This document shows, piece after piece, positions 1 through 64,000 of a stretch of DNA of 64,000 nucleotides (the stretch's first letter is position 1; the number at the start of each line of letters is the position of its first letter). Source of the DNA: Candidatus Gastranaerophilales bacterium (GTDB lineage: Bacteria; Cyanobacteriota; Vampirovibrionia; Gastranaerophilales; Gastranaerophilaceae). The stretch lies in contig CALUPW010000004.1 in NCBI GenBank assembly GCA_944322785.1, forward strand, positions 62,001 through 126,000, read 5' to 3'. The notes under the pieces were generated by a model that did no database searches, had not been told where the DNA came from, and worked only from the letters and a program-made list of their open reading frames with translations. A program made the translations under genes and the position numbers.

Positions 1-10
1 CTATTCTTTA

Positions 11-46
11 TGCAAAACAGTCATGACTTATTCAGACTGTTTTGCA
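11..46 (+). terminator. Rho-independent terminator of an upstream gene
   Basis: A perfect 12-bp inverted repeat (TGCAAAACAGTC at 11-22, GACTGTTTTGCA at 35-46) is followed by a T-rich tail. The gene it would end lies left of the window. It also separates that gene from the minus-strand pilin that ends at 70. Confidence 0.7.
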
Positions 47-69
47 TTTTTAATAGCCGCTATACGAAA

Positions 70-828
70 TTACCACGGATAATTATCGGGGATTTTCCAG
101 CCGCTTCTAAATATTAGCGCACCACACAAAAATCCGGAAAATTTTTCTCCGGACTTATTGCATCCATAAGGAGCACTAGTTATCAAGTCTTCAGTAGTTT
201 TATAATAATTGGAACCCCAAAATTTTAAGTAATAGTTCTTTCTGTCACTATAATTTGGATGTCCATATATATCAAAAACAAATATATCACGCCCAACCTG
301 ATTTGGTTTCTGGTGCGCATTTATATCAACAAACATCCATATATAACCATTTAGAGTATTTGGTAAAAAATAAATATACATTCCGTCATTGGTTTTTACT
401 ATATAATTAGCGAGATAAATGCCGGCAGCATCTTGTCCGCTTAAACTATTTATTGTGTATTCCTCTTTGGAAAAACAATTTGCAGAATAACATTCTCTGG
501 CATCTTTCATATACGGCAGATAATAACGTTGAAAAAATTTGTCCATACTTTTATCATACTCATCTTTCGGAAAATCCCAATAGACCATTTCGCCATTTTC
601 AGCCTCTGAAAGATTTATTACATTTGCCATTACGGAATAAAATTTCTTTAATCTCTCAATTGTAACCTGTTTTTGATATTTTGCAAGAAGCATTGGCATA
701 GTCATTGCTGCAACTATTCCGATTATGCCGAGTGTTATCAAAACTTCTGCCATGGTGAAGGCTGCTTTGCGGCTTGTATTGTCAGTCTGTCCTGCGGGGC
801 GGAGGTTGTTAGACGAAATTTTCGTCAT
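70..828 (-). CDS. Type IV pilin-like (pseudopilin) protein with disrupted leader
   Basis: The N-terminal hydrophobic helix contains FTMAEVLITLGIIGIVAAMT, the class III signal/N-methylation core of type IV pilins and type II secretion pseudopilins. The rest is a globular domain with few cysteines, ending in NYPW. The usual Gly before the cleavage-site Phe is replaced by Ala (KAAF). I place the start at ATG 828 because GGAGG lies 5 nt upstream, giving 252 residues. The frame stays open to a TTG at 1044. The only good promoter (1101-1129) and another Shine-Dalgarno/GTG pair (1069-1074/1063) lie further upstream, out of frame because of a 12-G run (1023-1034). So the expressed N-terminus is uncertain. 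Processing would need the prepilin peptidase at 9101. Family assignment is firm; start and role (pilus or competence/secretion pseudopilus) are not. Confidence 0.8.
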   Translation of the reverse strand: MTKISSNNLRPAGQTDNTSRKAAFTMAEVLITLGIIGIVAAMTMPMLLAKYQKQVTIERLKKFYSVMANVINLSEAENGEMVYWDFPKDEYDKSMDKFFQRYYLPYMKDARECYSANCFSKEEYTINSLSGQDAAGIYLANYIVKTNDGMYIYFLPNTLNGYIWMFVDINAHQKPNQVGRDIFVFDIYGHPNYSDRKNYYLKFWGSNYYKTTEDLITSAPYGCNKSGEKFSGFLCGALIFRSGWKIPDNYPW

Positions 829-1063
829 TCTGGCCTCCGAGCCGGAATCTTTCCTGATTGATTTTATCAAAATTGATAGATTCTGAATCAAGTTCAGAAT
901 GACGTAACGGTTTTCGTAAAATGGTTCAAGACATGAGCTTTTGAGAGGCTTTGGACTTAAATTGTCCTTGGCTGAAGAATGACATAAGTCTAAATCGCAA
1001 CAGGAGCCTGTTTTACGGGTTGCCCCCCCCCCCCTGAATTTCAATCATAATCTGCTTTTTCAC
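829..1063 (-). repeat. Repeat-like insert plus poly-G tract in pilin leader
   Basis: This stretch lies between a well-formed promoter/SD/GTG start and the pilin domain. It holds an 8-bp inverted repeat (ATTCTGAA 880-887, TTCAGAAT 893-900) of the kind found in dispersed intergenic repeats, whose translation gives the VILNLIQNL pattern. It also has a short palindrome around 811-825 and an uninterrupted run of 12 C on the plus strand (1023-1034). The composition is unlike pilin coding sequence. From the GTG at 1063 the frame hits a TAA at 1013-1015. Tract lengths of 11 or 14 would instead join it to the pilin frame. Confidence 0.6.
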
Positions 1064-1100
1064 CGTTTCCTCCTGTTTTTTATATATTCATTACTAATTT

Positions 1101-1129
1101 AATATACTGTATTTTTTCCAATTTTTCAA
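1101..1129 (-). promoter_or_regulatory. Sigma-70-type promoter for the pilin-like gene
   Basis: On the minus strand, TTGAAA (1124-1129) is separated by exactly 17 nt from TATATT (1101-1106). The predicted start, near 1094, gives a ~30-nt leader to the AGGAGG/GTG at 1063. The same TTxxxA-N17-TATATT layout precedes the other pilin gene at 37040. Confidence 0.65.
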
Positions 1130-1227
1130 TGTTTTAAAATAAATAAAAAGCGATATAATTGTTTACATCAGTTTCTAATCTGAATTCTTTATGATAAAAT
1201 CAGAAAAAAGTTTTATAAGGATTTTTT

Positions 1228-2064
1228 ATGTTCAGTACAGATACAATTTATGAAGTAGTAATATTTTCAATAGGCGATACCAAAGCAGGGACAAAAATGG
1301 GTAAACTTCAGCTTAAAAATCCTGAAGATGGCACCCTTTTAAACTGCGTTCTATGGGAAGAAGCCTTAAACCGTATGGACAGCAAACTTTTTAGATGCGG
1401 TAATCTTTTAAGAATTGTTTCAGGTTCTTTTAATGAAAAGTTCAACAACTGTCTTATCACATCTCTTGAACTTGTTAAAGAAGCCAAAATGGGGCTTAAT
1501 GAAACTGAGCGGGAAGTTTACTTTAGAGAATTGACTTCATATTTTGACAAAATCAAAAATGACAGATTAAGACAGTTTTTGAATGAATATTTTGAAACTC
1601 ACAAAGAAAGAATTAAAGTAGCACCTGCAGCTAAACTTATGCATCACAACTATATCGGAGGGTTGCTTGTGCATACTGTTGAATGCCTGAAGTTTGCCGA
1701 ATTAAATATGGATGCTATGGATTACAAACCAAATCGTGACAACATATATGCCGCCTGCATTCTTCATGACATCGGCAAAATTTTTGAATACACTATAGAT
1801 TTAGAAACCGGACTGATTGATTATGACGAAGATTTCCGTCATGAATGGCTAACACATTCACAATACGGATTTTCAATATGTATGACAAACGGGTTTAAAG
1901 AAATTGCAAAAATGATTGCTGCTCACCACGGCAGAGCAGAATGGGGCGCTATCATTGATCTTAACGAGCGGGATTTGGAACCCGAACTTTACCTTATTCA
2001 TCTGATAGATAACATGTCTGCAAAATTCGGCAAAATAAATACAGCTATGCTTGAACAGCAATAA
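1228..2064 (+). CDS. YhaM-like 3'-5' exoribonuclease (OB fold + HD domain)
   Basis: The 278-residue protein begins with an OB-fold-like nucleic-acid binding region (about 1-90), followed by an HD phosphohydrolase domain. Visible metal-site motifs are HHNYIGGLLVHT (about 137-148) and HDIGK (about 180). This order matches YhaM/CBF1-family exonucleases that trim RNA and some DNA 3' ends, slightly shorter than the 314-residue Bacillus protein. AAGGA precedes the ATG. A TATAAT at 1154-1159 could serve as -10, but no clear -35 is visible. The two nucleotide-kinase genes follow in the same direction after 51 nt, so this looks like the first gene of a three-gene operon linking RNA turnover and nucleotide phosphorylation. 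The family call is confident; substrate is inferred. Confidence 0.82.
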   Translation: MFSTDTIYEVVIFSIGDTKAGTKMGKLQLKNPEDGTLLNCVLWEEALNRMDSKLFRCGNLLRIVSGSFNEKFNNCLITSLELVKEAKMGLNETEREVYFRELTSYFDKIKNDRLRQFLNEYFETHKERIKVAPAAKLMHHNYIGGLLVHTVECLKFAELNMDAMDYKPNRDNIYAACILHDIGKIFEYTIDLETGLIDYDEDFRHEWLTHSQYGFSICMTNGFKEIAKMIAAHHGRAEWGAIIDLNERDLEPELYLIHLIDNMSAKFGKINTAMLEQQ

Positions 2065-2115
2065 TAAAAACGTTCATAACTAAATTTACGTCTCAAAAAT
2101 AAAGGAGTTAAAAAC

Positions 2116-2790
2116 TTGTCTAAATTAACGGAAAAACATAATCTTAAAGGTACTCTAATCTGCGTTGAAGGTATTGACGGCTCTGGCAAATCCACACAAC
2201 TCGCACTTTTGCGGGATTGGCTTAAGTCAATCGGTCAGGACGTTATCTTTACCGAGTGGAACTCCTCCGAACTTATCTGCCAGACAACAAAACTTGCCAA
2301 AAAGAAAAATATGCTCTCCCCGAGAACATTTTCTCTTTTGCATGCGGTCGACTTTGCAGACAGATTGAAACAGGTCATTGATCCGGCTTTAAAAGCAGGT
2401 TTTATAGTTCTTGCTGACAGATATGCATATACAGCATTTGCCAGGGATGTTGCAAGAGGAGTTGACCCGCAGTGGGTCAGAAAAGTTTATGATTTTGCAA
2501 TCAGACCTGATCTTGCGGTTTATTTTGATATCAATCCGAAAACCTCAATGGAAAGAATCTGTGCAAACCGTGCACCGAAATTTTACGAAGCGGGTATGGA
2601 TTTAAAACTCAGCAATGACCCGTATGAAAGCTATATGATTTTTCAAGGGCGGGTAATTAAAGAATATCAAAAAATGGTCGATGAATTCGGTCTTGTAAAA
2701 ATCAATGCAACAGAATCAATTCATAAAAAACAGGTTAAAATAAGAGAACTGCTCAAAGAAGTTTTAAAAGCTAAAGGAGTTGTAATATAA
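2116..2790 (+). CDS. tmk: Thymidylate kinase family protein (first of tandem pair)
   Basis: 224 residues. The P-loop EGIDGSGKST is at 18-27, and the DRY motif of dTMP kinases appears in LADRYAYTAFARD (about 97-109). Thymidylate kinase converts dTMP to dTDP with ATP for DNA synthesis. The start is a TTG at 2116 with AGGAG 8 nt upstream; no ATG fits better. The stop overlaps the ATG of the next gene by 1 nt (TAATG), so the two are translationally coupled. The neighbour is a close paralogue, and from sequence alone I cannot say which is the true Tmk. The other may have a different nucleotide specificity. Confidence 0.8.
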   Translation: MSKLTEKHNLKGTLICVEGIDGSGKSTQLALLRDWLKSIGQDVIFTEWNSSELICQTTKLAKKKNMLSPRTFSLLHAVDFADRLKQVIDPALKAGFIVLADRYAYTAFARDVARGVDPQWVRKVYDFAIRPDLAVYFDINPKTSMERICANRAPKFYEAGMDLKLSNDPYESYMIFQGRVIKEYQKMVDEFGLVKINATESIHKKQVKIRELLKEVLKAKGVVI

Positions 2791-3461
2791 TGGAAAAATT
2801 TAAAAAGAAACACAACTATGAAGGATTGCTTATCGTAATCGAAGGAACAGATGGAAGCGGCAAATCCACACAACTTGAACTTTTAAAACGCTCAATTGAA
2901 GATCAGTCCTACGGGGTTATGGTTTCCGAATGGAAAACCTCCAGACTTATTGCAAAAGTTATTGATGATGCAAAGGACAGAAACCTGCTTAATGCAACAA
3001 CCTACAGTCTTTTGTATGCGGCAGACTTTGCGGACAGGCTTGAAAACAATATTATCCCCGCATTAAAATCCGGATTTATAGTTCTGCTTGACAGATATTA
3101 TTATACGGCGCTTGCTAGGGATGTTGTCAGGGGACAAAATATAGAATGGGTTAAAAACCTGTATGAATATGCACCCGAACCTGATCTGGTATTTTATCTG
3201 GATATGCCTGTTGATGTGCTTTTAAAAAGAATTATCGGTACAACCGGTCTGGATTTTTATGAAAGCGGACGGGATGTCGGATTTTCAACAGACTTTTACA
3301 AAAGCTTCGAAATCTATCAGAAAAAATGTCTGGAAGAATACAATAATATGAAAAATGAGTACAACTTTATAAGTATCGACGGAACAAAATCAATTGATGA
3401 AATTCATCAAATTATGCAGACTGAAGTCCAAAATATACTTGATTCCGGTGTGATGTATTAA
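2790..3461 (+). CDS. Thymidylate kinase family protein (second of tandem pair)
   Basis: 223 residues, collinear with the preceding kinase: P-loop EGTDGSGKST near residues 18-27, then LLDRYYYTALARDVVRG. The two copies share overall order but have diverged widely, including around the FYESG segment, so the duplication is old. It begins on the 1-nt TAATG overlap with the upstream stop. Possibilities are a second dTMP kinase, a deoxynucleoside (mono)phosphate kinase, or a heteromeric partner. Both P-loops and DR motifs look intact, so neither copy looks dead. Specificity is unknown. Confidence 0.75.
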   Translation: MEKFKKKHNYEGLLIVIEGTDGSGKSTQLELLKRSIEDQSYGVMVSEWKTSRLIAKVIDDAKDRNLLNATTYSLLYAADFADRLENNIIPALKSGFIVLLDRYYYTALARDVVRGQNIEWVKNLYEYAPEPDLVFYLDMPVDVLLKRIIGTTGLDFYESGRDVGFSTDFYKSFEIYQKKCLEEYNNMKNEYNFISIDGTKSIDEIHQIMQTEVQNILDSGVMY

Positions 3462-3612
3462 AAAACGCCGCCTTTACAAACTTATTTTCAATACTTTGTA
3501 AACTTATAAACATAAAAATTTACGTACTGAAACATTTTGCGCCAAACGTCAAAATTCATGGTACATTATAAGAATAGTAAGTGAGACAAACACAGTTTAA
3601 GGAGATTAATGA

Positions 3613-4278
3613 ATGTCTGAATACTTGAGCAAGGAAGAGATTAAGCAATGGAGAAGCTCATTAGAAAAGATTACATTAGAGGAATTTGCGGCAAGATTAG
3701 GCAAAAAGATTGAAGAAGCAAAACCAACCAACGATCTGGTTGATATTGTTTTGAAAGGTCAGCCTGTAGTTTCAACGGCAGATGACTGGATGCCTTCAAA
3801 AGCCGAAAGATTAAGCACAATTGCAGACAGAGCTTTTGAGCGTGAACGTGAAATTGCACCCTCGCCTTTTTCAATCTCAAATCTTAAAGTAGACATTGAC
3901 GAGGAAGTTAAATCTAAAGTTGAAAAGAAAACTTCTAAAAAAACTAAAACTGTACAAAAAACAGCAATTAAAGAAAAGGAAACAAAACCCGCAAAAGCGG
4001 CAAAATCTACCGCTAAACCACCGGTAAAAACAAAAGCTGCGAAAGATTTGCGTGAAGAAGTAAGAGTTGTTTTCAAAAAAGCACTTACAGACAGAGAACA
4101 AAAAGTATTTGATTATTTTTTGGAAAACAACAACAAAATCGTATATGCAAAAGATCTTGCAAACCTTCTTGAATTGCCGAGAGATTATGTTTATAAATAC
4201 ATAAAAAATCTGAGAGCAAAAATTGAAGGCGATAAACTTAAAAATGCAGATAAAGGCGGATTTGTATTAAACGTTTAA
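3613..4278 (+). CDS. Lysine-rich linker, winged-helix DNA-binding protein
   Basis: 221 residues in three parts: an acidic/neutral N-terminal region (about 1-95), a Lys/Ala/Pro/Thr-rich low-complexity linker (about 100-145) resembling histone-H1-type tails, and a C-terminal helix-turn-helix of winged type (about 155-221; DREQKVFDYFL, then AKDLANLLELPRDYVYKYIKNLRAKI). I do not recognise a named family. The layout suggests a nucleoid-associated or regulatory DNA-binding protein. The ATG at 3613 has GGAG about 8 nt upstream; the ATG at 3609 runs into a stop at once. The gene stands alone and ends at a strong bidirectional terminator. Confidence 0.65.
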   Translation: MSEYLSKEEIKQWRSSLEKITLEEFAARLGKKIEEAKPTNDLVDIVLKGQPVVSTADDWMPSKAERLSTIADRAFEREREIAPSPFSISNLKVDIDEEVKSKVEKKTSKKTKTVQKTAIKEKETKPAKAAKSTAKPPVKTKAAKDLREEVRVVFKKALTDREQKVFDYFLENNNKIVYAKDLANLLELPRDYVYKYIKNLRAKIEGDKLKNADKGGFVLNV

Positions 4279-4291
4279 AAGTTTTTATAAG

Positions 4292-4333
4292 AAAGCAACG
4301 GTCGTGGATTTTAAAATCCACGACCGTTGCTTT
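4292..4333. terminator. Bidirectional terminator, 21-bp perfect palindrome
   Basis: AAAGCAACGGTCGTGG... (4292-4312) is perfectly complementary to 4313-4333. There is an A run on the left and a T run on the right, so it can end both the plus-strand winged-helix gene and the convergent minus-strand transporter. Confidence 0.85.
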
Positions 4334-4353
4334 TTATTTTATATTGTTTTTAT

Positions 4354-5739
4354 TTATTCATTTATTTCATTAACTTTTGCCGCAATAAATGCCGAAATTA
4401 ATAGACAAACAGCACCGATTATGAATACATATTCCCAGTGGTGATTGATATTAATAGTGTCCCCGACAAAGAATGAACATTTTGAAATAAACCATGCAAC
4501 AAGAGTACAAACAAATACCTGCGGCCCTGCAATAAATATATTAAAAATTCCCATAACAGAACCTTCAGTGCCTTTTTTGATAAACTGCGAAAGCATAGCA
4601 AACGGAAGAGCACAAATACTTGCCCAGCCGATACCTGCAAGTCCCATCAAAGCGGCAACTGCAAAATGTGACTTTGTAAATGCCATTCCTAAATAAGCCG
4701 CAACCATTGAAATCAATGATATTATGTGCACTTTTTTGTTACCGTGTTTTGCTGATAAAATTCCGATTGGAATTGCAACAACAAAGCAAATAAAGTTGAA
4801 AATTGCAAAACAAATTGATGAAAAATTAGTTCCGTTTGTAACAGCTTCCTGAAAATAGAATTTCGTTGTAACATCAGCTGTTGATAAATCCGGAACATTA
4901 TAAATTGTATGAATTGAATACTGTGTAAAATTAATTAAAAGACACATTGTACCAATCCATGTAAAAAACTGCATCCAGCAAATTTTTGAAACTTCCGGTG
5001 ACATCGCAAAGAAATTTATCAGTGAATCCAGAAAAGAAGTTTCTTCTTTTTCCGCATCATGCACAAGTTCAACCTCTTTGCGCAGCGAATGTTCTTTTAT
5101 TGTAATACACGTCCATATCATTGCAAGTGTGAAAGCAAGAGCAGCCATTACAAACTGTGCATTAACAGACATTTGATAATTAAAAACCAGTTTTAAAAAC
5201 GGCGCTGTACCTGCTGCCACAACAGAGCCTAAACCAATCGCAAGCGAAATAAAAGAATTTGCAATAGAATGCTGCTCCGGCGGAACTACATCAGGAATTA
5301 AAGCTCTGTAAGGTCCCTGCGCAATATTGATACATGCATCAATTACCCATATCATAATTGCGGCAATCAACAAAGCCGTTAAAGCAGGAAGCTGAATACC
5401 TGTCAAATTTTGGAAGAATTTTGCAACATCCGCAGAATTCGGAAAAATCCAGAGTGCAAGAGATGCAATTAAAGCTCCACCCAAAAGATAAGGACGTCTT
5501 CTGCCAAAAGGAGAAATAGTTTTATCGGAAAGCGCCCCCACAAGCGGCTGTACAACCATTCCGGTAAAAGGTCCGGCAAGCCAGATTAAGCCGTAAATGA
5601 GCGGTGATGCCCCCAGGCTCTCCGTAACAGGCCCTGACAAAATAATTCTCATCTGCCATGCAAATTGCAGACCGAAAAAACCGAGTGCAAAATTAAGGAA
5701 TTGCACAGGCGTAAATTTTTTAAGATTGCTGTCTTCCAT
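4354..5739 (-). CDS. MFS sugar transporter, SLC45/GPH-like
   Basis: 461 residues with about 12 hydrophobic segments. The segment DKTISPFGRRRPYLLGG in the 2-3 loop is the GRRRP signature of sucrose/SLC45 and related glycoside-cation symporters, and a central cytoplasmic loop (about residues 240-260) splits the protein in two halves. It probably imports a sugar or glycoside with a cation; the substrate cannot be told. I set the start at ATG 5739 (MEDSNLKK), which has GGGAG 6 nt upstream, rather than at upstream in-frame codons. A small membrane protein gene sits just upstream on the same strand. No glycosidase is adjacent. Confidence 0.75.
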   Translation of the reverse strand: MEDSNLKKFTPVQFLNFALGFFGLQFAWQMRIILSGPVTESLGASPLIYGLIWLAGPFTGMVVQPLVGALSDKTISPFGRRRPYLLGGALIASLALWIFPNSADVAKFFQNLTGIQLPALTALLIAAIMIWVIDACINIAQGPYRALIPDVVPPEQHSIANSFISLAIGLGSVVAAGTAPFLKLVFNYQMSVNAQFVMAALAFTLAMIWTCITIKEHSLRKEVELVHDAEKEETSFLDSLINFFAMSPEVSKICWMQFFTWIGTMCLLINFTQYSIHTIYNVPDLSTADVTTKFYFQEAVTNGTNFSSICFAIFNFICFVVAIPIGILSAKHGNKKVHIISLISMVAAYLGMAFTKSHFAVAALMGLAGIGWASICALPFAMLSQFIKKGTEGSVMGIFNIFIAGPQVFVCTLVAWFISKCSFFVGDTININHHWEYVFIIGAVCLLISAFIAAKVNEINE

Positions 5740-5829
5740 CAATTTCTCCCAAACAAAATACTTCTGTACACTAAAAATACAACGAACAAAAGGTATCGTC
5801 AAGGCGACTGGTATATAATGATAAATTAA

Positions 5830-6201
5830 TTAAAAGAGAATACCGTTAGGTAACAGAGTCTTTCTAAATAAATTATAATAAATAATATAGGAAAAAATAA
5901 CAATAACAAGTCCTGTGATATAACATCCTATATTTTTTTGGGTTTTGCCGGACTCATAAAGACTTAAACAAACTAAAGATACTATAAATAACAGAACAAA
6001 TCTTGCAGCTTCAATACCAAAAAGTTCAAAAGGATTAATATTTGCAAGTCCGACAACAACTATCATCGGAGGCATCATCGCAAAAAACAAACATAACAAC
6101 GCCAATATATTCCAGCATAACAGACCTAGACAAGGTATGGTTAAAAACAGTAACAACAACCCGGTAATATTAAATAATCCTGAATTTGGCTTTGTTTCCA
6201 A
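5830..6201 (-). CDS. Small hypothetical membrane protein
   Basis: 123 residues with about four hydrophobic stretches (for example LLLLFLTIPCLGLLCW and FVLLFIVSLVCLSLY). No family recognised. The start is probably the TTG at 6201 with GGAG 9 nt upstream. It lies between pyrG and the transporter on the same strand. Inner-membrane location is inferred. Confidence 0.5.
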   Translation of the reverse strand: METKPNSGLFNITGLLLLFLTIPCLGLLCWNILALLCLFFAMMPPMIVVVGLANINPFELFGIEAARFVLLFIVSLVCLSLYESGKTQKNIGCYITGLVIVIFSYIIYYNLFRKTLLPNGILF

Positions 6202-6236
6202 AGGTTAAATCTCCGCTTTTAAGATATTGTTTTTCA

Positions 6237-7835
6237 TTATTTTTTAACAGCCGCATCAATCAGCCCTTTAAACAGAGGATGCGGTCTTTCAGGACGTGAC
6301 TTAAATTCCGGATGGAATTGAGATGCAACAAACCAGTCAAGTTTCGGAATTTCAACAACTTCTGCTAACATTCCGTCAGGCGACATGCCGGAAAATACCA
6401 GTCCTGCATCTTCAAGCTGTTTAATATATTCGTTATTAACTTCGTATCTGTGGCGATGACGCTCTGAAATCTTTTCTTTTCCGTAAGCCTTCTGTGCTTT
6501 TGAACCTTTTTTCAAAATACAGTCGTATGCACCTAATCTCATTGTTCCGCCGTAACCTTGAACATTTTTTTGTTCAAGCATTAAATCAATAACCGGATGC
6601 TGAGCGTTTTCATCAAATTCCGCAGAATTTGCACCCTTTAAACCAACGACATTTCTTGCATATTCAATTACTGCACACTGCATTCCAAGACAAAGTCCTA
6701 AAAACGGAACATTATTTTCACGTGCATATCTGATTACATTTAGTTTGCCTTCAATACCACGGACACCAAATCCCCCCGGAACAACAACAGCCTGAATATC
6801 TTTCATTAAGTCCTTGCACTTTGCAAAATCGACACATTCTTCCGAGTTTATCCACTTAATTTCAACAGCCGCATCGTTTGCGTATCCTGCATGTTTTAAA
6901 GATTCGACAACAGAGATATAGGCATCCGAAAGTTTGGTATATTTGCCTGCAATTGCAACTTTAATTGACTTTTTGGGATTTTTAATTTTATCAACTAAAT
7001 TTTCCCATCCGGACAAATCCGCTTTTTTATCCTCAACACGGAGCATATCAAGAACAACATGCGCCATATTCTGCGCCTCAAGAGCCAGCGGAACTTCATA
7101 TATACTTTTCATATCACGGCATTCGATAACCGCATCTTTTGCAACAGAACAGAAAAGAGCAAGTTTTTCTTTTTCTGTTTTAGGAATCGGTTTTGTAGTA
7201 CGGCATACAAGAATTTCAGGCTGAATACCGTAACTCCTTAAAACATTAACACTGTGTTGAGAAGGTTTTGTTTTAAGTTCGCCTGATGTCGGCAAATACG
7301 GAAGCAATGTACAGTGTATTGATATTGCATTTCCGATTCCTGCTTCTGTCTTAAACTGACGAATAGCCTCAACAAACGGCAAGCTTTCAATATCACCGAC
7401 CGTTCCGCCGATTTCAATAAGCTGAAAATCAGGATTAAACTGTTTGGCAGCCCCTATTATACGTGATTTAATTTCATTTGTTATATGTGGAATTACCTGA
7501 ACTGTTCCGCCAAGATAATCCCCGCGTCTTTCTTTTTTTATTACATGCTGATAAACACTCCCGGAGGTAACATTGTTCAATTTACCGAGACTTGTATCCG
7601 TAAATCTTTCATAATGCCCTAAATCCAAATCGGTTTCGGCACCGTCATCCGTTACAAACACTTCACCATGTTGAAATGGACTCATTGTTCCGGGGTCAAC
7701 ATTGATATACGGGTCAAACTTTTGATTAATTACCGAAAATCCTCTTGCTCTCAAAAGTTTTCCTAATGACGCAGCTATTATTCCTTTTCCCAATGAACTA
7801 ACAACACCGCCTGTTATAAAAATATATTTTGTCAT
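6237..7835 (-). CDS. pyrG: CTP synthase
   Basis: 532 residues, normal length. The N-terminal amidoligase domain begins [17 protein letters not shown] with its P-loop, followed by [20 protein letters not shown]. The C-terminal class I glutaminase domain has the nucleophile elbow GLCLGMQ (Cys about residue 381) and the catalytic His/Glu in FHPEF. The enzyme converts UTP to CTP using ATP and glutamine, the last step of pyrimidine nucleotide synthesis. AAGGA precedes the ATG. It is followed 35 nt downstream by the small membrane gene. Confidence 0.97.
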
Positions 7836-7893
7836 CTTTCCTTAACCCCGTTACTTATTCTATATCCTTGATTGTTTTATAATTTTTTTAATA

Positions 7894-8175
7894 CTAATTA
7901 ATTTTAGGAACTTTAAAAAATCCGTTTTCTTCCTCAGGCGCATTTGCCATCAATTCTTCTTTTGTCTGCTCGTAAACAACTTTGTCTTCTCTCATAACGT
8001 TTACAAAATCAATAACCTGCGTCATGGGTTTTACATTTGACGTGTCAACCTCATTCATCTGGTCAACATATTTTAAAACATCTCCAAGCTGCTTTGTATA
8101 AAGTTCTTTTTCATCCTCGGTAAGCTCAAGCCTGGCCAGTTTTGCAACGTGTTCAACATCTTTTATGGTAATCAT
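7894..8175 (-). CDS. gatC: Asp/Glu-tRNA(Asn/Gln) amidotransferase subunit C
   Basis: 93 residues, typical of GatC: ITIKDVEHVAKLARLELTED at the N-terminus and LGDVLKYVDQMNEVDTSNV in the middle. GatC stabilises the GatAB transamidosome that makes Gln-tRNA and Asn-tRNA from mischarged precursors. The start is ATG 8175, with GGAG 7 nt upstream; a GTG two codons earlier sits too close to the SD. gatA and gatB are not in this window, so gatC is unlinked from them. Confidence 0.92.
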   Translation of the reverse strand: MITIKDVEHVAKLARLELTEDEKELYTKQLGDVLKYVDQMNEVDTSNVKPMTQVIDFVNVMREDKVVYEQTKEELMANAPEEENGFFKVPKIN

Positions 8176-8285
8176 TTTCACTCTCCGTTTACAAATTAAT
8201 CAATACTGTTTTATATTAACATAAATAATATTTATCAAAAACAAATTATTAAATTTAATTAAAATTTTTAATTTTACAAAAGTTA

Positions 8286-8294
8286 TGCTATAAT
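8286..8294 (+). promoter_or_regulatory. Extended -10 promoter for SigF-like gene
   Basis: TGCTATAAT (8286-8294) is a perfect extended -10 (TGnTATAAT). The -35 region is only T-rich (about 8265-8270). It lies about 25 nt upstream of the TTG start. Confidence 0.5.
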
Positions 8295-8318
8295 TATGAA
8301 AGAAGTGGAGATTTATTC

Positions 8319-9098
8319 TTGGAAGCTAAAGACAAACAGATTGATGAGCTTGATACTTTATTAATTTCGTTTAAAAATACAAAAGACGAAAAAAAGAAAA
8401 GAATGCTGCATCTTAAAATAGTCGAAGAATCAATGGATCTTGTAAAAAAGATTGCCAACACCATTGCATTACAATCAGGTATTCCGAACGAAGACTTAAT
8501 TCAGGTCGGATCGTTGGGATTGATTAAGGCTATTGAATTTTACAAGGTTGACATGAATACAAAGTTTAAAACTTATGCAACATATTTTATCAAAGGCGAA
8601 ATAAAACATTATTTACGGGACAAAGCTTCTATAATAAAAGCTCCGCGGGAATTGCAGGAACTTTTATTTAAAATAAACTCGGCAAAAAAGAAATTAAACG
8701 AAACCGGGAATGAAGATCCGTCGCCTGAACAAATTGCACAATATCTGGATCTTCCTGTTGCAAAAATTAATGAAGTAATAGAAATTGAAAGATGTAAAAG
8801 CACGTTATCGCTTGATCAATCATTTTTGCAGGAAGATGAAGATATTTCTCTGCTTGATAAAATCCCGGCAAATGACTATCAGGAATTTATGAATTCCTAT
8901 GAAAACAAAATTATGCTTGCAAGCACCATAAAAAGACTTCCGCCGGATTTGCGGGAAATTATTGAACTCAGCTATTATCAGGACTTAAATCAGAGAGAGA
9001 TTTCCGAAAAAATGAATATGTCGCAAATGCAGGTATCAAGAAGATTAAAAAAAGCTTTAAACAAAATGTATGAATTAATTAAGAATAATGGAGATTAA
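8319..9098 (+). CDS. Group 3 sigma factor, SigF/SigB-like
   Basis: 259 residues with region 2 (EDLIQVGSLGLIKAIEFY, then KFKTYATYFIKGEIKHYLRD), region 3 (about 105-160) and a C-terminal HTH in region 4 (LNQREISEKMNMSQMQVSRRLKKAL). The reduced N-terminus and the sequence type match the SigB/SigF/WhiG group of alternative factors. It starts at TTG 8319 (GGAG upstream). The prepilin peptidase gene follows after 2 nt, so the two are co-transcribed. In cyanobacteria SigF is known to control pilus genes, so this pairing suggests a pilus or surface regulon; that is inference. Confidence 0.85.
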   Translation: MEAKDKQIDELDTLLISFKNTKDEKKKRMLHLKIVEESMDLVKKIANTIALQSGIPNEDLIQVGSLGLIKAIEFYKVDMNTKFKTYATYFIKGEIKHYLRDKASIIKAPRELQELLFKINSAKKKLNETGNEDPSPEQIAQYLDLPVAKINEVIEIERCKSTLSLDQSFLQEDEDISLLDKIPANDYQEFMNSYENKIMLASTIKRLPPDLREIIELSYYQDLNQREISEKMNMSQMQVSRRLKKALNKMYELIKNNGD

Positions 9099-9100
9099 AA

Positions 9101-10105
9101 ATGACACTATTACATGTAATTTGTATTTTTCTGTTCACATTCGGTTTGGGAACGGTCATAGGCAGCTTTTTAAACGTTGTTGCATTAAGGGGACTCAGCG
9201 GAGAATCTATCGTACTTCCGCCTTCTAAATGTCCGAAATGCGGCAACAAACTTAAACCATGGCACAATATCCCGATTTTGTCCTACATATTTTTAGGCGG
9301 CAAATGTGCTTTCTGTAAAGAAAAAATCAGTATTCAGTATCCGATTGTGGAAGCTTTAACCGGAATTTTGCTGGTCTGTTGTTTGTTAAAATACGGTCTT
9401 ACATTGAACACTTTATTCATATTTATATTAGGCTGTATTCTTATTGTTATGTCTGTTACGGATATTCGAGAAAAAGTTATTCTTGCGGGTCATGCATGGT
9501 TTTTAATCATCGTAGGGCTAGTTTACAACCTGATTCTTTCTCATTATCATATCCAGCATCAGCTTGATACCTACGGACACTTTTTATTTAAAACACAAAA
9601 TTTTCTGAATTTGCCTATTACAACAGCTCTGTTTGGACTAATTGCAGGTCTTATAATTATGGAACTTCTCGCAAGACTCGGATATTTGTTTGTAGGCAAA
9701 AGAGCTTTCGGAACAGGCGATACCTTTATAGCTGCGGGACTGGGTGCCTATCTCGGATGGATTGTACTTATTAATATCCTTCTGTTAAGCATTATTGTAC
9801 AGGTTGCAATTGTACTCCCCGGATTTTTCAAAAAGCTTAAAGCTAAAAAAGACAATTTAACAATTGCGTCAATTGCACTGTTTTTACTTGTTGCCGCAGG
9901 ATTTTCAGCAGCTAAATTCTACGGTTATATGGAAGACTTTGCGCTTTGTATTGCAGCTTCCGTTATACTTCTTATAATCGGTATCTGGGCATGTGTACGT
10001 GTACTTAAAGGAATCAAACAGGATAGTGATATAACCGTTATACCGTTTGGACCTGCTATGGCTATTGCAACATTTATTTTCCTGTTTATTATAAGTTTTG
10101 ACTAA
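9101..10105 (+). CDS. pilD: Prepilin peptidase / N-methyltransferase (A24A)
   Basis: 334 residues, polytopic membrane protein. The N-terminal domain has GSFLNVVALR and two zinc-binding CxxC pairs (CPKC about 46-49, CAFC about 71-74). Catalytic aspartates are in SVTDIREKVI and in FGTGDTFIAAG, the GxGD-type motif. It cleaves the leader of type IV prepilins/pseudopilins and methylates the new N-terminus, so both pilin-like proteins here (70-828 and 37040-37696) are likely substrates. It is longer than usual at the C-terminus, with extra membrane segments after about residue 240. The ribosome site lies inside the end of the sigma gene. Confidence 0.92.
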   Translation: MTLLHVICIFLFTFGLGTVIGSFLNVVALRGLSGESIVLPPSKCPKCGNKLKPWHNIPILSYIFLGGKCAFCKEKISIQYPIVEALTGILLVCCLLKYGLTLNTLFIFILGCILIVMSVTDIREKVILAGHAWFLIIVGLVYNLILSHYHIQHQLDTYGHFLFKTQNFLNLPITTALFGLIAGLIIMELLARLGYLFVGKRAFGTGDTFIAAGLGAYLGWIVLINILLLSIIVQVAIVLPGFFKKLKAKKDNLTIASIALFLLVAAGFSAAKFYGYMEDFALCIAASVILLIIGIWACVRVLKGIKQDSDITVIPFGPAMAIATFIFLFIISFD

Positions 10106-10122
10106 TACAACAAACAATGACT

Positions 10123-10153
10123 AAAAAATCTCCGCAGATTGCGGAGATTTTTT
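10123..10153. terminator. Bidirectional terminator
   Basis: AAAAAATCTCCGC (10123-10135), a 5-nt loop, then GCGGAGATTTTTTT. It serves the plus-strand prepilin peptidase gene and the convergent minus-strand ruvA. Confidence 0.85.
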
Positions 10154-10172
10154 TAGTTTTATAGCATATTTA

Positions 10173-10790
10173 TTATACGGAAAGAATTTTCAAAGATTCT
10201 TTTAATATATCTTCAGCAGAGGCATTGTTTTTCAAATTTAACATTGCTTTTGAAAATGCATCTTTAATTTCTGCACGTTCATACCCCAGAGAAATAAGAA
10301 CCGTTTGCGCATCTTCCATAGCCTGAGTATTTTGAACATTTGAAGTCTTAATTTCAATTGGAGCCGTATTGTTATAATTCATTAGTTTGTCTTTCAATTC
10401 AAGAATTATTTTTTGCGCCAATTTTGGACCGACACCTTTTGCTCGAGTCAACTCTTTGTGATTGCCTGCAATAACAAATCCAATTAGCTCTGATGATTGG
10501 AATTCATCAAGGAGAACAAGCGCCATTTTGCTTCCGACTCCGGAAACTGATGTTAAAATCGAAAATATATCACGGTCTTCTTTATGCAAAAAGCCGCACA
10601 GAGCCATCTTGTCTTCCCGATGAATTAAAATTGTATAAAGTTTTACTTCATCACCTGTTTTTTCAACAGCGGCAAAATCTCTTGGCATAACTTCTGCCAG
10701 ATAGCCGATGCCGTTGTTTTCAACGGTCAGAAAGAAACCTTTTGATGAGGAGTTTTTACCTGATATAACACCTTTTATATAATCGTACAT
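10173..10790 (-). CDS. ruvA: Holliday junction branch migration protein RuvA
   Basis: 205 residues: N-terminal OB domain (MYDYIKGVISG, GIGYLAEV), tandem helix-hairpin-helix (VSGVGSKMAL and AKGVGPKLAQKIILELKD), and a C-terminal RuvB-contact domain. RuvA tetramers bind Holliday junctions and load RuvB. The start follows the dnaA stop by 1 nt, so the genes are co-transcribed. ruvB and ruvC are not nearby. Confidence 0.95.
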   Translation of the reverse strand: MYDYIKGVISGKNSSSKGFFLTVENNGIGYLAEVMPRDFAAVEKTGDEVKLYTILIHREDKMALCGFLHKEDRDIFSILTSVSGVGSKMALVLLDEFQSSELIGFVIAGNHKELTRAKGVGPKLAQKIILELKDKLMNYNNTAPIEIKTSNVQNTQAMEDAQTVLISLGYERAEIKDAFSKAMLNLKNNASAEDILKESLKILSV

Positions 10791-10791
10791 T

Positions 10792-12189
10792 TTATAATTC
10801 CTTTAGCTTGTTTTTTAATTCGGAAACAGTTCTTGCAAGCTCTTTATTAACTTTAATTTCATCTTTGATTTTCTCGTATGAATAAAGCATTGTTGTGTGC
10901 TTTTTATTAAAGAATTCGGCAATGCTTTCAAAACTTTTTTCCGTCATTTCACGTGCTAGATATACTGCAACATGACGGGAACTTGAAACTTTTTGATTTC
11001 TTGAAGAACTTTTAAAATCATCAATTGTCACACCGTAAAATTCTGCAACCGTTTTTGCCGCATCTTCAATTGTCAGTTCTTTTTTTGAAGCTTCGCAGTT
11101 TAAAACTTTTTTAGCGAATTCAAGTGTCAAAGGAACTCCTTCTATATCCGAGTATGCACTGACTTTATTAAATGCACCTTCCAATTCCCGAACATTTGAA
11201 ACAAAATTATTTGCGATATATTCATAAACTTCAAACGGAATATTAAGACCGGTTTGCTCACCCAGATTTTTCAATATAGCAACACGTGTTTCAAAATCCG
11301 GCGGGGTTATATCGACCATAATTCCCATTTCAAATCTTGTTCTTAAACGCTCCGGAAGTGTCGGAATATCTTTTGGCTGGCGGTCTGATGTTATAACAAT
11401 CTGCTTGTTATTATTGTGAAGACTGTCAAATGTATGAAAAATTTCATCCATTGTTGCTTTTTTAGATTCCAAAAACTGAATGTCATCAATCAAAAGCACA
11501 TCTATATTTCTGTATTTTTGACGAAATTTATCCATTCTTGATATTCTGTCATTACACTGAATATTCTTTATAACTTCATTAAAATAATCTTCTGTTTTTA
11601 TATATCTTACTTTTAATTTGGGTTTGTTAAAAATTATATAATGACCGATAGCTTGCATCAGGTGAGTTTTACCGAGTCCTGAGGCGCCGTATATAAAAAG
11701 CGGATTATATTTTTTTGCAGGATTTTTAGCTACAGCCATAGCTACAGCATGTGCAAATCTGTTGTTTTCACCTACAACATAGTTTTCAAACTTGTATTTT
11801 AAATTGAGATTGGAAAAAGACTGCATTTTTGCAAGATTGTCAAGAACTTTTTTTTGTTCATCATCTTCATCCGCATGTATTGATTTCAGTTTTGCACTTT
11901 CTTTTTTCTTTTCTTTAACATACCTGTCCGCAAGAGCAGCATCATATTGAATACTGAAATCTATATCAATGCCAAAATGATTTTTTAATGCTGCAATTAT
12001 TTGTTTATAATAATTTTGTCTTACAATCTGCGGGGCGAGTTGATGAACTGTTATTAAGGAAAGGGAATTATCTTCCAGTCCTGCGGGTTCAATTGCGTCA
12101 ACCCATGAATAATACGCATGTGCCGGAATTACATCACGCAGTTCTGTTTTAACTTCATTCCATTTCTTTTTGACTTCCAAAATATCCAT
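10792..12189 (-). CDS. dnaA: Chromosomal replication initiator DnaA
   Basis: 465 residues. N-terminal domain I, a charged linker (about 110-140), then the AAA+ domain with Walker A GASGLGKTHL (about 170) and Walker B LLIDDIQFL, and the C-terminal DNA-binding domain with SSRHVAVYLAREMT and KKHTTMLYSYEKI. It opens the origin for replication. Two oddities: the next gene is ruvA, not dnaN, and no cluster of TTATNCACA boxes was seen nearby, so this is probably not an oriC-linked copy. No Shine-Dalgarno precedes the ATG; a TAAAAT box (12196-12201) sits 6 nt from it, suggesting a leaderless mRNA. Confidence 0.97.
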   Translation of the reverse strand: MDILEVKKKWNEVKTELRDVIPAHAYYSWVDAIEPAGLEDNSLSLITVHQLAPQIVRQNYYKQIIAALKNHFGIDIDFSIQYDAALADRYVKEKKKESAKLKSIHADEDDEQKKVLDNLAKMQSFSNLNLKYKFENYVVGENNRFAHAVAMAVAKNPAKKYNPLFIYGASGLGKTHLMQAIGHYIIFNKPKLKVRYIKTEDYFNEVIKNIQCNDRISRMDKFRQKYRNIDVLLIDDIQFLESKKATMDEIFHTFDSLHNNNKQIVITSDRQPKDIPTLPERLRTRFEMGIMVDITPPDFETRVAILKNLGEQTGLNIPFEVYEYIANNFVSNVRELEGAFNKVSAYSDIEGVPLTLEFAKKVLNCEASKKELTIEDAAKTVAEFYGVTIDDFKSSSRNQKVSSSRHVAVYLAREMTEKSFESIAEFFNKKHTTMLYSYEKIKDEIKVNKELARTVSELKNKLKEL

Positions 12190-12195
12190 AAAAAT

Positions 12196-12201
12196 ATTTT
12201 A
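12196..12201 (-). promoter_or_regulatory. -10 box of possible leaderless dnaA mRNA
   Basis: TAAAAT on the minus strand ends exactly 6 nt before the dnaA ATG, so the expected transcription start coincides with the start codon. The -35 is weak, and no purine-rich ribosome site is present. Confidence 0.4.
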
Positions 12202-12260
12202 CTACAAAAGTTGACATGAAAATTTAAAATATTTGTAAATTTTTTACACCAACATAAGTA

Positions 12261-12767
12261 TTAAAATTCTTTTATAATACTGCCGTTTTCATCCAGTATC
12301 TTATAACTTGCAACGTTATTTAACAAATCCCAGTATACAGTTGCGACTTCCTTATTATCTTTATCTAAAAATTTTGAAAAACCTATACCGGCGGGGCGCA
12401 AAAGTTCATCAATACGCTTGTGACCGTCTTCATAGATATTTTCAATCTTGTTTTTCGTATCAAATGACAATCTCAAATTTTCAAGATATGATTTTGTTGG
12501 ATCAGTGATTTTTTCTTTTTTAAACCTGCCTGACCTTGCAATAAGAATTCCGGCAACTACCGAAGCAGCAACAGATGAGGCTCCAAGCATATATTTTGTT
12601 TTATCCGTCATTTTTTTAGAGCCGGATGAATCTTTTGATACTGTATTTTTTTGAATATCTTTTTTAGGTTCGTCAGCCGGAGTTTGCGGCATAAACATGT
12701 ACATGCCCGCCGGATTGCTGGTTAATCTTGGAAAACCTAAGCCGTTATTTAAACTTACCTGTGCCAA
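12261..12767 (-). CDS. Hypothetical single-pass membrane protein
   Basis: 168 residues. A short N-terminal segment (AQVSLNNGLGFPRL), a Lys/Ser-rich stretch (about 35-58), one transmembrane helix (about 60-78, GASSVAASVVAGILIA), then a soluble C-terminal region with an alpha-helical start. Family not recognised; such proteins appear lineage-restricted. The start is TTG 12767 with GAGGG 5 nt upstream. It sits alone between dnaA and the methyltransferase gene. Confidence 0.6.
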   Translation of the reverse strand: MAQVSLNNGLGFPRLTSNPAGMYMFMPQTPADEPKKDIQKNTVSKDSSGSKKMTDKTKYMLGASSVAASVVAGILIARSGRFKKEKITDPTKSYLENLRLSFDTKNKIENIYEDGHKRIDELLRPAGIGFSKFLDKDNKEVATVYWDLLNNVASYKILDENGSIIKEF

Positions 12768-12824
12768 AATTCCCTCATTTTCTTAAATATCTGATATTTT
12801 AAAACTTGAACATTTTATTTTTTG

Positions 12825-13580
12825 CTAATTTATTAAAAATTTGTATAATACAATTCCGCATGAAATTGCGAGATTTAAAGATTCAACATCATCCTTCATT
12901 TCTATTTTTATTTTTTCATCTGCAATATTAATCAATTCACTGCTCAATCCTTCAGCTTCACTTCCGAACAAAATAATATAAGGCGGTTCGGGATTGTAAT
13001 TTTTAAGCAAAACTTTAGCTTTTGGCAGAGTCGCAATCTTTTTGTGAGATGTAAAATATTTTTTCAAATCATCAGATTTATTCATACAAACAACCGGAAG
13101 TTTCCACAGGCATCCGACGGCTGAGCGGACCACTTTCGGATTGTAAAGGTCAACACAATCTCCGAACAAAACGACTAAATCAATACCTAAAGCGGCGGAT
13201 GTCCGCAAAATTGTCCCCAAATTTCCGGCGTCTTTGATATTTTGAAGAAGTAAAACTTTTTCTTTATTTTTTATTTTTGAAAGTTCAAAATATTTTTGAT
13301 ATCCAACCCCAACACAATCAGGAGGTGTATCCGTTGTGGAAATTCTTTTTAATACGGCATCATTTGTCGGAATAATTTTTTCTTTCAAAAAATTGTAATC
13401 TGAAATTTTTGTTTCATTAACAAAGACATAATCCAGTTTTATGCCGGAATTAAATGCCTCATAAACCGGCTTAAAACCTTCAAGTAAAAATTTTCCTGAG
13501 TCATCACGATATTTTTTTTGTTTCAATTTCGCCGTTTCTTTTACAAGATTGTTTGAAACGGCTGTTATTTTTTCCATCAT
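12825..13580 (-). CDS. TrmH/SpoU-family RNA 2'-O-methyltransferase
   Basis: 251 residues. An N-terminal substrate-binding domain (KFLLEGFKPVYEA) is followed by a SPOUT domain with the three SpoU motifs: NIKDAGNLGTILRTS, FGSEAEGLS, and IEMKDDVESLNLAISCGIVLY. It transfers a methyl group from SAM to a ribose 2'-OH in rRNA or tRNA; RlmB-like or TsnR-like roles cannot be separated here. It overlaps the upstream aminopeptidase gene by 4 nt (ATGA). A second ATG three bases in has slightly better SD spacing. Confidence 0.88.
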   Translation of the reverse strand: MMEKITAVSNNLVKETAKLKQKKYRDDSGKFLLEGFKPVYEAFNSGIKLDYVFVNETKISDYNFLKEKIIPTNDAVLKRISTTDTPPDCVGVGYQKYFELSKIKNKEKVLLLQNIKDAGNLGTILRTSAALGIDLVVLFGDCVDLYNPKVVRSAVGCLWKLPVVCMNKSDDLKKYFTSHKKIATLPKAKVLLKNYNPEPPYIILFGSEAEGLSSELINIADEKIKIEMKDDVESLNLAISCGIVLYKFLIN

Positions 13581-15133
13581 ACGACCTCAAAATGACTTAG
13601 CCATTCTTTTTCATTATCTGTCAAAAGATTAAAATCAATCAGTTTTTTCTCATAACACATGTTCGTAAACGAATTAATACTGCCGTCTTTTAAATAACAG
13701 GAGTTTTCAAGACGAACACCAAAATAATCCCTGTTATAAAGCCCTGGTTCAATTGTAAAACACATGTTTTCTTTAATTTCTGTTTTTGCAAGTTCACCGT
13801 TACTCAAATTCGGAGGTGCTTCATGAACATTTATTCCGAGTCCGTGCCCCAGTCCGTGATTAAATACAAAACCTTCAATTTTATTTTCTTCAAAAATATT
13901 TCGTACAAGTTCGTCAATCTGAAAACCAGTTGTTCCTGTTTCCATTTTAAAATTGAATGCATTTAAAAAAGATTTTAAAACAGTTGTATAAACTTTTCGC
14001 TGCAAATCTGCGGGGTTTCCTTTTACAAAAACTCTTGTAATATCTGTGGCAAGCCCGCCTTCATAATATGCGCCGCAATCTATCAAAACAAGACTTCCGT
14101 CCTTTATTATTTCGTCTTTTGAAGATTTTGAATAATGTGCAAGTGCCGAATTTTGATTGTGTGCAACTATTGATTTGAAACTTAAAATTTTTGCGCCGTT
14201 TTTATAAAACAATTCTTCTAACTTTTTATCAATATCGTATTCGGAAATATTTTCTGAAGTTTCAATAAAATTTCTTATTTCATACATTGTTTTATCAGTT
14301 CTTGCAAAAGCTGTTTTTAAATGTTCGATTTCGGCATCAGTTTTTACTGTTCTCATTGCAAGCACAGGATTTTCTTTAATCTGGCGGGATTTTTTCCCTA
14401 AAAGCGCATAATCGTATCCGCTAATAGTATTTTTATCTGCATAAACAACATCGGACACAATGTATTTGTCAAAATCTTTTATCTTTTCACCCGTAAAAAG
14501 GATATCTGAATGTTTTGTTACAAGAGATTTTCCGATTATTTTTGAGGAATAATTTTTTGAAAAGTCACGCTTGTTATAAAGATATGAAACATCCTCCGGA
14601 TTGGTAAACAATACTGCTTCATTTAAAGAAAGCGTTTTTTGAATTTTGCTGATTTTATCCTCTGATGACATTCCGCAAAACTTTTCATTAATATCTTCTA
14701 TTTGTCCGTATGAAGGTGGTTTTGTTTCTATGCCGTCCGTTTCAAGAAGTTTTATCTTAAAATATTTTTCCATTTCCTCAATACGTTTTTGAGAATTTTT
14801 CTTTGAACAAACACCCACTAATGAATTTTGCGGGATTCGTTTTGCAATTTCCGATAACACAGATTGACCTGCAACAAGTTTTACAACAGACACAATATCT
14901 GAATCTGTTTCCAAATCAGCCTGAATGTGATATCTTCCGTCAACAAAAAGATAAAGTTTATCAAAGCCTAAAAGGGCATCTCCTGTTGAGCCGGAAAAAT
15001 TTGTCAGTAAATATCTTGCATTTTCATCCAATGAATTATATTCAACAAGGAATTCGTTTGTTGAATTTACAAGCAAAAAATCAATTTTTTCTGTTTTCAT
15101 AAATTCACGGGCTTTTAAGAGAATTTCATTCAT
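13577..15133 (-). CDS. pepP: Xaa-Pro aminopeptidase (M24B)
   Basis: 518 residues. Two creatinase-like N-terminal domains precede the pita-bread catalytic domain. Metal ligands are visible as LIDCGAYYEGGLATDITR (two Asp), NHGLGHGLGINVHE (His), CFTIEPGLY (Glu) and GVRLEN (Glu). It removes N-terminal residues preceding proline, probably in cytoplasmic peptide turnover. The start overlaps the parvulin stop by 1 nt (TAATG), and its end overlaps the methyltransferase start by 4 nt, so three genes form one coupled operon. Confidence 0.92.
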   Translation of the reverse strand: MNEILLKAREFMKTEKIDFLLVNSTNEFLVEYNSLDENARYLLTNFSGSTGDALLGFDKLYLFVDGRYHIQADLETDSDIVSVVKLVAGQSVLSEIAKRIPQNSLVGVCSKKNSQKRIEEMEKYFKIKLLETDGIETKPPSYGQIEDINEKFCGMSSEDKISKIQKTLSLNEAVLFTNPEDVSYLYNKRDFSKNYSSKIIGKSLVTKHSDILFTGEKIKDFDKYIVSDVVYADKNTISGYDYALLGKKSRQIKENPVLAMRTVKTDAEIEHLKTAFARTDKTMYEIRNFIETSENISEYDIDKKLEELFYKNGAKILSFKSIVAHNQNSALAHYSKSSKDEIIKDGSLVLIDCGAYYEGGLATDITRVFVKGNPADLQRKVYTTVLKSFLNAFNFKMETGTTGFQIDELVRNIFEENKIEGFVFNHGLGHGLGINVHEAPPNLSNGELAKTEIKENMCFTIEPGLYNRDYFGVRLENSCYLKDGSINSFTNMCYEKKLIDFNLLTDNEKEWLSHFEVV

Positions 15134-15411
15134 TATATTTTTCCCGTGACTTTTATCAAATGCCAGCCAAACTGAGTTTCAACAACAGTCATATCATCAA
15201 CATCCGTATCAAAACATGCATCTTCAAATTCTTTTATCATTTCGCCGCGCACAAAATAACCTAAATCACCGCCCTTTTCCCTGGAAGGACAAAGAGAACA
15301 TTTCTTTGCAAGATCTTCAAAACTTTCACCTTTTTCAATTCTTTCAAGTAATGTTTTTATTTGGTCTTCTGTTTTTACAAGAATGTGGCTTGCCCTGACT
15401 TCTGATGCCAT
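15133..15411 (-). CDS. Parvulin-type peptidyl-prolyl isomerase, single domain
   Basis: 92 residues, essentially one PpiC/rotamase domain: ASHILVKTEDQ, EKGGDLGYFVRGEMIKEFE, and FGWHLIKV. With no signal peptide it is probably cytoplasmic (Par10/PpiC-like). The start is ATG 15411 with AGGAG 7 nt upstream; upstream in-frame codons lack an SD. First gene of the parvulin-pepP-methyltransferase operon; coupling with a Xaa-Pro peptidase is thematically consistent, since both act at proline bonds. Confidence 0.9.
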   Translation of the reverse strand: MASEVRASHILVKTEDQIKTLLERIEKGESFEDLAKKCSLCPSREKGGDLGYFVRGEMIKEFEDACFDTDVDDMTVVETQFGWHLIKVTGKI

Positions 15412-15521
15412 AATTTTACTCCTATAATTCTCACAACTATAAATTTTATCAAAAAAACTCGCTTTTCGCAATTAATATAAACTCGTTCCTATTTAAATTT
15501 CTCAAATATCTTCAAAATAAA

Positions 15522-15549
15522 ACAGGCTTTTCTTTTGTGAAAAACCTGT
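15522..15549 (-). terminator. Terminator of the ferredoxin gene
   Basis: ACAGGCTTTTC (15522-15532) pairs with GAAAAACCTGT (15539-15549) with one mismatch. On the minus strand it is followed by TTTATTTTG. Confidence 0.65.
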
Positions 15550-15577
15550 CTTATTATTTACTATTAATTAAATTTGA

Positions 15578-15754
15578 TTATGCAACTTCAATTGCGCCAA
15601 CAGGGCATGCATCTGCTGCTTCTTTAACACAATCTTCGTTATCAGCAACTGCTGCATCATTTACTTTTGCAATATCTTCTACAGAAAATACATCGCCGCA
15701 GATAGATTCGCAAGCGCCGCATGCTATACATGAATCATTAACTTTTACGTTCAT
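15578..15754 (-). CDS. Small [4Fe-4S] ferredoxin
   Basis: 58 residues, read from the sequence. CIACGACESIC supplies CxxCxxC ligands and ACPVGAI the distal Cys-Pro. There is only one cluster motif, plus an extra pair of Cys (CESIC, EDC) as in Thermotoga/Desulfovibrio-type monocluster ferredoxins. It is very acidic, consistent with a low-potential electron carrier. ATG 15754 has AGGAG 7 nt upstream. Monocistronic, with its own terminator. Possible partners in this window are the NfnB/GltA-like flavoprotein (47076) and the HgdC-type activator (40607), but no linkage shows this. Confidence 0.93.
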   Translation of the reverse strand: MNVKVNDSCIACGACESICGDVFSVEDIAKVNDAAVADNEDCVKEAADACPVGAIEVA

Positions 15755-15821
15755 TGTTTTTCTCCTTATATTATTCGACTTCGTGAAATAATTTTCACAT
15801 CCATATTATATAACAAAATTT

Positions 15822-16994
15822 TTACTTTGCAAGTTTCCTGATACAATTTGCAATGTAATCAAACCCTGTTATTCTGCCAAGATTTTCTGGCGCCAGTTTT
15901 TTGCCGTAAATCAATAACGGCACCATTTCCCGTGTATGATCCGTGCCCGGTACTGTCGGATCGCATCCATGGTCTGCTGTTATAAATAAGATATCATCTT
16001 CTTTTAATTCAGGTAAAATTTTTGCAAGATATTTGTCTATCTCCTCAATCGCAGAGCCGTAACCTTTTGCATCGTTTCTGTGCCCGAAAAGCATATCCGT
16101 ATCAACAAGGTTTGTAAAGATAAGAGTAAAAGCATTTCCGTCTTTATAATCAGGGTAGGCTATTTTTTCGAGCGGAAGTTCATCTTTTATTGCTTTTAAA
16201 GTAAGTTCAAGGCCTTCTTTGTTTGAGCCGGTATGAATTGCATGAGTAATTCCGGATTTTGAAAAAATATCTTCAATTTTACCTATTCCGATAACTTTTC
16301 CGCCGCTCTCTTTAATTTCATTTAAAACCGTATGCGCCGGCACCATGGAATAATCCCGTCTGTCTTTTGAAATTCTAGTCGGCTTGCCGTCAATAATTTT
16401 GTAAGGTCGTGCAATGACACGGGAAACATTATATTTACCTTCATCAAGAATTTTACGGGCTTTTTCACACCAGTCATAAAGTGTGTTAAGCGGAATCATG
16501 TCCGTGTCAACCGCAATCTGAAAAACACTGTCTGCACTTGTATAAACAATCGGAAACTTTGTTGTGTGGTGTTCGTCATTCAAGTTTTCAATAATTGCAG
16601 TGCCGCTTGCCGGACAATTGGCTAGCACCCCGCCGCAGCCGGTTTCCTCTACAAATTTTGCAATAAGTTCCGGCGGAAAACCTTCAGGAAAAGTTGCAAA
16701 CGGTTTTTCGGAAATCAGCCCCGCAATTTCCCAGTGACCTGTTGTTGTATCTTTCCCTTTTGATTTTTCAATCATTGTCCCGTATTGCGCAACCGGGTTT
16801 TCAACAGGTGAAATGCCTTTAAAATTCTGAATATTACCCAGCCCCATTTTTTCAAGAACCGGAACATCCAATCCCCCGTTATATTCACAGACATTTTTCA
16901 AAGTATTACACTCAGGAATATCGCCGAATTCACGGCAATCCGGCATAGCTCCTATTCCCATACTGTCAATAACTATAATAACCGCTCTTTTCAA
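15822..16994 (-). CDS. deoB: Phosphopentomutase
   Basis: 390 residues, the usual length. The alkaline-phosphatase-fold metal motifs are visible: VIDSMGIGAMPD at the N-terminus, KGKDTTTGHWE with the phosphorylated Thr, and ITADHGCDPT and DHTREMVPLL at the C-terminus. It interconverts (deoxy)ribose 1- and 5-phosphates in nucleoside salvage. It starts at TTG 16994 with AAAGGAG 7 nt upstream. It stands alone; the nucleoside phosphorylase relative in this window is mtnP at 55349. Confidence 0.96.
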   Translation of the reverse strand: MKRAVIIVIDSMGIGAMPDCREFGDIPECNTLKNVCEYNGGLDVPVLEKMGLGNIQNFKGISPVENPVAQYGTMIEKSKGKDTTTGHWEIAGLISEKPFATFPEGFPPELIAKFVEETGCGGVLANCPASGTAIIENLNDEHHTTKFPIVYTSADSVFQIAVDTDMIPLNTLYDWCEKARKILDEGKYNVSRVIARPYKIIDGKPTRISKDRRDYSMVPAHTVLNEIKESGGKVIGIGKIEDIFSKSGITHAIHTGSNKEGLELTLKAIKDELPLEKIAYPDYKDGNAFTLIFTNLVDTDMLFGHRNDAKGYGSAIEEIDKYLAKILPELKEDDILFITADHGCDPTVPGTDHTREMVPLLIYGKKLAPENLGRITGFDYIANCIRKLAK

Positions 16995-17055
16995 AATTCC
17001 ACTCCTTTTAAAATCCTGTAATTACATTTTAACATGAAAAATATTGTGCCGGTTT

Positions 17056-17598
17056 TTATTCTGCAACATTAACAATTGTATATGCATTAAAATCAAGTGA
17101 GCCGAAAATTATTTTCACCTGATTTTCGTTTTCCTGAATAAGTTTGACAAAATTTATTTCATCTTCATCAAAATCTTCATTTGTCTCCTTTGCCTCAAGG
17201 CTTGCCAGAAGGTTGTGCGCCTGATAGAGCTTTAAATAAATTTTTCCGTTCTGCTTTTCGCCCGTAACCTGATAATGCCCGACGGGAAGTATTCTGTCCT
17301 CTTTGATTGCAAGTTTTAGCGGAACAAGGAGAATAGGAAGCTCTTTAGGAACTGCCGTTAAAAATTGTGTTTCGTTGCTCTGTTGATAACTTTCACCGTT
17401 TCTTAGCAATTTATCTTTCGGCTTTTTCGGCTTACCTTTTTTACTTTCGAGTGCCTTTTCAAATTCCTCATCAGTTGCAGCTTCCTGACCGTATATATTT
17501 TGATCGCCAAAATTGTCCCACAAACTGCCGTCGTCTGCATAAACATAATTTAACGACAGAAGAAATGTTATAAAAAAAAGCAGAACAATTTTTTTCAT
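17056..17598 (-). CDS. Exported hypothetical protein
   Basis: 180 residues with a Sec signal peptide (KKIVLLFFITFLLSLNYVYA, cleavage about 21-22), a charged Lys-rich segment (about 48-65), and a beta-rich C-terminal half. No family recognised. Start at ATG 17598: no Shine-Dalgarno, but a TATTAT box at 17605-17610 ends 6 nt before the ATG and TTTACT lies 16 nt further up, so the mRNA may be leaderless. Periplasmic or surface location is inferred. Confidence 0.65.
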   Translation of the reverse strand: MKKIVLLFFITFLLSLNYVYADDGSLWDNFGDQNIYGQEAATDEEFEKALESKKGKPKKPKDKLLRNGESYQQSNETQFLTAVPKELPILLVPLKLAIKEDRILPVGHYQVTGEKQNGKIYLKLYQAHNLLASLEAKETNEDFDEDEINFVKLIQENENQVKIIFGSLDFNAYTIVNVAE

Positions 17599-17604
17599 AT
17601 TGTT

Positions 17605-17632
17605 ATAATAATGTTTTTTAAAATAAAGTAAA
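17605..17632 (-). promoter_or_regulatory. Promoter of possible leaderless mRNA
   Basis: Minus strand TTTACT (17627-17632), 16-nt spacer, TATTAT (17605-17610), then 6 nt to the ATG of the exported protein gene. No ribosome site fits between. Confidence 0.45.
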
Positions 17633-17669
17633 CCTCTTTTTATATGATTAGCAGAATATTTAACCTTTT

Positions 17670-17697
17670 GCAAAAATAAAACCGCCTTATAGGCGGC
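17670..17697 (-). terminator. Terminator of the RpoD-like sigma gene
   Basis: On the minus strand, CCGCC and GGCGG arms (17692-17696, 17682-17686) flank a 5-nt loop and are followed by TTTTATTTTTG. Confidence 0.75.
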
Positions 17698-17746
17698 ACA
17701 ATTGTTACTAAACACGAGACATATAAAAACACACGAGTATTAATTT

Positions 17747-18652
17747 TTACCCTATATATCCTGACAAAAGCTCCTGCGACAATGCTGACAATCGCATCTT
17801 CTGTAAAGCTCGAAGCTCTGTTTGTCTGATACACTCTTTTGTTACGCCGTAAATGTTACCGATTTCCTCCAGAGTCAATCTTGCGGCATTATCCAGCCCG
17901 TAACGCATTTTTACAACATCACGCTCACGCTCTTTTAGTGTTGAAATTACAATCTGAATATCGTTTTTAAGATTTTCATATTCAACATTTGCAGACACGG
18001 AAGCTTTTTCATCTTCCAGAATATCTGCAACATTCAATTCTTTTCCGTCTGCTCTTTCCAGCCCTCTTTCAATTGAAATCGTTTTTGTATAGGCAGAAAG
18101 AAAAGTTTCGATTTTGTCCGGTTCAATATTCATTTTCTTTGCGACATCCTGATTTTTAACCTGACAGTTATATTCTTTTTCCATCTCTGATTTAACTTTG
18201 GAAAACTTTGATAAGGTTTCTTGAATATATACAGGAATTTTCATACAATGTGACTGCTCGGAAATAGCTTTGAACATAGATTGTTTAATCCACCAGCTTG
18301 CATACGTTGAAAATTTGTAACCAAGCTTGTAATTAAATTTTTCAGCCGCAATCATCAACCCCAGATTGCCTTCCTGTATCAAATCAACCAGCGGCAGACT
18401 GGTATTGTGTATAACTTTTTTGGCAATCGTAATTACGACCCGCAAATTTGATTGAATAAGTTTCTTTTTGGCTTCAACATCGCCTTCTTTAGCTCTCTTT
18501 GCAAGCTCTCTTTCTTCAACCACCGACAAAGCCGGATAATTTGATATCTCTTTTAAATAATCAGTAAATTCACCGTTACCATAGGTCAAAACCTCATTTC
18601 TGGCAGGATTTGACTTAACCTTCTTCATTTTGACAGGGGCATTTTTACTCAT
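17747..18652 (-). CDS. Sigma-70 family factor, RpoD-like (group 1/2)
   Basis: 301 residues with region 1.2 (FTDYLKEISNYPALS), region 2 (LVDLIQEGNLGLMIAAEKF, FSTYASWWIKQSM), region 3 and region 4 (LKERERDVVKMRYGL, LTLEEIGNIYGVTKECIRQ). It lacks the long acidic region 1.1, so it could be a group 2 factor or a short primary sigma, as in cyanobacterial relatives. The end of region 2.4 reads TYASWWIKQSM, typical of -10 TATAAT recognition. AAGGAG sits 11 nt before the ATG. Not linked to dnaG. Confidence 0.88.
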   Translation of the reverse strand: MSKNAPVKMKKVKSNPARNEVLTYGNGEFTDYLKEISNYPALSVVEERELAKRAKEGDVEAKKKLIQSNLRVVITIAKKVIHNTSLPLVDLIQEGNLGLMIAAEKFNYKLGYKFSTYASWWIKQSMFKAISEQSHCMKIPVYIQETLSKFSKVKSEMEKEYNCQVKNQDVAKKMNIEPDKIETFLSAYTKTISIERGLERADGKELNVADILEDEKASVSANVEYENLKNDIQIVISTLKERERDVVKMRYGLDNAARLTLEEIGNIYGVTKECIRQTELRALQKMRLSALSQELLSGYIG

Positions 18653-18802
18653 ACTCTTTTAAACTCCTTAATTTTGGTTACACGAGAACAACATTACACT
18701 GAATTTTATAATAATTATATATAATCAGTATATACTATAATATATACTTTTTCAAGTCTTTTGTTAAGTTTTATAAAATTACTAAATTTTTTATATTTGT
18801 TG

Positions 18803-18808
18803 TATAAT
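18803..18808 (+). promoter_or_regulatory. -10 box for thioredoxin-like gene
   Basis: TATAAT preceded by TTG, about 22 nt before the ATG at 18831. No convincing -35 was seen in the AT-rich DNA upstream. Confidence 0.45.
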
Positions 18809-18830
18809 ACTTACTTAAGAGGAGGATATT

Positions 18831-19310
18831 ATGAAAAAGAAAATCATAATCACATTAGCAGTTTTATTTGTAGTTCTAATAACATCAGCAGCAGGGTTTG
18901 CAGTTGCGACCGGTGCTTTTGACAAGAAAGAAAAACCGTCAGACTACAAAATCGGTATTCAATATCATGAAGCGCTTGAAAGCGACAAACCGATGCTTGC
19001 ACTGCTTTATGTTGACTGGTGCGGCTACTGTTTAAGATTTATGCCGAAATACAAAATTCTGAACATGCTTTACGGCACAAGATACAACTTTGTAATGTTA
19101 AACGCAGAAGATCCGGCAAACAGAGAGCTGGTTGAAGATGTAGCATTAACAGGATTTCCGACGGTTTACATTCTTGACCCTAAATACGACAACAGAATTT
19201 TAATTAACAATGCAATTTATCAAAATCTTCCAAAATTCAAAATTGAATTGAACAGATATTTAAGAATAAGAGGAATGCTTGATAAAGCGGCAAAAATGGA
19301 TAAGAAATAA
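18831..19310 (+). CDS. Membrane-anchored thioredoxin-fold protein
   Basis: 159 residues. An N-terminal hydrophobic anchor/signal (about 4-28), then a thioredoxin fold with the active site VDWCGYC (about 62-68) and the cis-Pro segment GFPTVYILD. The WCGYC site suggests a periplasmic disulfide reductase or oxidase facing outside the cytoplasmic membrane. The cytochrome-biogenesis type is possible, but no ccm/ccs gene is near. GGAGG lies 6 nt before the ATG. Monocistronic with its own terminator. Confidence 0.82.
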   Translation: MKKKIIITLAVLFVVLITSAAGFAVATGAFDKKEKPSDYKIGIQYHEALESDKPMLALLYVDWCGYCLRFMPKYKILNMLYGTRYNFVMLNAEDPANRELVEDVALTGFPTVYILDPKYDNRILINNAIYQNLPKFKIELNRYLRIRGMLDKAAKMDKK

Positions 19311-19315
19311 TTGAT

Positions 19316-19339
19316 ATGCGGGCTTTAAAAAGCCCGCAT
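19316..19339 (+). terminator. Terminator of thioredoxin-like gene
   Basis: ATGCGGGCTTT (19316-19326) pairs perfectly with AAAGCCCGCAT (19329-19339); GTTTTATATT follows. Confidence 0.8.
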
Positions 19340-19354
19340 GTTTTATATTCGGAC

Positions 19355-19389
19355 AAAAAAAAAAGACCTTGATTTCATTTTTCAAGGCC
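19355..19389 (-). terminator. Minus-strand terminator with no visible gene
   Basis: On the minus strand, GGCCTTGA (19382-19389) pairs with TCAAGGTC (19365-19372) with one mismatch, followed by ten T. No minus-strand CDS ends here. It could end a short antisense or small RNA arising from 19,400-19,480, or act as insulation. Confidence 0.5.
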
Positions 19390-19501
19390 TATCCGTTTAA
19401 ATAAGAAGAGAGAGCTTTATATTTATAATAAGTATCTTATTCCCAAAAAGTTGCTATTTTTTGTGGTTTAAGTTAATAAAAATTAACATTAGGAAACAAA
19501 A

Positions 19502-20284
19502 ATGAAAGACATCCAGAATTTAAAAGACGAACGCAACGTAGACATACAGAAAGTAGGAATCAAACATCTTGAATTACCGCTGATAATACAGCGAAAAAAC
19601 AATTCCAATCAGGTTGTCTGCGCAAAAGCAAAGGTTAACGTATCACTTCCGAAGGATTATAAAGGTACTCACATGTCAAGATTTGTGGAAGTTTTAACAG
19701 AATGGCGCAACAAAAACCTTCTGGGTGTTGACATAAAAGGATGTCTTGAGGAAATAATCAAACGGCTTGAAGCTAAATGCGGAGAACTGGAATTTACGTT
19801 TAAATATTTTATAGATAAAAAATCTCCTGTTACTCATTTAATTTCGCCAATGAGTTTTGATTGTCTTTTTAAGGGGACGATTGACGAAACAGGATATAAA
19901 TTCATTTTGGGAGTAGAAGTTCCTGTAACAACGTTATGTCCGTGTTCAAAAGAAATTTCGGATAACGGCGCACACAACCAGCGGGCATTTATAAGAGTCC
20001 GAGTTTCATATGATGATGACAAACACATATGGATAGAGGATTTGATTGATATGGTAGAAGGTTGCGCAAGCTGTCCTGTATATCCGCTTTTGAAACGGGA
20101 AGACGAAAAATTCGTAACAGAAAAGGCATGGGATAATCCTAAATTTGTTGAAGATGTTCTGCGGGATGTTGTTGTAAAACTCCGGCAAAATACAACCGTT
20201 AATGAATTTGAGGTTGAATGTGAAGCATTTGAAAGCATTCACAATCATTCTGCGTGGGCTTATCAAAAGGAAAGCAAAGTTTAA
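19502..20284 (+). CDS. folE2: GTP cyclohydrolase FolE2 (type IB)
   Basis: 260 residues. Family landmarks are DIQKVGIKHLELPL near the N-terminus and VPVTTLCPCSKEISDNGAHN (catalytic Cys near residue 147). FolE2 opens GTP to 7,8-dihydroneopterin triphosphate for folate, or for queuosine, and uses metals other than zinc. AGGAAA lies before the ATG. The upstream 110 nt shows no riboswitch I can identify. It converges on the M49 peptidase gene. Confidence 0.93.
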   Translation: MKDIQNLKDERNVDIQKVGIKHLELPLIIQRKNNSNQVVCAKAKVNVSLPKDYKGTHMSRFVEVLTEWRNKNLLGVDIKGCLEEIIKRLEAKCGELEFTFKYFIDKKSPVTHLISPMSFDCLFKGTIDETGYKFILGVEVPVTTLCPCSKEISDNGAHNQRAFIRVRVSYDDDKHIWIEDLIDMVEGCASCPVYPLLKREDEKFVTEKAWDNPKFVEDVLRDVVVKLRQNTTVNEFEVECEAFESIHNHSAWAYQKESKV

Positions 20285-20301
20285 CAGCTGCAAATTTTTC
20301 A

Positions 20302-22029
20302 TTAACTTTTCAAAAGCATTCTTGCGAGCGGCGCATCAGTACGTCCGTTGAGATTTTTGTCTATTTCCTTTAACTTTTGAGAAATTATCTCCATTTCATC
20401 AGTCCAGACAAAATTATCAAGAACATATTTTTCACCCTTTTGAAAATCTCCGTCTATTTGAATTCTGATAATTTCTGCAAGCATCTTTTTAGCTGTCGGA
20501 ATCATTTTATCAATATTAACGTAAATTTTTCCATCCGCATTTAATTCTATTGCACCGTTTTCAATAAAATATTTTGTCTGCATAACGGTACGCACCCTGT
20601 GTGCCTGTGAAAGCGTAGGTTTGGATTTTAAAAAGTTGTCGGCAGCAAAAGTTACAAGAATCTGCAATACCTGCTCATGTGTGTACATGCCTTTTTCTTC
20701 CAGAATATCGAGAAATGCCAGACCGCCCATATCTGCTTTATTTTCCTCAATAATGCTCTTGTACTTTCCTAGAGCTTCGGTGCCTTTATTTGGTCCTAAG
20801 GAATGGGTATTCTCATGCCCGATTGTAAACCAGTGATCGGCTTCATCTAGATAATATTTATGCTGTTCGCCATCAAGAGTCGCATCAAGCCGTTTTTGAA
20901 GTTTTTCACGGTCTGAAATAAATCTAATTTGTCTGTGATAAACATTTCGTCTGCCGCCGCCAATAGTTAAAGACAGCTTGTCATCGTTCGGCAGATTTTC
21001 CGCAAGCGTAATTCCTGCCCGATATGCTCCTACATCACCGGCAAGAACAACTATATCCGCATCAATCATTGTTTGTTTGGCATCATCGGTTTTTGATATA
21101 TTTTGTTCATATTCTTCATGATATGGCATACTGGCTGCAAGAAGCGGAAGATATTCTTTAATTTTTAAAAGGGCTTCAGTACCTTCTTTATTGACAATCC
21201 CTACACGGGCGCCTAAAAAATCTTTTGAGATTACAGGAATTTCATAATCCTCCAGCAATTTTTTCAACTCTTCGTTTTCAATTACACTTTCCGTCATTTC
21301 ATCTGCATAATTTTCCCGTGTAATTGTAAATTCAAGCGGGGTATCCTGAAGTTCCGCCCACTTTTTATCAGCATAGGCATCAAGCATAGGATCGGCTTCC
21401 CTGAGCGCAACAGCCTGAAGTCTAAGGTATTCATTAAATTCGTCATTCGTTGATGTATCAGCGGCAAGTTCAAGTTTTTCCGCTGCATGGCGAAAATCGT
21501 CGCTGAAATATTTTACATAATCTGTTGCAACAAGTTCGTCATCCTTGCGTTCGACAATTGAGCGCTGGTTTAAAATTTTGCGAACCTCTTTTGCTTTCCC
21601 GTCTTTTAACATCTTGATAAGAATTTTATGAAATTCTTCTTTTGTCAAATCTTCAGGATAAAGCCCTTTACCCGGAAGTTCATATATCCCCTTTGCAAGA
21701 TTAATTTTTGTTGTTTCTCTGTCTATTGCACACATTCCCTTTTGTGCCAGAAAAAGAGTCTTTGTCAGTTCGGCACTTTCATTACCTTTTAAAATTTCAT
21801 TTTCCAAATAATGATAAAAAGGCGCATTTTGTCTGTTATCTAGTCTGTAAAAAACTTTTTCAATAAAATATGCGGCCTTTACAAGATTTTTTAAAGCCTT
21901 TTTGTCACCGTCTTCAAGATTCAAATATTCAGGTGCATCAACGTCCAACAGCTTTTTAGTTGCCAGATAATCTTTATGAGTACGCTTTTTTAACTCATCA
22001 AGCGAATAATTAATTTCAAAATTTTCCAT
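20302..22029 (-). CDS. M49-like zinc metallopeptidase (dipeptidyl peptidase III family)
   Basis: 575 residues. The zinc site GHENTHSLG (HExxH around residue 400) is followed about 25 residues later by EENKADMGGLAFL, the third-ligand motif EExxAD typical of family M49. The classic DPP III has HExxxH; the shorter HExxH form occurs in many bacterial relatives. It is probably a cytoplasmic dipeptidyl peptidase or peptidase-like protein. I set the start at ATG 22029 (GGAG 4 nt upstream) rather than the TTG four codons before. Confidence 0.8.
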   Translation of the reverse strand: MENFEINYSLDELKKRTHKDYLATKKLLDVDAPEYLNLEDGDKKALKNLVKAAYFIEKVFYRLDNRQNAPFYHYLENEILKGNESAELTKTLFLAQKGMCAIDRETTKINLAKGIYELPGKGLYPEDLTKEEFHKILIKMLKDGKAKEVRKILNQRSIVERKDDELVATDYVKYFSDDFRHAAEKLELAADTSTNDEFNEYLRLQAVALREADPMLDAYADKKWAELQDTPLEFTITRENYADEMTESVIENEELKKLLEDYEIPVISKDFLGARVGIVNKEGTEALLKIKEYLPLLAASMPYHEEYEQNISKTDDAKQTMIDADIVVLAGDVGAYRAGITLAENLPNDDKLSLTIGGGRRNVYHRQIRFISDREKLQKRLDATLDGEQHKYYLDEADHWFTIGHENTHSLGPNKGTEALGKYKSIIEENKADMGGLAFLDILEEKGMYTHEQVLQILVTFAADNFLKSKPTLSQAHRVRTVMQTKYFIENGAIELNADGKIYVNIDKMIPTAKKMLAEIIRIQIDGDFQKGEKYVLDNFVWTDEMEIISQKLKEIDKNLNGRTDAPLARMLLKS

Positions 22030-22098
22030 TTCTCTCTCCAAAGGTTATTTACCTGATAATTATATCATTATTTGCACAAATTGTAAAACTGAAAAGAC

Positions 22099-22569
22099 TT
22101 ATTTATGATAAGTTTCTCCTTTGATTATTTTAAATGCTCTATAAATTTGTTCAATCAAAATCAACCTTGCAAACTGGTGCAGAAAAGTCATTTTTGAAAG
22201 ACTCAGTTTAAAATCCGCACGATTTGAAACTTTTTTGGATAGCCCGCATGATGAACCGATGACGAAAACAATTTCACCTGTTCCGGCATTTATTATTTCA
22301 TTAATTTTTCCGGCAAAATCCACTGATGACAGCATTTTGCCTTCAATTTCAAGTGTAATAACATACGATGAAGATTTTATATGAGATAAAATTTTTTCTG
22401 CTTCTTCATCAAGTGCTTTATGAATTAAATGTTCATCCTTTATTTCTACAGGCTGAATTTCAATAATTTCAATACCTGAATAGGGTAAAAGCCGTTTTTT
22501 AAACTCATCAATTCCTTCTTTTAAAAATTTCTCTTTTAATTTGCCTGATGCAACAATTTTTATATTCAT
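22099..22569 (-). CDS. rlmH: 23S rRNA (pseudouridine1915-N3) methyltransferase
   Basis: 156 residues, full RlmH length. The SPOUT knot ends with FVIGSSCGL (SAM loop) and LSLSKMTFLHQFARLILIEQIYRA plus the C-terminal YHK. It methylates N3 of pseudouridine 1915 in helix 69 of 23S rRNA. It overlaps the mscS stop by 4 nt, so the two are translationally coupled. Confidence 0.95.
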   Translation of the reverse strand: MNIKIVASGKLKEKFLKEGIDEFKKRLLPYSGIEIIEIQPVEIKDEHLIHKALDEEAEKILSHIKSSSYVITLEIEGKMLSSVDFAGKINEIINAGTGEIVFVIGSSCGLSKKVSNRADFKLSLSKMTFLHQFARLILIEQIYRAFKIIKGETYHK

Positions 22570-23429
22570 GTAAGATTGCCTGTTTTTTCAATGTAAAGAG
22601 ATGTGGACGGGAATGCAAAATCAAGACCTTCTTCTCTAAAACGTTTTACTGCAGTAAGAAGAAAATCTGACTGGATTTTTTTCCATGCATTATATGCGCC
22701 TGTTTTTGTATAGGCAATACATCTTATATTAATTGAACTGTCTGAAAGCGTATCTAAAAAGACAAGATAATCATTATGAATATCTTTATGTTCATGAAGA
22801 ATTTCTTCTAAAATATGAATTGCCTTTTGAAGTTTTTCGTCTGATGTATCGTAAGTTAATGTAAACACCTCATTAATACGTCTTTTTTTGGCTGCTGTAA
22901 TATTGCAAATATTTCCGTTTGAGGCACTGCTGTTTGGAACAATATAAAGAAAATTATCCAGAGTTCTGATTTTTGTTGACATCAAATTTACATCTTCAAC
23001 AGTTCCTTCGACACCGTTAATTATTACATAATCACCTATTCTGTATGCTTTGTCGCTAAAGATTGAAAGGGTTCCGAAAACATTTGCAATAGTTGCATTT
23101 GCGGCAAAACCGACTGCCAGACCGGTAATTCCGAACCCTGTAATCAAGGAGGAAACAGAATAACCGAAACTTTGTAAAAATGATGCAACTATAAAAAATA
23201 CAATAAGAATTTTGAAAATTCTGTCTAAAATCGGAATAAACTGTATCAGCTGATTTTTAGAATCTTTGGCAAGTGCATGTTCTTTCAGTTTGGCGCTAAA
23301 CATGTCAACAACTTTAAACAAAATCATTATAAGAAATATATTAATTACAACGCCGACTACAAAATCAAAATGCGTTGATTTTAAAAGTTTGTTGATTTTA
23401 TCAAGATGATCAATAATAGTGTCAATCAA
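22566..23429 (-). CDS. mscS: Small-conductance mechanosensitive channel, MscS family
   Basis: 287 residues. Three transmembrane segments, the pore helix GITGLAVGFAANATIANVFG (small-residue-rich TM3), then the beta domain with YRIGDYVIINGVEGTVEDVNLMST and the mixed C-terminal domain. It releases solutes on hypo-osmotic shock. It begins within 115 nt of the divergent tRNA-Gly gene. Confidence 0.92.
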   Translation of the reverse strand: MIDTIIDHLDKINKLLKSTHFDFVVGVVINIFLIMILFKVVDMFSAKLKEHALAKDSKNQLIQFIPILDRIFKILIVFFIVASFLQSFGYSVSSLITGFGITGLAVGFAANATIANVFGTLSIFSDKAYRIGDYVIINGVEGTVEDVNLMSTKIRTLDNFLYIVPNSSASNGNICNITAAKKRRINEVFTLTYDTSDEKLQKAIHILEEILHEHKDIHNDYLVFLDTLSDSSINIRCIAYTKTGAYNAWKKIQSDFLLTAVKRFREEGLDFAFPSTSLYIEKTGNLT

Positions 23430-23541
23430 TTTTGTATCCTCATATTTTTTATTACAAAAAGGATATCATAAAAAACATAAAAAATCTTGCAAAAAATTTT
23501 TGTTTGAATTAGTATAGACATGTAACGAATTTTCGCAAAAT

Positions 23542-23614
23542 GCGGAAGTAACTCAATGGCTAGAGTCCCTGCCTTCCAAGCAGGTTGTTGCGAGTTCGAG
23601 TCTCGTCTTCCGCT
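23542..23614 (+). tRNA. tRNA-Gly (anticodon UCC)
   Basis: 73 nt. Acceptor arms GCGGAAG/CTTCCGC, anticodon stem CCTGC/GCAGG with loop CTTCCAA giving anticodon TCC at 23575-23577, T arm with GTTCGAG. Discriminator T at 23614; CCA is not encoded. A terminator follows directly. TTGCAA and TAGTAT/TATAGA boxes upstream are a plausible promoter. Confidence 0.97.
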
Positions 23615-23621
23615 AATAAAG

Positions 23622-23650
23622 AACACTCATCGTCAGATGGGTGTTTTTTA
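23622..23650 (+). terminator. tRNA-Gly terminator
   Basis: AACACTCATC (23622-23631), loop GTCA, GATGGGTGTT (23636-23645) with one wobble, followed by a T run. Confidence 0.8.
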
Positions 23651-23990
23651 TTAGCCTGAATGACTACGGACGAGAAATCATTTGAGTTCGAGCGGCCTGC
23701 GAGCAGAGTGCGGAGGCTTGAGAGTAAAAGAACAATGTTCTTGAACACTCAACAGGAGGCACGTTTTATGCGAGCAGGACAAGACAGTTTCGTCTTCCGC
23801 TCCATAAAAGACCGTAGAACTTTAGTTCTAACGGTCTTTTATTTTTTTGAGATAGACTTTCGAGCGCAAGCAAGCTGAGGCTGGAGGCGGCGGAGTTGTC
23901 CGCTGCCGGAACGCCGTTAAATGCGAACGAACAAGACAGCGTCGTCGTCTGTTAATAAATATTACATGTAAAACTAATATGTAAGCAAAT
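23651..23990. repeat. Degenerate repeat region after tRNA-Gly with tRNA-tail copy
   Basis: No gene is supported here. GTTTCGTCTTCCGCT at 23787-23801 matches the tRNA-Gly 3' end (23600-23614) in 14 of 15 positions. A related unit follows around 23928-23960: both copies contain a GCGA-rich stretch, then ACAAGACAG, then TCGTC. The segments upstream of each copy (about 23685-23780 and 23855-23925) also look alike. It is G-rich and unlike neighbouring DNA. It could be the scar of an integrated element at the tRNA, or a decayed dispersed repeat. Confidence 0.5.
23806..23848 (+). terminator. Second terminator beyond the tRNA-tail copy
   Basis: AAAAGACCGT-AGAACT, loop TT, AGTTCT (a) ACGGTCTTTT, then ATTTTTTT: 16 bp with one bulge. 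It follows the tRNA-tail copy much as the first terminator follows the tRNA. Confidence 0.75.
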
Positions 23991-24037
23991 TTTATTTTTT
24001 TTAATCCTTTACAATTACAATGTGAAAGGAAAATTAT

Positions 24038-25012
24038 ATGGCGATTGCAAAAATTTTATTATCTGCCCTGCAGCAAGTAAAACATCCGTACGGATTGTAC
24101 ACAAAAAAACAGGCGGTACAAAAATCTATAACTATAGGGAAAGAACTTGTTGATGCTGCAAAACAGGAAACACCAATTACTAAAGATTTAATTTACAAAG
24201 TAATAAAAAAACATGTTCCGGAAGCTGATGTTAAAATAATTCAGGAAAGAGAGGAATTCCATAATATATTGAAAGCTGCAGGAGAAAATCCCAGCGAAAT
24301 AGAAAAAGCCCTCACTAATTACATCGCTGTACATTTCAATTTAAGGGGCAAATATAAAGGAATCTATATTCCAAATTTAAAAACACCTGAAGATATGTCT
24401 AATTTAGCGCACGAAATTGAACATTATTTGTACAATTCTCATACTCCGAAACGTAAGACCTTTTTATATATAATAAGAATGATGCGAAAATTCAAACCTC
24501 ACAAAACAAATACAGCACAATTAAAAAATAAAAACACACTGGAAAATACTCTGCGCAAATTGTTTGGAGTTCCATATTTAAAAAGTCCTGATTGCTTTAA
24601 AGGAGTAAAACCTACACGTGAAAGTGTAGATGAATTTTTAAAAGGAAATAATTTTACAGGATTAACTGATAAAAAAAGAGTTAATGCATATATTAGAACT
24701 GTAATAAGGCATTTTTTACCACCTGATGCACGCTTTAGCCCAAAACGTCTGGCTATAATAAAAAATACACTCGATGACGAAACCAGAGCATACAAAGTAA
24801 GCGATATTGTTTCCAGATACGCAACAGGCTCTAGTGACATAACCTGGCAGGGTTTTGTTTCCGATATTTATTCAAGAACATGCAGTATCCTAAAACTGGA
24901 AATTTCTAATGCAATCAAGTACAAATTGAATAAAAAATTCAATCCAAACTGCAGATACAAATACCAGTCTGGATTACCTGCAACCTCATACTGCGGACCA
25001 AAAACTGTATAA
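24038..25012 (+). CDS. Hypothetical protein with HExxH metallopeptidase-like motif
   Basis: 324 residues, rich in Lys and basic. LAHEIEHYL at 123-131 gives an HExxH motif (H125, E126, H129) in a helical context. DDETRAY at 246-252 could supply a third ligand Glu248, 119 residues downstream. There is no signal peptide or membrane segment. The C-terminus has CRYKYQ and YCGPKTV. Family not recognised; similar orphan HExxH proteins seem to be a lineage feature. AAAGGA precedes the ATG. It follows the tRNA-linked repeat region, so acquisition by transfer is possible. Confidence 0.6.
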   Translation: MAIAKILLSALQQVKHPYGLYTKKQAVQKSITIGKELVDAAKQETPITKDLIYKVIKKHVPEADVKIIQEREEFHNILKAAGENPSEIEKALTNYIAVHFNLRGKYKGIYIPNLKTPEDMSNLAHEIEHYLYNSHTPKRKTFLYIIRMMRKFKPHKTNTAQLKNKNTLENTLRKLFGVPYLKSPDCFKGVKPTRESVDEFLKGNNFTGLTDKKRVNAYIRTVIRHFLPPDARFSPKRLAIIKNTLDDETRAYKVSDIVSRYATGSSDITWQGFVSDIYSRTCSILKLEISNAIKYKLNKKFNPNCRYKYQSGLPATSYCGPKTV

Positions 25013-25036
25013 TTAAACAATTAAATTAATGTCTTA

Positions 25037-25120
25037 AAATTAGCCAATTTTTAATTAATAAAAAAAATAATTAAATCTAATCCTTAAGAATTAGTTCCCT
25101 GTTGCTAATTTATTTTTTTA
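25037..25120 (+). terminator. AT-rich nested hairpin, possible terminator of the HExxH gene
   Basis: AAATTAGC (25037-25044) pairs with GCTAATTT (25104-25111), enclosing a CTAAT/ATTAG hairpin; TATTTTTTT follows. It is weak because it is AT-rich. Confidence 0.35.
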
Positions 25121-25139
25121 AAAGTTATTCTTTTGAGTG

Positions 25140-25168
25140 GTGAAAATATTTCTGAAAAAGTTTATTAT
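25140..25168 (+). promoter_or_regulatory. Promoter of candidate non-coding RNA
   Basis: GTGAAA (25140-25145), 17-nt spacer, TATTAT (25163-25168). The predicted start is about 25175, exactly the first base of a 15-bp stem. Confidence 0.5.
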
Positions 25169-25174
25169 ATATGT

Positions 25175-25385
25175 GTAAGCTTGTAGTATCCAGGCACTTT
25201 TTCGGGGTTGCGACAAGATTTTTTCTTTCAGCGGTTTGGTTGAAAATATTACAAGCTTACTTCCCAGACTATAATAATTCTCATTATATAAGTTACATCT
25301 TTAATACTATGTACAATTTATAAATATCAATGGTTTTCACGTTTGATATACTAAGGCTTGACAGCAATGTTGAGTCCTTTTTTTT
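25175..25385 (+). ncRNA. Candidate structured non-coding RNA, about 210 nt
   Basis: No ORF is supported on this strand. The 5' end forms a 15-bp stem (25175-25189 with 25246-25260, one G-U) closing a 56-nt loop that itself has a TTTCA/TGAAA hairpin. A second hairpin pairs ATATCAA (25324-25330) with TTGATAT (25343-25349). The end is a rho-independent terminator (25353-25385). Length, own promoter and own terminator resemble a stand-alone RNA such as 6S RNA. However, I see no SRP, tmRNA or RNase P signature, and I cannot assign a family. Confidence 0.5.
25353..25385 (+). terminator. Terminator of the candidate ncRNA
   Basis: AAGGCTTGACA (25353-25363), loop GCAA, TGTTGAGTCCTT (25368-25379) with one bulge and two G-U pairs, then eight T. 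Confidence 0.75.
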
Positions 25386-25393
25386 ATCCATAA

Positions 25394-25427
25394 AACAAGT
25401 CACACTGTAAATACAGTGTGACTTGTT
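25394..25427. terminator. Strong hairpin after pckA
   Basis: AACAAGTCACACTGTA (25394-25409) and TACAGTGTGACTTGTT (25412-25427) form a perfect 16-bp arm pair. It terminates minus-strand pckA and may also act from the other side. Confidence 0.8.
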
Positions 25428-25446
25428 GATTGTTTTATAAGAAGCT

Positions 25447-27108
25447 TTATACTGTCGCAACAGCAGTTGCTTCTTTAATAACAGCTTCAAGAGCCTCAAG
25501 AGCATCTTCCGGTAATTTGTCGATACCTGCTTTTTCTGTTTCTCTTGATTTTACAAAATCAATTCTGTCCTGCATACGAGCAACAAATTGTTGAGCGTAT
25601 TCTTTGTTTGCAAATGATGTTTCAAAACCTTCAACATCCATGATTTCGATATCTGAGAAACCTTCCCATTTGTGGAATTTAGCAGTTCCTTCAACGATTG
25701 CTTCAATAATTCCCAGCGTATGAGCGGGTTTAACTTTAGTACCCATAAATTCACCGGTATTCAAGATGTAGCAGTCAACACCGTCTGCGATTAACTGTTT
25801 AAATCTTGTATAGTCAACAGACAGAGGATAAACTCGGAACGGGTTTGCATAAGGTTCAACAACTAATGCATTAGGATCAACGCCTGCAGCCAATCTTTCA
25901 GCTGATGAACGTTTTGTAGCAAGAGTAGCACCCATAGCAGAACCTAATGATGCACCTGACAATTTAAGAACCGGCGGAATAGTCGGGTCTTTCATTAACC
26001 AGAAAATTGCATTGATTGGCTGGTCAATTCTGTCAACTCTGTTAGGTGACCAGAGTTTTGATTTAACAGCACGACCGTTGCCGTTTCTGATATCTTCGGT
26101 AACTGAAACAACTTTACCGTCAGCTAATTGAATAGCACCTGCGTTTTGTTGTGTCAGGATATATTTGTTGTCATCACAGCCAATCGGATAATCTGCGGTT
26201 TTGTCAAAATATGCAGGCTCAAGAGCGATTGTGTATTTGTCATGAACATTTATGATAAATGCATCATCGTGAAGAACTGTGATATTGTATTTGTTGTTGT
26301 GTTTTGCGTGAGTGATTGTTGACTTGCCTGAGCCTGAAAGTCCGAATACTGCAACCTGGAATGATTTTCCGTTATCAAGGTTGTAACGTTTCATACCGCC
26401 GTGGCATGATGCATAGCCGTTACGTGCAGCACAACCCCATGCTAAAGTTAGAGTACCTTTTTTGTGTTCGCCGAAATATCTCATACCGAGGATAGCAGCA
26501 CAGTTGTGTTCCGGATCAAAGAATGTCAATCCGTAAGGGAAGTCAGGGTGTGACCAGTCAGGATCTGAGAATACGTAGATATCACCATCCGGTAATTCTC
26601 TTGATTCTGCGTACATATTAGCATAAGCTTCGTTAATATATTGGAAGTTTAACATCCATGAATACATAATGTTTTCAAAACCTTCCGGAATCATAAGGTG
26701 AGCTTTTACCATGAAGTCTTCTTCCAAACCAACAACTACTTCGGTTTTGTACATTAATCTGTCACGGGTTCCGTAAATAGCTTCACGAATAATCGGCAAC
26801 AAATATTTCAAATCGCAATTAGGCTCGCCGACGATTTTTCTTGCAGCTGCGCAACGACCTACAACAGTACCGTCATTAAAAAGCAACTGGTTTGCGCCCT
26901 GCGGAAGACCGATTTTTTCGGGTTTGTAAACCGGCATGCCTGTTAATTCAATAGTTCCGGGGCTGTTTTTTGCAAGTTTGTAAGCTTCAGATACAGACTT
27001 AACTTCCTCAACATTGTTTCCGAAAAACGGTGCCGTAATAGTAGCACGGGCAGCTGACATAAGCTGTTTTAATTCTTCGGAATTTGTAAAAAATTCTTTT
27101 GTAGCCAT
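25447..27108 (-). CDS. pckA: Phosphoenolpyruvate carboxykinase (ATP-type)
   Basis: 553 residues. Kinase-1a P-loop FGLSGSGKSTITH (about 258-270), the kinase-2 acidic segment LHDDAF, and RNGNGRAVKSKLWSPNRVDRI near the substrate site. The reaction interconverts oxaloacetate + nucleotide triphosphate with PEP + CO2, at the gluconeogenesis/fermentation junction. Residue usage fits the ATP-dependent class, though the protein has a divergent N-terminal domain. ATG 27108 has AGGAG 6 nt upstream; the frame is open further up without an SD. Monocistronic with a strong terminator. Confidence 0.9.
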   Translation of the reverse strand: MATKEFFTNSEELKQLMSAARATITAPFFGNNVEEVKSVSEAYKLAKNSPGTIELTGMPVYKPEKIGLPQGANQLLFNDGTVVGRCAAARKIVGEPNCDLKYLLPIIREAIYGTRDRLMYKTEVVVGLEEDFMVKAHLMIPEGFENIMYSWMLNFQYINEAYANMYAESRELPDGDIYVFSDPDWSHPDFPYGLTFFDPEHNCAAILGMRYFGEHKKGTLTLAWGCAARNGYASCHGGMKRYNLDNGKSFQVAVFGLSGSGKSTITHAKHNNKYNITVLHDDAFIINVHDKYTIALEPAYFDKTADYPIGCDDNKYILTQQNAGAIQLADGKVVSVTEDIRNGNGRAVKSKLWSPNRVDRIDQPINAIFWLMKDPTIPPVLKLSGASLGSAMGATLATKRSSAERLAAGVDPNALVVEPYANPFRVYPLSVDYTRFKQLIADGVDCYILNTGEFMGTKVKPAHTLGIIEAIVEGTAKFHKWEGFSDIEIMDVEGFETSFANKEYAQQFVARMQDRIDFVKSRETEKAGIDKLPEDALEALEAVIKEATAVATV

Positions 27109-27220
27109 AATGTTCTCCTTCTTTAAAACACTTGTACACAGTGTTTCAACTTCTTTAACCAAATATTAGCACAAAAAAACACAATTACAATCGTAAAATA
27201 TCAATATTTGCATAAACGTT

Positions 27221-28156
27221 TCATATTTCAAGCACAGGAATATCGTTTTCAAGCTTAATTTCAAACTCGGTGCCTTCAGGTATATAAACTTCATTTCCGG
27301 GTGCGAAAAATGCGACAATAGGTGCGATAAACAAATCAGCAGTCTGCAATAAAGCACCTGTCAAAAAGTAAAACGGCTTTGCTGCAGTATGAACGCATTC
27401 ATCGGCTGTCGTTTTGCAAGGGTCTTTATAAATAGTATGAATGGTACCGTTGTTAGCGGTATCAGCCAGATTGTCCCTGTAATTTGAAGGTCCTGCAACT
27501 GCACCTAAAAAAACACCTTTTTTATTCATTTTTGTTATATAAGCTTCTGCAGGATACGTTATATTTTCCAGTTTAACGTTCTTTATCATAACTTTTAAAG
27601 TTCCGCTTGAACCGCCTTTACCCGGAGGCTTGTTTTTTATAACTTCGCCTGTAAAAACGAGTTTCATCGGGTCTTTGTCAAGAAAAACTCTTTCTGGATA
27701 CAAAGATTCAAACTTCATCTCTGTTCCGCTTGTTGATTCATAAGACATGGGCTGCATTGACTTTACTTCAAAAGTCCGTCCTTTTTCAAGCATCATTGCA
27801 GTCAATTCTTTGCCTGCAAGACATTTATAGGCAGATTTGAATGCTTCAACAGTACCGCTTCTTTCGGTTAATATGTTTTCAGCAGGACATGCAGCCGTTT
27901 CCGTCTCATCAACCAAATTGATTAATTTGGATTTTTTCTCTTTTTCATCTTCACCTGCCATGCTCTGTGCAGGTGGCAGATTATCTTCAGCTTCCAACGA
28001 CTCTTTTTTATCTTTTGAGGTTATTTCGGCAGGTGCGGCAAGCGGCAGATGCGCAATCTCGCCGGCTGCCTCCGGTGCGGTTTCGTCAGAAAAACAAGGG
28101 GTAAATGTATTTGAGAGTATTGCACAGAGCAATATTACTTTGAATAAATTCTTCAT
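27221..28156 (-). CDS. Exported envelope protein, paralogue of 46118-47002
   Basis: 311 residues. Sec signal peptide (about 1-23, ending CFS), a Glu/Ala/Pro/Lys-rich low-complexity segment (about 24-75), then a conserved domain ending YIPEGTEFEIKLENDIPVLEI. The same layout, with GxxFxxKS, FxSLxP, a GxGG segment, KMNKKGVF and a final IPxGxEFEIKL, occurs in the protein at 46118. It also has paired cysteines (CPAE, YKCLAG, PCKTT, DECVH). Function unknown; probably periplasmic, and possibly anchored through the hydrophobic stretch near the C-terminus (LFIAPIVAFFAP). Confidence 0.65.
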   Translation of the reverse strand: MKNLFKVILLCAILSNTFTPCFSDETAPEAAGEIAHLPLAAPAEITSKDKKESLEAEDNLPPAQSMAGEDEKEKKSKLINLVDETETAACPAENILTERSGTVEAFKSAYKCLAGKELTAMMLEKGRTFEVKSMQPMSYESTSGTEMKFESLYPERVFLDKDPMKLVFTGEVIKNKPPGKGGSSGTLKVMIKNVKLENITYPAEAYITKMNKKGVFLGAVAGPSNYRDNLADTANNGTIHTIYKDPCKTTADECVHTAAKPFYFLTGALLQTADLFIAPIVAFFAPGNEVYIPEGTEFEIKLENDIPVLEI

Positions 28157-28454
28157 TTATTATTTATTCCTATAAATGTAAAGTGGGGTAAAACTATAAA
28201 ATATTCAAATTATCTTTTGGATATCTTATCCATAGCTTTAGTATATACATAATGTATTAAACATTTTGTTTTGACAATCGTTCAAAAAAATGATTACAAA
28301 AATTATATTTGTGATGAAATAAAATAAATTATTGCCCCTGTCCGCATGGATAAGGCAAATATTTTAATTTTATTTTAAGCTACCCGTAATATATACAAAA
28401 AATAAATTTATGTGGTATCATGTAATTGTTGAGAGAAAAAGAAGGGAAAATAAA

Positions 28455-28970
28455 ATGTGTAAAAAGTTTATATTGCCGATTTTAATTTTATCAGCAGGAT
28501 TGAGCGTTTCGGCTGCAGGCGCAAACTTTGCCGGAAATACGGCCGGAATTAATCTTGAAAATCCGCTGATTGCGGTTTCAACACCTGCTGCAACACGGAA
28601 TTATATACAGGTAAAGCCGCTTGATATGGTTAATAATCCGTCTTTCTATCTCAATAAATACGTAAAAATAAAAGGAAAATTCGACAAATTTACGACACTC
28701 GGACTTGATTACAAACCTGCAATGAAAAGTTCCGAAGATTTTATAACATTTTTAATACAAAGACCTGATGTAACCGATCACAATGTTCCGCTTTCCGAGC
28801 TTAAAATATTTCTAAAACGAGCAGAGGCTGAAAAACATATTGATTTAAACGCAGGCGATGAAATTGAATTTTCCGGCAAAGTTTTTTCAAATGCATTAGG
28901 TGATGTATGGATGGATGTCGAACAATTTAAAGTTTTGACGGTAAAAACTAAAACAACAGACAAAAAATAA
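28455..28970 (+). CDS. Exported OB-fold-like protein
   Basis: 171 residues. Signal peptide CKKFILPILILSAGLSVSAAG, then a beta-rich domain: YVKIKGKFDKF, AGDEIEFSGKVFSNALGDVWMDVEQFKVL. This pattern resembles periplasmic nucleic-acid-binding-like (OB) domains, but I cannot name a family. I chose ATG 28455 (GAAGGG upstream); the frame is open 45 nt further up. It is followed after 39 nt by the GH57-type gene on the same strand. The ~300 nt between this gene and the divergent one at 28156 shows AT-rich promoter-like DNA and no gene. Confidence 0.65.
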   Translation: MCKKFILPILILSAGLSVSAAGANFAGNTAGINLENPLIAVSTPAATRNYIQVKPLDMVNNPSFYLNKYVKIKGKFDKFTTLGLDYKPAMKSSEDFITFLIQRPDVTDHNVPLSELKIFLKRAEAEKHIDLNAGDEIEFSGKVFSNALGDVWMDVEQFKVLTVKTKTTDKK

Positions 28971-29009
28971 TTTTATAAATGGTGAGGAGTGCTTTTGAGG
29001 AGTTAAGAA

Positions 29010-31514
29010 ATGACTGATGAACAAAAAGTAAAAAATAACGAAAAATTTTTGACAATACACGGACATTTTTATCAGCCGCCGAGAGAAAATCCGTGGCTTG
29101 AAGCTATTGAACTGCAAGACAGCGCTCTGCCCTTCCATGATTGGAATGAACGGATTAACAAAGAATGTTACAATCCGAATTCGGTTTCAAAAATCGTTGA
29201 TAGCAGAAACCGGATTCTTGATGTTGTAAACAACTATGAACATATAAGTTTTAACTTCGGCCCCACACTTTTATCATGGATGGAACAGTTTGCACCACTC
29301 ACTTATGAAAGAATAATTAAAGCGGACATTGAAAGCGTAACGGAACACTCCGGACACGGCAATGCTATGGCTCAAGTTTACAACCATATAATCATGCCTC
29401 TTGCAAACGAACGGGATAAAGAAACTCAGGTTAAATGGGGAATTCGTGATTTTGAATACCGTTTCGGCAGAAAACCTGAAGGTATGTGGCTTGCGGAAAC
29501 CGCCGTTGACGATGACACATTAAGAGTGTTGGAAGCCAACGGGATAAAATTTACCGTGCTTTCACCTTATCAGGCACTCAAAATAAGAAAAGAAACTGAA
29601 AAAGAATGGTCTGACGTAAGCTGGGGAAATATTGACCCTGCAAGGTCTTACAGATATTATATAAAATCTGCGCCGGGCAAATATATTGATTTATTTTTCT
29701 ATGACGGCGCAATTTCACGTTCAGTTGCATTTGATGAGCTACTTAAGGATGGCAACAAATTTGCAAAAAGACTTCGTGAAGGGGTTTCTGACTGTCGTGA
29801 TTATCCTCAGCTTATACATATTGCAACAGACGGAGAAAGTTACGGACACCATACAAAATTCGGAGATATGGCTCTTGCCTATGTTCTTCAAGTCAAAGCC
29901 AAAGAAGAAGGCTTTATCATAACAAACTACGGGGAATATCTGGAAAAATACAGAAGCGATTATGAAGTTGATATAAAACAGGCTTCAAGCTGGAGCTGTT
30001 TCCATGGTGTAGGCAGATGGAAAGAAGACTGCGGCTGTTCAACAGGCGGTCATCCGGGGTGGAATCAAAAATGGAGAAAACCGCTTCGGGATGCTCTTGA
30101 CTACCTGCGTGACGAACTTGTAAAACTTTTTGAAGAACAGGCGCCTAATTATTTCAACAAAGACTGCTGGGAAGTAAGAAACCGCTATATTGATGTAATT
30201 TTAGACAGAAATATAATGAATGTACTGAAATTTCAAAATGAAAACTTCAGGCAAGACTTATCAGATGCCCAAAAAGTAAAAGGCATGGAACTTTTGGAAA
30301 TCCAGCGGCAGACAATGCTTATGTACACAAGCTGCGGATGGTTCTTCTCAGAAATTTCGGGAATTGAAACCGTTCAGATTATGAAATATGCTGCACGTGC
30401 GATGCAGTTAGCCGCAAGATTTACAAGAAAAGATTTTGAAACACGTTTTACGGAAATACTGTCGGAGGCAAAAAGCAATATAACCGAATACGGCAATGGT
30501 CGTGACATTTTTAACAATTTTGTAAAACCTTCAATCGTTACCGGAAAACAAATTGCGAGTTTGTGGGCAATTTCATCACTCTATCAGGATTTTGAAGATG
30601 AAGAAAATGTTTACTGCTACACAATTAAAAGAAACGATTATCAGAAAGTTCAAAAAGGTAATTCCAACCTTGTAATAGGCAATATTGAACTTCAATCAAT
30701 GATAACATTAAAAAAACAAAATCTTGTATTTGCCCTGATGCAGTATTCAGGCGGAGATTTTCACTGTGCAATTAAAGAATATTCGGATGAAAACGAATAC
30801 AATCAAATGAAACAGGAACTTATAAAGATATTCCTGTTAAATCCGCTAACAGAAATTATCAGAGCACTGGATGAATACTTCGGAAAAGATTACTTTACAT
30901 TAAAGGATATCTTTATTGAAGAAAGAAGAAAAATTCTTCAACGGCTGCTTAAGGGTAAAATGCAAAAATTTGCACAAATTTATCAGGATATGTACAACGA
31001 AGGGAAAAGTTCAATTTATCAAATGCAAAATCTCGGACTTGCAATTCCTGACGAATTTAAAATTGCGGCAGAATATGCACTGAGCCGCAAATTTAACGAA
31101 CTCATAAAAGATTCCAACGGATTTGTAGATCCTGCAGTTTTGCAGGAGGCTGCCGATATTAATTTTGAAACCAAAACAATGGGCATAAAACTTGACAAAC
31201 AGCCTTCAAATACAATTTTCAGCAAAAAAATACTTCAGAATATCAACCGGCTTGCATATAGTTTTGAAATTCAGCAGGCAGATGTTGTTCTTGAGTTGTT
31301 TGAGCATATTGAAAAACTTGAACTTGAAATTGATATAGCGGAAGCTCAAAATATTTATTTTTCAAAAATTTACAACCAAATCGGCGATATTATAGAATCC
31401 ATCCAAAATTCCAAACGCCCCGGTGAAAGGAAATTTGTGGAAATGCTTCTTGATATCGGAGTAAAATTAAATATTAATACAGAATTCTACAGAACGAAAC
31501 TGGCGAAAGTTTAA
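29010..31514 (+). CDS. GH57-like glycoside hydrolase, DUF3536 type
   Basis: 834 residues. The N-terminal GH57-like (beta/alpha)7 barrel begins with HGHFYQPPRENPWL. WLAETAVDDDTL (about 160) carries the likely nucleophile Glu, and ATDGESYGHH (about 271-280) the likely acid/base Asp. The CSTGGHPGWNQKWR segment and a long alpha-helical C-terminal half (DUF3536) follow. Family members act on alpha-glucans (amylase, branching or transferase), so a glycogen-related role is plausible. No signal peptide. GAGGAG 7 nt before the ATG. Confidence 0.85.
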   Translation: MTDEQKVKNNEKFLTIHGHFYQPPRENPWLEAIELQDSALPFHDWNERINKECYNPNSVSKIVDSRNRILDVVNNYEHISFNFGPTLLSWMEQFAPLTYERIIKADIESVTEHSGHGNAMAQVYNHIIMPLANERDKETQVKWGIRDFEYRFGRKPEGMWLAETAVDDDTLRVLEANGIKFTVLSPYQALKIRKETEKEWSDVSWGNIDPARSYRYYIKSAPGKYIDLFFYDGAISRSVAFDELLKDGNKFAKRLREGVSDCRDYPQLIHIATDGESYGHHTKFGDMALAYVLQVKAKEEGFIITNYGEYLEKYRSDYEVDIKQASSWSCFHGVGRWKEDCGCSTGGHPGWNQKWRKPLRDALDYLRDELVKLFEEQAPNYFNKDCWEVRNRYIDVILDRNIMNVLKFQNENFRQDLSDAQKVKGMELLEIQRQTMLMYTSCGWFFSEISGIETVQIMKYAARAMQLAARFTRKDFETRFTEILSEAKSNITEYGNGRDIFNNFVKPSIVTGKQIASLWAISSLYQDFEDEENVYCYTIKRNDYQKVQKGNSNLVIGNIELQSMITLKKQNLVFALMQYSGGDFHCAIKEYSDENEYNQMKQELIKIFLLNPLTEIIRALDEYFGKDYFTLKDIFIEERRKILQRLLKGKMQKFAQIYQDMYNEGKSSIYQMQNLGLAIPDEFKIAAEYALSRKFNELIKDSNGFVDPAVLQEAADINFETKTMGIKLDKQPSNTIFSKKILQNINRLAYSFEIQQADVVLELFEHIEKLELEIDIAEAQNIYFSKIYNQIGDIIESIQNSKRPGERKFVEMLLDIGVKLNINTEFYRTKLAKV

Positions 31515-31518
31515 TCCT

Positions 31519-32100
31519 TTACCAGTCATAAGAACCGTATTTTTTATACATATCAATCGTAGTTTGAATTTTATGTTCAACAGAAGATATTTTTTTAAGA
31601 ATATCTTCTGTTGGATTTTTTGTTTTTAGAAGTTTTAATTCCAGCAAATCTTCTTTTGCTTTGCGCACCTTTTGTTTTGCTTCTTCTCTCTTTAAAAACA
31701 GCCACCCTTCAAATCCGCATCCGGGAGGCACTATTGACCATGGTGTTGACGGACAGTGACGGCAAAGAACCGGTCTTTCTTCATAAATCGAACATAAATT
31801 GTCCTCCCGCAGATATTTACAACCGTAAAATGTCATTTTTGTTTCATCATAATTTCCGTCCTCAATTAAAAGATTGATTACATTATCGACAAGTTCTTTA
31901 TCAACAGCCCTGGCAGCTTCAATTGACGGATACGGAACAAATATTTTTAAAAACTCACAGGCACCTTCATCATTCTCAGCCTGAAGCGCTTTTAATTCTT
32001 CGTAAGATTTGGAAGTTGTTACAACACGACAGCATCGTCCGCACATATTACAGAGCTCTTGCGGACGCATTGCAAGATAATTGTCTTCATAACTTCCCAT
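31519..32100 (-). CDS. YkgJ-family cysteine-cluster protein (first copy)
   Basis: 193 residues. The CxxxCxxCC-type cluster reads LCNMCGRCC (about 17-25); further Cys are in YGCKYLREDNLC, VLCRHCPSTP and PGCGFEG, likely zinc or Fe-S ligands. Function unknown (UPF0153). A relative sits at 38727, and both carry the segment FVPY with (S/K)IF before it. Converges with the GH57-type gene 4 nt apart. No SD; TATAAT at 32107-32112 ends 6 nt from the ATG, so a leaderless mRNA is likely. Confidence 0.8.
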   Translation of the reverse strand: MGSYEDNYLAMRPQELCNMCGRCCRVVTTSKSYEELKALQAENDEGACEFLKIFVPYPSIEAARAVDKELVDNVINLLIEDGNYDETKMTFYGCKYLREDNLCSIYEERPVLCRHCPSTPWSIVPPGCGFEGWLFLKREEAKQKVRKAKEDLLELKLLKTKNPTEDILKKISSVEHKIQTTIDMYKKYGSYDW

Positions 32101-32106
32101 AATTTT

Positions 32107-32112
32107 ATTATA
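32107..32112 (-). promoter_or_regulatory. -10 box of possible leaderless ykgJ-like mRNA
   Basis: TATAAT on the minus strand ends 6 nt before the ATG at 32100. The -35 is a T run at best. Confidence 0.5.
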
Positions 32113-32228
32113 TTCAAAATCTGAAATTTAAAAAATATATTTAACATTTCTTAAACTTTATAAAATTAAGGCAATAAATTTTTATAAAAATACTTTTTAT
32201 ATATAAGTATTTAAAAAAGGGTAGTGTT

Positions 32229-33062
32229 ATGACATCAGTTCAAAATCAGGGAAACCAGCAATTTCAAACAGTAATTCCGCAGACAAATCAGCCTGCGGGC
32301 ATGCAACCGCAGCAAAATTATATGACTCAACCTCAGGTTCAGTCTGCACCTCCAAGTTATGCGGGTGTAAATATTCAGATATATAATCCTTCTGTCGGAA
32401 TTCCAAACATTAATCCGACAGGGAATATGCCGGTTTATCAAGGATTACCCGGAATGGCATACCCGTCCAATTATTATACACAGCAATTCGGGCCTCCGGG
32501 GGGCATAACAGCACAAGGCGGACAGGGCGGCAACGCTGTTGTTAATAATACAATCGGTACAACACCAGCAGGAGGCGGTGTACAAACAACAAAAACAACG
32601 GAAAATACAACAAAAGAAACAACCGAAAACTCAACTAAAACTGATGATAAGAAAAAAACAGAAAAAAGAAAAATAGTTGAACTTACTGATGAATATATTA
32701 AAAACCTTGAAAATTATCTGAACAGTCAGGACAAAGAAGTCAGAATGATGGGTGCAAAAGAGGTTGTTGCAAGACTTCAGGAAGACGACAGCCGCAAAGA
32801 TGACCCTGCTTTGACAGCATTAATCAACAAAATGCTTCAGGATCCATCACAACAAATTCGGGTTTTAGCCTTAAGTATGCTTGATTCAAGAATTTGTACA
32901 GGGAATGATTATACAGTAAATGTCCTCAAAAAAATGCAGAATTCAACTTCCGGTTACGGACAGGATGCGGCACAGGCAACAAATATTCTTCTCAAAATGT
33001 CAGGCAATATAATTGAAAAAGAATTTGAAGTTCCTGAAAATAAAACCGACTCTAAAAAATAA
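32229..33062 (+). CDS. Gln/Pro-rich protein with C-terminal HEAT-like domain
   Basis: 277 residues. Residues 1-110 are Gln/Pro/Asn/Gly-rich and disordered. A Thr/Lys/Glu-rich linker (about 115-145) follows, then an alpha-helical domain (about 150-265) resembling HEAT/Armadillo pairs: KNLENYLNSQDKEVRMMGAK and LQDPSQQIRVLALSMLD. There is no signal or membrane segment. Family not recognised; scaffolding is a guess. A small membrane protein gene follows after 14 nt. Confidence 0.6.
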   Translation: MTSVQNQGNQQFQTVIPQTNQPAGMQPQQNYMTQPQVQSAPPSYAGVNIQIYNPSVGIPNINPTGNMPVYQGLPGMAYPSNYYTQQFGPPGGITAQGGQGGNAVVNNTIGTTPAGGGVQTTKTTENTTKETTENSTKTDDKKKTEKRKIVELTDEYIKNLENYLNSQDKEVRMMGAKEVVARLQEDDSRKDDPALTALINKMLQDPSQQIRVLALSMLDSRICTGNDYTVNVLKKMQNSTSGYGQDAAQATNILLKMSGNIIEKEFEVPENKTDSKK

Positions 33063-33076
33063 CAAAGGTATAAATT

Positions 33077-33541
33077 ATGAGTGTAATAAGCGCAGTAAAA
33101 AATAATTACGGAAAATATCTTGCAAAAGCCGCCGGTGTTGCGGCAATAGGCTTGATTTTGCGTGATGCGCATACAATCGGCAAGCTTCAGGCCGATGTAA
33201 CATCAGAATCAAGAGATGCTAACGTCAGCATGGATTTGTTTGAAAATTCTCAAAAACTTGACACTCCTAGCCTCTGGAAGGGTGAAATGAAAGATAAAGT
33301 TTTTAAATATCATCTTGAAAATAATTTTCTTAATTTCTTTAACTCCGCAATCGGATACTTTTCAGGTTTGGGTTCAATGCTTGTGTCTAATGTAGTACCG
33401 CTGGGACTGGGTTTGACAGCACTTCTTGCTAAAGGTAAAAAACTGGCATGCGGAAGCGGAATTGCACTTGCAGCTTATGCTGGATTTACATTTATTAAAG
33501 ACGGTCTGGGAATAGGAACTAAAAAATATCTGCAAAAATAA
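33077..33541 (+). CDS. Small hypothetical membrane protein
   Basis: 154 residues with hydrophobic stretches at about 17-28, 92-117 and 124-140 (Gly/Ala-rich). Family not recognised. AAAGG lies about 9 nt before the ATG. Co-oriented with the Gln/Pro-rich protein, probably one operon. Its end is 2 nt from the convergent stop at 33544. Confidence 0.55.
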   Translation: MSVISAVKNNYGKYLAKAAGVAAIGLILRDAHTIGKLQADVTSESRDANVSMDLFENSQKLDTPSLWKGEMKDKVFKYHLENNFLNFFNSAIGYFSGLGSMLVSNVVPLGLGLTALLAKGKKLACGSGIALAAYAGFTFIKDGLGIGTKKYLQK

Positions 33542-33543
33542 AA

Positions 33544-33936
33544 TTATGAAACACTTACATGCGAAGGCATCAAACCTGCAAACAGGATACCGCAAATAAA
33601 TAATACAAGATATATTTTTAAAATTATCCCTACCCATTTTTTCTGCTGTTCCTGAAAATCTTGTATGCTTTCATAAACATTATCTTTATTATAATATGCC
33701 AGCTTATTTCCAATAAAACCCATATATATTGGAATTATCCACGAAATAATGACCAGTATTCTAATCAGTGTAACCGGCATTGGAATATTTCCAAGAGGCG
33801 TAAATGTGCACAAAAAAAATATAAAAGAAACATAGGCTGTCCAATGCTTGACTTTATTTCCGATTGCCCAAATCCATGTACCTAAACAGGCAGCCCAATT
33901 AAACTTTCTTAATTCTTTTTCCAAATCTTTATCCAT
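33544..33936 (-). CDS. Small membrane protein with NWxA...WIWAIGN motif
   Basis: 130 residues: FNWAACLGTWIWAIGNKVKH near the N-terminus, then about three hydrophobic helices and IYMGFIGNKLAYYNKDN before the last helix. This pattern is found in DUF2628/zinc-ribbon-associated small membrane proteins; the function is unknown. GGAGG 5 nt upstream of ATG 33936. Its promoter contains a C9 tract within the spacer, so its transcription may be phase-variable. Confidence 0.65.
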   Translation of the reverse strand: MDKDLEKELRKFNWAACLGTWIWAIGNKVKHWTAYVSFIFFLCTFTPLGNIPMPVTLIRILVIISWIIPIYMGFIGNKLAYYNKDNVYESIQDFQEQQKKWVGIILKIYLVLFICGILFAGLMPSHVSVS

Positions 33937-33973
33937 CTAAACCTCCAAAGCACTCTAAATCAATGATAGAAAC

Positions 33974-34005
33974 AATATACCACAGGGGGGGGGAGGGGCT
34001 GTCAA
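33974..34005 (-). promoter_or_regulatory. Promoter with C9 homopolymer inside its spacer
   Basis: On the minus strand, TTGACA (34000-34005) and TATATT (33974-33979) are 20 nt apart. The spacer carries CCCC and an uninterrupted C9 (33985-33993). Predicted TSS near 33967, 31 nt before the ATG at 33936. The spacer is 3 nt longer than optimum, so a tract change would retune it. Confidence 0.55.
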
Positions 34006-34014
34006 GTATTAATT

Positions 34015-34686
34015 TTATTTCAACAAATCCGGACGCTTTAATTTTGTTCTGAGAATTCGCTGCTGCTGACGGAATTCATTAATTTCTTTGTGATTACCGT
34101 TTAAAAGCACCTCAGGAACTTTAAACCCTCTGTATTCACGAGGTTTTGTATATTGCGGATATTCAAGAAGCCCGTCCGAAAAACTGTCATCCTGAGCACT
34201 TTCTATTTTGCCTAATGTTCCTTCAAGCTTTCGGCTGACAGCATCTATAAGACAAAGTGCCGGAAGTTCGCCGCCAGTCAAAACAAAATCTCCGATTGAA
34301 ATTTCTTTCGGTTTTATGATTTCCCGTATTCTTTCATCAAAACCTTCATAATGTCCGCAAAGACATATTATTTGCTCAAAGTCAGCGAGTTCTTTTACAA
34401 CTTTTTCACATAAAGGCTCCCCTTGCGGTGAAAGCATTACAGTAATTGAATTTTCTATCTTTTCAATACTTTCATACGCATCAACATAAGGCTGCGGCAT
34501 CAAAACCATTCCCGCACCGCCGCCATAAGGAGTATCATCAACTTTTCTGTGCTTATCCAGCGTAAAATCCCGTGGATTTATGGTATTTACCTTAATAATT
34601 CCGGACTCAACAGCTCTTTTCATAATACTAAACGCAAAATGCGACTCTATCATCTCGGGAAACAATGTCAACACATCAAATCTCAT
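34015..34686 (-). CDS. trmD: tRNA (guanine37-N1)-methyltransferase
   Basis: 223 residues, MRFDVLTLFPEMIESHF at the N-terminus; SPOUT knot with LCGHYEGFDERI and SIGDFVLTGGELPAL; C-terminal YTKPREYRGFKVPEVLLNG. It makes m1G37 in tRNAs reading CNN codons, preventing frameshifting. It overlaps rimM by 4 nt. Confidence 0.97.
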   Translation of the reverse strand: MRFDVLTLFPEMIESHFAFSIMKRAVESGIIKVNTINPRDFTLDKHRKVDDTPYGGGAGMVLMPQPYVDAYESIEKIENSITVMLSPQGEPLCEKVVKELADFEQIICLCGHYEGFDERIREIIKPKEISIGDFVLTGGELPALCLIDAVSRKLEGTLGKIESAQDDSFSDGLLEYPQYTKPREYRGFKVPEVLLNGNHKEINEFRQQQRILRTKLKRPDLLK

Positions 34687-35195
34687 TGAAGCAAACCCTC
34701 AATGTTATTTATGGTAACTTTTTTATCTTTTAAACTTACATCAGTCACAATTGCTTTTACAAATGGTATTAATGAAATATTTTTGGATTTGGTTTTAACC
34801 GATAACAAATCATTTGCGCCATTGTTGGAGACTCCGACTATAAATCCGAGTTTATTTCCGTCTTTGTCAACAACATCAAGCCCTACAAGTTCATCAATTA
34901 AAAACTCATCTTCATCAAGGGCATCCCGGATAACGTTTTCCTCAACAAACAGCAGAGCACCTTTATATTCAATCAATTCATCAATTGAATTTATTCCTTC
35001 AAACTTTACGATTGCAAAATTCTTATGAATTCTGATATTTTTTATTTTTAAAGGTAAATATTCCTCTTTATTTTTTATATAAACTTCTTTTAAGCCGCAG
35101 AAAAAATCCTGCTGGTTTTTAGAAAAACCAACTTTTGCTTCACCTTGAATACCATGAAAGTTTAAAATCTTTCCGACGGAAATGAATTTGTTCAT
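34683..35195 (-). CDS. rimM: Ribosome maturation factor RimM
   Basis: 170 residues: ISVGKILNFHGIQGEAKVGF at the N-terminus (RimM barrel), then a PRC barrel with LIDELVGLDVVDKDGNKLG and IPFVKAIVTDVSL. It assists 30S head maturation. It overlaps trmD (4 nt) and the upstream zinc-ribbon gene (4 nt), so the three genes are translationally coupled. rpsP and rplS, often linked to this pair, are absent. Confidence 0.95.
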   Translation of the reverse strand: MNKFISVGKILNFHGIQGEAKVGFSKNQQDFFCGLKEVYIKNKEEYLPLKIKNIRIHKNFAIVKFEGINSIDELIEYKGALLFVEENVIRDALDEDEFLIDELVGLDVVDKDGNKLGFIVGVSNNGANDLLSVKTKSKNISLIPFVKAIVTDVSLKDKKVTINNIEGLLQ

Positions 35196-36193
35196 GAGTC
35201 TGCAGCTTCTTCAGCTTTTTTAGGTTTTCTGCCGCGTTTCGGTTTTTCTTCTTCACTTATTTCAGAAATTTGTTCCGCCGGCTGTTCTGAAACAGTTTCA
35301 TCCGGTTTCTTTTTAAATTCTTCCGGCGCATCGGCTCTATCCTGATTCCAGCGCTGTAATCCCATTTGAGAACGAATAAGTCCGATTCCAACGTGAACAC
35401 GCCATTCATCCATTTTAAGCTGTGCCGCAATAATTTTGTGGCATCCGATAGGCGGAAGCGGCAACAGTGGCTCGTAAAGATTTTTTATTGCAAAAAGCTG
35501 ATCCGGTGAAATTGCAAGTTTACGTTTCGGGAACGGCAGCTTCGGAAGCATAAGTTTTTGGCGGACAAGATTGATTCCGAAAAATACTTTTCTCGGCTCA
35601 AGACCGATTTTTTCACCGATTACTTCATGCGCATCCGGATTCGGAAGCGGAAGCATAGCTTTATAGAGCAATTCTATTTGTTCCAGCTGTTCTTTACTTA
35701 CTAATAATTGTTTTGGAGCTTTTGGTTTCCCTGGACGTTTATTAAACCTGTTTTGCTGCGGACGGCGTTGGTTAAAACCGCCTCTGTTATAACCGCCCTG
35801 CTGCGGTCTTTGATTATAACCGCCACGCCGGTTATCACGGTTGTAACCTCCTTGAGGATTTCTGTTGTACCCGCCCTGACGGTTGTTATCTCGTCTGTAA
35901 CCGCCCTGTTGATTATTGTAACTGCGTTGCTGCGGGCGTCTGTAATTGTTTTGATTTTCACTTCCGCCGCTTGAATAACTGCTGTAAAACTGCGGTTTAT
36001 CTTCGGTACTGTAACTTCTTAAAACTTCCGCTTCCGCATTTTGTGCAGATACTGCCTGAGTTTCACCGGCGGCATCAGCTGAAGGATTAATCATCATCTT
36101 TTTATCCGGATACAAACAGTCCGGACAAATTACTCTTTTGGGGTTTTTCGTTTCAAATTCACGACCGCACTTAACGCACTTGTTTACATACAT
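35192..36193 (-). CDS. Zinc-ribbon, QGGYNR-repeat, AT-hook-like protein
   Basis: 333 residues. An N-terminal CVKCGREF...CPDC zinc ribbon (about 7-26), then an Arg/Gly/Asn/Gln/Tyr-rich repeat segment (about 80-155, many QGGYNR units) resembling RGG RNA-binding tails. Two related helical modules follow (about 160-215 and 220-280; each has LLPLPNPDAHEVIGEKI- or LLPLPPIGCHKIIAAQL-like sequence), and an acidic/basic tail has the AT-hook-like KPKRGRKPKK. Its coupling to rimM and trmD suggests ribosome or tRNA maturation. I do not recognise the family. AGAGG before the ATG. Confidence 0.7.
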   Translation of the reverse strand: MYVNKCVKCGREFETKNPKRVICPDCLYPDKKMMINPSADAAGETQAVSAQNAEAEVLRSYSTEDKPQFYSSYSSGGSENQNNYRRPQQRSYNNQQGGYRRDNNRQGGYNRNPQGGYNRDNRRGGYNQRPQQGGYNRGGFNQRRPQQNRFNKRPGKPKAPKQLLVSKEQLEQIELLYKAMLPLPNPDAHEVIGEKIGLEPRKVFFGINLVRQKLMLPKLPFPKRKLAISPDQLFAIKNLYEPLLPLPPIGCHKIIAAQLKMDEWRVHVGIGLIRSQMGLQRWNQDRADAPEEFKKKPDETVSEQPAEQISEISEEEKPKRGRKPKKAEEAADS

Positions 36194-36335
36194 ATTGAAA
36201 GCCTCTTAATTAAAAAAAATAATTGCATAATAAAAGTTGATTTAAAAAATTAATTACTCCTCGGTAATAATATAAATATCAATATACTAATATAATTATA
36301 TTAACATAAACGTAAAATATTTGCAAGTGGGGAAT

Positions 36336-36773
36336 TTACTTTTCGACTAAAAACGTTACAGGGCCGTCATTTATTAGCGAAACCTCCATCATGGCACGAA
36401 ATTTGCCGGTTTTTACATTTGTTCCGGAGCTTGAAATACAATTTACAAAATCTTCATATAAAACAGCCGCATTCTCCGGCGCTGCGGCACCGTCAAAACT
36501 CGGTCTGGTACCTTTTTTGCAATCCGCACATAACGTAAATTGCGACACAACAAGGATTTCGCCTTTTACATCTTTAATGGACAAATTCATTTTCTCGTTT
36601 TCATCTTCAAAAATTCTTAAATTCAAAAGTTTCTGAGCCAGTTTTTCGCTATTTTGCGGGGTATCATCTTTTGTTACTCCAAGAAAAACCAGCATACCGG
36701 CGCCTATTTGAGAATAAAGTTGTCCGTCAATTGAAACAGAGGCTTTTTTAACTCTTTGAATCAGTGCTTTCAT
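36336..36773 (-). CDS. dtd: D-aminoacyl-tRNA deacylase
   Basis: 145 residues. MKALIQRVKKASVSIDGQL at the start, VVSQFTLCADCKKGTRPSFDGAA (Ser-Gln motif), and VKTGKFRAMMEVSLINDGPVTF (the NxGP-type motif reads NDGPVT). It removes D-amino acids from tRNA. ATG 36773 lies inside the upstream small AbrB-like gene, 26 nt before its stop, so translation is probably coupled; its own SD is weak. Confidence 0.93.
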   Translation of the reverse strand: MKALIQRVKKASVSIDGQLYSQIGAGMLVFLGVTKDDTPQNSEKLAQKLLNLRIFEDENEKMNLSIKDVKGEILVVSQFTLCADCKKGTRPSFDGAAAPENAAVLYEDFVNCISSSGTNVKTGKFRAMMEVSLINDGPVTFLVEK

Positions 36774-36924
36774 TGTGTTTTTCAACCTTTTTAACTTTCA
36801 AAATATCATTTTCTATCTGCATTTCTATCGTATCATTTTCCGGATCAATTTTCAGAAGTTCTATTATAACCTTAGGCAGAAAAAGCGACCATCCGTTGCC
36901 TGCTCTGAATAATTTTCTTTCCAT
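36748..36924 (-). CDS. Small SpoVT-AbrB-like protein overlapping dtd
   Basis: 58 residues, read from the sequence. RAGNGWSLFLPKVIIELLKI and ENDTIEMQIENDILKVKKVE match the swapped-hairpin AbrB/MazE pattern (basic-Gly, Pro-Lys, then acidic turn). Such proteins bind DNA as dimers and are often antitoxins or transition regulators. ATG 36924 has GAGG 4 nt upstream. The last 26 nt overlap the dtd start in another frame. There is no toxin gene beside it, so a plain regulator or a translational coupler are both possible. Confidence 0.72.
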   Translation of the reverse strand: MERKLFRAGNGWSLFLPKVIIELLKIDPENDTIEMQIENDILKVKKVEKHNESTDSKS

Positions 36925-36963
36925 ATTACCTCATTAAAGTTTTAACTCGTTTATAACATGTAC

Positions 36964-36992
36964 TTTACAAAACAAATAAAATAAGGTATATT
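36964..36992 (+). promoter_or_regulatory. Sigma-70-type promoter for second pilin gene
   Basis: TTTACA (36964-36969), 17-nt spacer, TATATT (36987-36992). TSS about 37000, a 40-nt leader. It has the same spacing and -10 as the first pilin promoter. Confidence 0.6.
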
Positions 36993-37039
36993 TTAATTAG
37001 TTTATAACATATTACTAATATATTTATACTAGAGGTAAA

Positions 37040-37696
37040 ATGAAAAAAGGATTTACACTAGCTGAAGTTTTGATTACACTTGGCATAATTGGAATTGTAG
37101 CAGCCATGACCCTGCCTACAGTTATTAACGATTCAACAGAACGAGAAACTGTAGCTAAAGTAAAAAAATTCTATTCAGTGATGAATCAGGCATTGCTGAT
37201 GGCAATAAGTAAACACGGTTATGTAGATGAATGGACTTTCTGCGCAGAAAAAAAAGCTGAATGTGCTGCACAATTTGTAGAAAACATTAAACCTGAATTG
37301 AAATTAGCAAGAGATTGCGCAGATGAAATTAACTGCGCAGGAGCAGCAGAGCAATATAAAACACTTGACGGTAACGATTATTCAGTAGACTATAAGACTT
37401 CTTCGTATTTTTATAAAATGATCTTAATTGATGGGAGTTATTTATGGATAAGAAATAACTACTCAACAACCTGTGCAAATAGTGATAGCGGTACTGATAA
37501 TGTATGCGGACTGATTTGGATTGATACAAACGGCTCTAAAAAGCCTAATAAACTTGGAATTGATGTATTTATCTTTTTTATAATGAAAGATAGGGTAATA
37601 GCACACCCGAAAGATGATTGTAAGAAAGGAAAGACTGGCTGGAGGTGTTCAGCTTATATTTTGCAGCATGACAATATGAAATATCCGGCAAACTAA
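37040..37696 (+). CDS. Type IV pilin-like (pseudopilin) protein
   Basis: 218 residues. A canonical short leader MKKG, then FTLAEVLITLGIIGIVAAMT (cleavage between G4 and F5, E5 of the mature protein). The globular part has about eight Cys (FCAEKKAEC, DCADEINC, TTCANSD, VCGL, DCKKGKTGWRC) that can form disulfides, and ends PAN. Together with the protein at 70-828 it shares a MPKxx-like helix, ATVIN/ERLKKFYSVMxxA region, and KPNxxGxDxFxFxI near the C-terminus (KPNQVGRDIFVFDI versus KPNKLGIDVFIFFI), so they are paralogues. A substrate of PilD. AGAGG precedes the ATG. Its TAA overlaps the convergent rlmN stop. Confidence 0.88.
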   Translation: MKKGFTLAEVLITLGIIGIVAAMTLPTVINDSTERETVAKVKKFYSVMNQALLMAISKHGYVDEWTFCAEKKAECAAQFVENIKPELKLARDCADEINCAGAAEQYKTLDGNDYSVDYKTSSYFYKMILIDGSYLWIRNNYSTTCANSDSGTDNVCGLIWIDTNGSKKPNKLGIDVFIFFIMKDRVIAHPKDDCKKGKTGWRCSAYILQHDNMKYPAN

Positions 37697-38715
37697 TTTA
37701 TTTTACCGCGAAGCTGTCCGCATGCCGCATCTATATCAGCACCCCTTTCAAGGCGGACTGTTACTTTTTTGCCGGAATGCTCCAGCAGATATTTAAATTT
37801 TTGAATTGTGTTGTTTGAAGGTTTTTGGTAATCATTTTGCTCTGTAGGATTGTACGGAATAAGATTTATGTTGCATTTAATATCCGAAAGATACTCAGCA
37901 AGCTCTTTTGCAGACTCCGGCGAATCATTTAAACCTTTGATTAGCAAATATTCAATTGTAATCCGCCGCCCTGTTTTTTCAACGTACTTTTTGAGTGCAA
38001 GCTTTAATTCCTTCATATCATATTTATTTTCAACCGGCATAAGTTTTTTGCGGATTTCATGATTCGGGGCATGAAGCGAAATTGCAAGTGTTGACTGCAT
38101 ATCGTTTTCGGCAAGTTCATAAATTTTTGGAACAATACCGCTCGTTGAAACAGTAAGCCGGCGTGCTCCTATTTGAAAATTTTCATTAAATATTTCCATT
38201 GCTTTTAATACGTTTTCAAGATTTAAAAGCGGCTCCCCCTGTCCCATAAAAACAATATTTGTTACTTTTAACCCGGTATCTCTCTGGATTGTCAGAACCT
38301 GTTCTATAATTTCTTTATATGAAAGATTTCTTATAAATCCCCGTTTCCCTGTTGCACAAAAAGAACAGTTGACGGCACATCCGATTTGGGAACTTACACA
38401 GGCGGTCAAATTAGCACGATTGTCAAACCGCATCAAAACAGTTTCTACACATTCACCGTCGGGATATTCTATTAAATATTTTATTGTACCGTCTGAACTT
38501 ACCTGTTTAACTTTAATTTTTATATCTGTTACCACAGCGATTTTTTTGAGTTCTTCACGGAATTTTACGGACAAATCCGTCATTTCATCAATACTTTTTA
38601 CGGATTTTAAGTAAATCCAATTGTGAATCTGGCGTGCACGGAATTTTGAAGCATGAAGTTCATCTGTTATTTTTTCTATTTCAGCAAGGCTTAATCCTGA
38701 GAGTATTTTCATCAT
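37693..38715 (-). CDS. rlmN: Dual-specificity 23S rRNA/tRNA adenine-C2 methyltransferase
   Basis: 340 residues. Radical-SAM CxxxCxxC (CAVNCSFCATG, about 113-123), GQGEPLLN, and the C-terminal LLEHSGKKVTVRLERGADIDAACGQL with the second catalytic Cys. It makes m2A2503 in 23S rRNA and m2A37 in tRNA. AAGGA precedes two adjacent ATGs; the second (38712) has the better spacing. Converges with the pilin gene, the two stops overlapping. Confidence 0.95.
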   Translation of the reverse strand: MMKILSGLSLAEIEKITDELHASKFRARQIHNWIYLKSVKSIDEMTDLSVKFREELKKIAVVTDIKIKVKQVSSDGTIKYLIEYPDGECVETVLMRFDNRANLTACVSSQIGCAVNCSFCATGKRGFIRNLSYKEIIEQVLTIQRDTGLKVTNIVFMGQGEPLLNLENVLKAMEIFNENFQIGARRLTVSTSGIVPKIYELAENDMQSTLAISLHAPNHEIRKKLMPVENKYDMKELKLALKKYVEKTGRRITIEYLLIKGLNDSPESAKELAEYLSDIKCNINLIPYNPTEQNDYQKPSNNTIQKFKYLLEHSGKKVTVRLERGADIDAACGQLRGKIN

Positions 38716-38726
38716 TTAATCCTTTT

Positions 38727-39398
38727 TCATACCGGAATTTTTTCTTTATAATATTCCACAATTTCAATCATAGCATGAAGAAGAAGCGTCATTTGTTCAT
38801 TTTCATTTTTCCACTCACAAAAACCGCAAACAGACGGAAGAAGTGTCAATGGATTGTCAGGAAAATCACGGCATATTTGAGGTCGATTTTCATAATCAGA
38901 ACATTTCTTATCTGCTGTTAATTTCGGACAATGGTAAAAATAAACATCATCTTCTTTATTTTGCTCTAACAGTGCAATATATTCAGGATAAACTTTTCGA
39001 GCTTCCTCTTTTGTTTTGTACGGCACAAATATGCTTAAAAACTGTTTTGCGAAATTGTCACCGTTTTCAGCACGGGATTTTAATTCATCCGGAGAAAACT
39101 CGCTGCAAGCCAAGTTACAGCATGTTGCACAGCAATTACAATGATAATTTTTACGTTCGGCAAGTATTTCATTAAACTTTAAATAAATATCTTTTGAAAT
39201 ATCATTTTCCAGCATATTTAAAACATCGGTCTGCCACTTTCTGCCGGAACTTTCTGTCGGAAATTCAGAAAAAATATCGCCTTCAACACCAGAAGGTTTT
39301 ATTTCATCAATTCGTTTTTGAAGTTCGTTTACGGAATACTTAAAAACTTCCCGAAATTTGGCACGCTGATTATCAAGTATGGAATTTAAATCTTTCAT
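38727..39398 (-). CDS. YkgJ-family cysteine-cluster protein (second copy)
   Basis: 223 residues. An N-terminal helical segment (about 1-75) is absent from the other copy. Then the cluster CNCCATCCNLAC, FYHCPKL, KKCSDYENRPQICRDFPDNP and SVCGFCEW, likely metal ligands. Similar to 31519-32100, including FLSIFVPY and an ICRxF/CRHC metal segment. Function unknown. Close upstream of rlmN (11 nt), so probably co-transcribed with it. Confidence 0.78.
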   Translation of the reverse strand: MKDLNSILDNQRAKFREVFKYSVNELQKRIDEIKPSGVEGDIFSEFPTESSGRKWQTDVLNMLENDISKDIYLKFNEILAERKNYHCNCCATCCNLACSEFSPDELKSRAENGDNFAKQFLSIFVPYKTKEEARKVYPEYIALLEQNKEDDVYFYHCPKLTADKKCSDYENRPQICRDFPDNPLTLLPSVCGFCEWKNENEQMTLLLHAMIEIVEYYKEKIPV

Positions 39399-39427
39399 AC
39401 CAGAATAATAGCATAAATACCGCTAAG

Positions 39428-40510
39428 TTACTCATCTCCGTAAAGTGCTTTATAGGTATAACCTAATTTTGCATCAAATTCATTTTGATTCGGGTCATCC
39501 AGAAAAACTGCATTTTTTATATTGGAATTTGTGTCAATTGACCCGTTGCATTTATTTCCGTCAAAATCTAAGGCATAATAGAATGCTGACATTTCTTTTT
39601 GTGAAATTTTGCCGTCACCGTCAATATCCATTCTTGCAAATAAATTATTATTTGATGTTTCCAGAAATTTTGCATCTTGCTCTGATAAACCGACTGTTTG
39701 CCATTTTATAAAGGCTTCTTTGCTGATATTTTCGCTTCCGTCACCGTAATTTGACGAAATAAATTGAGTCATTGAACCGCCGAGTTTTTTATACCCATCG
39801 CTTAAGGCTTGATTTATCTTCTTTATATCTTCGGAAGATTTATTCGGTTTTGCCATTAATGCTTCTATTTCATCCGAAATTACAGAAACTTTTACATCTT
39901 CACCCTTATTCATTTTATTGAAAAGTTCGTTTGCCCTTTTGCCGGTTTTCAAATCACCTTGTAAAGGAGTTTCCGAAACTATATTAGCTTCGCTTGCACT
40001 TGATGCAAAAGTTGGAGTTTGTGGTTGTTTTACCGGAGATTTAGCTTTGCTTTGAAAAATTCCGCCGGCAAATAAGGGTTTTATAGGTGATGGTTTTAAT
40101 TCTTCAAGAACAGGCTCGTTATTTAAAGTTTCTACCTGTGAAGCTCGAACATCTGAAGAATTTTTTGTCTGCTGAGTGTTTTTTGAAGTTTTAACTTCTG
40201 CAGCATTACCGGTCAATAATTGTTTTATCTTACTCCAAATACCGTCTTCAATCTGTATTTTCTGACCTGTATGAACAAGAAAATTTGTATCATAACTTGA
40301 TTTATCACCTATTTTATCAACGTTGTTTGTTCCGCTGAAAAGCGTTGACCTGTTATTATTCAAATTCTGAATATTATTTTGATCGACAAGAGTCATGACC
40401 TGCTGCCAGATTGACAAATCAATTTTTTTACAATCAGCTTTCGACAGGCCCAAATTTGATGCGATAGCCTGCGTTATACCTTGTCCTTGCTGTATTGTAA
40501 TATCTGCCAT
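39428..40510 (-). CDS. EF-hand calcium-binding protein
   Basis: 360 residues. N-terminal helical segment (IQQGQGITQAIASNLGL, about 6-22), a long Ser/Thr/Lys/Pro-rich disordered region (about 85-175), then a C-terminal domain with a canonical EF-hand loop DIDGDGKISQKE (about 290-302) and a second acidic segment (DFDGNKCNGSIDTNSN, about 310-326) that looks like a degenerate loop. No signal peptide. It probably binds Ca2+ for structure or surface attachment; family not recognised. Ribosome site GAGG 6 nt from the ATG. Confidence 0.7.
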   Translation of the reverse strand: MADITIQQGQGITQAIASNLGLSKADCKKIDLSIWQQVMTLVDQNNIQNLNNNRSTLFSGTNNVDKIGDKSSYDTNFLVHTGQKIQIEDGIWSKIKQLLTGNAAEVKTSKNTQQTKNSSDVRASQVETLNNEPVLEELKPSPIKPLFAGGIFQSKAKSPVKQPQTPTFASSASEANIVSETPLQGDLKTGKRANELFNKMNKGEDVKVSVISDEIEALMAKPNKSSEDIKKINQALSDGYKKLGGSMTQFISSNYGDGSENISKEAFIKWQTVGLSEQDAKFLETSNNNLFARMDIDGDGKISQKEMSAFYYALDFDGNKCNGSIDTNSNIKNAVFLDDPNQNEFDAKLGYTYKALYGDE

Positions 40511-40606
40511 AAATAGCCTCAGGGTTATATATCATATATATAAAGTATATAGCCCTGATAAAATTTACGTTATTTTACATTTTCTTTACAAAAATTTATA
40601 ATTATA

Positions 40607-41614
40607 TTAATTTGTAATATCCCAGCGTCCGCAGGTACCGCCCCAGCGGGCAATTATATTACCTTTGATATCCTTAATCTTTTCAACATGCTGGATTTCG
40701 TCGTTGCCCTCAATTATTGTAATTACTTCGCAATTATTTGAACATCCGTTACATTCACAGGTAATTGAATGGAAATGCATTTCACCTACTTCCCAACCCT
40801 TGAATTTTGTTTGAGCTTCGGTATATTGATGATTTTCCATTGCAAGAAGGGCAGCACCTATAGCACCCATTGTCTGATGATTTTCCGGAACTATAACTTT
40901 ATGCCCTAATGCTTCTTCAAATGCTTTTACCATGCCGGAGTTTGTCGCAACACCACCTTGAAATGAAAATACGGGCAACAATTCTTTACCCAGTGCAAGG
41001 TTGGAAAGGTAATTACGAACAAGCGCCTGACAAAGTCCATACAACAAATCTTCAACAGGATACCCTAACTGCTGTTTGTGTATAAGATCGCTTTCCGCAA
41101 ACACACCGCAACGTCCGGCTATACGTGCAGGATTTGTTGATTTTAAGGCTGTTTCACCGAATTTTTCAATCGGCACATTCAGTCTGTTTGCCTGCTGGTC
41201 AAGGAAACTTCCGGTACCTGCCGCACAAACCGTGTTCATAGCGAAATCCGTTACAATACCGTCCCGTAAAATAATAATTTTGCTATCCTGTCCGCCTATT
41301 TCAAGAATAGTCTGAACTCCGGGGACATTAATGCTTGCTGCAACCGCATGCGCCGTGATTTCATTTTTTATAATATCCGCACCCACAAGCGCACCTGCAA
41401 GGTTCCGTCCTGAACCGGTTGTTCCGACACCCATAACATTATAATCAGTTAATTTTTTGGAATAAAGTTCATTTAAACCTTTTTGAACAGCCATAACAGG
41501 TTTTCCTGCCGTTCTGAGCATATAGCTGTCTACATATTTTCCTTTTTCGTCAACAAGTGCCAACTTTGTCGTAACTGATCCTACGTCTATCCCTAAATAT
41601 ACTGTCAAACTCAT
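40607..41614 (-). CDS. 2-hydroxyacyl-CoA dehydratase activator-like ATPase (HgdC/BadF family)
   Basis: 335 residues. ASKHA-fold with YLGIDVGSVTTKLAL (phosphate loop), VGTTGSGRNLAGALVGAD and QDSKIIILRDG. The [4Fe-4S] cluster Cys are in MNTVCAAGTGSFLDQQ and AGRCGVFAESDLIH, as in HgdC. The C-terminus adds a Cys-rich tail (CECNGCSNNCEV). These activators send electrons, with ATP, to dehydratases or benzoyl-CoA-type reductases. No dehydratase subunit is in this window, so its partner is unknown; it may activate a large fused DUF2229-type protein elsewhere. A ferredoxin such as that at 15578 would be the electron source; that is inferred. Confidence 0.85.
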   Translation of the reverse strand: MSLTVYLGIDVGSVTTKLALVDEKGKYVDSYMLRTAGKPVMAVQKGLNELYSKKLTDYNVMGVGTTGSGRNLAGALVGADIIKNEITAHAVAASINVPGVQTILEIGGQDSKIIILRDGIVTDFAMNTVCAAGTGSFLDQQANRLNVPIEKFGETALKSTNPARIAGRCGVFAESDLIHKQQLGYPVEDLLYGLCQALVRNYLSNLALGKELLPVFSFQGGVATNSGMVKAFEEALGHKVIVPENHQTMGAIGAALLAMENHQYTEAQTKFKGWEVGEMHFHSITCECNGCSNNCEVITIIEGNDEIQHVEKIKDIKGNIIARWGGTCGRWDITN

Positions 41615-41742
41615 AATTACTTCCTTACATGTTTTTGCCGAGGGTATTTTTATATAAAAAATATACGGCTTTTGCTAAATCTTTATAATAAGTTTAGCAT
41701 AAAAAAATATTATAAACACAAATGTATAAAAACTTTTATATA

Positions 41743-42021
41743 CTATAAATTTTCGTTCAAAAGTTTGATATACTGAGCCTTTGTCTCCTCTAAATGCGCC
41801 TCCAGCATTTTTAAATGTTCAACAGCAATTTTACTGTGTTCATCTACATCTGCTTTAAACTGCTCAAGCGTCCCTTTCTGAGCATCATCCTCAAAAGCTC
41901 TGTGTTCTAGTAAATTTTTAACAGTATCAGATAATTTTTGACGCTCTTTTTTTATTTCATCCAGATGATTTTCCAGATGCTTTAACATAATCTCAGCATC
42001 AGTTTTTGTCAGTTTTTCCAT
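41743..42021 (-). CDS. Small coiled-coil protein
   Basis: 92 residues, Lys/Glu/Leu-rich with heptad pattern throughout, no motif. GAGGG lies 10 nt before the ATG. A strong hairpin (42093-42132) separates it from hppA upstream. Function unknown; the name would be a guess. Confidence 0.5.
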   Translation of the reverse strand: MEKLTKTDAEIMLKHLENHLDEIKKERQKLSDTVKNLLEHRAFEDDAQKGTLEQFKADVDEHSKIAVEHLKMLEAHLEETKAQYIKLLNENL

Positions 42022-42092
42022 TGTTATTTTACCCTCTTAGTTTTCCGGCACGTTTTTTTTATTTGGCATAAAATTCAAACTCTTTAATATTT

Positions 42093-42132
42093 ATAAGAGC
42101 TGCGCCGGAACATTAGTTCCGGCGCCTCTTAT
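42093..42132. terminator. Strong hairpin after hppA
   Basis: ATAAGAG-(CT)-GCGCCGGAAC, loop ATTA, GTTCCGGCGC-CTCTTAT: 17 bp with a 2-nt bulge. Only a weak U-rich tail on the minus strand (TCTTATAAATATT), so it may stop hppA transcription only partly or protect its 3' end. Confidence 0.55.
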
Positions 42133-42164
42133 ATGAGATAATACTCATTTCCCTATTTTGCTCT

Positions 42165-44666
42165 TTAAGATTCGGTATCCTGTTTATCTTCAAGTTCAAC
42201 TCCCAGTTCAGCTGCCAGCTGGGCTTCCAGTTCCGGATCCAGTTTCGGTTTTGTCGGAATTCTCATTGCATAGAATGAACGGATCACGAAAATCAAAGCG
42301 ATTACTAAGAATATCCAGCCTGCAACAGGTGCAATTTCTCTAAAAGACTGTGAAATTGCAATTTCCATTGCAAGAAGTCCGAATAATGTTGTAAACTTGA
42401 TAATCGGGTTCATTGCAACTGAAGATGTATCCTTAAACGGATCACCAACAGTGTCTCCGACAACCGTAGCTTCATGAAGCGGTGTGCCTTTTTCTGCTAA
42501 ATCGACTTCAACGATTTTCTTAGCGTTATCCCAGCATCCGCCTGCGTTTGCCATAAATACAGCCTGAAACAGACCGAATACGGCAATTGCAATCAGATAG
42601 CTTACAAAGAATGCAACAGGAGAAGATGTATCCATGCCCGGAGCTGAAAGACACGCAAAGGCAAGTGCGAAGGCAAACAATGCGATAAAGATATTAATCA
42701 TACCTTTTTGAGCATATTGTGTACAAATTTTTACAACTTCTTTTGAATTTGCAACATTTGCACTTTTGCAATCAGCATCGCCTAACTTGATGTTGTCTTT
42801 GATGTATTCGGTTGCAGAATATGCCCCGGTTGTAACTGCCTGCATAGATGCACCGCTGAACCAGTAGATTACGGCACCGCCTGCAAGGAATCCGAGGAGT
42901 GTGTAAGGATTCAGCATATTCAAAATCATTTCGGGTTCAATACCGAGAGTTGATTTGATAACAAGAATTAAAGAGAAAATCATGGTAGTTGCACCAACAA
43001 CCGCAGTACCGATTAACACCGGTTTTGAAGTTGCTTTAAAGGTGTTTCCTGCACCGTCATTTTCTTCCAAGTATTTTTTAGCGTTATCAAAATCGGGTTT
43101 AAATCCGAAATCTTTTTCAATTTCCTCACCGACATTCGGAATTTCTTCAATCAGAGAAAGTTCGTAAACTGATTGAGCGTTATCTGTAACAGGGCCGTAA
43201 CTGTCAACCGCAATTGTAACAGGTCCCATACCGAGGAAACCGAATGCGACAAGCCCGAAGGCAAATACGGACGGATAAATCATTACACTTGACGGAATAT
43301 AAAGAGATGCAACATAAGCAAGTCCCATCAAAAGAACGATTACCATGCCTATCCAGAAGGCAGAGAAATTACCTGAAACAATACCTGAAAGGATTGTTAA
43401 AGAAGCACCGCCTTCACGAGATGCCGTAACAACTTCTTCCGTATGTTTTGCTTTAGGTGACGTAAATATTTTTGTAAATTCCGGAATCAAAGCAGCACCG
43501 AGAGTACCGCAGGAAATGATAACGGAAAGTACAAGCCACAGATTTTCACACATATCAGCGAGCAGCCAGCGGCTAACGCCGAAGGTCATAATAATTGATA
43601 AAATTGAAGTTAACCATACGAGATTTGTCAACGGTTTTTCAAAATCAAATTTTTGAGTTTTTGCTGCATAAATTCTATCTGCGACAGAGTTAATCCAGTA
43701 TGAAACGACGGATGTAACAATCATCAAAAATCTCATAACAAAAATCCAGGTCAAAAGTTTAACCTGATTAGCTTCACCGAGAACAGCAAGCAGGATGAAT
43801 GAAACAAGAGCAACACCTGTTACACCGTAAGTTTCAAAACCATCAGCCGTCGGTCCGATAGAATCGCCGGCATTGTCGCCCGTACAGTCAGCAATAACAC
43901 CGGGGTTTCTCGGGTCGTCTTCTTTGATACCGAACTGAATTTTCATCAAATCTGAACCGATATCCGCAATTTTTGTAAAGATACCGCCTGCAACACGGAG
44001 TGCTGAAGCACCTAAAGATTCACCGATTGCAAAACCGATAAAACAAGCACCTGCGATTTCGCCCGGTACAAACAATAAAATTGTAAGCATCAAAATCAAT
44101 TCAACTGATACAAGACAAACACCGATTGACATACCGGCTTTTAACGGAATATTCAAAACATCAAGCGGATTGCCTTTTAATGATGCAAAAGAAGTTCTTG
44201 CGTTAGCAAGAGTATTCATTCTGATACCGAACCAGGCAACTGCATAAGAGCCTAAAATACCGATTACGGACCAGCCCAAAATAATCAATACATTCTTTAA
44301 AGGCATACCTTGCAGATAGCCGAAGTAGAATGCAATACACAAACCGATAAGAACTTCAAGTACGAGCAGAAACTTACCCTGTTGAATCAGGTAAGTTTTG
44401 CAGGTTTCAAAAATTGTATTTCCGACTTCAGCCATAGCTTTGTGGACATCCAATTTTTTAATACGCAAAAATTCAATAAATCCGAATATCAGTCCGATAA
44501 CAGAAATCAGGATTCCGATAAGAAGCAGCTGGTAACTGGTCAGACTTGCGTCTTTGATACTCGGAACAACTAAATCAGCTTCACTTGCAAGAGCAGGAGA
44601 AACTGCACAAAACAATGCAGCAAAAAGAGCAGCCATTGTTCTGGATGAAAGTAATTTTTTAAACAT
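42165..44666 (-). CDS. hppA: Membrane-bound ion-pumping pyrophosphatase
   Basis: 833 residues, longer than most, with an N-terminal signal-like segment (about 1-28) before the first of about 16 helices. Substrate motifs: GGIFTKIADIGSDL, DCTGDNAGDSIGPTADGFE (about 259), and ANAGGCWDNAKK plus VVGDTVGDPFKDT near the C-terminus. It couples PPi hydrolysis to ion transport. In the segment GNTFKATSKP the Lys at the fifth position resembles the K+-independent (H+) type, but the overall sequence resembles the Bacteroides-like Na+/H+ dual-pumping group, so ion choice is open. Promoter TTGTCA-N17-TATAAT; GGGAG before the ATG. Confidence 0.92.
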   Translation of the reverse strand: MFKKLLSSRTMAALFAALFCAVSPALASEADLVVPSIKDASLTSYQLLLIGILISVIGLIFGFIEFLRIKKLDVHKAMAEVGNTIFETCKTYLIQQGKFLLVLEVLIGLCIAFYFGYLQGMPLKNVLIILGWSVIGILGSYAVAWFGIRMNTLANARTSFASLKGNPLDVLNIPLKAGMSIGVCLVSVELILMLTILLFVPGEIAGACFIGFAIGESLGASALRVAGGIFTKIADIGSDLMKIQFGIKEDDPRNPGVIADCTGDNAGDSIGPTADGFETYGVTGVALVSFILLAVLGEANQVKLLTWIFVMRFLMIVTSVVSYWINSVADRIYAAKTQKFDFEKPLTNLVWLTSILSIIMTFGVSRWLLADMCENLWLVLSVIISCGTLGAALIPEFTKIFTSPKAKHTEEVVTASREGGASLTILSGIVSGNFSAFWIGMVIVLLMGLAYVASLYIPSSVMIYPSVFAFGLVAFGFLGMGPVTIAVDSYGPVTDNAQSVYELSLIEEIPNVGEEIEKDFGFKPDFDNAKKYLEENDGAGNTFKATSKPVLIGTAVVGATTMIFSLILVIKSTLGIEPEMILNMLNPYTLLGFLAGGAVIYWFSGASMQAVTTGAYSATEYIKDNIKLGDADCKSANVANSKEVVKICTQYAQKGMINIFIALFAFALAFACLSAPGMDTSSPVAFFVSYLIAIAVFGLFQAVFMANAGGCWDNAKKIVEVDLAEKGTPLHEATVVGDTVGDPFKDTSSVAMNPIIKFTTLFGLLAMEIAISQSFREIAPVAGWIFLVIALIFVIRSFYAMRIPTKPKLDPELEAQLAAELGVELEDKQDTES

Positions 44667-44704
44667 AAACTCTCCCTCTTTGATTAAGTCGTTTCACGCT
44701 GAAT

Positions 44705-44733
44705 ATTATAATTCAAATTAAAATTTGTGACAA
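44705..44733 (-). promoter_or_regulatory. Strong promoter for hppA
   Basis: Minus strand TTGTCA (44728-44733), 17-nt spacer, TATAAT (44705-44710). TSS about 44698, ~30 nt before the ATG at 44666. Confidence 0.75.
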
Positions 44734-44806
44734 GATTGTAACAATAAATCATATTATTTTACAACCGTTTTTTATGATAAAATTTTTTTGAATTTAAGGC
44801 AGGAAT

Positions 44807-45151
44807 ATGAAAAGAAAAAAATTAACCGAATTATGTTTAATATCAGAGGACACGATTGCGGACAATCCGTTTAAAGATGATTATGATATAACAATCGTAC
44901 GTCATAAGAGCAATAAAAAATGGTTCGGAGTTATTTTTTTGCTGGAAGATAAACTCTTTATTAATCTAAAATGCCATCCGGATCTTGCTGCCGTATTAAA
45001 AGACGAATATCCCGCAATAAGTGCTGCATGGCACATGAATAAAAAACACTGGATTAAAGTTGATGTAAACAATATTGATAAAAAAACTCTTTTAAATCTT
45101 ATACAAATAAGTTACAACCTGACAGCACCCAAACGAAAAAAGATTATTTAA
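44807..45151 (+). CDS. MmcQ/YjbR family protein
   Basis: 114 residues. The family (DUF419) has a double-wing fold: ITIVRHKSNKKWFGVIFLLE, INLKCHPDLAAVLKDEYPAI, and AWHMNKKHWIKVDV. DNA binding has been proposed for relatives; the role is unknown. AAGGC about 7 nt before ATG. Divergent from hppA and convergent with the gene ending at 45158. Confidence 0.85.
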   Translation: MKRKKLTELCLISEDTIADNPFKDDYDITIVRHKSNKKWFGVIFLLEDKLFINLKCHPDLAAVLKDEYPAISAAWHMNKKHWIKVDVNNIDKKTLLNLIQISYNLTAPKRKKII

Positions 45152-45157
45152 TAAATA

Positions 45158-46102
45158 TCATTCTATATAACTATACGGGATATCATTTTTTATAATCAGA
45201 AAACTTCTTAAAACTATAAGAAACATTATAACTGAAATAATACCGCCCACCAAACTTGATCTATCAAAAAAATAAATTATTAACATCAAAACTGCGGGTA
45301 ATGCCCCAAAATGCAAAACAGCAACATAAGGATGTCCTTTTATAACATCCCATATAGAAACAGGTATAGTAGCGTCAAGATTTTTTAAACTTACATCGGT
45401 TTCGTATGTCAAAAATCTCCAGAGAAGAACACAGAAAAGTGCCAGAGCGAAAAAGCCAAAGGCGATATCTCTTGATAAAAAAGATGCAACCGTCATTAAA
45501 TAAAAAACAACAAGCGAGAGCGGAAATACTATGCTAAAATAAATATTGCCTTTTAACACATCAAACACCGAAATCTGTATTTTATCAGCATCTTGCAGCG
45601 ACTGTAAGTACATTTCTTCCATGTTAGAATGTTTTATTGCCGCTGTATAAATCTCTTTATCGATTAAATTCTTGTCCAATAAATCTTTTAGCGATTTTTT
45701 AAAACTATTACCAACTAATTTTTCTATTTTTATCAGGCAACGTTCTCTTTGCAAACCATAAACATCCACTACCTCCATTTGTTTCAAATTTTTCATTTCA
45801 AAGTCATACAAATCAGAATACATGCTATTCAAAACGGGTTCATGCAGCTCTTCAGGCACACCCGATGCAATAAGATCAATTGTTTTGTGAAAAACCCACT
45901 CTGCTATAACCTGTACAACAATACTGCGTAAGTAATTATCTTTACAATCTTCCGAATGTACACGCTCGCCTGCAAGAAGTGAGTACTTATAAACAGTATC
46001 ACGGACGTAAATTTCGCTGTCACTGTATTTTTCAGGTATTAGCCCCCTTACCTGAAACCTCAGCTGATTTGCAAATTCTTTGTAATCAAATTCGTCACTC
46101 AC
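45158..46102 (-). CDS. Hypothetical polytopic membrane protein
   Basis: 314 residues. N-terminal soluble helical half (about 1-180), then four transmembrane segments (about 190-210, 215-232, 262-278, 283-301). No family recognised. AAAGGAGAG before the ATG. It follows the exported protein at 46118 by 15 nt on the same strand and is probably co-transcribed with it, so both may serve the envelope. Confidence 0.55.
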   Translation of the reverse strand: MSDEFDYKEFANQLRFQVRGLIPEKYSDSEIYVRDTVYKYSLLAGERVHSEDCKDNYLRSIVVQVIAEWVFHKTIDLIASGVPEELHEPVLNSMYSDLYDFEMKNLKQMEVVDVYGLQRERCLIKIEKLVGNSFKKSLKDLLDKNLIDKEIYTAAIKHSNMEEMYLQSLQDADKIQISVFDVLKGNIYFSIVFPLSLVVFYLMTVASFLSRDIAFGFFALALFCVLLWRFLTYETDVSLKNLDATIPVSIWDVIKGHPYVAVLHFGALPAVLMLIIYFFDRSSLVGGIISVIMFLIVLRSFLIIKNDIPYSYIE

Positions 46103-46117
46103 TAAACTCTCCTTTTT

Positions 46118-47002
46118 TTATAAACTCAAATGAACATCTTCCAGCAGTTTTATTTCAAATTCACTTCCTGCAGGAATTGACACACGCCCGCCTTTATAAC
46201 CGATTGAAAAAACAGGTGAACCAGCGAAATTAACAACATATGCAGCTACACCTACAATTGTCGGTAAAGGTGAAATAATTACGCCTACAGGATTGTCTGC
46301 AAACTTTTTGGAAGTCTGGCGAGTTTTTTTATAAAAATTGTGACCTTTTTCAACCTGATTAACAACACCTTTCCAGTACTGTCGTTTGCCTTTGATATTA
46401 TTTATAAAGATTTTTTTGTGATTTGCTTTTGTGACTTTTCCATGAACCGAATAGGTGCGCCCTTTAAATTGGACAGTTTCTATAGCAAGTTCCACAAGTC
46501 CTCCGTTGCCTGTAATCTGCGGAAGATGCGAATCAACAACAGATGCTGTAAAAACCGTTCCTGCAGGAATTGTCACATACCGTTGATAAACAGGTGTTAA
46601 TGATGTAAAACTAACTTTGGAACCGGGTTTTAAATAATCCGATACCAGATTATTTGATTTCAGACGGAATTTTGTACCTTTTTTGATTTTAATAGCGGTA
46701 AAATCATCTTCTGTTAAAGTGGTTCCCGGAAGATTTTTATTAACTTTTTTCTTTGCAGGCTCGGCAATGGCAGGCGTGGTTTTTGGCGGTGCCTGAGTTG
46801 TAGAAGTTGTAGATTTTGGTTGTGTTGTAACAGTTTTTGACGGTGCTGCTGTTTTTGGAAGCGGCGGCAGATTTTCCTGTTCCAGTTTTGAAGGATTGTA
46901 ATTTTTTCTGATTTCCTCATCAATTGACAAATCAAGCTGTAATGCGGCTGCCGGCCCGATTATAAAACACAAATTGAATAAAATCAGAAATATCTTTTTC
47001 AC
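46118..47002 (-). CDS. Exported envelope protein, paralogue of 27221-28156
   Basis: 294 residues. Signal peptide (KKIFLILFNLCFIIGPAAA), a Pro/Thr/Lys-rich segment (about 38-85), and a conserved domain with GTKFRLKS, KVSFTSLTP, TIPAGTVFTASV and a terminal SIPAGSEFEIKL. The same block order occurs at 27221-28156. I set the start at GTG 47002 (GGAG 7 nt upstream); the frame is open 63 nt further up without an SD. Function unknown. Periplasmic/outer-envelope role inferred from the signal and the Pro-rich, wall-spanning type segment. Confidence 0.68.
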   Translation of the reverse strand: MKKIFLILFNLCFIIGPAAALQLDLSIDEEIRKNYNPSKLEQENLPPLPKTAAPSKTVTTQPKSTTSTTQAPPKTTPAIAEPAKKKVNKNLPGTTLTEDDFTAIKIKKGTKFRLKSNNLVSDYLKPGSKVSFTSLTPVYQRYVTIPAGTVFTASVVDSHLPQITGNGGLVELAIETVQFKGRTYSVHGKVTKANHKKIFINNIKGKRQYWKGVVNQVEKGHNFYKKTRQTSKKFADNPVGVIISPLPTIVGVAAYVVNFAGSPVFSIGYKGGRVSIPAGSEFEIKLLEDVHLSL

Positions 47003-47075
47003 CAAATCTCTCCAAAAATCAAATACCACGCTTAACGCAGTTCTCACCGCAGAAAAACGTGGCATTTATATAAAA

Positions 47076-48449
47076 TTACTTGCTTAAAAGTTCATTGATA
47101 GCTTTAGCTGCTTTTTTACCCGCACCCATTGCGTTAATTGCGTTGGATTCTCCAACCGGCGCAACATCTCCGCCTGCATAAACCGTCGGAATATTTGTTG
47201 CACGGGTTTCGCCGTCAACGGTTATATAACCTCTTTTATCAGTAATTATATCAATACCGTCAGCTTCTGCAGAACGTTGTATAATCGGGTTCGGCCCAGT
47301 ACCGAGCGCAACAATTACCGTATCAAGCTCCATCGTTTCAATTTTGCCTGTCGGAACAGGTTTACGGCGTCCGCTCTCATCCGGTTCGCCGAGTTCCATA
47401 ACCTCAAGCTCAACAGCTTTTACATACCCGTCCTCACCGATAATTTCTTTCGGGGCATAGAGAAATTTGAAAATAACACCTTCTTCTTTTGCGTGGCGGA
47501 TTTCTTCAAGACGTGCAGGAAGTTCTTTTTCCGTACGTCTGTAGATAATATAAACTTCTTCAAATCCGACTCTGACAGCGGTTCTTGCCGCATCCATCGC
47601 AACGTTTCCGCCGCCGAACACAGCGACTTTTTTGCCGACTCTTAACGGTGTCGGGCTGTCTGATTGTCCTGCATTCATTAAGTTTACACGTGTCAAAAAT
47701 TCATTTGCTGAAAATACTCCATTCAAATTTTCACCGGGCACATGAAGCATTTTCGGAAGCCCTGCGCCCGAACAAATAAATATAGCATCAAAACCGTCAT
47801 CTTTAAGTTGTTTAAGTGTAACGGATTTTCCTACAATAACGTTTGTATGGAATTCAACCCCCATAGCTTTTAAGTTGGTTATTTCCCGATCAAGAACCGT
47901 TCTGGGAAGTCTGAAAGGCGGAATACCGTATCTTAAAACACCGCCCAGTTTATGAAGGGCTTCAAATACAACAACTTCATGACCTGCTTTACGCAAATCC
48001 GCTGCAGCAGTAATTCCGGCACATCCGGAGCCGACAATTGCAACCTTTTTACCTGAAGGTTTAATTTCCGGCATATCAGCTTTTGTGTTGTCGCCGACAT
48101 ATCTTTCCAGAGCGCCGATTGCAACCGGAAGACCTTTAATTCCTAAAATACATTTACCTTCACACTGTCTTTCCTGAGGACAAACTCTGCCGCAGACAGA
48201 CGGAAGCATACTTGTTTCACGGATAATTTCACCTGCTTTGTCAAGATTGCCTTCCTTGATTTCATGAATGAACTGCGGAATTTGAATGTTCACCGGACAG
48301 CCTTTTACACACTGCGGATTTTTACAATTTAAACATCTTGAAGCCTCAAGCTTGACCTGCTCGGGCGTAAGATTGCTTTCGACCGGATCAAAATTGTGAC
48401 GTCTTTCCATTTTATCCTGTTCAATTACTCTTTGTCTTTCTACAGCCAT
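47076..48449 (-). CDS. gltA: NADPH-dependent glutamate synthase/NfnB-like flavoprotein
   Basis: 457 residues. N-terminal Cys-rich Fe-S domain (SRCLNCKNPQCVKGCPVNI, then VCGRVCPQERQCEGKC), then two dinucleotide folds: VAIVGSGCAGITAAADLRKAG (FAD) and VAVFGGGNVAMDAARTAVRVG (NADPH). The C-terminal FAD segment is YAGGDVAPV. This is the GltD/SudA fold of the homotetrameric GltA type (TIGR01316-like). It could be the small glutamate synthase subunit or the NADPH-oxidising subunit of Nfn/sulfide dehydrogenase; no partner gene (sudB/nfnA or gltB) flanks it, so it probably works with a distant partner. Confidence 0.88.
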   Translation of the reverse strand: MAVERQRVIEQDKMERRHNFDPVESNLTPEQVKLEASRCLNCKNPQCVKGCPVNIQIPQFIHEIKEGNLDKAGEIIRETSMLPSVCGRVCPQERQCEGKCILGIKGLPVAIGALERYVGDNTKADMPEIKPSGKKVAIVGSGCAGITAAADLRKAGHEVVVFEALHKLGGVLRYGIPPFRLPRTVLDREITNLKAMGVEFHTNVIVGKSVTLKQLKDDGFDAIFICSGAGLPKMLHVPGENLNGVFSANEFLTRVNLMNAGQSDSPTPLRVGKKVAVFGGGNVAMDAARTAVRVGFEEVYIIYRRTEKELPARLEEIRHAKEEGVIFKFLYAPKEIIGEDGYVKAVELEVMELGEPDESGRRKPVPTGKIETMELDTVIVALGTGPNPIIQRSAEADGIDIITDKRGYITVDGETRATNIPTVYAGGDVAPVGESNAINAMGAGKKAAKAINELLSK

Positions 48450-48540
48450 TTTATATCCCCTTCTTATCGTAATGATTTACTCTTAATATGAACATTGTAA
48501 TCAAAAAACGTTATTAATGCAAGAAGGGAAATAAAGGAGA

Positions 48541-48900
48541 TAAGACGAGAGGACGTAAAGTGCGTATCAAAATGAATAAGTGAATAAGTGAATAGGAGAA
48601 TAAGTTCGTTACGTAAAAAAGACGTAAAGACGCTAAGACGTTAAGTTCTAAACATAGTGAAGGGTGAGAAGAGTTGAAGAGAGTTGAAAAGGTGAACGGG
48701 CGAAAGGTTGAGGGGATTGTTACACAATAAATCCCCTCTCCCTGCGGGATGCTAGCTCGAACAGGCGAAAATATACTTTTCCTTCTCCCTACGGGAGAGG
48801 GTTAGGGTGAGGGGGCGGATGGGAAAGTGAGGAGTGAAGAGTGAAGAGTGAAGAGTGAAGGGTGAAGAGAGTTGAAAAGGTGAAGAAGAGCGGAAAATAT
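48541..48900. repeat. Minisatellite mosaic with REP-like palindrome
   Basis: No gene is supported in 48450-48965. Several short tandem families are visible: octamer GAATAAGT (about 4 copies, 48574-48605), octamer GACGTAAA-type (3 copies, 48621-48644), heptamer AGTGAAG (4 perfect + 1 imperfect, 48833-48867). A 21-nt direct repeat beginning GAAGAGAGTTG is at 48676-48696 and 48864-48884. A CTCCC-TAC-GGGAG palindrome with a GGGTTAGGGTGAGGG tail (48784-48815), and a partial copy at 48735-48750, match a common bacterial intergenic repeat type. The plus strand is strongly purine-biased. Confidence 0.8.
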
Positions 48901-48931
48901 GACAGGGCGTTAATGTTAAAAGCCGGAGAGC

Positions 48932-48959
48932 TTGCAAAAAACGCTTTTAATAGTAAAAT
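48932..48959 (+). promoter_or_regulatory. Promoter of possible leaderless mutS2 mRNA
   Basis: TTGCAA (48932-48937), 16-nt spacer, TAAAAT (48954-48959), then 6 nt to the ATG at 48966. No Shine-Dalgarno fits. Confidence 0.5.
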
Positions 48960-48965
48960 TGCCTT

Positions 48966-51362
48966 ATGAATATTGAAGAAAAAACTATAAAAACATTAGA
49001 ATTCGACAAAATTCAGGAGAAAGTTTCGCTTTTTGCCAAAACACCACAAAGCAGGAGTTTTGCACTAAATGCTCCTGTCTGCAATGATTACAAAGAAATC
49101 ATTAAAGCTTTAACATTCACAAAAGAAGCAAAAAAACTTCTTGATTACTCACTTGATATTCCGATAGGATTTGTTGCGGATATAGATGAAATCCGAAAAA
49201 ATTCTCTTATAAGTTATTTAACTGCTGAAGAATTAACCGATATCGCCAAAACACTCCATTCTTCCCGACTTGTTAAAAAATTCTTACATGAAAATTCGGA
49301 AGAAATTCAAATACCGCAGCTTTTAAGTCTTTCCGAAAATCTTTTGTCTGTCAAAGATTTGGAGGAAAAAATTTTTAATACGTTTGACGAAAATCTTGAA
49401 ATAAAAAAAGATGCAACGCCGGAACTTAAAGGTTTCTGGAATTCACTTACCGACAACGAAAAAAATCTAAGAAACAAAGTAAACGATTTATTAAATTCAG
49501 CAGAATTTTCAAAACATCTGCAGGAAAATATTTATACGACACGTGATGAAAGAATTGTTTTTCAGGTAAAGGCTCCCTCAAAAAACAAGGTTAAAGGTAT
49601 TGTACATGATGTTTCAGCTACAAATAAGACTTTTTACATAGAACCCGAGGAAATAGTTCCGATAAATAACAGAATTCGTGAGATTAAATCACAAATTCAT
49701 GCAGAAGAGGTTAAAATTCTTATTGAACTTTCATCTCTTGTTAAAGAAAAAATGACCGATTTAAAAATTACAGAACGACTGCTTGCAGAAATTGATTTTC
49801 ATTTTGCAAAAGCAAGATATGCTGCAAGAATTGAGGCAATTGAACCTGAAATTACAAAACCTGATTCTGACACAAATGATACTCAAAAAATTGTTGCTTT
49901 TGAAAATATGCGCCACCCGCTTTTAATCGGGACTGTTGACAACATTGTATCCAATGATTTTGAAATCGGAAAGATTTATAAATCAATTATCATTACAGGC
50001 TCCAACACCGGCGGCAAAACCGTTACCATAAAAACAATCGGACTTTTTATTCTGATGGCAAAAGCAGGATTTTTCCTTCCATGTACAATGGCAAAACTTT
50101 ATCCGTTTAAAAAAGTTTTCGCAGATATCGGAGATGATCAGAGCATTTTACAGAGTTTGTCAACTTTTTCATCTCACATGAAAAATATAATAGAAATTAT
50201 TGAAAAATCCGATGAGGAAACTTATGTTCTTCTTGATGAAATCTGTGCAGGAACAGATCCGCAGGAAGGTTCGGTTCTTGCAAAAGTTATTCTTGAAAAT
50301 CTGGCGCAAAAAGGTGCTTTTTCAACAGTTACAACCCATTACGGAGAATTAAAAGCGCTTGAATTTTCAAATCCGTATTTTAAAAATGCATCGGTTGAGT
50401 TTGATACAAATTCTTTAAAACCAACATACAAACTTTTAATCGGTATTCCGGGATTGAGTAATGCAATTGCAATTTCGGCAAATCTCGGATTGCCTGATGA
50501 GATAACTGAAAAAGCAAAAGAAATTTTAATAAATCAAAAAGACCCATCTATTCTTGTTGTTGAAAAATTACAGCAGACTCAGCAGGAGTTGAGTGACAAT
50601 TTGAAAGAAACCGAAATTGCAAAAGAAGAAGCGGATGAACTAAAAAAAGAATATGAAGAAAATCTTGAGGCAATAAAAAAAGACAAGAAAAAGACAATAA
50701 AATCAATTAAAACAAAATTTGATTACGAGATGCTTGAAGTTAGAGCCGAATTAAAAGAAATAATTGATGATATGCGAAAAGAAAAATCCGAAAAAATTGC
50801 CCGCCGCTCATATTCAAGGCTTGCCAAACTCGAACAGGATTTTAATGAAAAACTTGACAAATATGATGAAAAAAATCAGTATAAACCTGTTGATTTTGAA
50901 AAAGTCGAAATAGGCGACAAACTTCTTGTAAAAGAACTTCACCAAACAGTAACCGTACTTTCCAAACCTGATAAAAAAGGCAAAATTTTTGTTCAGCTGG
51001 GAAATATAAAAACAAAAATGGATAAAGAAAAACTTGCCCCTTATGATAAAAAATATGAAAACAAATCAAAAGGATATATCCCGGTAAATGTGGAACCGTT
51101 TGAGCTTAGGCGTCGGGAAGTTTCAAACCGTCTGGATATACGTGGAAAAACAGTTGAAGATGCACTTGATGCTTTAGAATTGTTTCTTGATCAGGCAAGC
51201 CTTGCAAACTTTTCGGAAGTTTCTGTTATTCACGGACACGGCACCGGAGCTTTGAAATCAGCAGTTAGAGGATTTTTAAAAACGTCACCCTACGTTTCAA
51301 CATTCAGACCCGGCGGCGACGGAGAAGGAGGAGACGGAATCAGTATAATTGACTTAAAATAA
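48966..51362 (+). CDS. mutS2: Endonuclease MutS2
   Basis: 798 residues. N-terminal core/clamp domain, ABC ATPase with Walker A ITGSNTGGKTVTIKTIG (about 345), LDEICAGTDPQEGS (Walker B/signature), a long coiled-coil (about 520-640), and a C-terminal Smr domain (LDIRGKTVEDALDALELFLD, VIHGHGTGALKSAVRGFLK). It lacks the MutS mismatch-recognition domain. MutS2 suppresses recombination or rescues collided ribosomes in different species. No ribosome site; promoter placement suggests a leaderless mRNA. The upstream DNA is a minisatellite array. Confidence 0.96.
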   Translation: MNIEEKTIKTLEFDKIQEKVSLFAKTPQSRSFALNAPVCNDYKEIIKALTFTKEAKKLLDYSLDIPIGFVADIDEIRKNSLISYLTAEELTDIAKTLHSSRLVKKFLHENSEEIQIPQLLSLSENLLSVKDLEEKIFNTFDENLEIKKDATPELKGFWNSLTDNEKNLRNKVNDLLNSAEFSKHLQENIYTTRDERIVFQVKAPSKNKVKGIVHDVSATNKTFYIEPEEIVPINNRIREIKSQIHAEEVKILIELSSLVKEKMTDLKITERLLAEIDFHFAKARYAARIEAIEPEITKPDSDTNDTQKIVAFENMRHPLLIGTVDNIVSNDFEIGKIYKSIIITGSNTGGKTVTIKTIGLFILMAKAGFFLPCTMAKLYPFKKVFADIGDDQSILQSLSTFSSHMKNIIEIIEKSDEETYVLLDEICAGTDPQEGSVLAKVILENLAQKGAFSTVTTHYGELKALEFSNPYFKNASVEFDTNSLKPTYKLLIGIPGLSNAIAISANLGLPDEITEKAKEILINQKDPSILVVEKLQQTQQELSDNLKETEIAKEEADELKKEYEENLEAIKKDKKKTIKSIKTKFDYEMLEVRAELKEIIDDMRKEKSEKIARRSYSRLAKLEQDFNEKLDKYDEKNQYKPVDFEKVEIGDKLLVKELHQTVTVLSKPDKKGKIFVQLGNIKTKMDKEKLAPYDKKYENKSKGYIPVNVEPFELRRREVSNRLDIRGKTVEDALDALELFLDQASLANFSEVSVIHGHGTGALKSAVRGFLKTSPYVSTFRPGGDGEGGDGISIIDLK

Positions 51363-51453
51363 AATAAGGTTTATTATTAATTTAAGAAAAATAATACAAA
51401 ATAAACGTTTTCTGTGCTATAATATTTTGACGATATAATTTAAGGAGCCTGAA

Positions 51454-52614
51454 ATGCCGATAAATGAAATTAGAAAAGAATATGAATTGATTAACCTGTT
51501 TTGTACACTTGCGGAAATTCCGTCACCGTCAATGCAGGAAGAAAAAGTTATTGAATGGCTCCGAAATTATTGCATTAACAATTCTCTAAATTATACAATA
51601 GACGATTACAAAAACGTAGTTATAACAATTCCCGCAACGGACAATAATAAACCGCCGCTCTTACTATCTGCGCATATGGATGTAATTGGCGATGACAGTC
51701 CGATTGAAACTTATCTTGACGGGGATTTGATACGTGCAAAAGGCAGGACTTTAGGTGCAGATGACAAAGCCGGTCTTGCAAATGCGCTTTATTTTGCAAC
51801 TCAGCTTGCCAAATCAGATAAAGCGCACGGAAAACTTGAACTTGTCTTTACCAGAGATGAGGAAAACGGTGCCTCCGGCATAAGAAACATTAACTTTGAC
51901 AAACTTGACTCAAAATATGTACTTGTCCTAGACAGTGACAGTCTAGGACAGCTTATGACTTCAGGCGCAAGCTACACTACCGTAAAAATTCATGTTACAA
52001 GTTTTAAAGGCGGACATTCAGGTATCGATATCGCTGATTCTACAAGGGAAAATGCCGCAAAACTTATAGCTGATATTGTTGCAAACCTTCCGCAGGGAGT
52101 TTATTATTCCGAAAACGGCGAAGTCATAACCTCATGCAATATCGGCGGCATTTCATCAGGCAATCTTAATGTAACAAATATAATTAACACAACGGCTGAT
52201 GCCAGCTATTCAATAAGAAGTTCAAGCAGACAAATGGAGGAGGAACTTAAAGAAAGAATGCTGTTTGAAATTGATGATTTCAACAAACAGTACGAAGGAA
52301 TTGCAAAAGCCGAAATAACTTTTGAAGAACATTTGCCGCCATTTGAAAAAGCCGATGATGATTATATTCCGATACTTTTTGAAGCTGTTGCAAAGAGTGT
52401 CGGCATTAAGCCTGAAATTTCATCATTTCATGCAGGCGCCGAAACGCATATTTATGCAAACAGAACAAATTCTGCTGGGGAAAAATTTCTTCCTTTTCTT
52501 GTAGGACTTGCAGATGTTCAAAATATGCACTCAGTTGATGAAAATGTTGATTATAAATCAATCATAAAAGGACAAGAGCTTTTGCAAGAGTTTTACAAAG
52601 CATATATCAGCTAA
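51454..52614 (+). CDS. M20 family peptidase, PepT-like
   Basis: 386 residues. Metal ligands: LLSAHMDVIG (His/Asp), TLGADDKAG (bridging Asp), TRDEENGASG (Glu-Glu), VLDSDSLG and a C-terminal His (NMHSVDENVD). A dimerisation/lid domain lies between about 180 and 290. It probably cleaves di-/tripeptides in the cytoplasm (PepT/PepD type). AAGGAG before the ATG. Converges with the TPR gene, overlapping its stop by 8 nt. Confidence 0.88.
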   Translation: MPINEIRKEYELINLFCTLAEIPSPSMQEEKVIEWLRNYCINNSLNYTIDDYKNVVITIPATDNNKPPLLLSAHMDVIGDDSPIETYLDGDLIRAKGRTLGADDKAGLANALYFATQLAKSDKAHGKLELVFTRDEENGASGIRNINFDKLDSKYVLVLDSDSLGQLMTSGASYTTVKIHVTSFKGGHSGIDIADSTRENAAKLIADIVANLPQGVYYSENGEVITSCNIGGISSGNLNVTNIINTTADASYSIRSSSRQMEEELKERMLFEIDDFNKQYEGIAKAEITFEEHLPPFEKADDDYIPILFEAVAKSVGIKPEISSFHAGAETHIYANRTNSAGEKFLPFLVGLADVQNMHSVDENVDYKSIIKGQELLQEFYKAYIS

Positions 52615-54160
52615 AGAGTTTTATTATCTTTGATAAAAATTTCTTTACATTCAGGATTACTTTTGCTTTTATGAGATTTTTACGAGCATACTTATATGTA
52701 GGATCTAGTTCGATAGCTTTATCATAGTCTTTTATCGCGGCTGCATAATCTTTTAGCTTACACTTTGCTAATCCTCGACTGTAATAAAAATCCGCACAAT
52801 TTGGTTTTATTTCGATTGCCTTGTCATAATCTTTTATAGCTCCTGTATAATCTCTTAAATCTCTTTTTGCTTCTGCGCGTTTATAGTATATAAATGCATA
52901 ATCAGGTTCCAATTCTATCGCTTTATCATAGTCTTTTATACCGTTTTCAATATCTTTCAATTCACATTTTGCAATCCCTCGACTTAAATAAGCACTTGAA
53001 TTATCGGGCTCAATTTCTATCGCCTTATCATAATCCTTTAGGGCTGTATTATCCTTCAGAATACTCTTTACAAATCCGCGATTTATATAGGCTTCTACAT
53101 AATTAGGATTTAACTCTATTGCTTTATCAAAATCTTTTAGAGCTCCTATATTATCTTTTAGGAAAATCTTTATCTCCCCTCGACTATTATAGGTCTTTGC
53201 TAAATTTAAACCAAGTTTGATTGCTTTATCATAGTCTTTTAGTGCTCCTTCAACATCTAACAAATGACTTTTTGCATTTCCGCGATTATTATAGGCTTTT
53301 ACATAATTAGGATTTAATTCTATTGCTCTATCATAGTCTTTTATTGCGCCTGTATAATCTTCTTTGCTATATTTTGCATTCCCGCGATTATTATAGACCT
53401 CTGCAATACTAGAATCCAGTTCGATTGCTCTATCATAATCTTCTATCGCACCTTCATAATCTTGTAGTTCATATTTTACCAACCCTCGATTATTATAGGC
53501 TTTTACATAAGTTGAATCCAATGCAATCGCTTTATCATAGTCATTTAAGGCTCCTTCATAATCCTCTTGATTATATTTGGCATCACCTCGATTTTTGTAT
53601 GCATCTACATAAGTAGGATCTAGCTCAATTACTCTATCATAATCTTTTATCGCTCCTGTATAATCTTCTTGACTATATTTGGCTTCTCCACGATTATTAT
53701 AGGCATTTACATAATTAGGATCTAGTTCGATTGCTTTATCATAATCATTCATTGCTCCCGTATAATCGTTTAATGCTCTTTTTGCATTCCCGCGATTATT
53801 ATAAGCTGGTGCTAAATTTGGCTCCAATTCTAATGCTTTGTCATAATCCTTTATTGCTCCTAGATTATCTTTTAAACCTCTTTTGGAGTTTCCACGATTA
53901 TTATATGCTTTTACATAAGCTGGATCCAGTTCGATTGCTCTATCATAATCTTTTATCGCGTCTTCATAATCTTCTTGACTATATTTTGCATCTCCGCGAT
54001 TTTTGTAGGCTAGTGCATAATTTGGATTTAGTTCTATCGCTTTGTCGAAATCCTTTAATGCTCCTAAATAATCCTTTTGGTCATACTTTGACCTGCCTCG
54101 TTCATTATATGCTTCGGCACTCGTCAGCTCCTGATCTAATTCATCACCATAACTATTCAA
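52607..54160 (-). CDS. 14-repeat tetratricopeptide protein
   Basis: 517 residues made almost wholly of 14 TPR units (34 residues each; the eleventh is 33). Consensus AYNNRGNAK..LKDYTGAIKDY followed by DKAIELNPNY. The N-terminal cap is short and the C-terminal tail basic (KAKVILNVKKFLSKIIKLF), likely amphipathic or membrane-associated. It would act as a protein-protein scaffold; partners unknown. The start is TTG 54160, with GGGAG 7 nt upstream and promoter TTGACA-N16-TATAAA. Repeats are similar at DNA level, so unit gain or loss by recombination is likely. Confidence 0.88.
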   Translation of the reverse strand: MNSYGDELDQELTSAEAYNERGRSKYDQKDYLGALKDFDKAIELNPNYALAYKNRGDAKYSQEDYEDAIKDYDRAIELDPAYVKAYNNRGNSKRGLKDNLGAIKDYDKALELEPNLAPAYNNRGNAKRALNDYTGAMNDYDKAIELDPNYVNAYNNRGEAKYSQEDYTGAIKDYDRVIELDPTYVDAYKNRGDAKYNQEDYEGALNDYDKAIALDSTYVKAYNNRGLVKYELQDYEGAIEDYDRAIELDSSIAEVYNNRGNAKYSKEDYTGAIKDYDRAIELNPNYVKAYNNRGNAKSHLLDVEGALKDYDKAIKLGLNLAKTYNSRGEIKIFLKDNIGALKDFDKAIELNPNYVEAYINRGFVKSILKDNTALKDYDKAIEIEPDNSSAYLSRGIAKCELKDIENGIKDYDKAIELEPDYAFIYYKRAEAKRDLRDYTGAIKDYDKAIEIKPNCADFYYSRGLAKCKLKDYAAAIKDYDKAIELDPTYKYARKNLIKAKVILNVKKFLSKIIKLFS

Positions 54161-54190
54161 ATCTATAACTCCCAAATTTTTATTAAAACA

Positions 54191-54218
54191 TTTATAATTA
54201 TAACATATTATTTGTCAA
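54191..54218 (-). promoter_or_regulatory. Promoter for the TPR gene
   Basis: Minus strand TTGACA (54213-54218), 16-nt spacer, TATAAA (54191-54196). It gives a short leader of about 24 nt to TTG 54160. Confidence 0.65.
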
Positions 54219-54264
54219 ATTCAAGTTATTAGCGATTTTATAATATTCTGTTCATTTTAGTAAT

Positions 54265-54395
54265 CAAAAACAGACTTTCGCCACATGAAAGTATCCCTCT
54301 CGCAAGTCTGTTATGTGGTTTGCTGTCTAATATGCCCATAGAAAGTCTTGTCACGTACCTTTATCGCTAGACTTTCTAAGACAAATATTTTCATT
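54265..54395 (-). ncRNA. Candidate structured RNA with H-type pseudoknot
   Basis: Stem 1: AACAGACTT/AAGTCTGTT (54269-54277 with 54304-54312, 9 bp). Stem 2: CCACAT/ATGTGG (54281-54286 with 54313-54318), lying between one loop and the flank, which makes a classic H-type pseudoknot. A second hairpin AGAAAGTCT/AGACTTTCT (54340-54348 with 54369-54377) is nearby, and one arm of it can also pair with the first stem. On the minus strand the 3' side of stem 1 runs into a T5 tract, like a terminator. Orientation is not certain, and no promoter was found. Confidence 0.4.
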
Positions 54396-54430
54396 AAAAA
54401 AGCGGCTTATTAATAAAGCCGCTTTTTTTA
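54396..54430. terminator. Terminator of the lytic transglycosylase gene
   Basis: AAAAAAGCGGCTT (54396-54408), short AT loop, AAGCCGCTTTTTTT (54417-54430). It can work on both strands; it ends the minus-strand transglycosylase gene. Confidence 0.85.
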
Positions 54431-54449
54431 ATTGTGTGTTTTTTTCTAA

Positions 54450-55058
54450 CTAAATCGCAATTGTAGTAGCTTCAATTTCCAATTCAATCGGAGTTTCTTC
54501 AACAACTTCAACCTTTACAGGTTTAACTGTTTCCGTTTTAACGGCAGGAGCAGCTTTGCTTCCTGATTTTGCCGCATTAGCAGCCTTTACCATTGACGGA
54601 TCCGGATTTGCTTTATAATTATGATAATCTGTCATAATTTTGTTTACAAAACGTTTGGTTTCCGCATAAGGCGGAACTGCATTGTAACGTTTTACATTAC
54701 CCGGGCCCGCATTGTAGGCAGCAAGAGCAAGTTCCATAGAACCGAACATTTTGTACATCATTTTGTAATACATAATACCGCCGCGGATATTATCGTTCAG
54801 CAAATATGGATTCAATCCCATTCTTCTTGCGGTTGACGGCATTAATTGAAAAACACCTACCGCACCGTGTCTGCTTTTGGCTTCATGACGGAAGCCGGAT
54901 TCCGTTCTTGCAATAGATAAGGCAATTGCAGGATCTACACCCATCTCCAGTGCATGCTTAACTATTGCAGCTTTCACCGTATTTACATCAGATGCGTGTG
55001 CAGGAGCACAAAAACTTATACACATCAGTGCAACTGTGAATAGTAATAGTTTTTTCAA
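54450..55058 (-). CDS. Lytic transglycosylase (SLT/GH23), exported
   Basis: 202 residues. Signal peptide (KKLLLFTVALMCISFCAPAHA), then the SLT domain: IARTESGFRHEAKSRHGAVG (catalytic Glu about 54), GVFQLMPSTARRMG, and LALAAYNAGPGNV. The C-terminal tail is Ala/Lys/Val/Glu-rich with no motif. It cuts peptidoglycan glycan strands, for wall turnover or to open the wall for pili or secretion. Monocistronic. The ~290 nt upstream is AT-rich promoter DNA shared with divergent mtnP; no gene seen. Confidence 0.9.
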   Translation of the reverse strand: MKKLLLFTVALMCISFCAPAHASDVNTVKAAIVKHALEMGVDPAIALSIARTESGFRHEAKSRHGAVGVFQLMPSTARRMGLNPYLLNDNIRGGIMYYKMMYKMFGSMELALAAYNAGPGNVKRYNAVPPYAETKRFVNKIMTDYHNYKANPDPSMVKAANAAKSGSKAAPAVKTETVKPVKVEVVEETPIELEIEATTIAI

Positions 55059-55348
55059 AATGTAATCCTCTGGTTGTAAATTGAGAATCCCTGAAAGCTT
55101 TTTTCTCTCCCTCTTATTTCAAGGAATTTAACTTCCAAGAATTTAAAATTATACCCATATAATATTACAAAAATTTCAAATTTCAAGTCCCAAAAACTGT
55201 CTGACATCTAAAACCCTTATACTACAAAGGTTTTACAATTGTAAATTCTACAATTTCTTGTCAAGTTTTCTGTCAAATTTGTAAATTTGCGATAAACTTT
55301 TTTCATGATAAAATTAAAAATATAAAAAACAGAAATTAAGGAGACAAA

Positions 55349-56152
55349 ATGGAAAATAAAAAATTAGCAACTATCGGAGTATTTGGCGGCTCAGGTTTTT
55401 ACAAATTTCTTGATGATATTGAAGAAGTCCGTGTTGAAACACCTTATGGGATGCCGAGCGACAATCTTTTTATCGGGAAAATCGGTTCTCATAATGTTGC
55501 CTTTATGCCGAGACACGGCAGAAATCATACCATTTTGCCTCATCTTTTGAATTATCGTGCAAACGTCTGGGCTATGAAATCAATCGGAGTTGAACGGGTA
55601 ATTTCCCCCTGTGCAGCCGGAAGCCTTCAAAAAGATGTAAAACCCGGAGATTTTGTAATTTGCGATCAGTTTGTCGACTGGACTGACGGACGTAAATCGA
55701 CTTTCTTTGAAGGTCCTATTGTAACACACCCTTCACCTGCCGAAACTTACTGTCCGGAACTTAGAAAACTTGCAATAGAAACAGGCAAAGAGCTTGGTAT
55801 TACAATCCATGAAACAGGAACCGTTGTTGTAATTAACGGGCCAAGATTTTCAACAAAAGCCGAATCCAAATTCTTTACAAATCAGGGCTGGGATGTAATT
55901 AATATGACGGCGTTTCCTGAAAATTACCTTGTTAAAGAACTGGATATGTGTCCTTTAAATATTTCATTAATTACGGATTATGATGCCGGACTTGTCGGTG
56001 ATGTACCGCCTGTTTCACATCATGAAGTTATTGAGGTATTCAACAACAACCTTTCAAATCTTAAAACACTGCTCTTTAAGATGATTGAAAAAATTCCTCA
56101 TGAACGTAATAATTGTACCTGCAAAGATACAAAAAAGAATTCACAAATATAA
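55349..56152 (+). CDS. mtnP: S-methyl-5'-thioadenosine phosphorylase
   Basis: 267 residues. GVFGGSGFY (phosphate loop), FMPRHGRNHTILPHLLNYRANVW and VINGPRFSTKAES are shared with purine nucleoside phosphorylases, while the NMTAFPE segment matches the methylthioadenosine-specific type. It cleaves MTA from polyamine or homoserine-lactone synthesis to adenine and methylthioribose-1-P. The C-terminus ends in a short CTCKD tail. AAGGAG before the ATG. YggT gene follows after 20 nt. Confidence 0.93.
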   Translation: MENKKLATIGVFGGSGFYKFLDDIEEVRVETPYGMPSDNLFIGKIGSHNVAFMPRHGRNHTILPHLLNYRANVWAMKSIGVERVISPCAAGSLQKDVKPGDFVICDQFVDWTDGRKSTFFEGPIVTHPSPAETYCPELRKLAIETGKELGITIHETGTVVVINGPRFSTKAESKFFTNQGWDVINMTAFPENYLVKELDMCPLNISLITDYDAGLVGDVPPVSHHEVIEVFNNNLSNLKTLLFKMIEKIPHERNNCTCKDTKKNSQI

Positions 56153-56172
56153 TTTAAAGACGGGAAAATCTT

Positions 56173-56442
56173 ATGATTCAAGGTTTAATCTACGGTATAA
56201 ACAATATCTTTTTGATATTTTATATTTTGATAATCGCAAGAATTTTTTTAAGCTGGATTCCAAAACTCAACTGGTATAAACAGCCGTGGAAATTTATTTA
56301 TCAGTCAACAGAAATGTATCTCGGACTGTTTAGAAAATTTATTCCGCCGATAGGAATGATAGATATTTCTCCTATTGTTGCGATTCTTGCATTACAGCTT
56401 GCGCAGAATCTTATTCTTTTTCTGTTGCTCCAATTTGCTTAA
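56173..56442 (+). CDS. YggT family membrane protein
   Basis: 89 residues. Two hydrophobic helices flank the family motif RIFLSWIPKLNW and LFRKFIPPIGMIDISPIVAILAL. YggT proteins are linked to cell division and osmotic or FtsZ-related functions, though the mechanism is not settled. Follows mtnP closely. Confidence 0.88.
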   Translation: MIQGLIYGINNIFLIFYILIIARIFLSWIPKLNWYKQPWKFIYQSTEMYLGLFRKFIPPIGMIDISPIVAILALQLAQNLILFLLLQFA

Positions 56443-56484
56443 AAACTTGTAAAAAAAACATATTTAAGTTAATATCACTATGTT

Positions 56485-57825
56485 ATGAAGATAATTATTT
56501 TTGGTGCAACAGATGTCGGCTGTCTTCTGGCTACTGAATTTTTTGAAGACCATGACATAACAATTATTGATAAAGAAGAGAACAGAACTGACGAGTTTGA
56601 CAAACTTGATATAAGTTTTATTCAGGGAAACGCATCTGATATTGACGTTTTAAAATGCGCAGACATTAAAAATGCAGATATATTTATTGCATGCACGGCA
56701 ATGGATGAAGCAAATATTGTTGCATGTCTTGCGGCGAAAAGATACGGTAAAATCAGAACGATTTGTTTTGTAAGCAAAGAAGAATATAAAAATACTCTTA
56801 CTTATCAAAAAACAGATGATTATTTTACGGACGTTTTTATAGACTATATAATTTGGCCGGAAGAACTTTTAACACAGGAAATTTTCCGGATTGTGACGGT
56901 TGCACATGCGCTTGATGTTGAAAACTTCGCAGACGGCAAAGCAAGACTTCTTGAATACAAAGTTAAAGATAACCTTTCGATTGCCGGCAAAAAAATAAAA
57001 GATGTCGGATTTACAAATGACACTATTATTGTCGGAATTACACGGGACTCTCAACTTTTTATACCTAACGGAGAAACAGAAATTCTTGCAAACGACAAAC
57101 TCATTTTTATGGGTACTTCTCATTCACTAGATATTCTTGCAGGAACATTTTTCCATGAAAAAGAACAGGTTAAAAACGTTGCAATAATCGGCGGCGGAAA
57201 TGTCGGTCTTATGCTTGCGCAAAGTCTTGAAACTTTAAAAATTAAAACAAAAATTATTGAAAAAAATCTTGACAGATGCAACTGTCTTGCGGAAAACCTC
57301 CATAATACCCTTGTTATTAACGGTGACGGAACAGATTTAAAACTTCTTGATGAGGAAGACATCGGATCTTCTGATGTAATAATTAGTGTAACAAACAATG
57401 ATGAAAAAAATCTTTTATGTTCACTTCTTGCAAAACAACTGGGAGCAAAACGGGTAATTGCAAGAGTATCAAAAGTTTTAAATATTCCGCTTTTTGAAAA
57501 AGTCGGGATTGATATTGCAATTTCACCTAAAAATTCTGCAATAAACGAAGTTCGCAACGATTTACAGGAAAATGACGTTGATATTCTGGCAACGGTCGAA
57601 CAGGGGCAGGGTGAAGTTCTGGAAATCGGAGTTTTACCGGAATTTAAGGGGCAGAAAATTATGGATTTGCGCCTGCCAAAACATGCGATTATCGGAACAA
57701 TTGACAGGAACAATTCCGTTATAATACCAAACGGAACAACAGAACTCCAAACTGGCGATATTTTAATTATTTTCACAAAAGCTGAAGATGCATTAGAAAT
57801 TAAACAATTCTTTAAGGTAAAATAA
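56485..57825 (+). CDS. trkA: Trk K+ uptake regulatory subunit TrkA
   Basis: 446 residues with two tandem RCK modules. First: MKIIIFGATDVGCLLATEFF (nucleotide fold) and IVACLAAKRYG; second: VAIIGGGNVGLMLAQSLE. Each is followed by a TrkA-C domain (about 140-210 and 365-445). It binds NAD(H)/ATP and gates TrkH. It ends 1 nt before the trkH start. No obvious SD; a TATCAC sits 6 nt before the ATG, so leaderless expression is possible but weakly supported. Confidence 0.93.
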   Translation: MKIIIFGATDVGCLLATEFFEDHDITIIDKEENRTDEFDKLDISFIQGNASDIDVLKCADIKNADIFIACTAMDEANIVACLAAKRYGKIRTICFVSKEEYKNTLTYQKTDDYFTDVFIDYIIWPEELLTQEIFRIVTVAHALDVENFADGKARLLEYKVKDNLSIAGKKIKDVGFTNDTIIVGITRDSQLFIPNGETEILANDKLIFMGTSHSLDILAGTFFHEKEQVKNVAIIGGGNVGLMLAQSLETLKIKTKIIEKNLDRCNCLAENLHNTLVINGDGTDLKLLDEEDIGSSDVIISVTNNDEKNLLCSLLAKQLGAKRVIARVSKVLNIPLFEKVGIDIAISPKNSAINEVRNDLQENDVDILATVEQGQGEVLEIGVLPEFKGQKIMDLRLPKHAIIGTIDRNNSVIIPNGTTELQTGDILIIFTKAEDALEIKQFFKVK

Positions 57826-57826
57826 T

Positions 57827-59305
57827 ATGCGAATAAATTATCTTGCAAATGCAATCGGACTTATACTGAAATACATCGGATTTGTAATATTAATACCAAT
57901 TGCTGTGGCATTGATTTATAGAGATTACATTTCAATTTTACCGTTTTTTACCGCAGGAATTGTTTCAATTGCAACAGGACATGCTCTAAGAAAATTTGTA
58001 AAAGATGCATACAAAATCGAAAATATAAATGATATTAAAAAATCTGAAGCCCTATTTACGGTTGCGGTTTCATGGATACTATTCGGGATAATATCAGGAC
58101 TTCCGTTTTTGTTTTATGGGCTTAGTCCTGTCGATGCATTGTTTGAATCCGTATCAGGCATTACGACAACCGGTGCAACTATTTTAACGGATTATGATTA
58201 TCCTGCAACATTCTTCTTCTGGCGCTCGCTGACTCAGTGGCTGGGGGGCTTAGGAATTATCGTGTTATTTATTGCGATTTTACCGCAGTTTGCTGTCGCA
58301 GGACGCCAAATGTTCTTTGCTGAAGCCCCAGGACCTACGGAAGATAAAATTACACCCAGAATTAAAAATACAGCATCAATTTTGTGGAAAATTTATACGG
58401 TATTAACAATATTGAATGCATTATTGTTATACTGGGCAGGAATGCCGGTTTTTGATGCAGTTTGCAATGCTCTGTCTACATTAGCTGCTGGCGGGTTTTC
58501 ACCAAACTCGCAAAGCCTTGCAGGTTATCATTCAAATATTATAATTTGGATAACGACAGTTTTCATGTTTCTTGCAGGCTCAAGTTTTATTTTTCAATAC
58601 AAAGTTTTTACACAAAGAAAACCTTCGCTTCTTTTTAAAAATGAAGAATTTCGAACTTATGCAGGCATGATATGTATTATGTCAATATTGATTGCAGCAG
58701 CACTTATCTTTTGCGACAACTATACAATAAAAGATTCCCTTACACATGCATTCTATCAGGTAATAAGTATAACAACATCAACAGGAAGCGCAAGTGTTGA
58801 TTTTGCGAAATGGCATTTTCTGCCTCAGGCGCTTTTGTTTACGGTAATGTTTATGGGTTCATGCGCAAGTTCTGCAGGTGGCGGCATCAAAATGATGAGA
58901 TGGATTCTTGTATATAAATCAATGAAAAATTCTTTAATAAAAATTCTTCACCCGAATGCTATTTTGAATGTGAAAGTAGATAATACAATTGTACCGCATG
59001 AAATTTTAAACCAGACTATTGTATTTGTATTTTTATATTTTATTTGTTTTGCTATCGGAGCATTTTTAATAACTATTATTGAACAAAGCTCCACTATTGG
59101 AATTACAGGTTCAATAACGGCATTGGGAAACATCGGTCCCGGATTTGGAAATATAACAGGTCCAATGGGTTCATTCGGGAGCATGCATACAGCTACCAAA
59201 ATAATTATGACAATTTCAATGCTTGTCGGCAGGTTGGAAATTATACCGTTTCTGGTAATGTTCCAGAAAGATTTCTGGACGTTTAAAACACAACCTGCAG
59301 ATTAA
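57827..59305 (+). CDS. trkH: Trk K+ uptake channel subunit TrkH
   Basis: 492 residues, polytopic. Four pore loops with conserved Gly: SGITTTGATIL, LAAGGFSPNSQ, TSTGSASVDF, and LGNIGPGFGNI; the gating loop is near the GGGIKMMRWI turn. With TrkA it forms the K+ uptake system. AAGG precedes the ATG. In one operon with trkA. Confidence 0.95.
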   Translation: MRINYLANAIGLILKYIGFVILIPIAVALIYRDYISILPFFTAGIVSIATGHALRKFVKDAYKIENINDIKKSEALFTVAVSWILFGIISGLPFLFYGLSPVDALFESVSGITTTGATILTDYDYPATFFFWRSLTQWLGGLGIIVLFIAILPQFAVAGRQMFFAEAPGPTEDKITPRIKNTASILWKIYTVLTILNALLLYWAGMPVFDAVCNALSTLAAGGFSPNSQSLAGYHSNIIIWITTVFMFLAGSSFIFQYKVFTQRKPSLLFKNEEFRTYAGMICIMSILIAAALIFCDNYTIKDSLTHAFYQVISITTSTGSASVDFAKWHFLPQALLFTVMFMGSCASSAGGGIKMMRWILVYKSMKNSLIKILHPNAILNVKVDNTIVPHEILNQTIVFVFLYFICFAIGAFLITIIEQSSTIGITGSITALGNIGPGFGNITGPMGSFGSMHTATKIIMTISMLVGRLEIIPFLVMFQKDFWTFKTQPAD

Positions 59306-59360
59306 AAATATTACCCGCAAGCGCAGCAGAAAAACTTACCTGCATCAAAACTCAAAAATA

Positions 59361-60089
59361 CTATTCAAAATCGCCGTATTTACTAAGCCATTTTGTAGGT
59401 TTCACATATCTGAATCCGCCTTTGCCCCAGAAACCTTTATAAGCCTGTTCCGGTGTCGGACGTCCATGAAATACGAGAATTTTTGCATCAACAGGTTCAT
59501 TCGGTTCTTTGAAATAATTCAACGGGAACGGCTGAAGACAGTGCCTTTTAAAACTTACACACCAGCTTTTGTCCCAGTATTTTAAAATACCTTTTTTCTT
59601 CATTTCATAAGACAAATAAGCCTGCTCATTCCGATAACTGTCACAAACTGAATTGCCCATTTTATAAAAATTTTCAAGAACATCAGGATGTTTACCGATT
59701 TCAAATCTGAATACAGAGGAATTACCAATAATGTCATTCGGGAAATCCCAATCTTTACAAATTAAAAACTCGCCTTCTTCTTCAAAAAACGGAGTCAAAT
59801 CTTTTTTAATTACAACATCTAAATCAAGGAATAATGCAATTCCTTCCAAATCATCCAGTCTTTCAGAAAATAAAGAAAGTTTGCGCCAGCCTCTGTCAGG
59901 AATAGATTTGTTCTCCGTAAAAGGCGGAAGATTTCTTACTTCAACACCATCAGCCAGACCGCTTCCGTCATCCGTAAAACATACAAATCTATAAGGCTTT
60001 GTCATATTTTTATCAACCATTTTATAAAGCCGGTTTACATAAGATGCACCAAACTTATCTCCCCATTTTATACAAATGACATTCCGCAT
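59361..60089 (-). CDS. Glycosyltransferase-like protein
   Basis: 242 residues. MRNVICIKWGDKFGASYVNRLYKMV, then GWRKLSLFSERLDDLEGIALFLDLDVVIKKDL: the LDLDVV DXD-type motif fits a nucleotide-sugar-binding GT-A fold like GT8/GT32 relatives. The C-terminal ILVFHGRPTP... FRYVKPTKW gives a His-containing metal segment. The acceptor is unknown; LPS or surface glycan assembly is a fair guess. GAGGA before the ATG. Confidence 0.75.
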   Translation of the reverse strand: MRNVICIKWGDKFGASYVNRLYKMVDKNMTKPYRFVCFTDDGSGLADGVEVRNLPPFTENKSIPDRGWRKLSLFSERLDDLEGIALFLDLDVVIKKDLTPFFEEEGEFLICKDWDFPNDIIGNSSVFRFEIGKHPDVLENFYKMGNSVCDSYRNEQAYLSYEMKKKGILKYWDKSWCVSFKRHCLQPFPLNYFKEPNEPVDAKILVFHGRPTPEQAYKGFWGKGGFRYVKPTKWLSKYGDFE

Positions 60090-60238
60090 TGTTTCTTAAT
60101 CCTCATAATTAATAATAAACTCACTTTATAATATTACAAAACAGCCGGATTTGCAACTTTTAAAATAAAAAAATACAAACAAATTAATCCTTATAAATGA
60201 TTAAAATGAACAAATTATATACTACAATCGTTTAAAAC

Positions 60239-61723
60239 ATGCAGGTAATATTGAGGACAGTTTTTGTTGTGAATATAACAAAAGTCAAAACTTTAATCAT
60301 AATAACAGGCTTATTAATATCATTTACCCCTGCAGCTTTTGCAGCAGAAGTTGCTGCTGTTCAAAAAGGTGTTGTTCTGTCAATTGAAGACTGTATAAAT
60401 ATTGCCTTAAAAAACAGTCCGCAGGTCAAAAAATCACGCTATAATTATCTGTTAAGTAAAACTGACGTTAGCCTTGCCAAATCCGAATTCTTCCCGACAA
60501 TCGGAATTGGCACCGGACTTTATTATAATGACAGCCACACCAGCAGACGTAACACTAACAACAATTACTACAGTGCAGAAGCTTCAATAAACCAGCTGAT
60601 ATGGAATTTTGGCAGAACAAACGCCAGAATAAGAATGCAAAAGTTTAACCAGATTGCAACACAATTTAATTTCGACAACACGGTATTATCTACAATATAC
60701 ACGGTAAAAAATAATTATTATGCTGTTCTTGCGGCCAAAGCGGCAAGAGATGTAAACCGTGCCAATGTTCAGATTAACACACGGAATTATCAAAGAACAA
60801 AAGCATATTTTGATGAAGGCTTGAGGTCAAAAATAGATCTGGTTAACGCAGAAGTTTACTTGAGCGATTCCAAAGTTGCACTTGTACAATCAGAAAATCA
60901 GTACCGCAATGCAATTGTCAGATTAAACAATTCCATGTACATAGCTTATGCACCGGAATATGAAATCAAAAATACAGAAACATTCAACTTTAAACGTAAA
61001 GAAATTCCCGTAAATTTGACTAAAATTTCGGAAAAAAGAGATTTGAGTAAACTGCCAAAAGATGTCGATGATGCAACGTTGACATCTTCTGTTGAAAAAC
61101 TTGATGTTATAGACAGCTTTAAATTTACACCATTTCCTTATACATTTGAAAAATCCGTTGAAATTGCAATAGAAAACCGGCCGGATTTAAAAGCCTATGA
61201 AAATACACTAAAGGCAATGAAACAATCCCTTCTTTACATAAAACGCCAGTATTATCCGGAACTCAGAGGGAATGCGGGGTATTCTTTCCGTGATACGAAT
61301 TCGACAAATGCATTCAACATGGGAATTTCTTTAAATACTTCGGTAAATATATGGAACCAAAAAAGCCAGATTGATGCGGGCAAAATTCAGGTGGAACTTG
61401 CTCAGAATGAAATTGACCTTTTAAAACAGGATATTTATTTTGAAGTTCAGGCAGCATATATTGATATGATACAATTAGAAAAACAAATCCCGCTTCTTGC
61501 GGTCAAGGTAAAACAAACTCTTGAAAACCTTGAACTTGCAGACGGAAGATATTATGTCGGAATAGGCGATTATATCGAACTTCAGGATGCAAAAGTAAAT
61601 TACAACAACGCCCAGCAGGCATACGTTCAGGCGGTTTATAATTACAATGTTGCGCGCTCCGCTCTTGAACAGTCAATCGCTTTAAAACCCGATGTTAAAA
61701 TTGACCTTGAGGATAAAAAATAA
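60239..61723 (+). CDS. tolC: TolC-like outer membrane efflux protein
   Basis: 494 residues. Signal peptide ending TPAAFAAEV, then two repeated OEP domains (about 45-245 and 300-480), each beginning with IEDCINIALKNSPQVKKS- or VEIAIENRPDLKAYEN-type sequence and coiled-coil helices. It forms the trimeric outer-membrane channel for the MacAB pump encoded next. The start could also be GTG 60269, which has GAGGA 11 nt upstream; the ATG has no SD. Its stop overlaps the macA ATG (TAATG). Confidence 0.88.
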   Translation: MQVILRTVFVVNITKVKTLIIITGLLISFTPAAFAAEVAAVQKGVVLSIEDCINIALKNSPQVKKSRYNYLLSKTDVSLAKSEFFPTIGIGTGLYYNDSHTSRRNTNNNYYSAEASINQLIWNFGRTNARIRMQKFNQIATQFNFDNTVLSTIYTVKNNYYAVLAAKAARDVNRANVQINTRNYQRTKAYFDEGLRSKIDLVNAEVYLSDSKVALVQSENQYRNAIVRLNNSMYIAYAPEYEIKNTETFNFKRKEIPVNLTKISEKRDLSKLPKDVDDATLTSSVEKLDVIDSFKFTPFPYTFEKSVEIAIENRPDLKAYENTLKAMKQSLLYIKRQYYPELRGNAGYSFRDTNSTNAFNMGISLNTSVNIWNQKSQIDAGKIQVELAQNEIDLLKQDIYFEVQAAYIDMIQLEKQIPLLAVKVKQTLENLELADGRYYVGIGDYIELQDAKVNYNNAQQAYVQAVYNYNVARSALEQSIALKPDVKIDLEDKK

Positions 61724-62898
61724 TGAAAATTTCTGAAATTTTAAAACAAAGATATATAATTACAGGCGGTATATTTATACTTTTGATAGCAGGAGTTTCA
61801 ACATACGTCCACGTTAAAAACAAAGTACATTATATCGCCCAGCCTATAAAACGCTGTACTATTACCGAAATCGTCGAGGCATCGGGAACAATTAATCCGG
61901 TTAACACGGTGAGTGTCGGTTCAACGGTTTCAGGTTTGATAAAAGAAATTTATGTAGACTTTAACTCCGAAGTTAAAAAAGGTCAGTTGATGGCGCAGAT
62001 TGACCCTGCGAACTTTGAGGCAACAGTTCAGCAAAATGAAGCACAAATTGCAAATGCTCAGGCAAACCTTGCACGGCTTCAGGCAACTATGGAATACGAT
62101 CAGAAAATGTATCAAAGATATAAAAATCTTTATGCAAAAAACTTTGTTGCAAAAAGCGAACTTGATCAAGCCGAAAGCACATACAAATCAGACCTTGCGC
62201 AAATCAGTGCCGCAAAAGCTCAAATTATACAGCATCAGGCCTCTTTAAAAACAGCAATGACAAATTTGGGATATACAAAAATCATAGCCCCTGTTGACGG
62301 TACGGTAATTTCCCGTGATATAGACTTAGGTCAGCCGGTTGCCGCAAGTTTTCAGGCGCCAGAACTTTTTACGATTGCACAGGATTTGACTAAAATGCAA
62401 ATCGAGGTTAACGTATCGGAAGCTGATATCGGCAAAGTTAAAGAAGGACAGGATGTTACCTATACTCTTGACGGTTACGCTGACAGCCTTTTTAAAGGAA
62501 AAGTTACACAGGTTCGCCTTGCCTCAACAAACACAAGCAATGTTGTAACTTATTCAGTAATCGTAAATGTCAACAACGAAGATTTAAAACTCAAGCCCGG
62601 AATGACTGCAAATGTTTCAATAATAACAAACAAACGTGAAAATGTTTTGTGTGCGCCGAATATTGCTCTCAAATTCACACCGAACACTGACGGAACAAAA
62701 TACAAAAATCAGGGTGTCTGGCTTCTCAAAAAAGGCAAACCGGTTCGTCAGGATATTCAAATCGGCGCAAGCGACGACAATTATACGGAAATAAAAACTA
62801 AAGATATTAAAGAGAATGATATTATAATAACAGGTATAAAAGGCAGACTCTCATCAACAGCTTCCGCAAACAAACGCCGCGGTCCCAGAATGTTTTAA
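61723..62898 (+). CDS. macA: MacA-like membrane fusion protein
   Basis: 391 residues. N-terminal membrane anchor (about 8-26), lipoyl-like halves (GTINPVNTVSVGSTVSGLIKE and LGYTKIIAPVDGTVISRDI), a central alpha-hairpin (about 95-175), and beta-barrel/MP domains. HlyD/MacA family; links MacB to TolC. Coupled to tolC by a 1-nt overlap; macB ATPase follows after 12 nt. Confidence 0.92.
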   Translation: MKISEILKQRYIITGGIFILLIAGVSTYVHVKNKVHYIAQPIKRCTITEIVEASGTINPVNTVSVGSTVSGLIKEIYVDFNSEVKKGQLMAQIDPANFEATVQQNEAQIANAQANLARLQATMEYDQKMYQRYKNLYAKNFVAKSELDQAESTYKSDLAQISAAKAQIIQHQASLKTAMTNLGYTKIIAPVDGTVISRDIDLGQPVAASFQAPELFTIAQDLTKMQIEVNVSEADIGKVKEGQDVTYTLDGYADSLFKGKVTQVRLASTNTSNVVTYSVIVNVNNEDLKLKPGMTANVSIITNKRENVLCAPNIALKFTPNTDGTKYKNQGVWLLKKGKPVRQDIQIGASDDNYTEIKTKDIKENDIIITGIKGRLSSTASANKRRGPRMF

Positions 62899-62910
62899 AA
62901 AGGATAAATT

Positions 62911-63600
62911 ATGGCATTAATTGAAGTAAAAGATGCAATAAAAACTTATCAAACCGGCGAAGACAGCTTTAATGCCCTTAACTGCGTCTCATTAAGCGTT
63001 GATGAGGGAGAATTTGTTGCAATAATGGGTGCGTCAGGGTCTGGCAAATCAACTTTTATGAATATGCTGGGAACCTTAGACAAACCTAATTCGGGAAGCT
63101 ATTATCTTGACGGAATTGACATGCTACATCTGACGCCAAATGAAGTCGCTGAAATCAGAAATTCTAAAATGGGATTTGTTTTTCAAGGTTTTAATCTTAT
63201 TGCCAGAACAACTGCGCTTGAAAACGTTGAACTGCCTATGATTTACAAAGGAATTCCGGAGGATGAACGGATAAAACGTGCCAAACACGCTCTTAAAATA
63301 GTCGGACTTGAAGCACGTGAAGATCATATGCCAAATCAAATGTCAGGCGGACAGCAGCAGCGTGTTGCAATTGCCCGTGCAATAGTAAACGATCCGCCGC
63401 TTATACTGGCAGACGAACCGACAGGTAATCTGGATACTAAAACAAGTATTGAAGTTATGGAATTTTTTGTAAACTTAAATGAAAAGACCGGAAAAACAAT
63501 CATTCTTGTAACTCATGAACCTGATATTGCCGAATATTGCAAGCGTGTTGTCCGCTTTAAAGACGGCAATATAATTTCGGATGAAGTCAAACGAAAATAG
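62911..63600 (+). CDS. macB: MacB-type ABC transporter ATPase
   Basis: 229 residues. Walker [10 protein letters not shown] (about 37-45), signature [15 protein letters not shown], Walker [13 protein letters not shown], and H-loop VTHEPD. It is the LolD/MacB class that couples ATP use to periplasmic substrate movement. The ATPase and permease, fused in Escherichia MacB, are separate genes here. AAAGGA before the ATG. Confidence 0.93.
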
Positions 63601-63609
63601 GAAGCTTAA

Positions 63610-64000
63610 ATGATAGATTTCAAATCAACTTTTAAAATGGCGGTTGTTTCGCTTAAAATAAACAAAATGCGCTCAATGCTGACCTCACTCGGTATAATTA
63701 TCGGTGTAAGCGCCGTAATCATTATGCTTGCTGTCGGCTCCGGCGCAAGTGAGCGGATTGCACGGGATATGGAATCTATGGGAAGTAATCTTTTAATGAT
63801 TCGTTCAAGTTCCGCAAACACCGGCGGTGTCAGAATGGGTGCAGGCACAAGACCGACATTGACTTTAAAAGACGCCGAAGTTATTGAGGCAAATGCAAAC
63901 GGAGTTCTTGCTGTTGCACCGTATTCCAGCCAGAGCCTTCAATTGACTTACGGGAATCAGAACTGGGCATCAACTGTTGCTGGTACAACAGCATCTTATC
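63610..64000 (+). CDS. MacB-type ABC permease (partial, cut by window end)
   Basis: Starts at ATG 63610 (GAAGC upstream, 9 nt after the ATPase stop) and runs past the end. The visible 130 residues are MIDFKSTFKMAVVSLKINKMRSMLTS, then the first transmembrane helix (GIIIGVSAVIIMLAVGSGAS), then the start of the large periplasmic MacB domain. The rest lies outside the window. Confidence 0.88.
   Translation, partial: MIDFKSTFKMAVVSLKINKMRSMLTSLGIIIGVSAVIIMLAVGSGASERIARDMESMGSNLLMIRSSSANTGGVRMGAGTRPTLTLKDAEVIEANANGVLAVAPYSSQSLQLTYGNQNWASTVAGTTASY

Follow-up and report, generated by a model that had tools for sequence, protein, structure and literature searches.

Phase variation through simple repeats is known mainly from pathogens. 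The promoter of Neisseria meningitidis opc undergoes poly-C phase variation, according to the passages in which the original work is cited (Sarkari 1994, as cited in PMC3960869, PMC3447861 and PMC2791445), and a tract of 11 rather than 12 C alters its expression, as stated in a passage of PMC3447861. The promoters of Neisseria porA and fetA also carry a homopolymer between the -10 and -35 elements (PMC2791445). In Bordetella, C runs of 7 to 19 are found in the promoters of the surface genes fim2, fim3 and fimX, and in fimX a single C changes the transcript 3.8-fold (PMC1891110).

Here we analyse a C run in a 64-kb stretch of Gastranaerophilales DNA, referred to as the window in its whole length. 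The site reads as a well-formed promoter of an already known kind, with a homopolymer in its spacer. By analogy, we lean somewhat towards an opc-type promoter that is tuned by its length and would drive the gene of a 130-aa membrane protein.

Promoter anatomy and genomic neighbourhood

On the minus strand, positions 34005 to 33974 read TTGACA-GCCCCTCCCCCCCCCTGTGG-TATATT with a 20-nt spacer (Table 1). This agrees exactly with the preliminary description, which had placed TTGACA and TATATT 20 nt apart with a C9 run between them (33974-34005); it had overlooked the extended -10 motif TGG and the nearness of the trmD stop codon. Judged by sequence, the homopolymer sits between the -35 and the -10, as in opc and porA, and a ribosome-binding site and a gene start follow immediately, again as in these systems. 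The 130-aa ORF starts with ATG 37 nt past the -10, and GGAGG lies in front of it. The C9 tract is interrupted, with an extra CCCC one T away (CCCCT-C9). A local promoter scan, whose scope did not extend to 20-nt spacers, returned promoter-like matches at the shuffled rate.

Table 1. Coordinates and layout of the features in the window, of further tracts in the same genome and of poly-C promoters in relatives.
Feature	Location	Strand	Details
-35 element TTGACA	34000..34005	-	6/6 consensus; sequence and pattern search
20-nt spacer GCCCCTCCCCCCCCCTGTGG	33980..33999	-	sequence
C9 homopolymer	33985..33993	-	G9 on the plus strand; homopolymer run search
Extended -10 motif (TGn), TGG	33980..33982	-	sequence and pattern with TGN
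-10 element TATATT	33974..33979	-	5/6 consensus; sequence
Ribosome-binding site GGAGG	33942..33946	-	sequence
Putative small membrane protein, 130 aa	33544..33936	-	hydrophobic segments; without Pfam family
trmD	34015..34686	-	upstream neighbour on same strand; PF01746, E 4.6e-63
Convergent 154-aa ORF	33077..33541	+	relative directly behind trmD in five congeners
C12 tract	1023-1034	minus-strand gene	in the coding leader (5' part) of one of ~39 pilin-like ORFs
Second promoter in genome	C6:88883		TTGACA-G-C12-ATGTGC-TATTAT, spacer 19 nt; precedes membrane-anchored 139-aa protein
Third C tract, C15	C1:320755		upstream of TGA-TATGAT and TM2 protein (PF05154); no -35 at normal distance
Poly-C promoter in relative	G255		TTGACA-C10-TATAAT, 15 nt; before secreted repeat protein
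Poly-C promoter in relative	G332		TTGACA..C10..GAAAAT, 19 nt; before TPS adhesin (PF05860)
Poly-C promoter in relative	G216		TTGACA-AT-C17-TGTTTGA-TATATT, 26 nt; before PMP-repeat adhesin (PF02415)
Poly-C promoter in relative	G117		TTGACC-run-TATAAT, 17 nt; before N-methyl pilin (PF07963)
Poly-C promoter in relative	G184		C7, 16 nt; before 62-aa protein
Three near-identical paralogous promoters in relative	G399		C10 (18 nt), C9 (17 nt), interrupted run (17 nt)

The genes rimM and trmD lie upstream on the same strand as the 130-aa gene. The -35 starts 10 nt past the trmD stop codon and no terminator was seen between the two; transcriptional read-through from rimM-trmD into the 130-aa gene is possible.

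The downstream gene had been described as coding for a small membrane protein, and as a putative assignment this is borne out by its 130 residues with hydrophobic segments and no Pfam family. Homologues, 25-41% identical, occur only in other genera; the protein has no match in 13 same-genus genomes and a search for the gene in named genomes found none. Two of the homologues have tract-free promoters, TTGACA-17-TATTAT and TTGACA-17-TAAAAT. In five of the 13 congeners, trmD is directly followed by a relative of the 154-aa gene. Since trmD adjoins this relative there, the ~470-bp segment of tract, promoter and 130-aa gene is a lineage-specific insert behind trmD. A perfect 11-bp inverted repeat (33536-33546 and 34010-34020) flanks the segment. 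We did not adopt it as a mobile end; by our own estimate, ~0.1 such repeats are expected by chance.

Homopolymeric tracts in the genome

The presence of two independent G/C tracts at regulatory positions in one window had been regarded as unusual for an AT-rich genome. Neither part of this claim survived. The genome (1.95 Mb) holds 45 C/G runs at least 8 long. In the family, the majority of the relatives sampled likewise contain several to many G/C tracts, and congeners each have 0 to 64 runs of at least 9. The window contains only two G/C runs of at least 7, C12 at 1023-1034 and C9 at 33985-33993 (the next longest is 6), and the former lies in a coding leader, not in a promoter.

About 39 of the 45 runs are G10-G15 stretches within the opening codons of pilin-like ORFs (for example L042, L044, L060 and L072). 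Most of these ORFs share a leader, MVKKQTMIEIQGGGG.. or METIDMTGLQGGGG.., and 36 of the ~39 have the prepilin motif [AG]FT[ML][AS]EVLI in some downstream frame. Only two of the runs (L060 and L072) keep the reading frame of the long ORF behind them, and the same out-of-frame state is kept by total length (CA+G12, C+G13, CAA+G11). Phase variation with a strong OFF bias, or programmed slippage, could account for the out-of-frame leaders. In the majority of the species sampled from the genus, similar poly-G leaders precede pilin-motif ORFs (L109-L121), with runs of 11 to 13 and a mixture of in-frame and out-of-frame states.

Six runs are of another kind, and two of these, the window site and C6:88883, are TTGACA promoters with a C run as spacer. 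Genome-wide, these two are the runs among the 45 that TTGACA closely precedes and TGnTATnnT closely follows. In this DNA, the joint chance of TTGACA 0-8 nt upstream and TGnTATnnT 0-22 nt downstream is 0.7-1.7e-4 per position, so that fewer than 0.01 of 45 tracts are expected to have the full layout. Two is far above this expectation, and a chance origin of the layout of TTGACA, C run and extended -10 is unlikely. For the C-tract genes at C6:88883 and C1:320755, relatives in the genus were found without a tract promoter.

These observations bear on a reading in which the promoter is weak or a relic. Most transcription of the 130-aa gene would then come from rimM-trmD read-through or start at the extended -10. 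In a lineage that readily forms G/C runs, the tract itself would be neutral or in decay. The 20-nt spacing and the interrupted tract agree with such a reading, as do the nearness of the trmD stop (10 nt upstream, no intervening terminator seen) and the many G/C runs that the lineage produces. However, a perfect TTGACA and an extended -10 have been retained at the two ends of the tract, and the same layout recurs at a second gene of the genome; we regard this reading as rather improbable.

Proposed length tuning of the spacer

Under the length-tuned reading that we prefer, a sigma-70-type promoter (TTGACA, 20-nt spacer, TGG-TATATT) would hold the poly-C tract inside its spacer. Slipped-strand mispairing would add or remove Cs and so shift the distance between the -35 and the -10, which would in turn change transcription of the 130-aa membrane-protein gene, as in opc. 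The 20-nt spacing, compared with the optimum of 17 nt, suggests that the assembled allele is probably a weak state, in which the extended -10 and read-through from trmD may sustain some activity. We infer that the promoter is used, that its present state is weak, that the tract is unstable and that its length affects expression.

Single-base steps of the tract would span spacers of 19 to 21 nt. To arrive at 17 nt, C9 would have to become C6. At such a length, three steps away, slippage should be infrequent and reversion slow, which makes a ready, reversible switch to the optimum questionable. The earlier proposal that a 3-nt shrinkage would give the optimal 17 thus stands for the spacing, which is preferred in the clade, but not for the route, which needs a C6 beyond the range of slippage. 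The site could equally be a rheostat that moves between weak states, or its tract may be degenerating; the CCCCT-C9 interruption should stabilise the tract. As a switch, the C12 promoter at C6:88883 is the more plausible candidate, because two Cs fewer (C10) would bring its spacer to 17 nt.

Poly-C spacer promoters in relatives

Across 383 genomes of the family, the extended -10 pattern was found at seven sites, compared with one in the reversed control. Further family sites came from a search for TTGACA near a C run, the intergenic ones being read together with their ORFs. The Gastranaerophilales poly-C promoters (Table 1) have runs of 7, 9, 10, 12 and 17 and spacers of 15 to 26 nt, and Pfam matches back the adhesin and pilin assignments of the genes behind those of the relatives. 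In 408 kb of family and order loci, promoters that combine exact TTGACA with a near-consensus -10 are most often spaced at 17 nt (18 cases, against one at 20), which is the optimum of the clade. The poly-C promoters of the relatives appear to bracket this optimum, as expected if their length drifts.

TTGACA near a C run, with no requirement for a -10, showed no excess in the family, as the reversed control exceeded the observed count. We therefore base our reading on the complete layout and on how spacer lengths are distributed. The reversed control is perhaps confounded, as ACAGTT-like letters presumably can recur around pilin-leader tracts. Several loci (L088, L089, L127, L147, L150 and L152-L157) were dropped because they lay inside genes or in antisense, or lacked a clear gene start. 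L125/L146 was left uncounted; the lexA-like gene downstream of it has a promoter-like site of its own.

Poly-C spacer promoters beyond the family

The pattern TTGACA-N0-5-C8+-N0-14-TATAAT, searched over 84,980 species, matched at least 117 stretches at 116 distinct sites, a sample biased toward exact consensus sites and few genera. Among the matches listed, the majority are from Clostridia and Mucispirillum MAGs, and the spacer is 15-17 nt long in 71 of the 116 sites (null fraction 0.20, p 4e-22). A second group of 27 of the 116 listed sites has 19-21 nt, and the window site, with its 20 nt, would fall into it. Of 101 of the matches listed, 81 have a gene start downstream, compared with 23 for the opposite direction. 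Lipobox-like N-termini occur among these matches five times as often as in control ORFs (31% and 6%).

It is conceivable, if unlikely, that the C run is instead a fixed element of constant length. Such an element would act through its sequence or DNA shape, by contact with a regulator or sigma factor or as a stiff spacer, and would not slip. We consider this the main rival to length tuning. All 13 of the 13 sampled Mucispirillum promoters of this layout have C9 and a 15-nt spacer, as would be expected of a fixed element. At the Mucispirillum loci (L216-L304), the layout reads TTGACA[TA]T-C9-[AG]TGATATAAT and precedes several genes of lipoproteins and secreted proteins. Among the matches listed, C9 is more frequent than C8 (62 and 32 sites), and four orthologue pairs at ~49% identity or more have kept their spacer length, one pair trading C8 for C9 at constant length; this retention, too, agrees with a fixed element. 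On the other hand, the spread of runs and spacers in Gastranaerophilales and the G399 paralogues that are one C apart speak against it. The fixed Mucispirillum layout means that a C run in a spacer is no proof of hypermutation; free hypermutation would predict neither this layout nor the orthologue pairs that keep their spacers.

Repression through structure is far less probable still. Here, a quadruplex on the G-rich template strand, which reads G9-A-G4, would block RNA polymerase, and the longer tracts found elsewhere (15 and 17) could fold in this way. However, G9AG4 and G12 contain fewer GGG runs than a canonical three-tetrad fold requires, and the spacing of ~15-17 nt accounts better for the broad pattern.

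Discussion

We propose, tentatively and with appreciable doubt, that poly-C-spacer promoters are a widespread and largely undescribed class in uncultured gut bacteria, slipping in some lineages and fixed at C9 in others, and that the window site is an instance of it. If so, the class would span Clostridia, Mucispirillum and Gastranaerophilales, with a preference for lipoproteins and surface adhesins. A fixed C9 would be part of the promoter code in some lineages, and a slipping C run would tune expression in others. Our literature search returned no description of such promoters in gut Clostridia or Mucispirillum, and nothing relevant on phase variation in Gastranaerophilales or on homopolymeric tracts in Melainabacteria.

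A non-photosynthetic gut cyanobacterial lineage thus appears to have both poly-C in promoter spacers and coding poly-G in many pilin-like genes. Poly-C spacer promoters as a general route by which gut commensals may vary their surface proteins become a testable idea. The variable runs of Gastranaerophilales, set against the fixed C9 of Mucispirillum, call for caution in reading a C run in a spacer as hypermutation.

Comparison with known systems

The promoters of gut Clostridia and Mucispirillum resemble the window site in the order of TTGACA, C run (C8-C12 there), -10 (TATAAT there) and gene start, the gene often being that of a lipoprotein. They differ in spacing, which is mostly 15-17 nt, with Mucispirillum fixed at C9, compared with 20 nt in the window. 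In Bordetella fim, the C stretch lies between the -10 and an activator site, whereas the window tract is flanked by a consensus -35.

Spacer tuning had been proposed on the model of porA. The anatomy of the site and the poly-C promoters of relatives in front of surface proteins lend the proposal partial support, with opc as the better model. In porA and fetA, the architecture of a homopolymer in the spacer is the same, and an effect on expression has been demonstrated there. The porA tract is poly-G. In opc, length variation and its effect on expression have been demonstrated, whereas both are proposals for the window site. The window site differs from opc in its perfect -35, extended -10, interrupted tract and 20-nt spacer; the opc product is an outer-membrane adhesin, and that of the window a small membrane protein with no role assigned. 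Because its tract is poly-C, opc is nevertheless a closer precedent than porA, and like the window site it carries this tract between the -35 and the -10, upstream of a membrane-protein gene.
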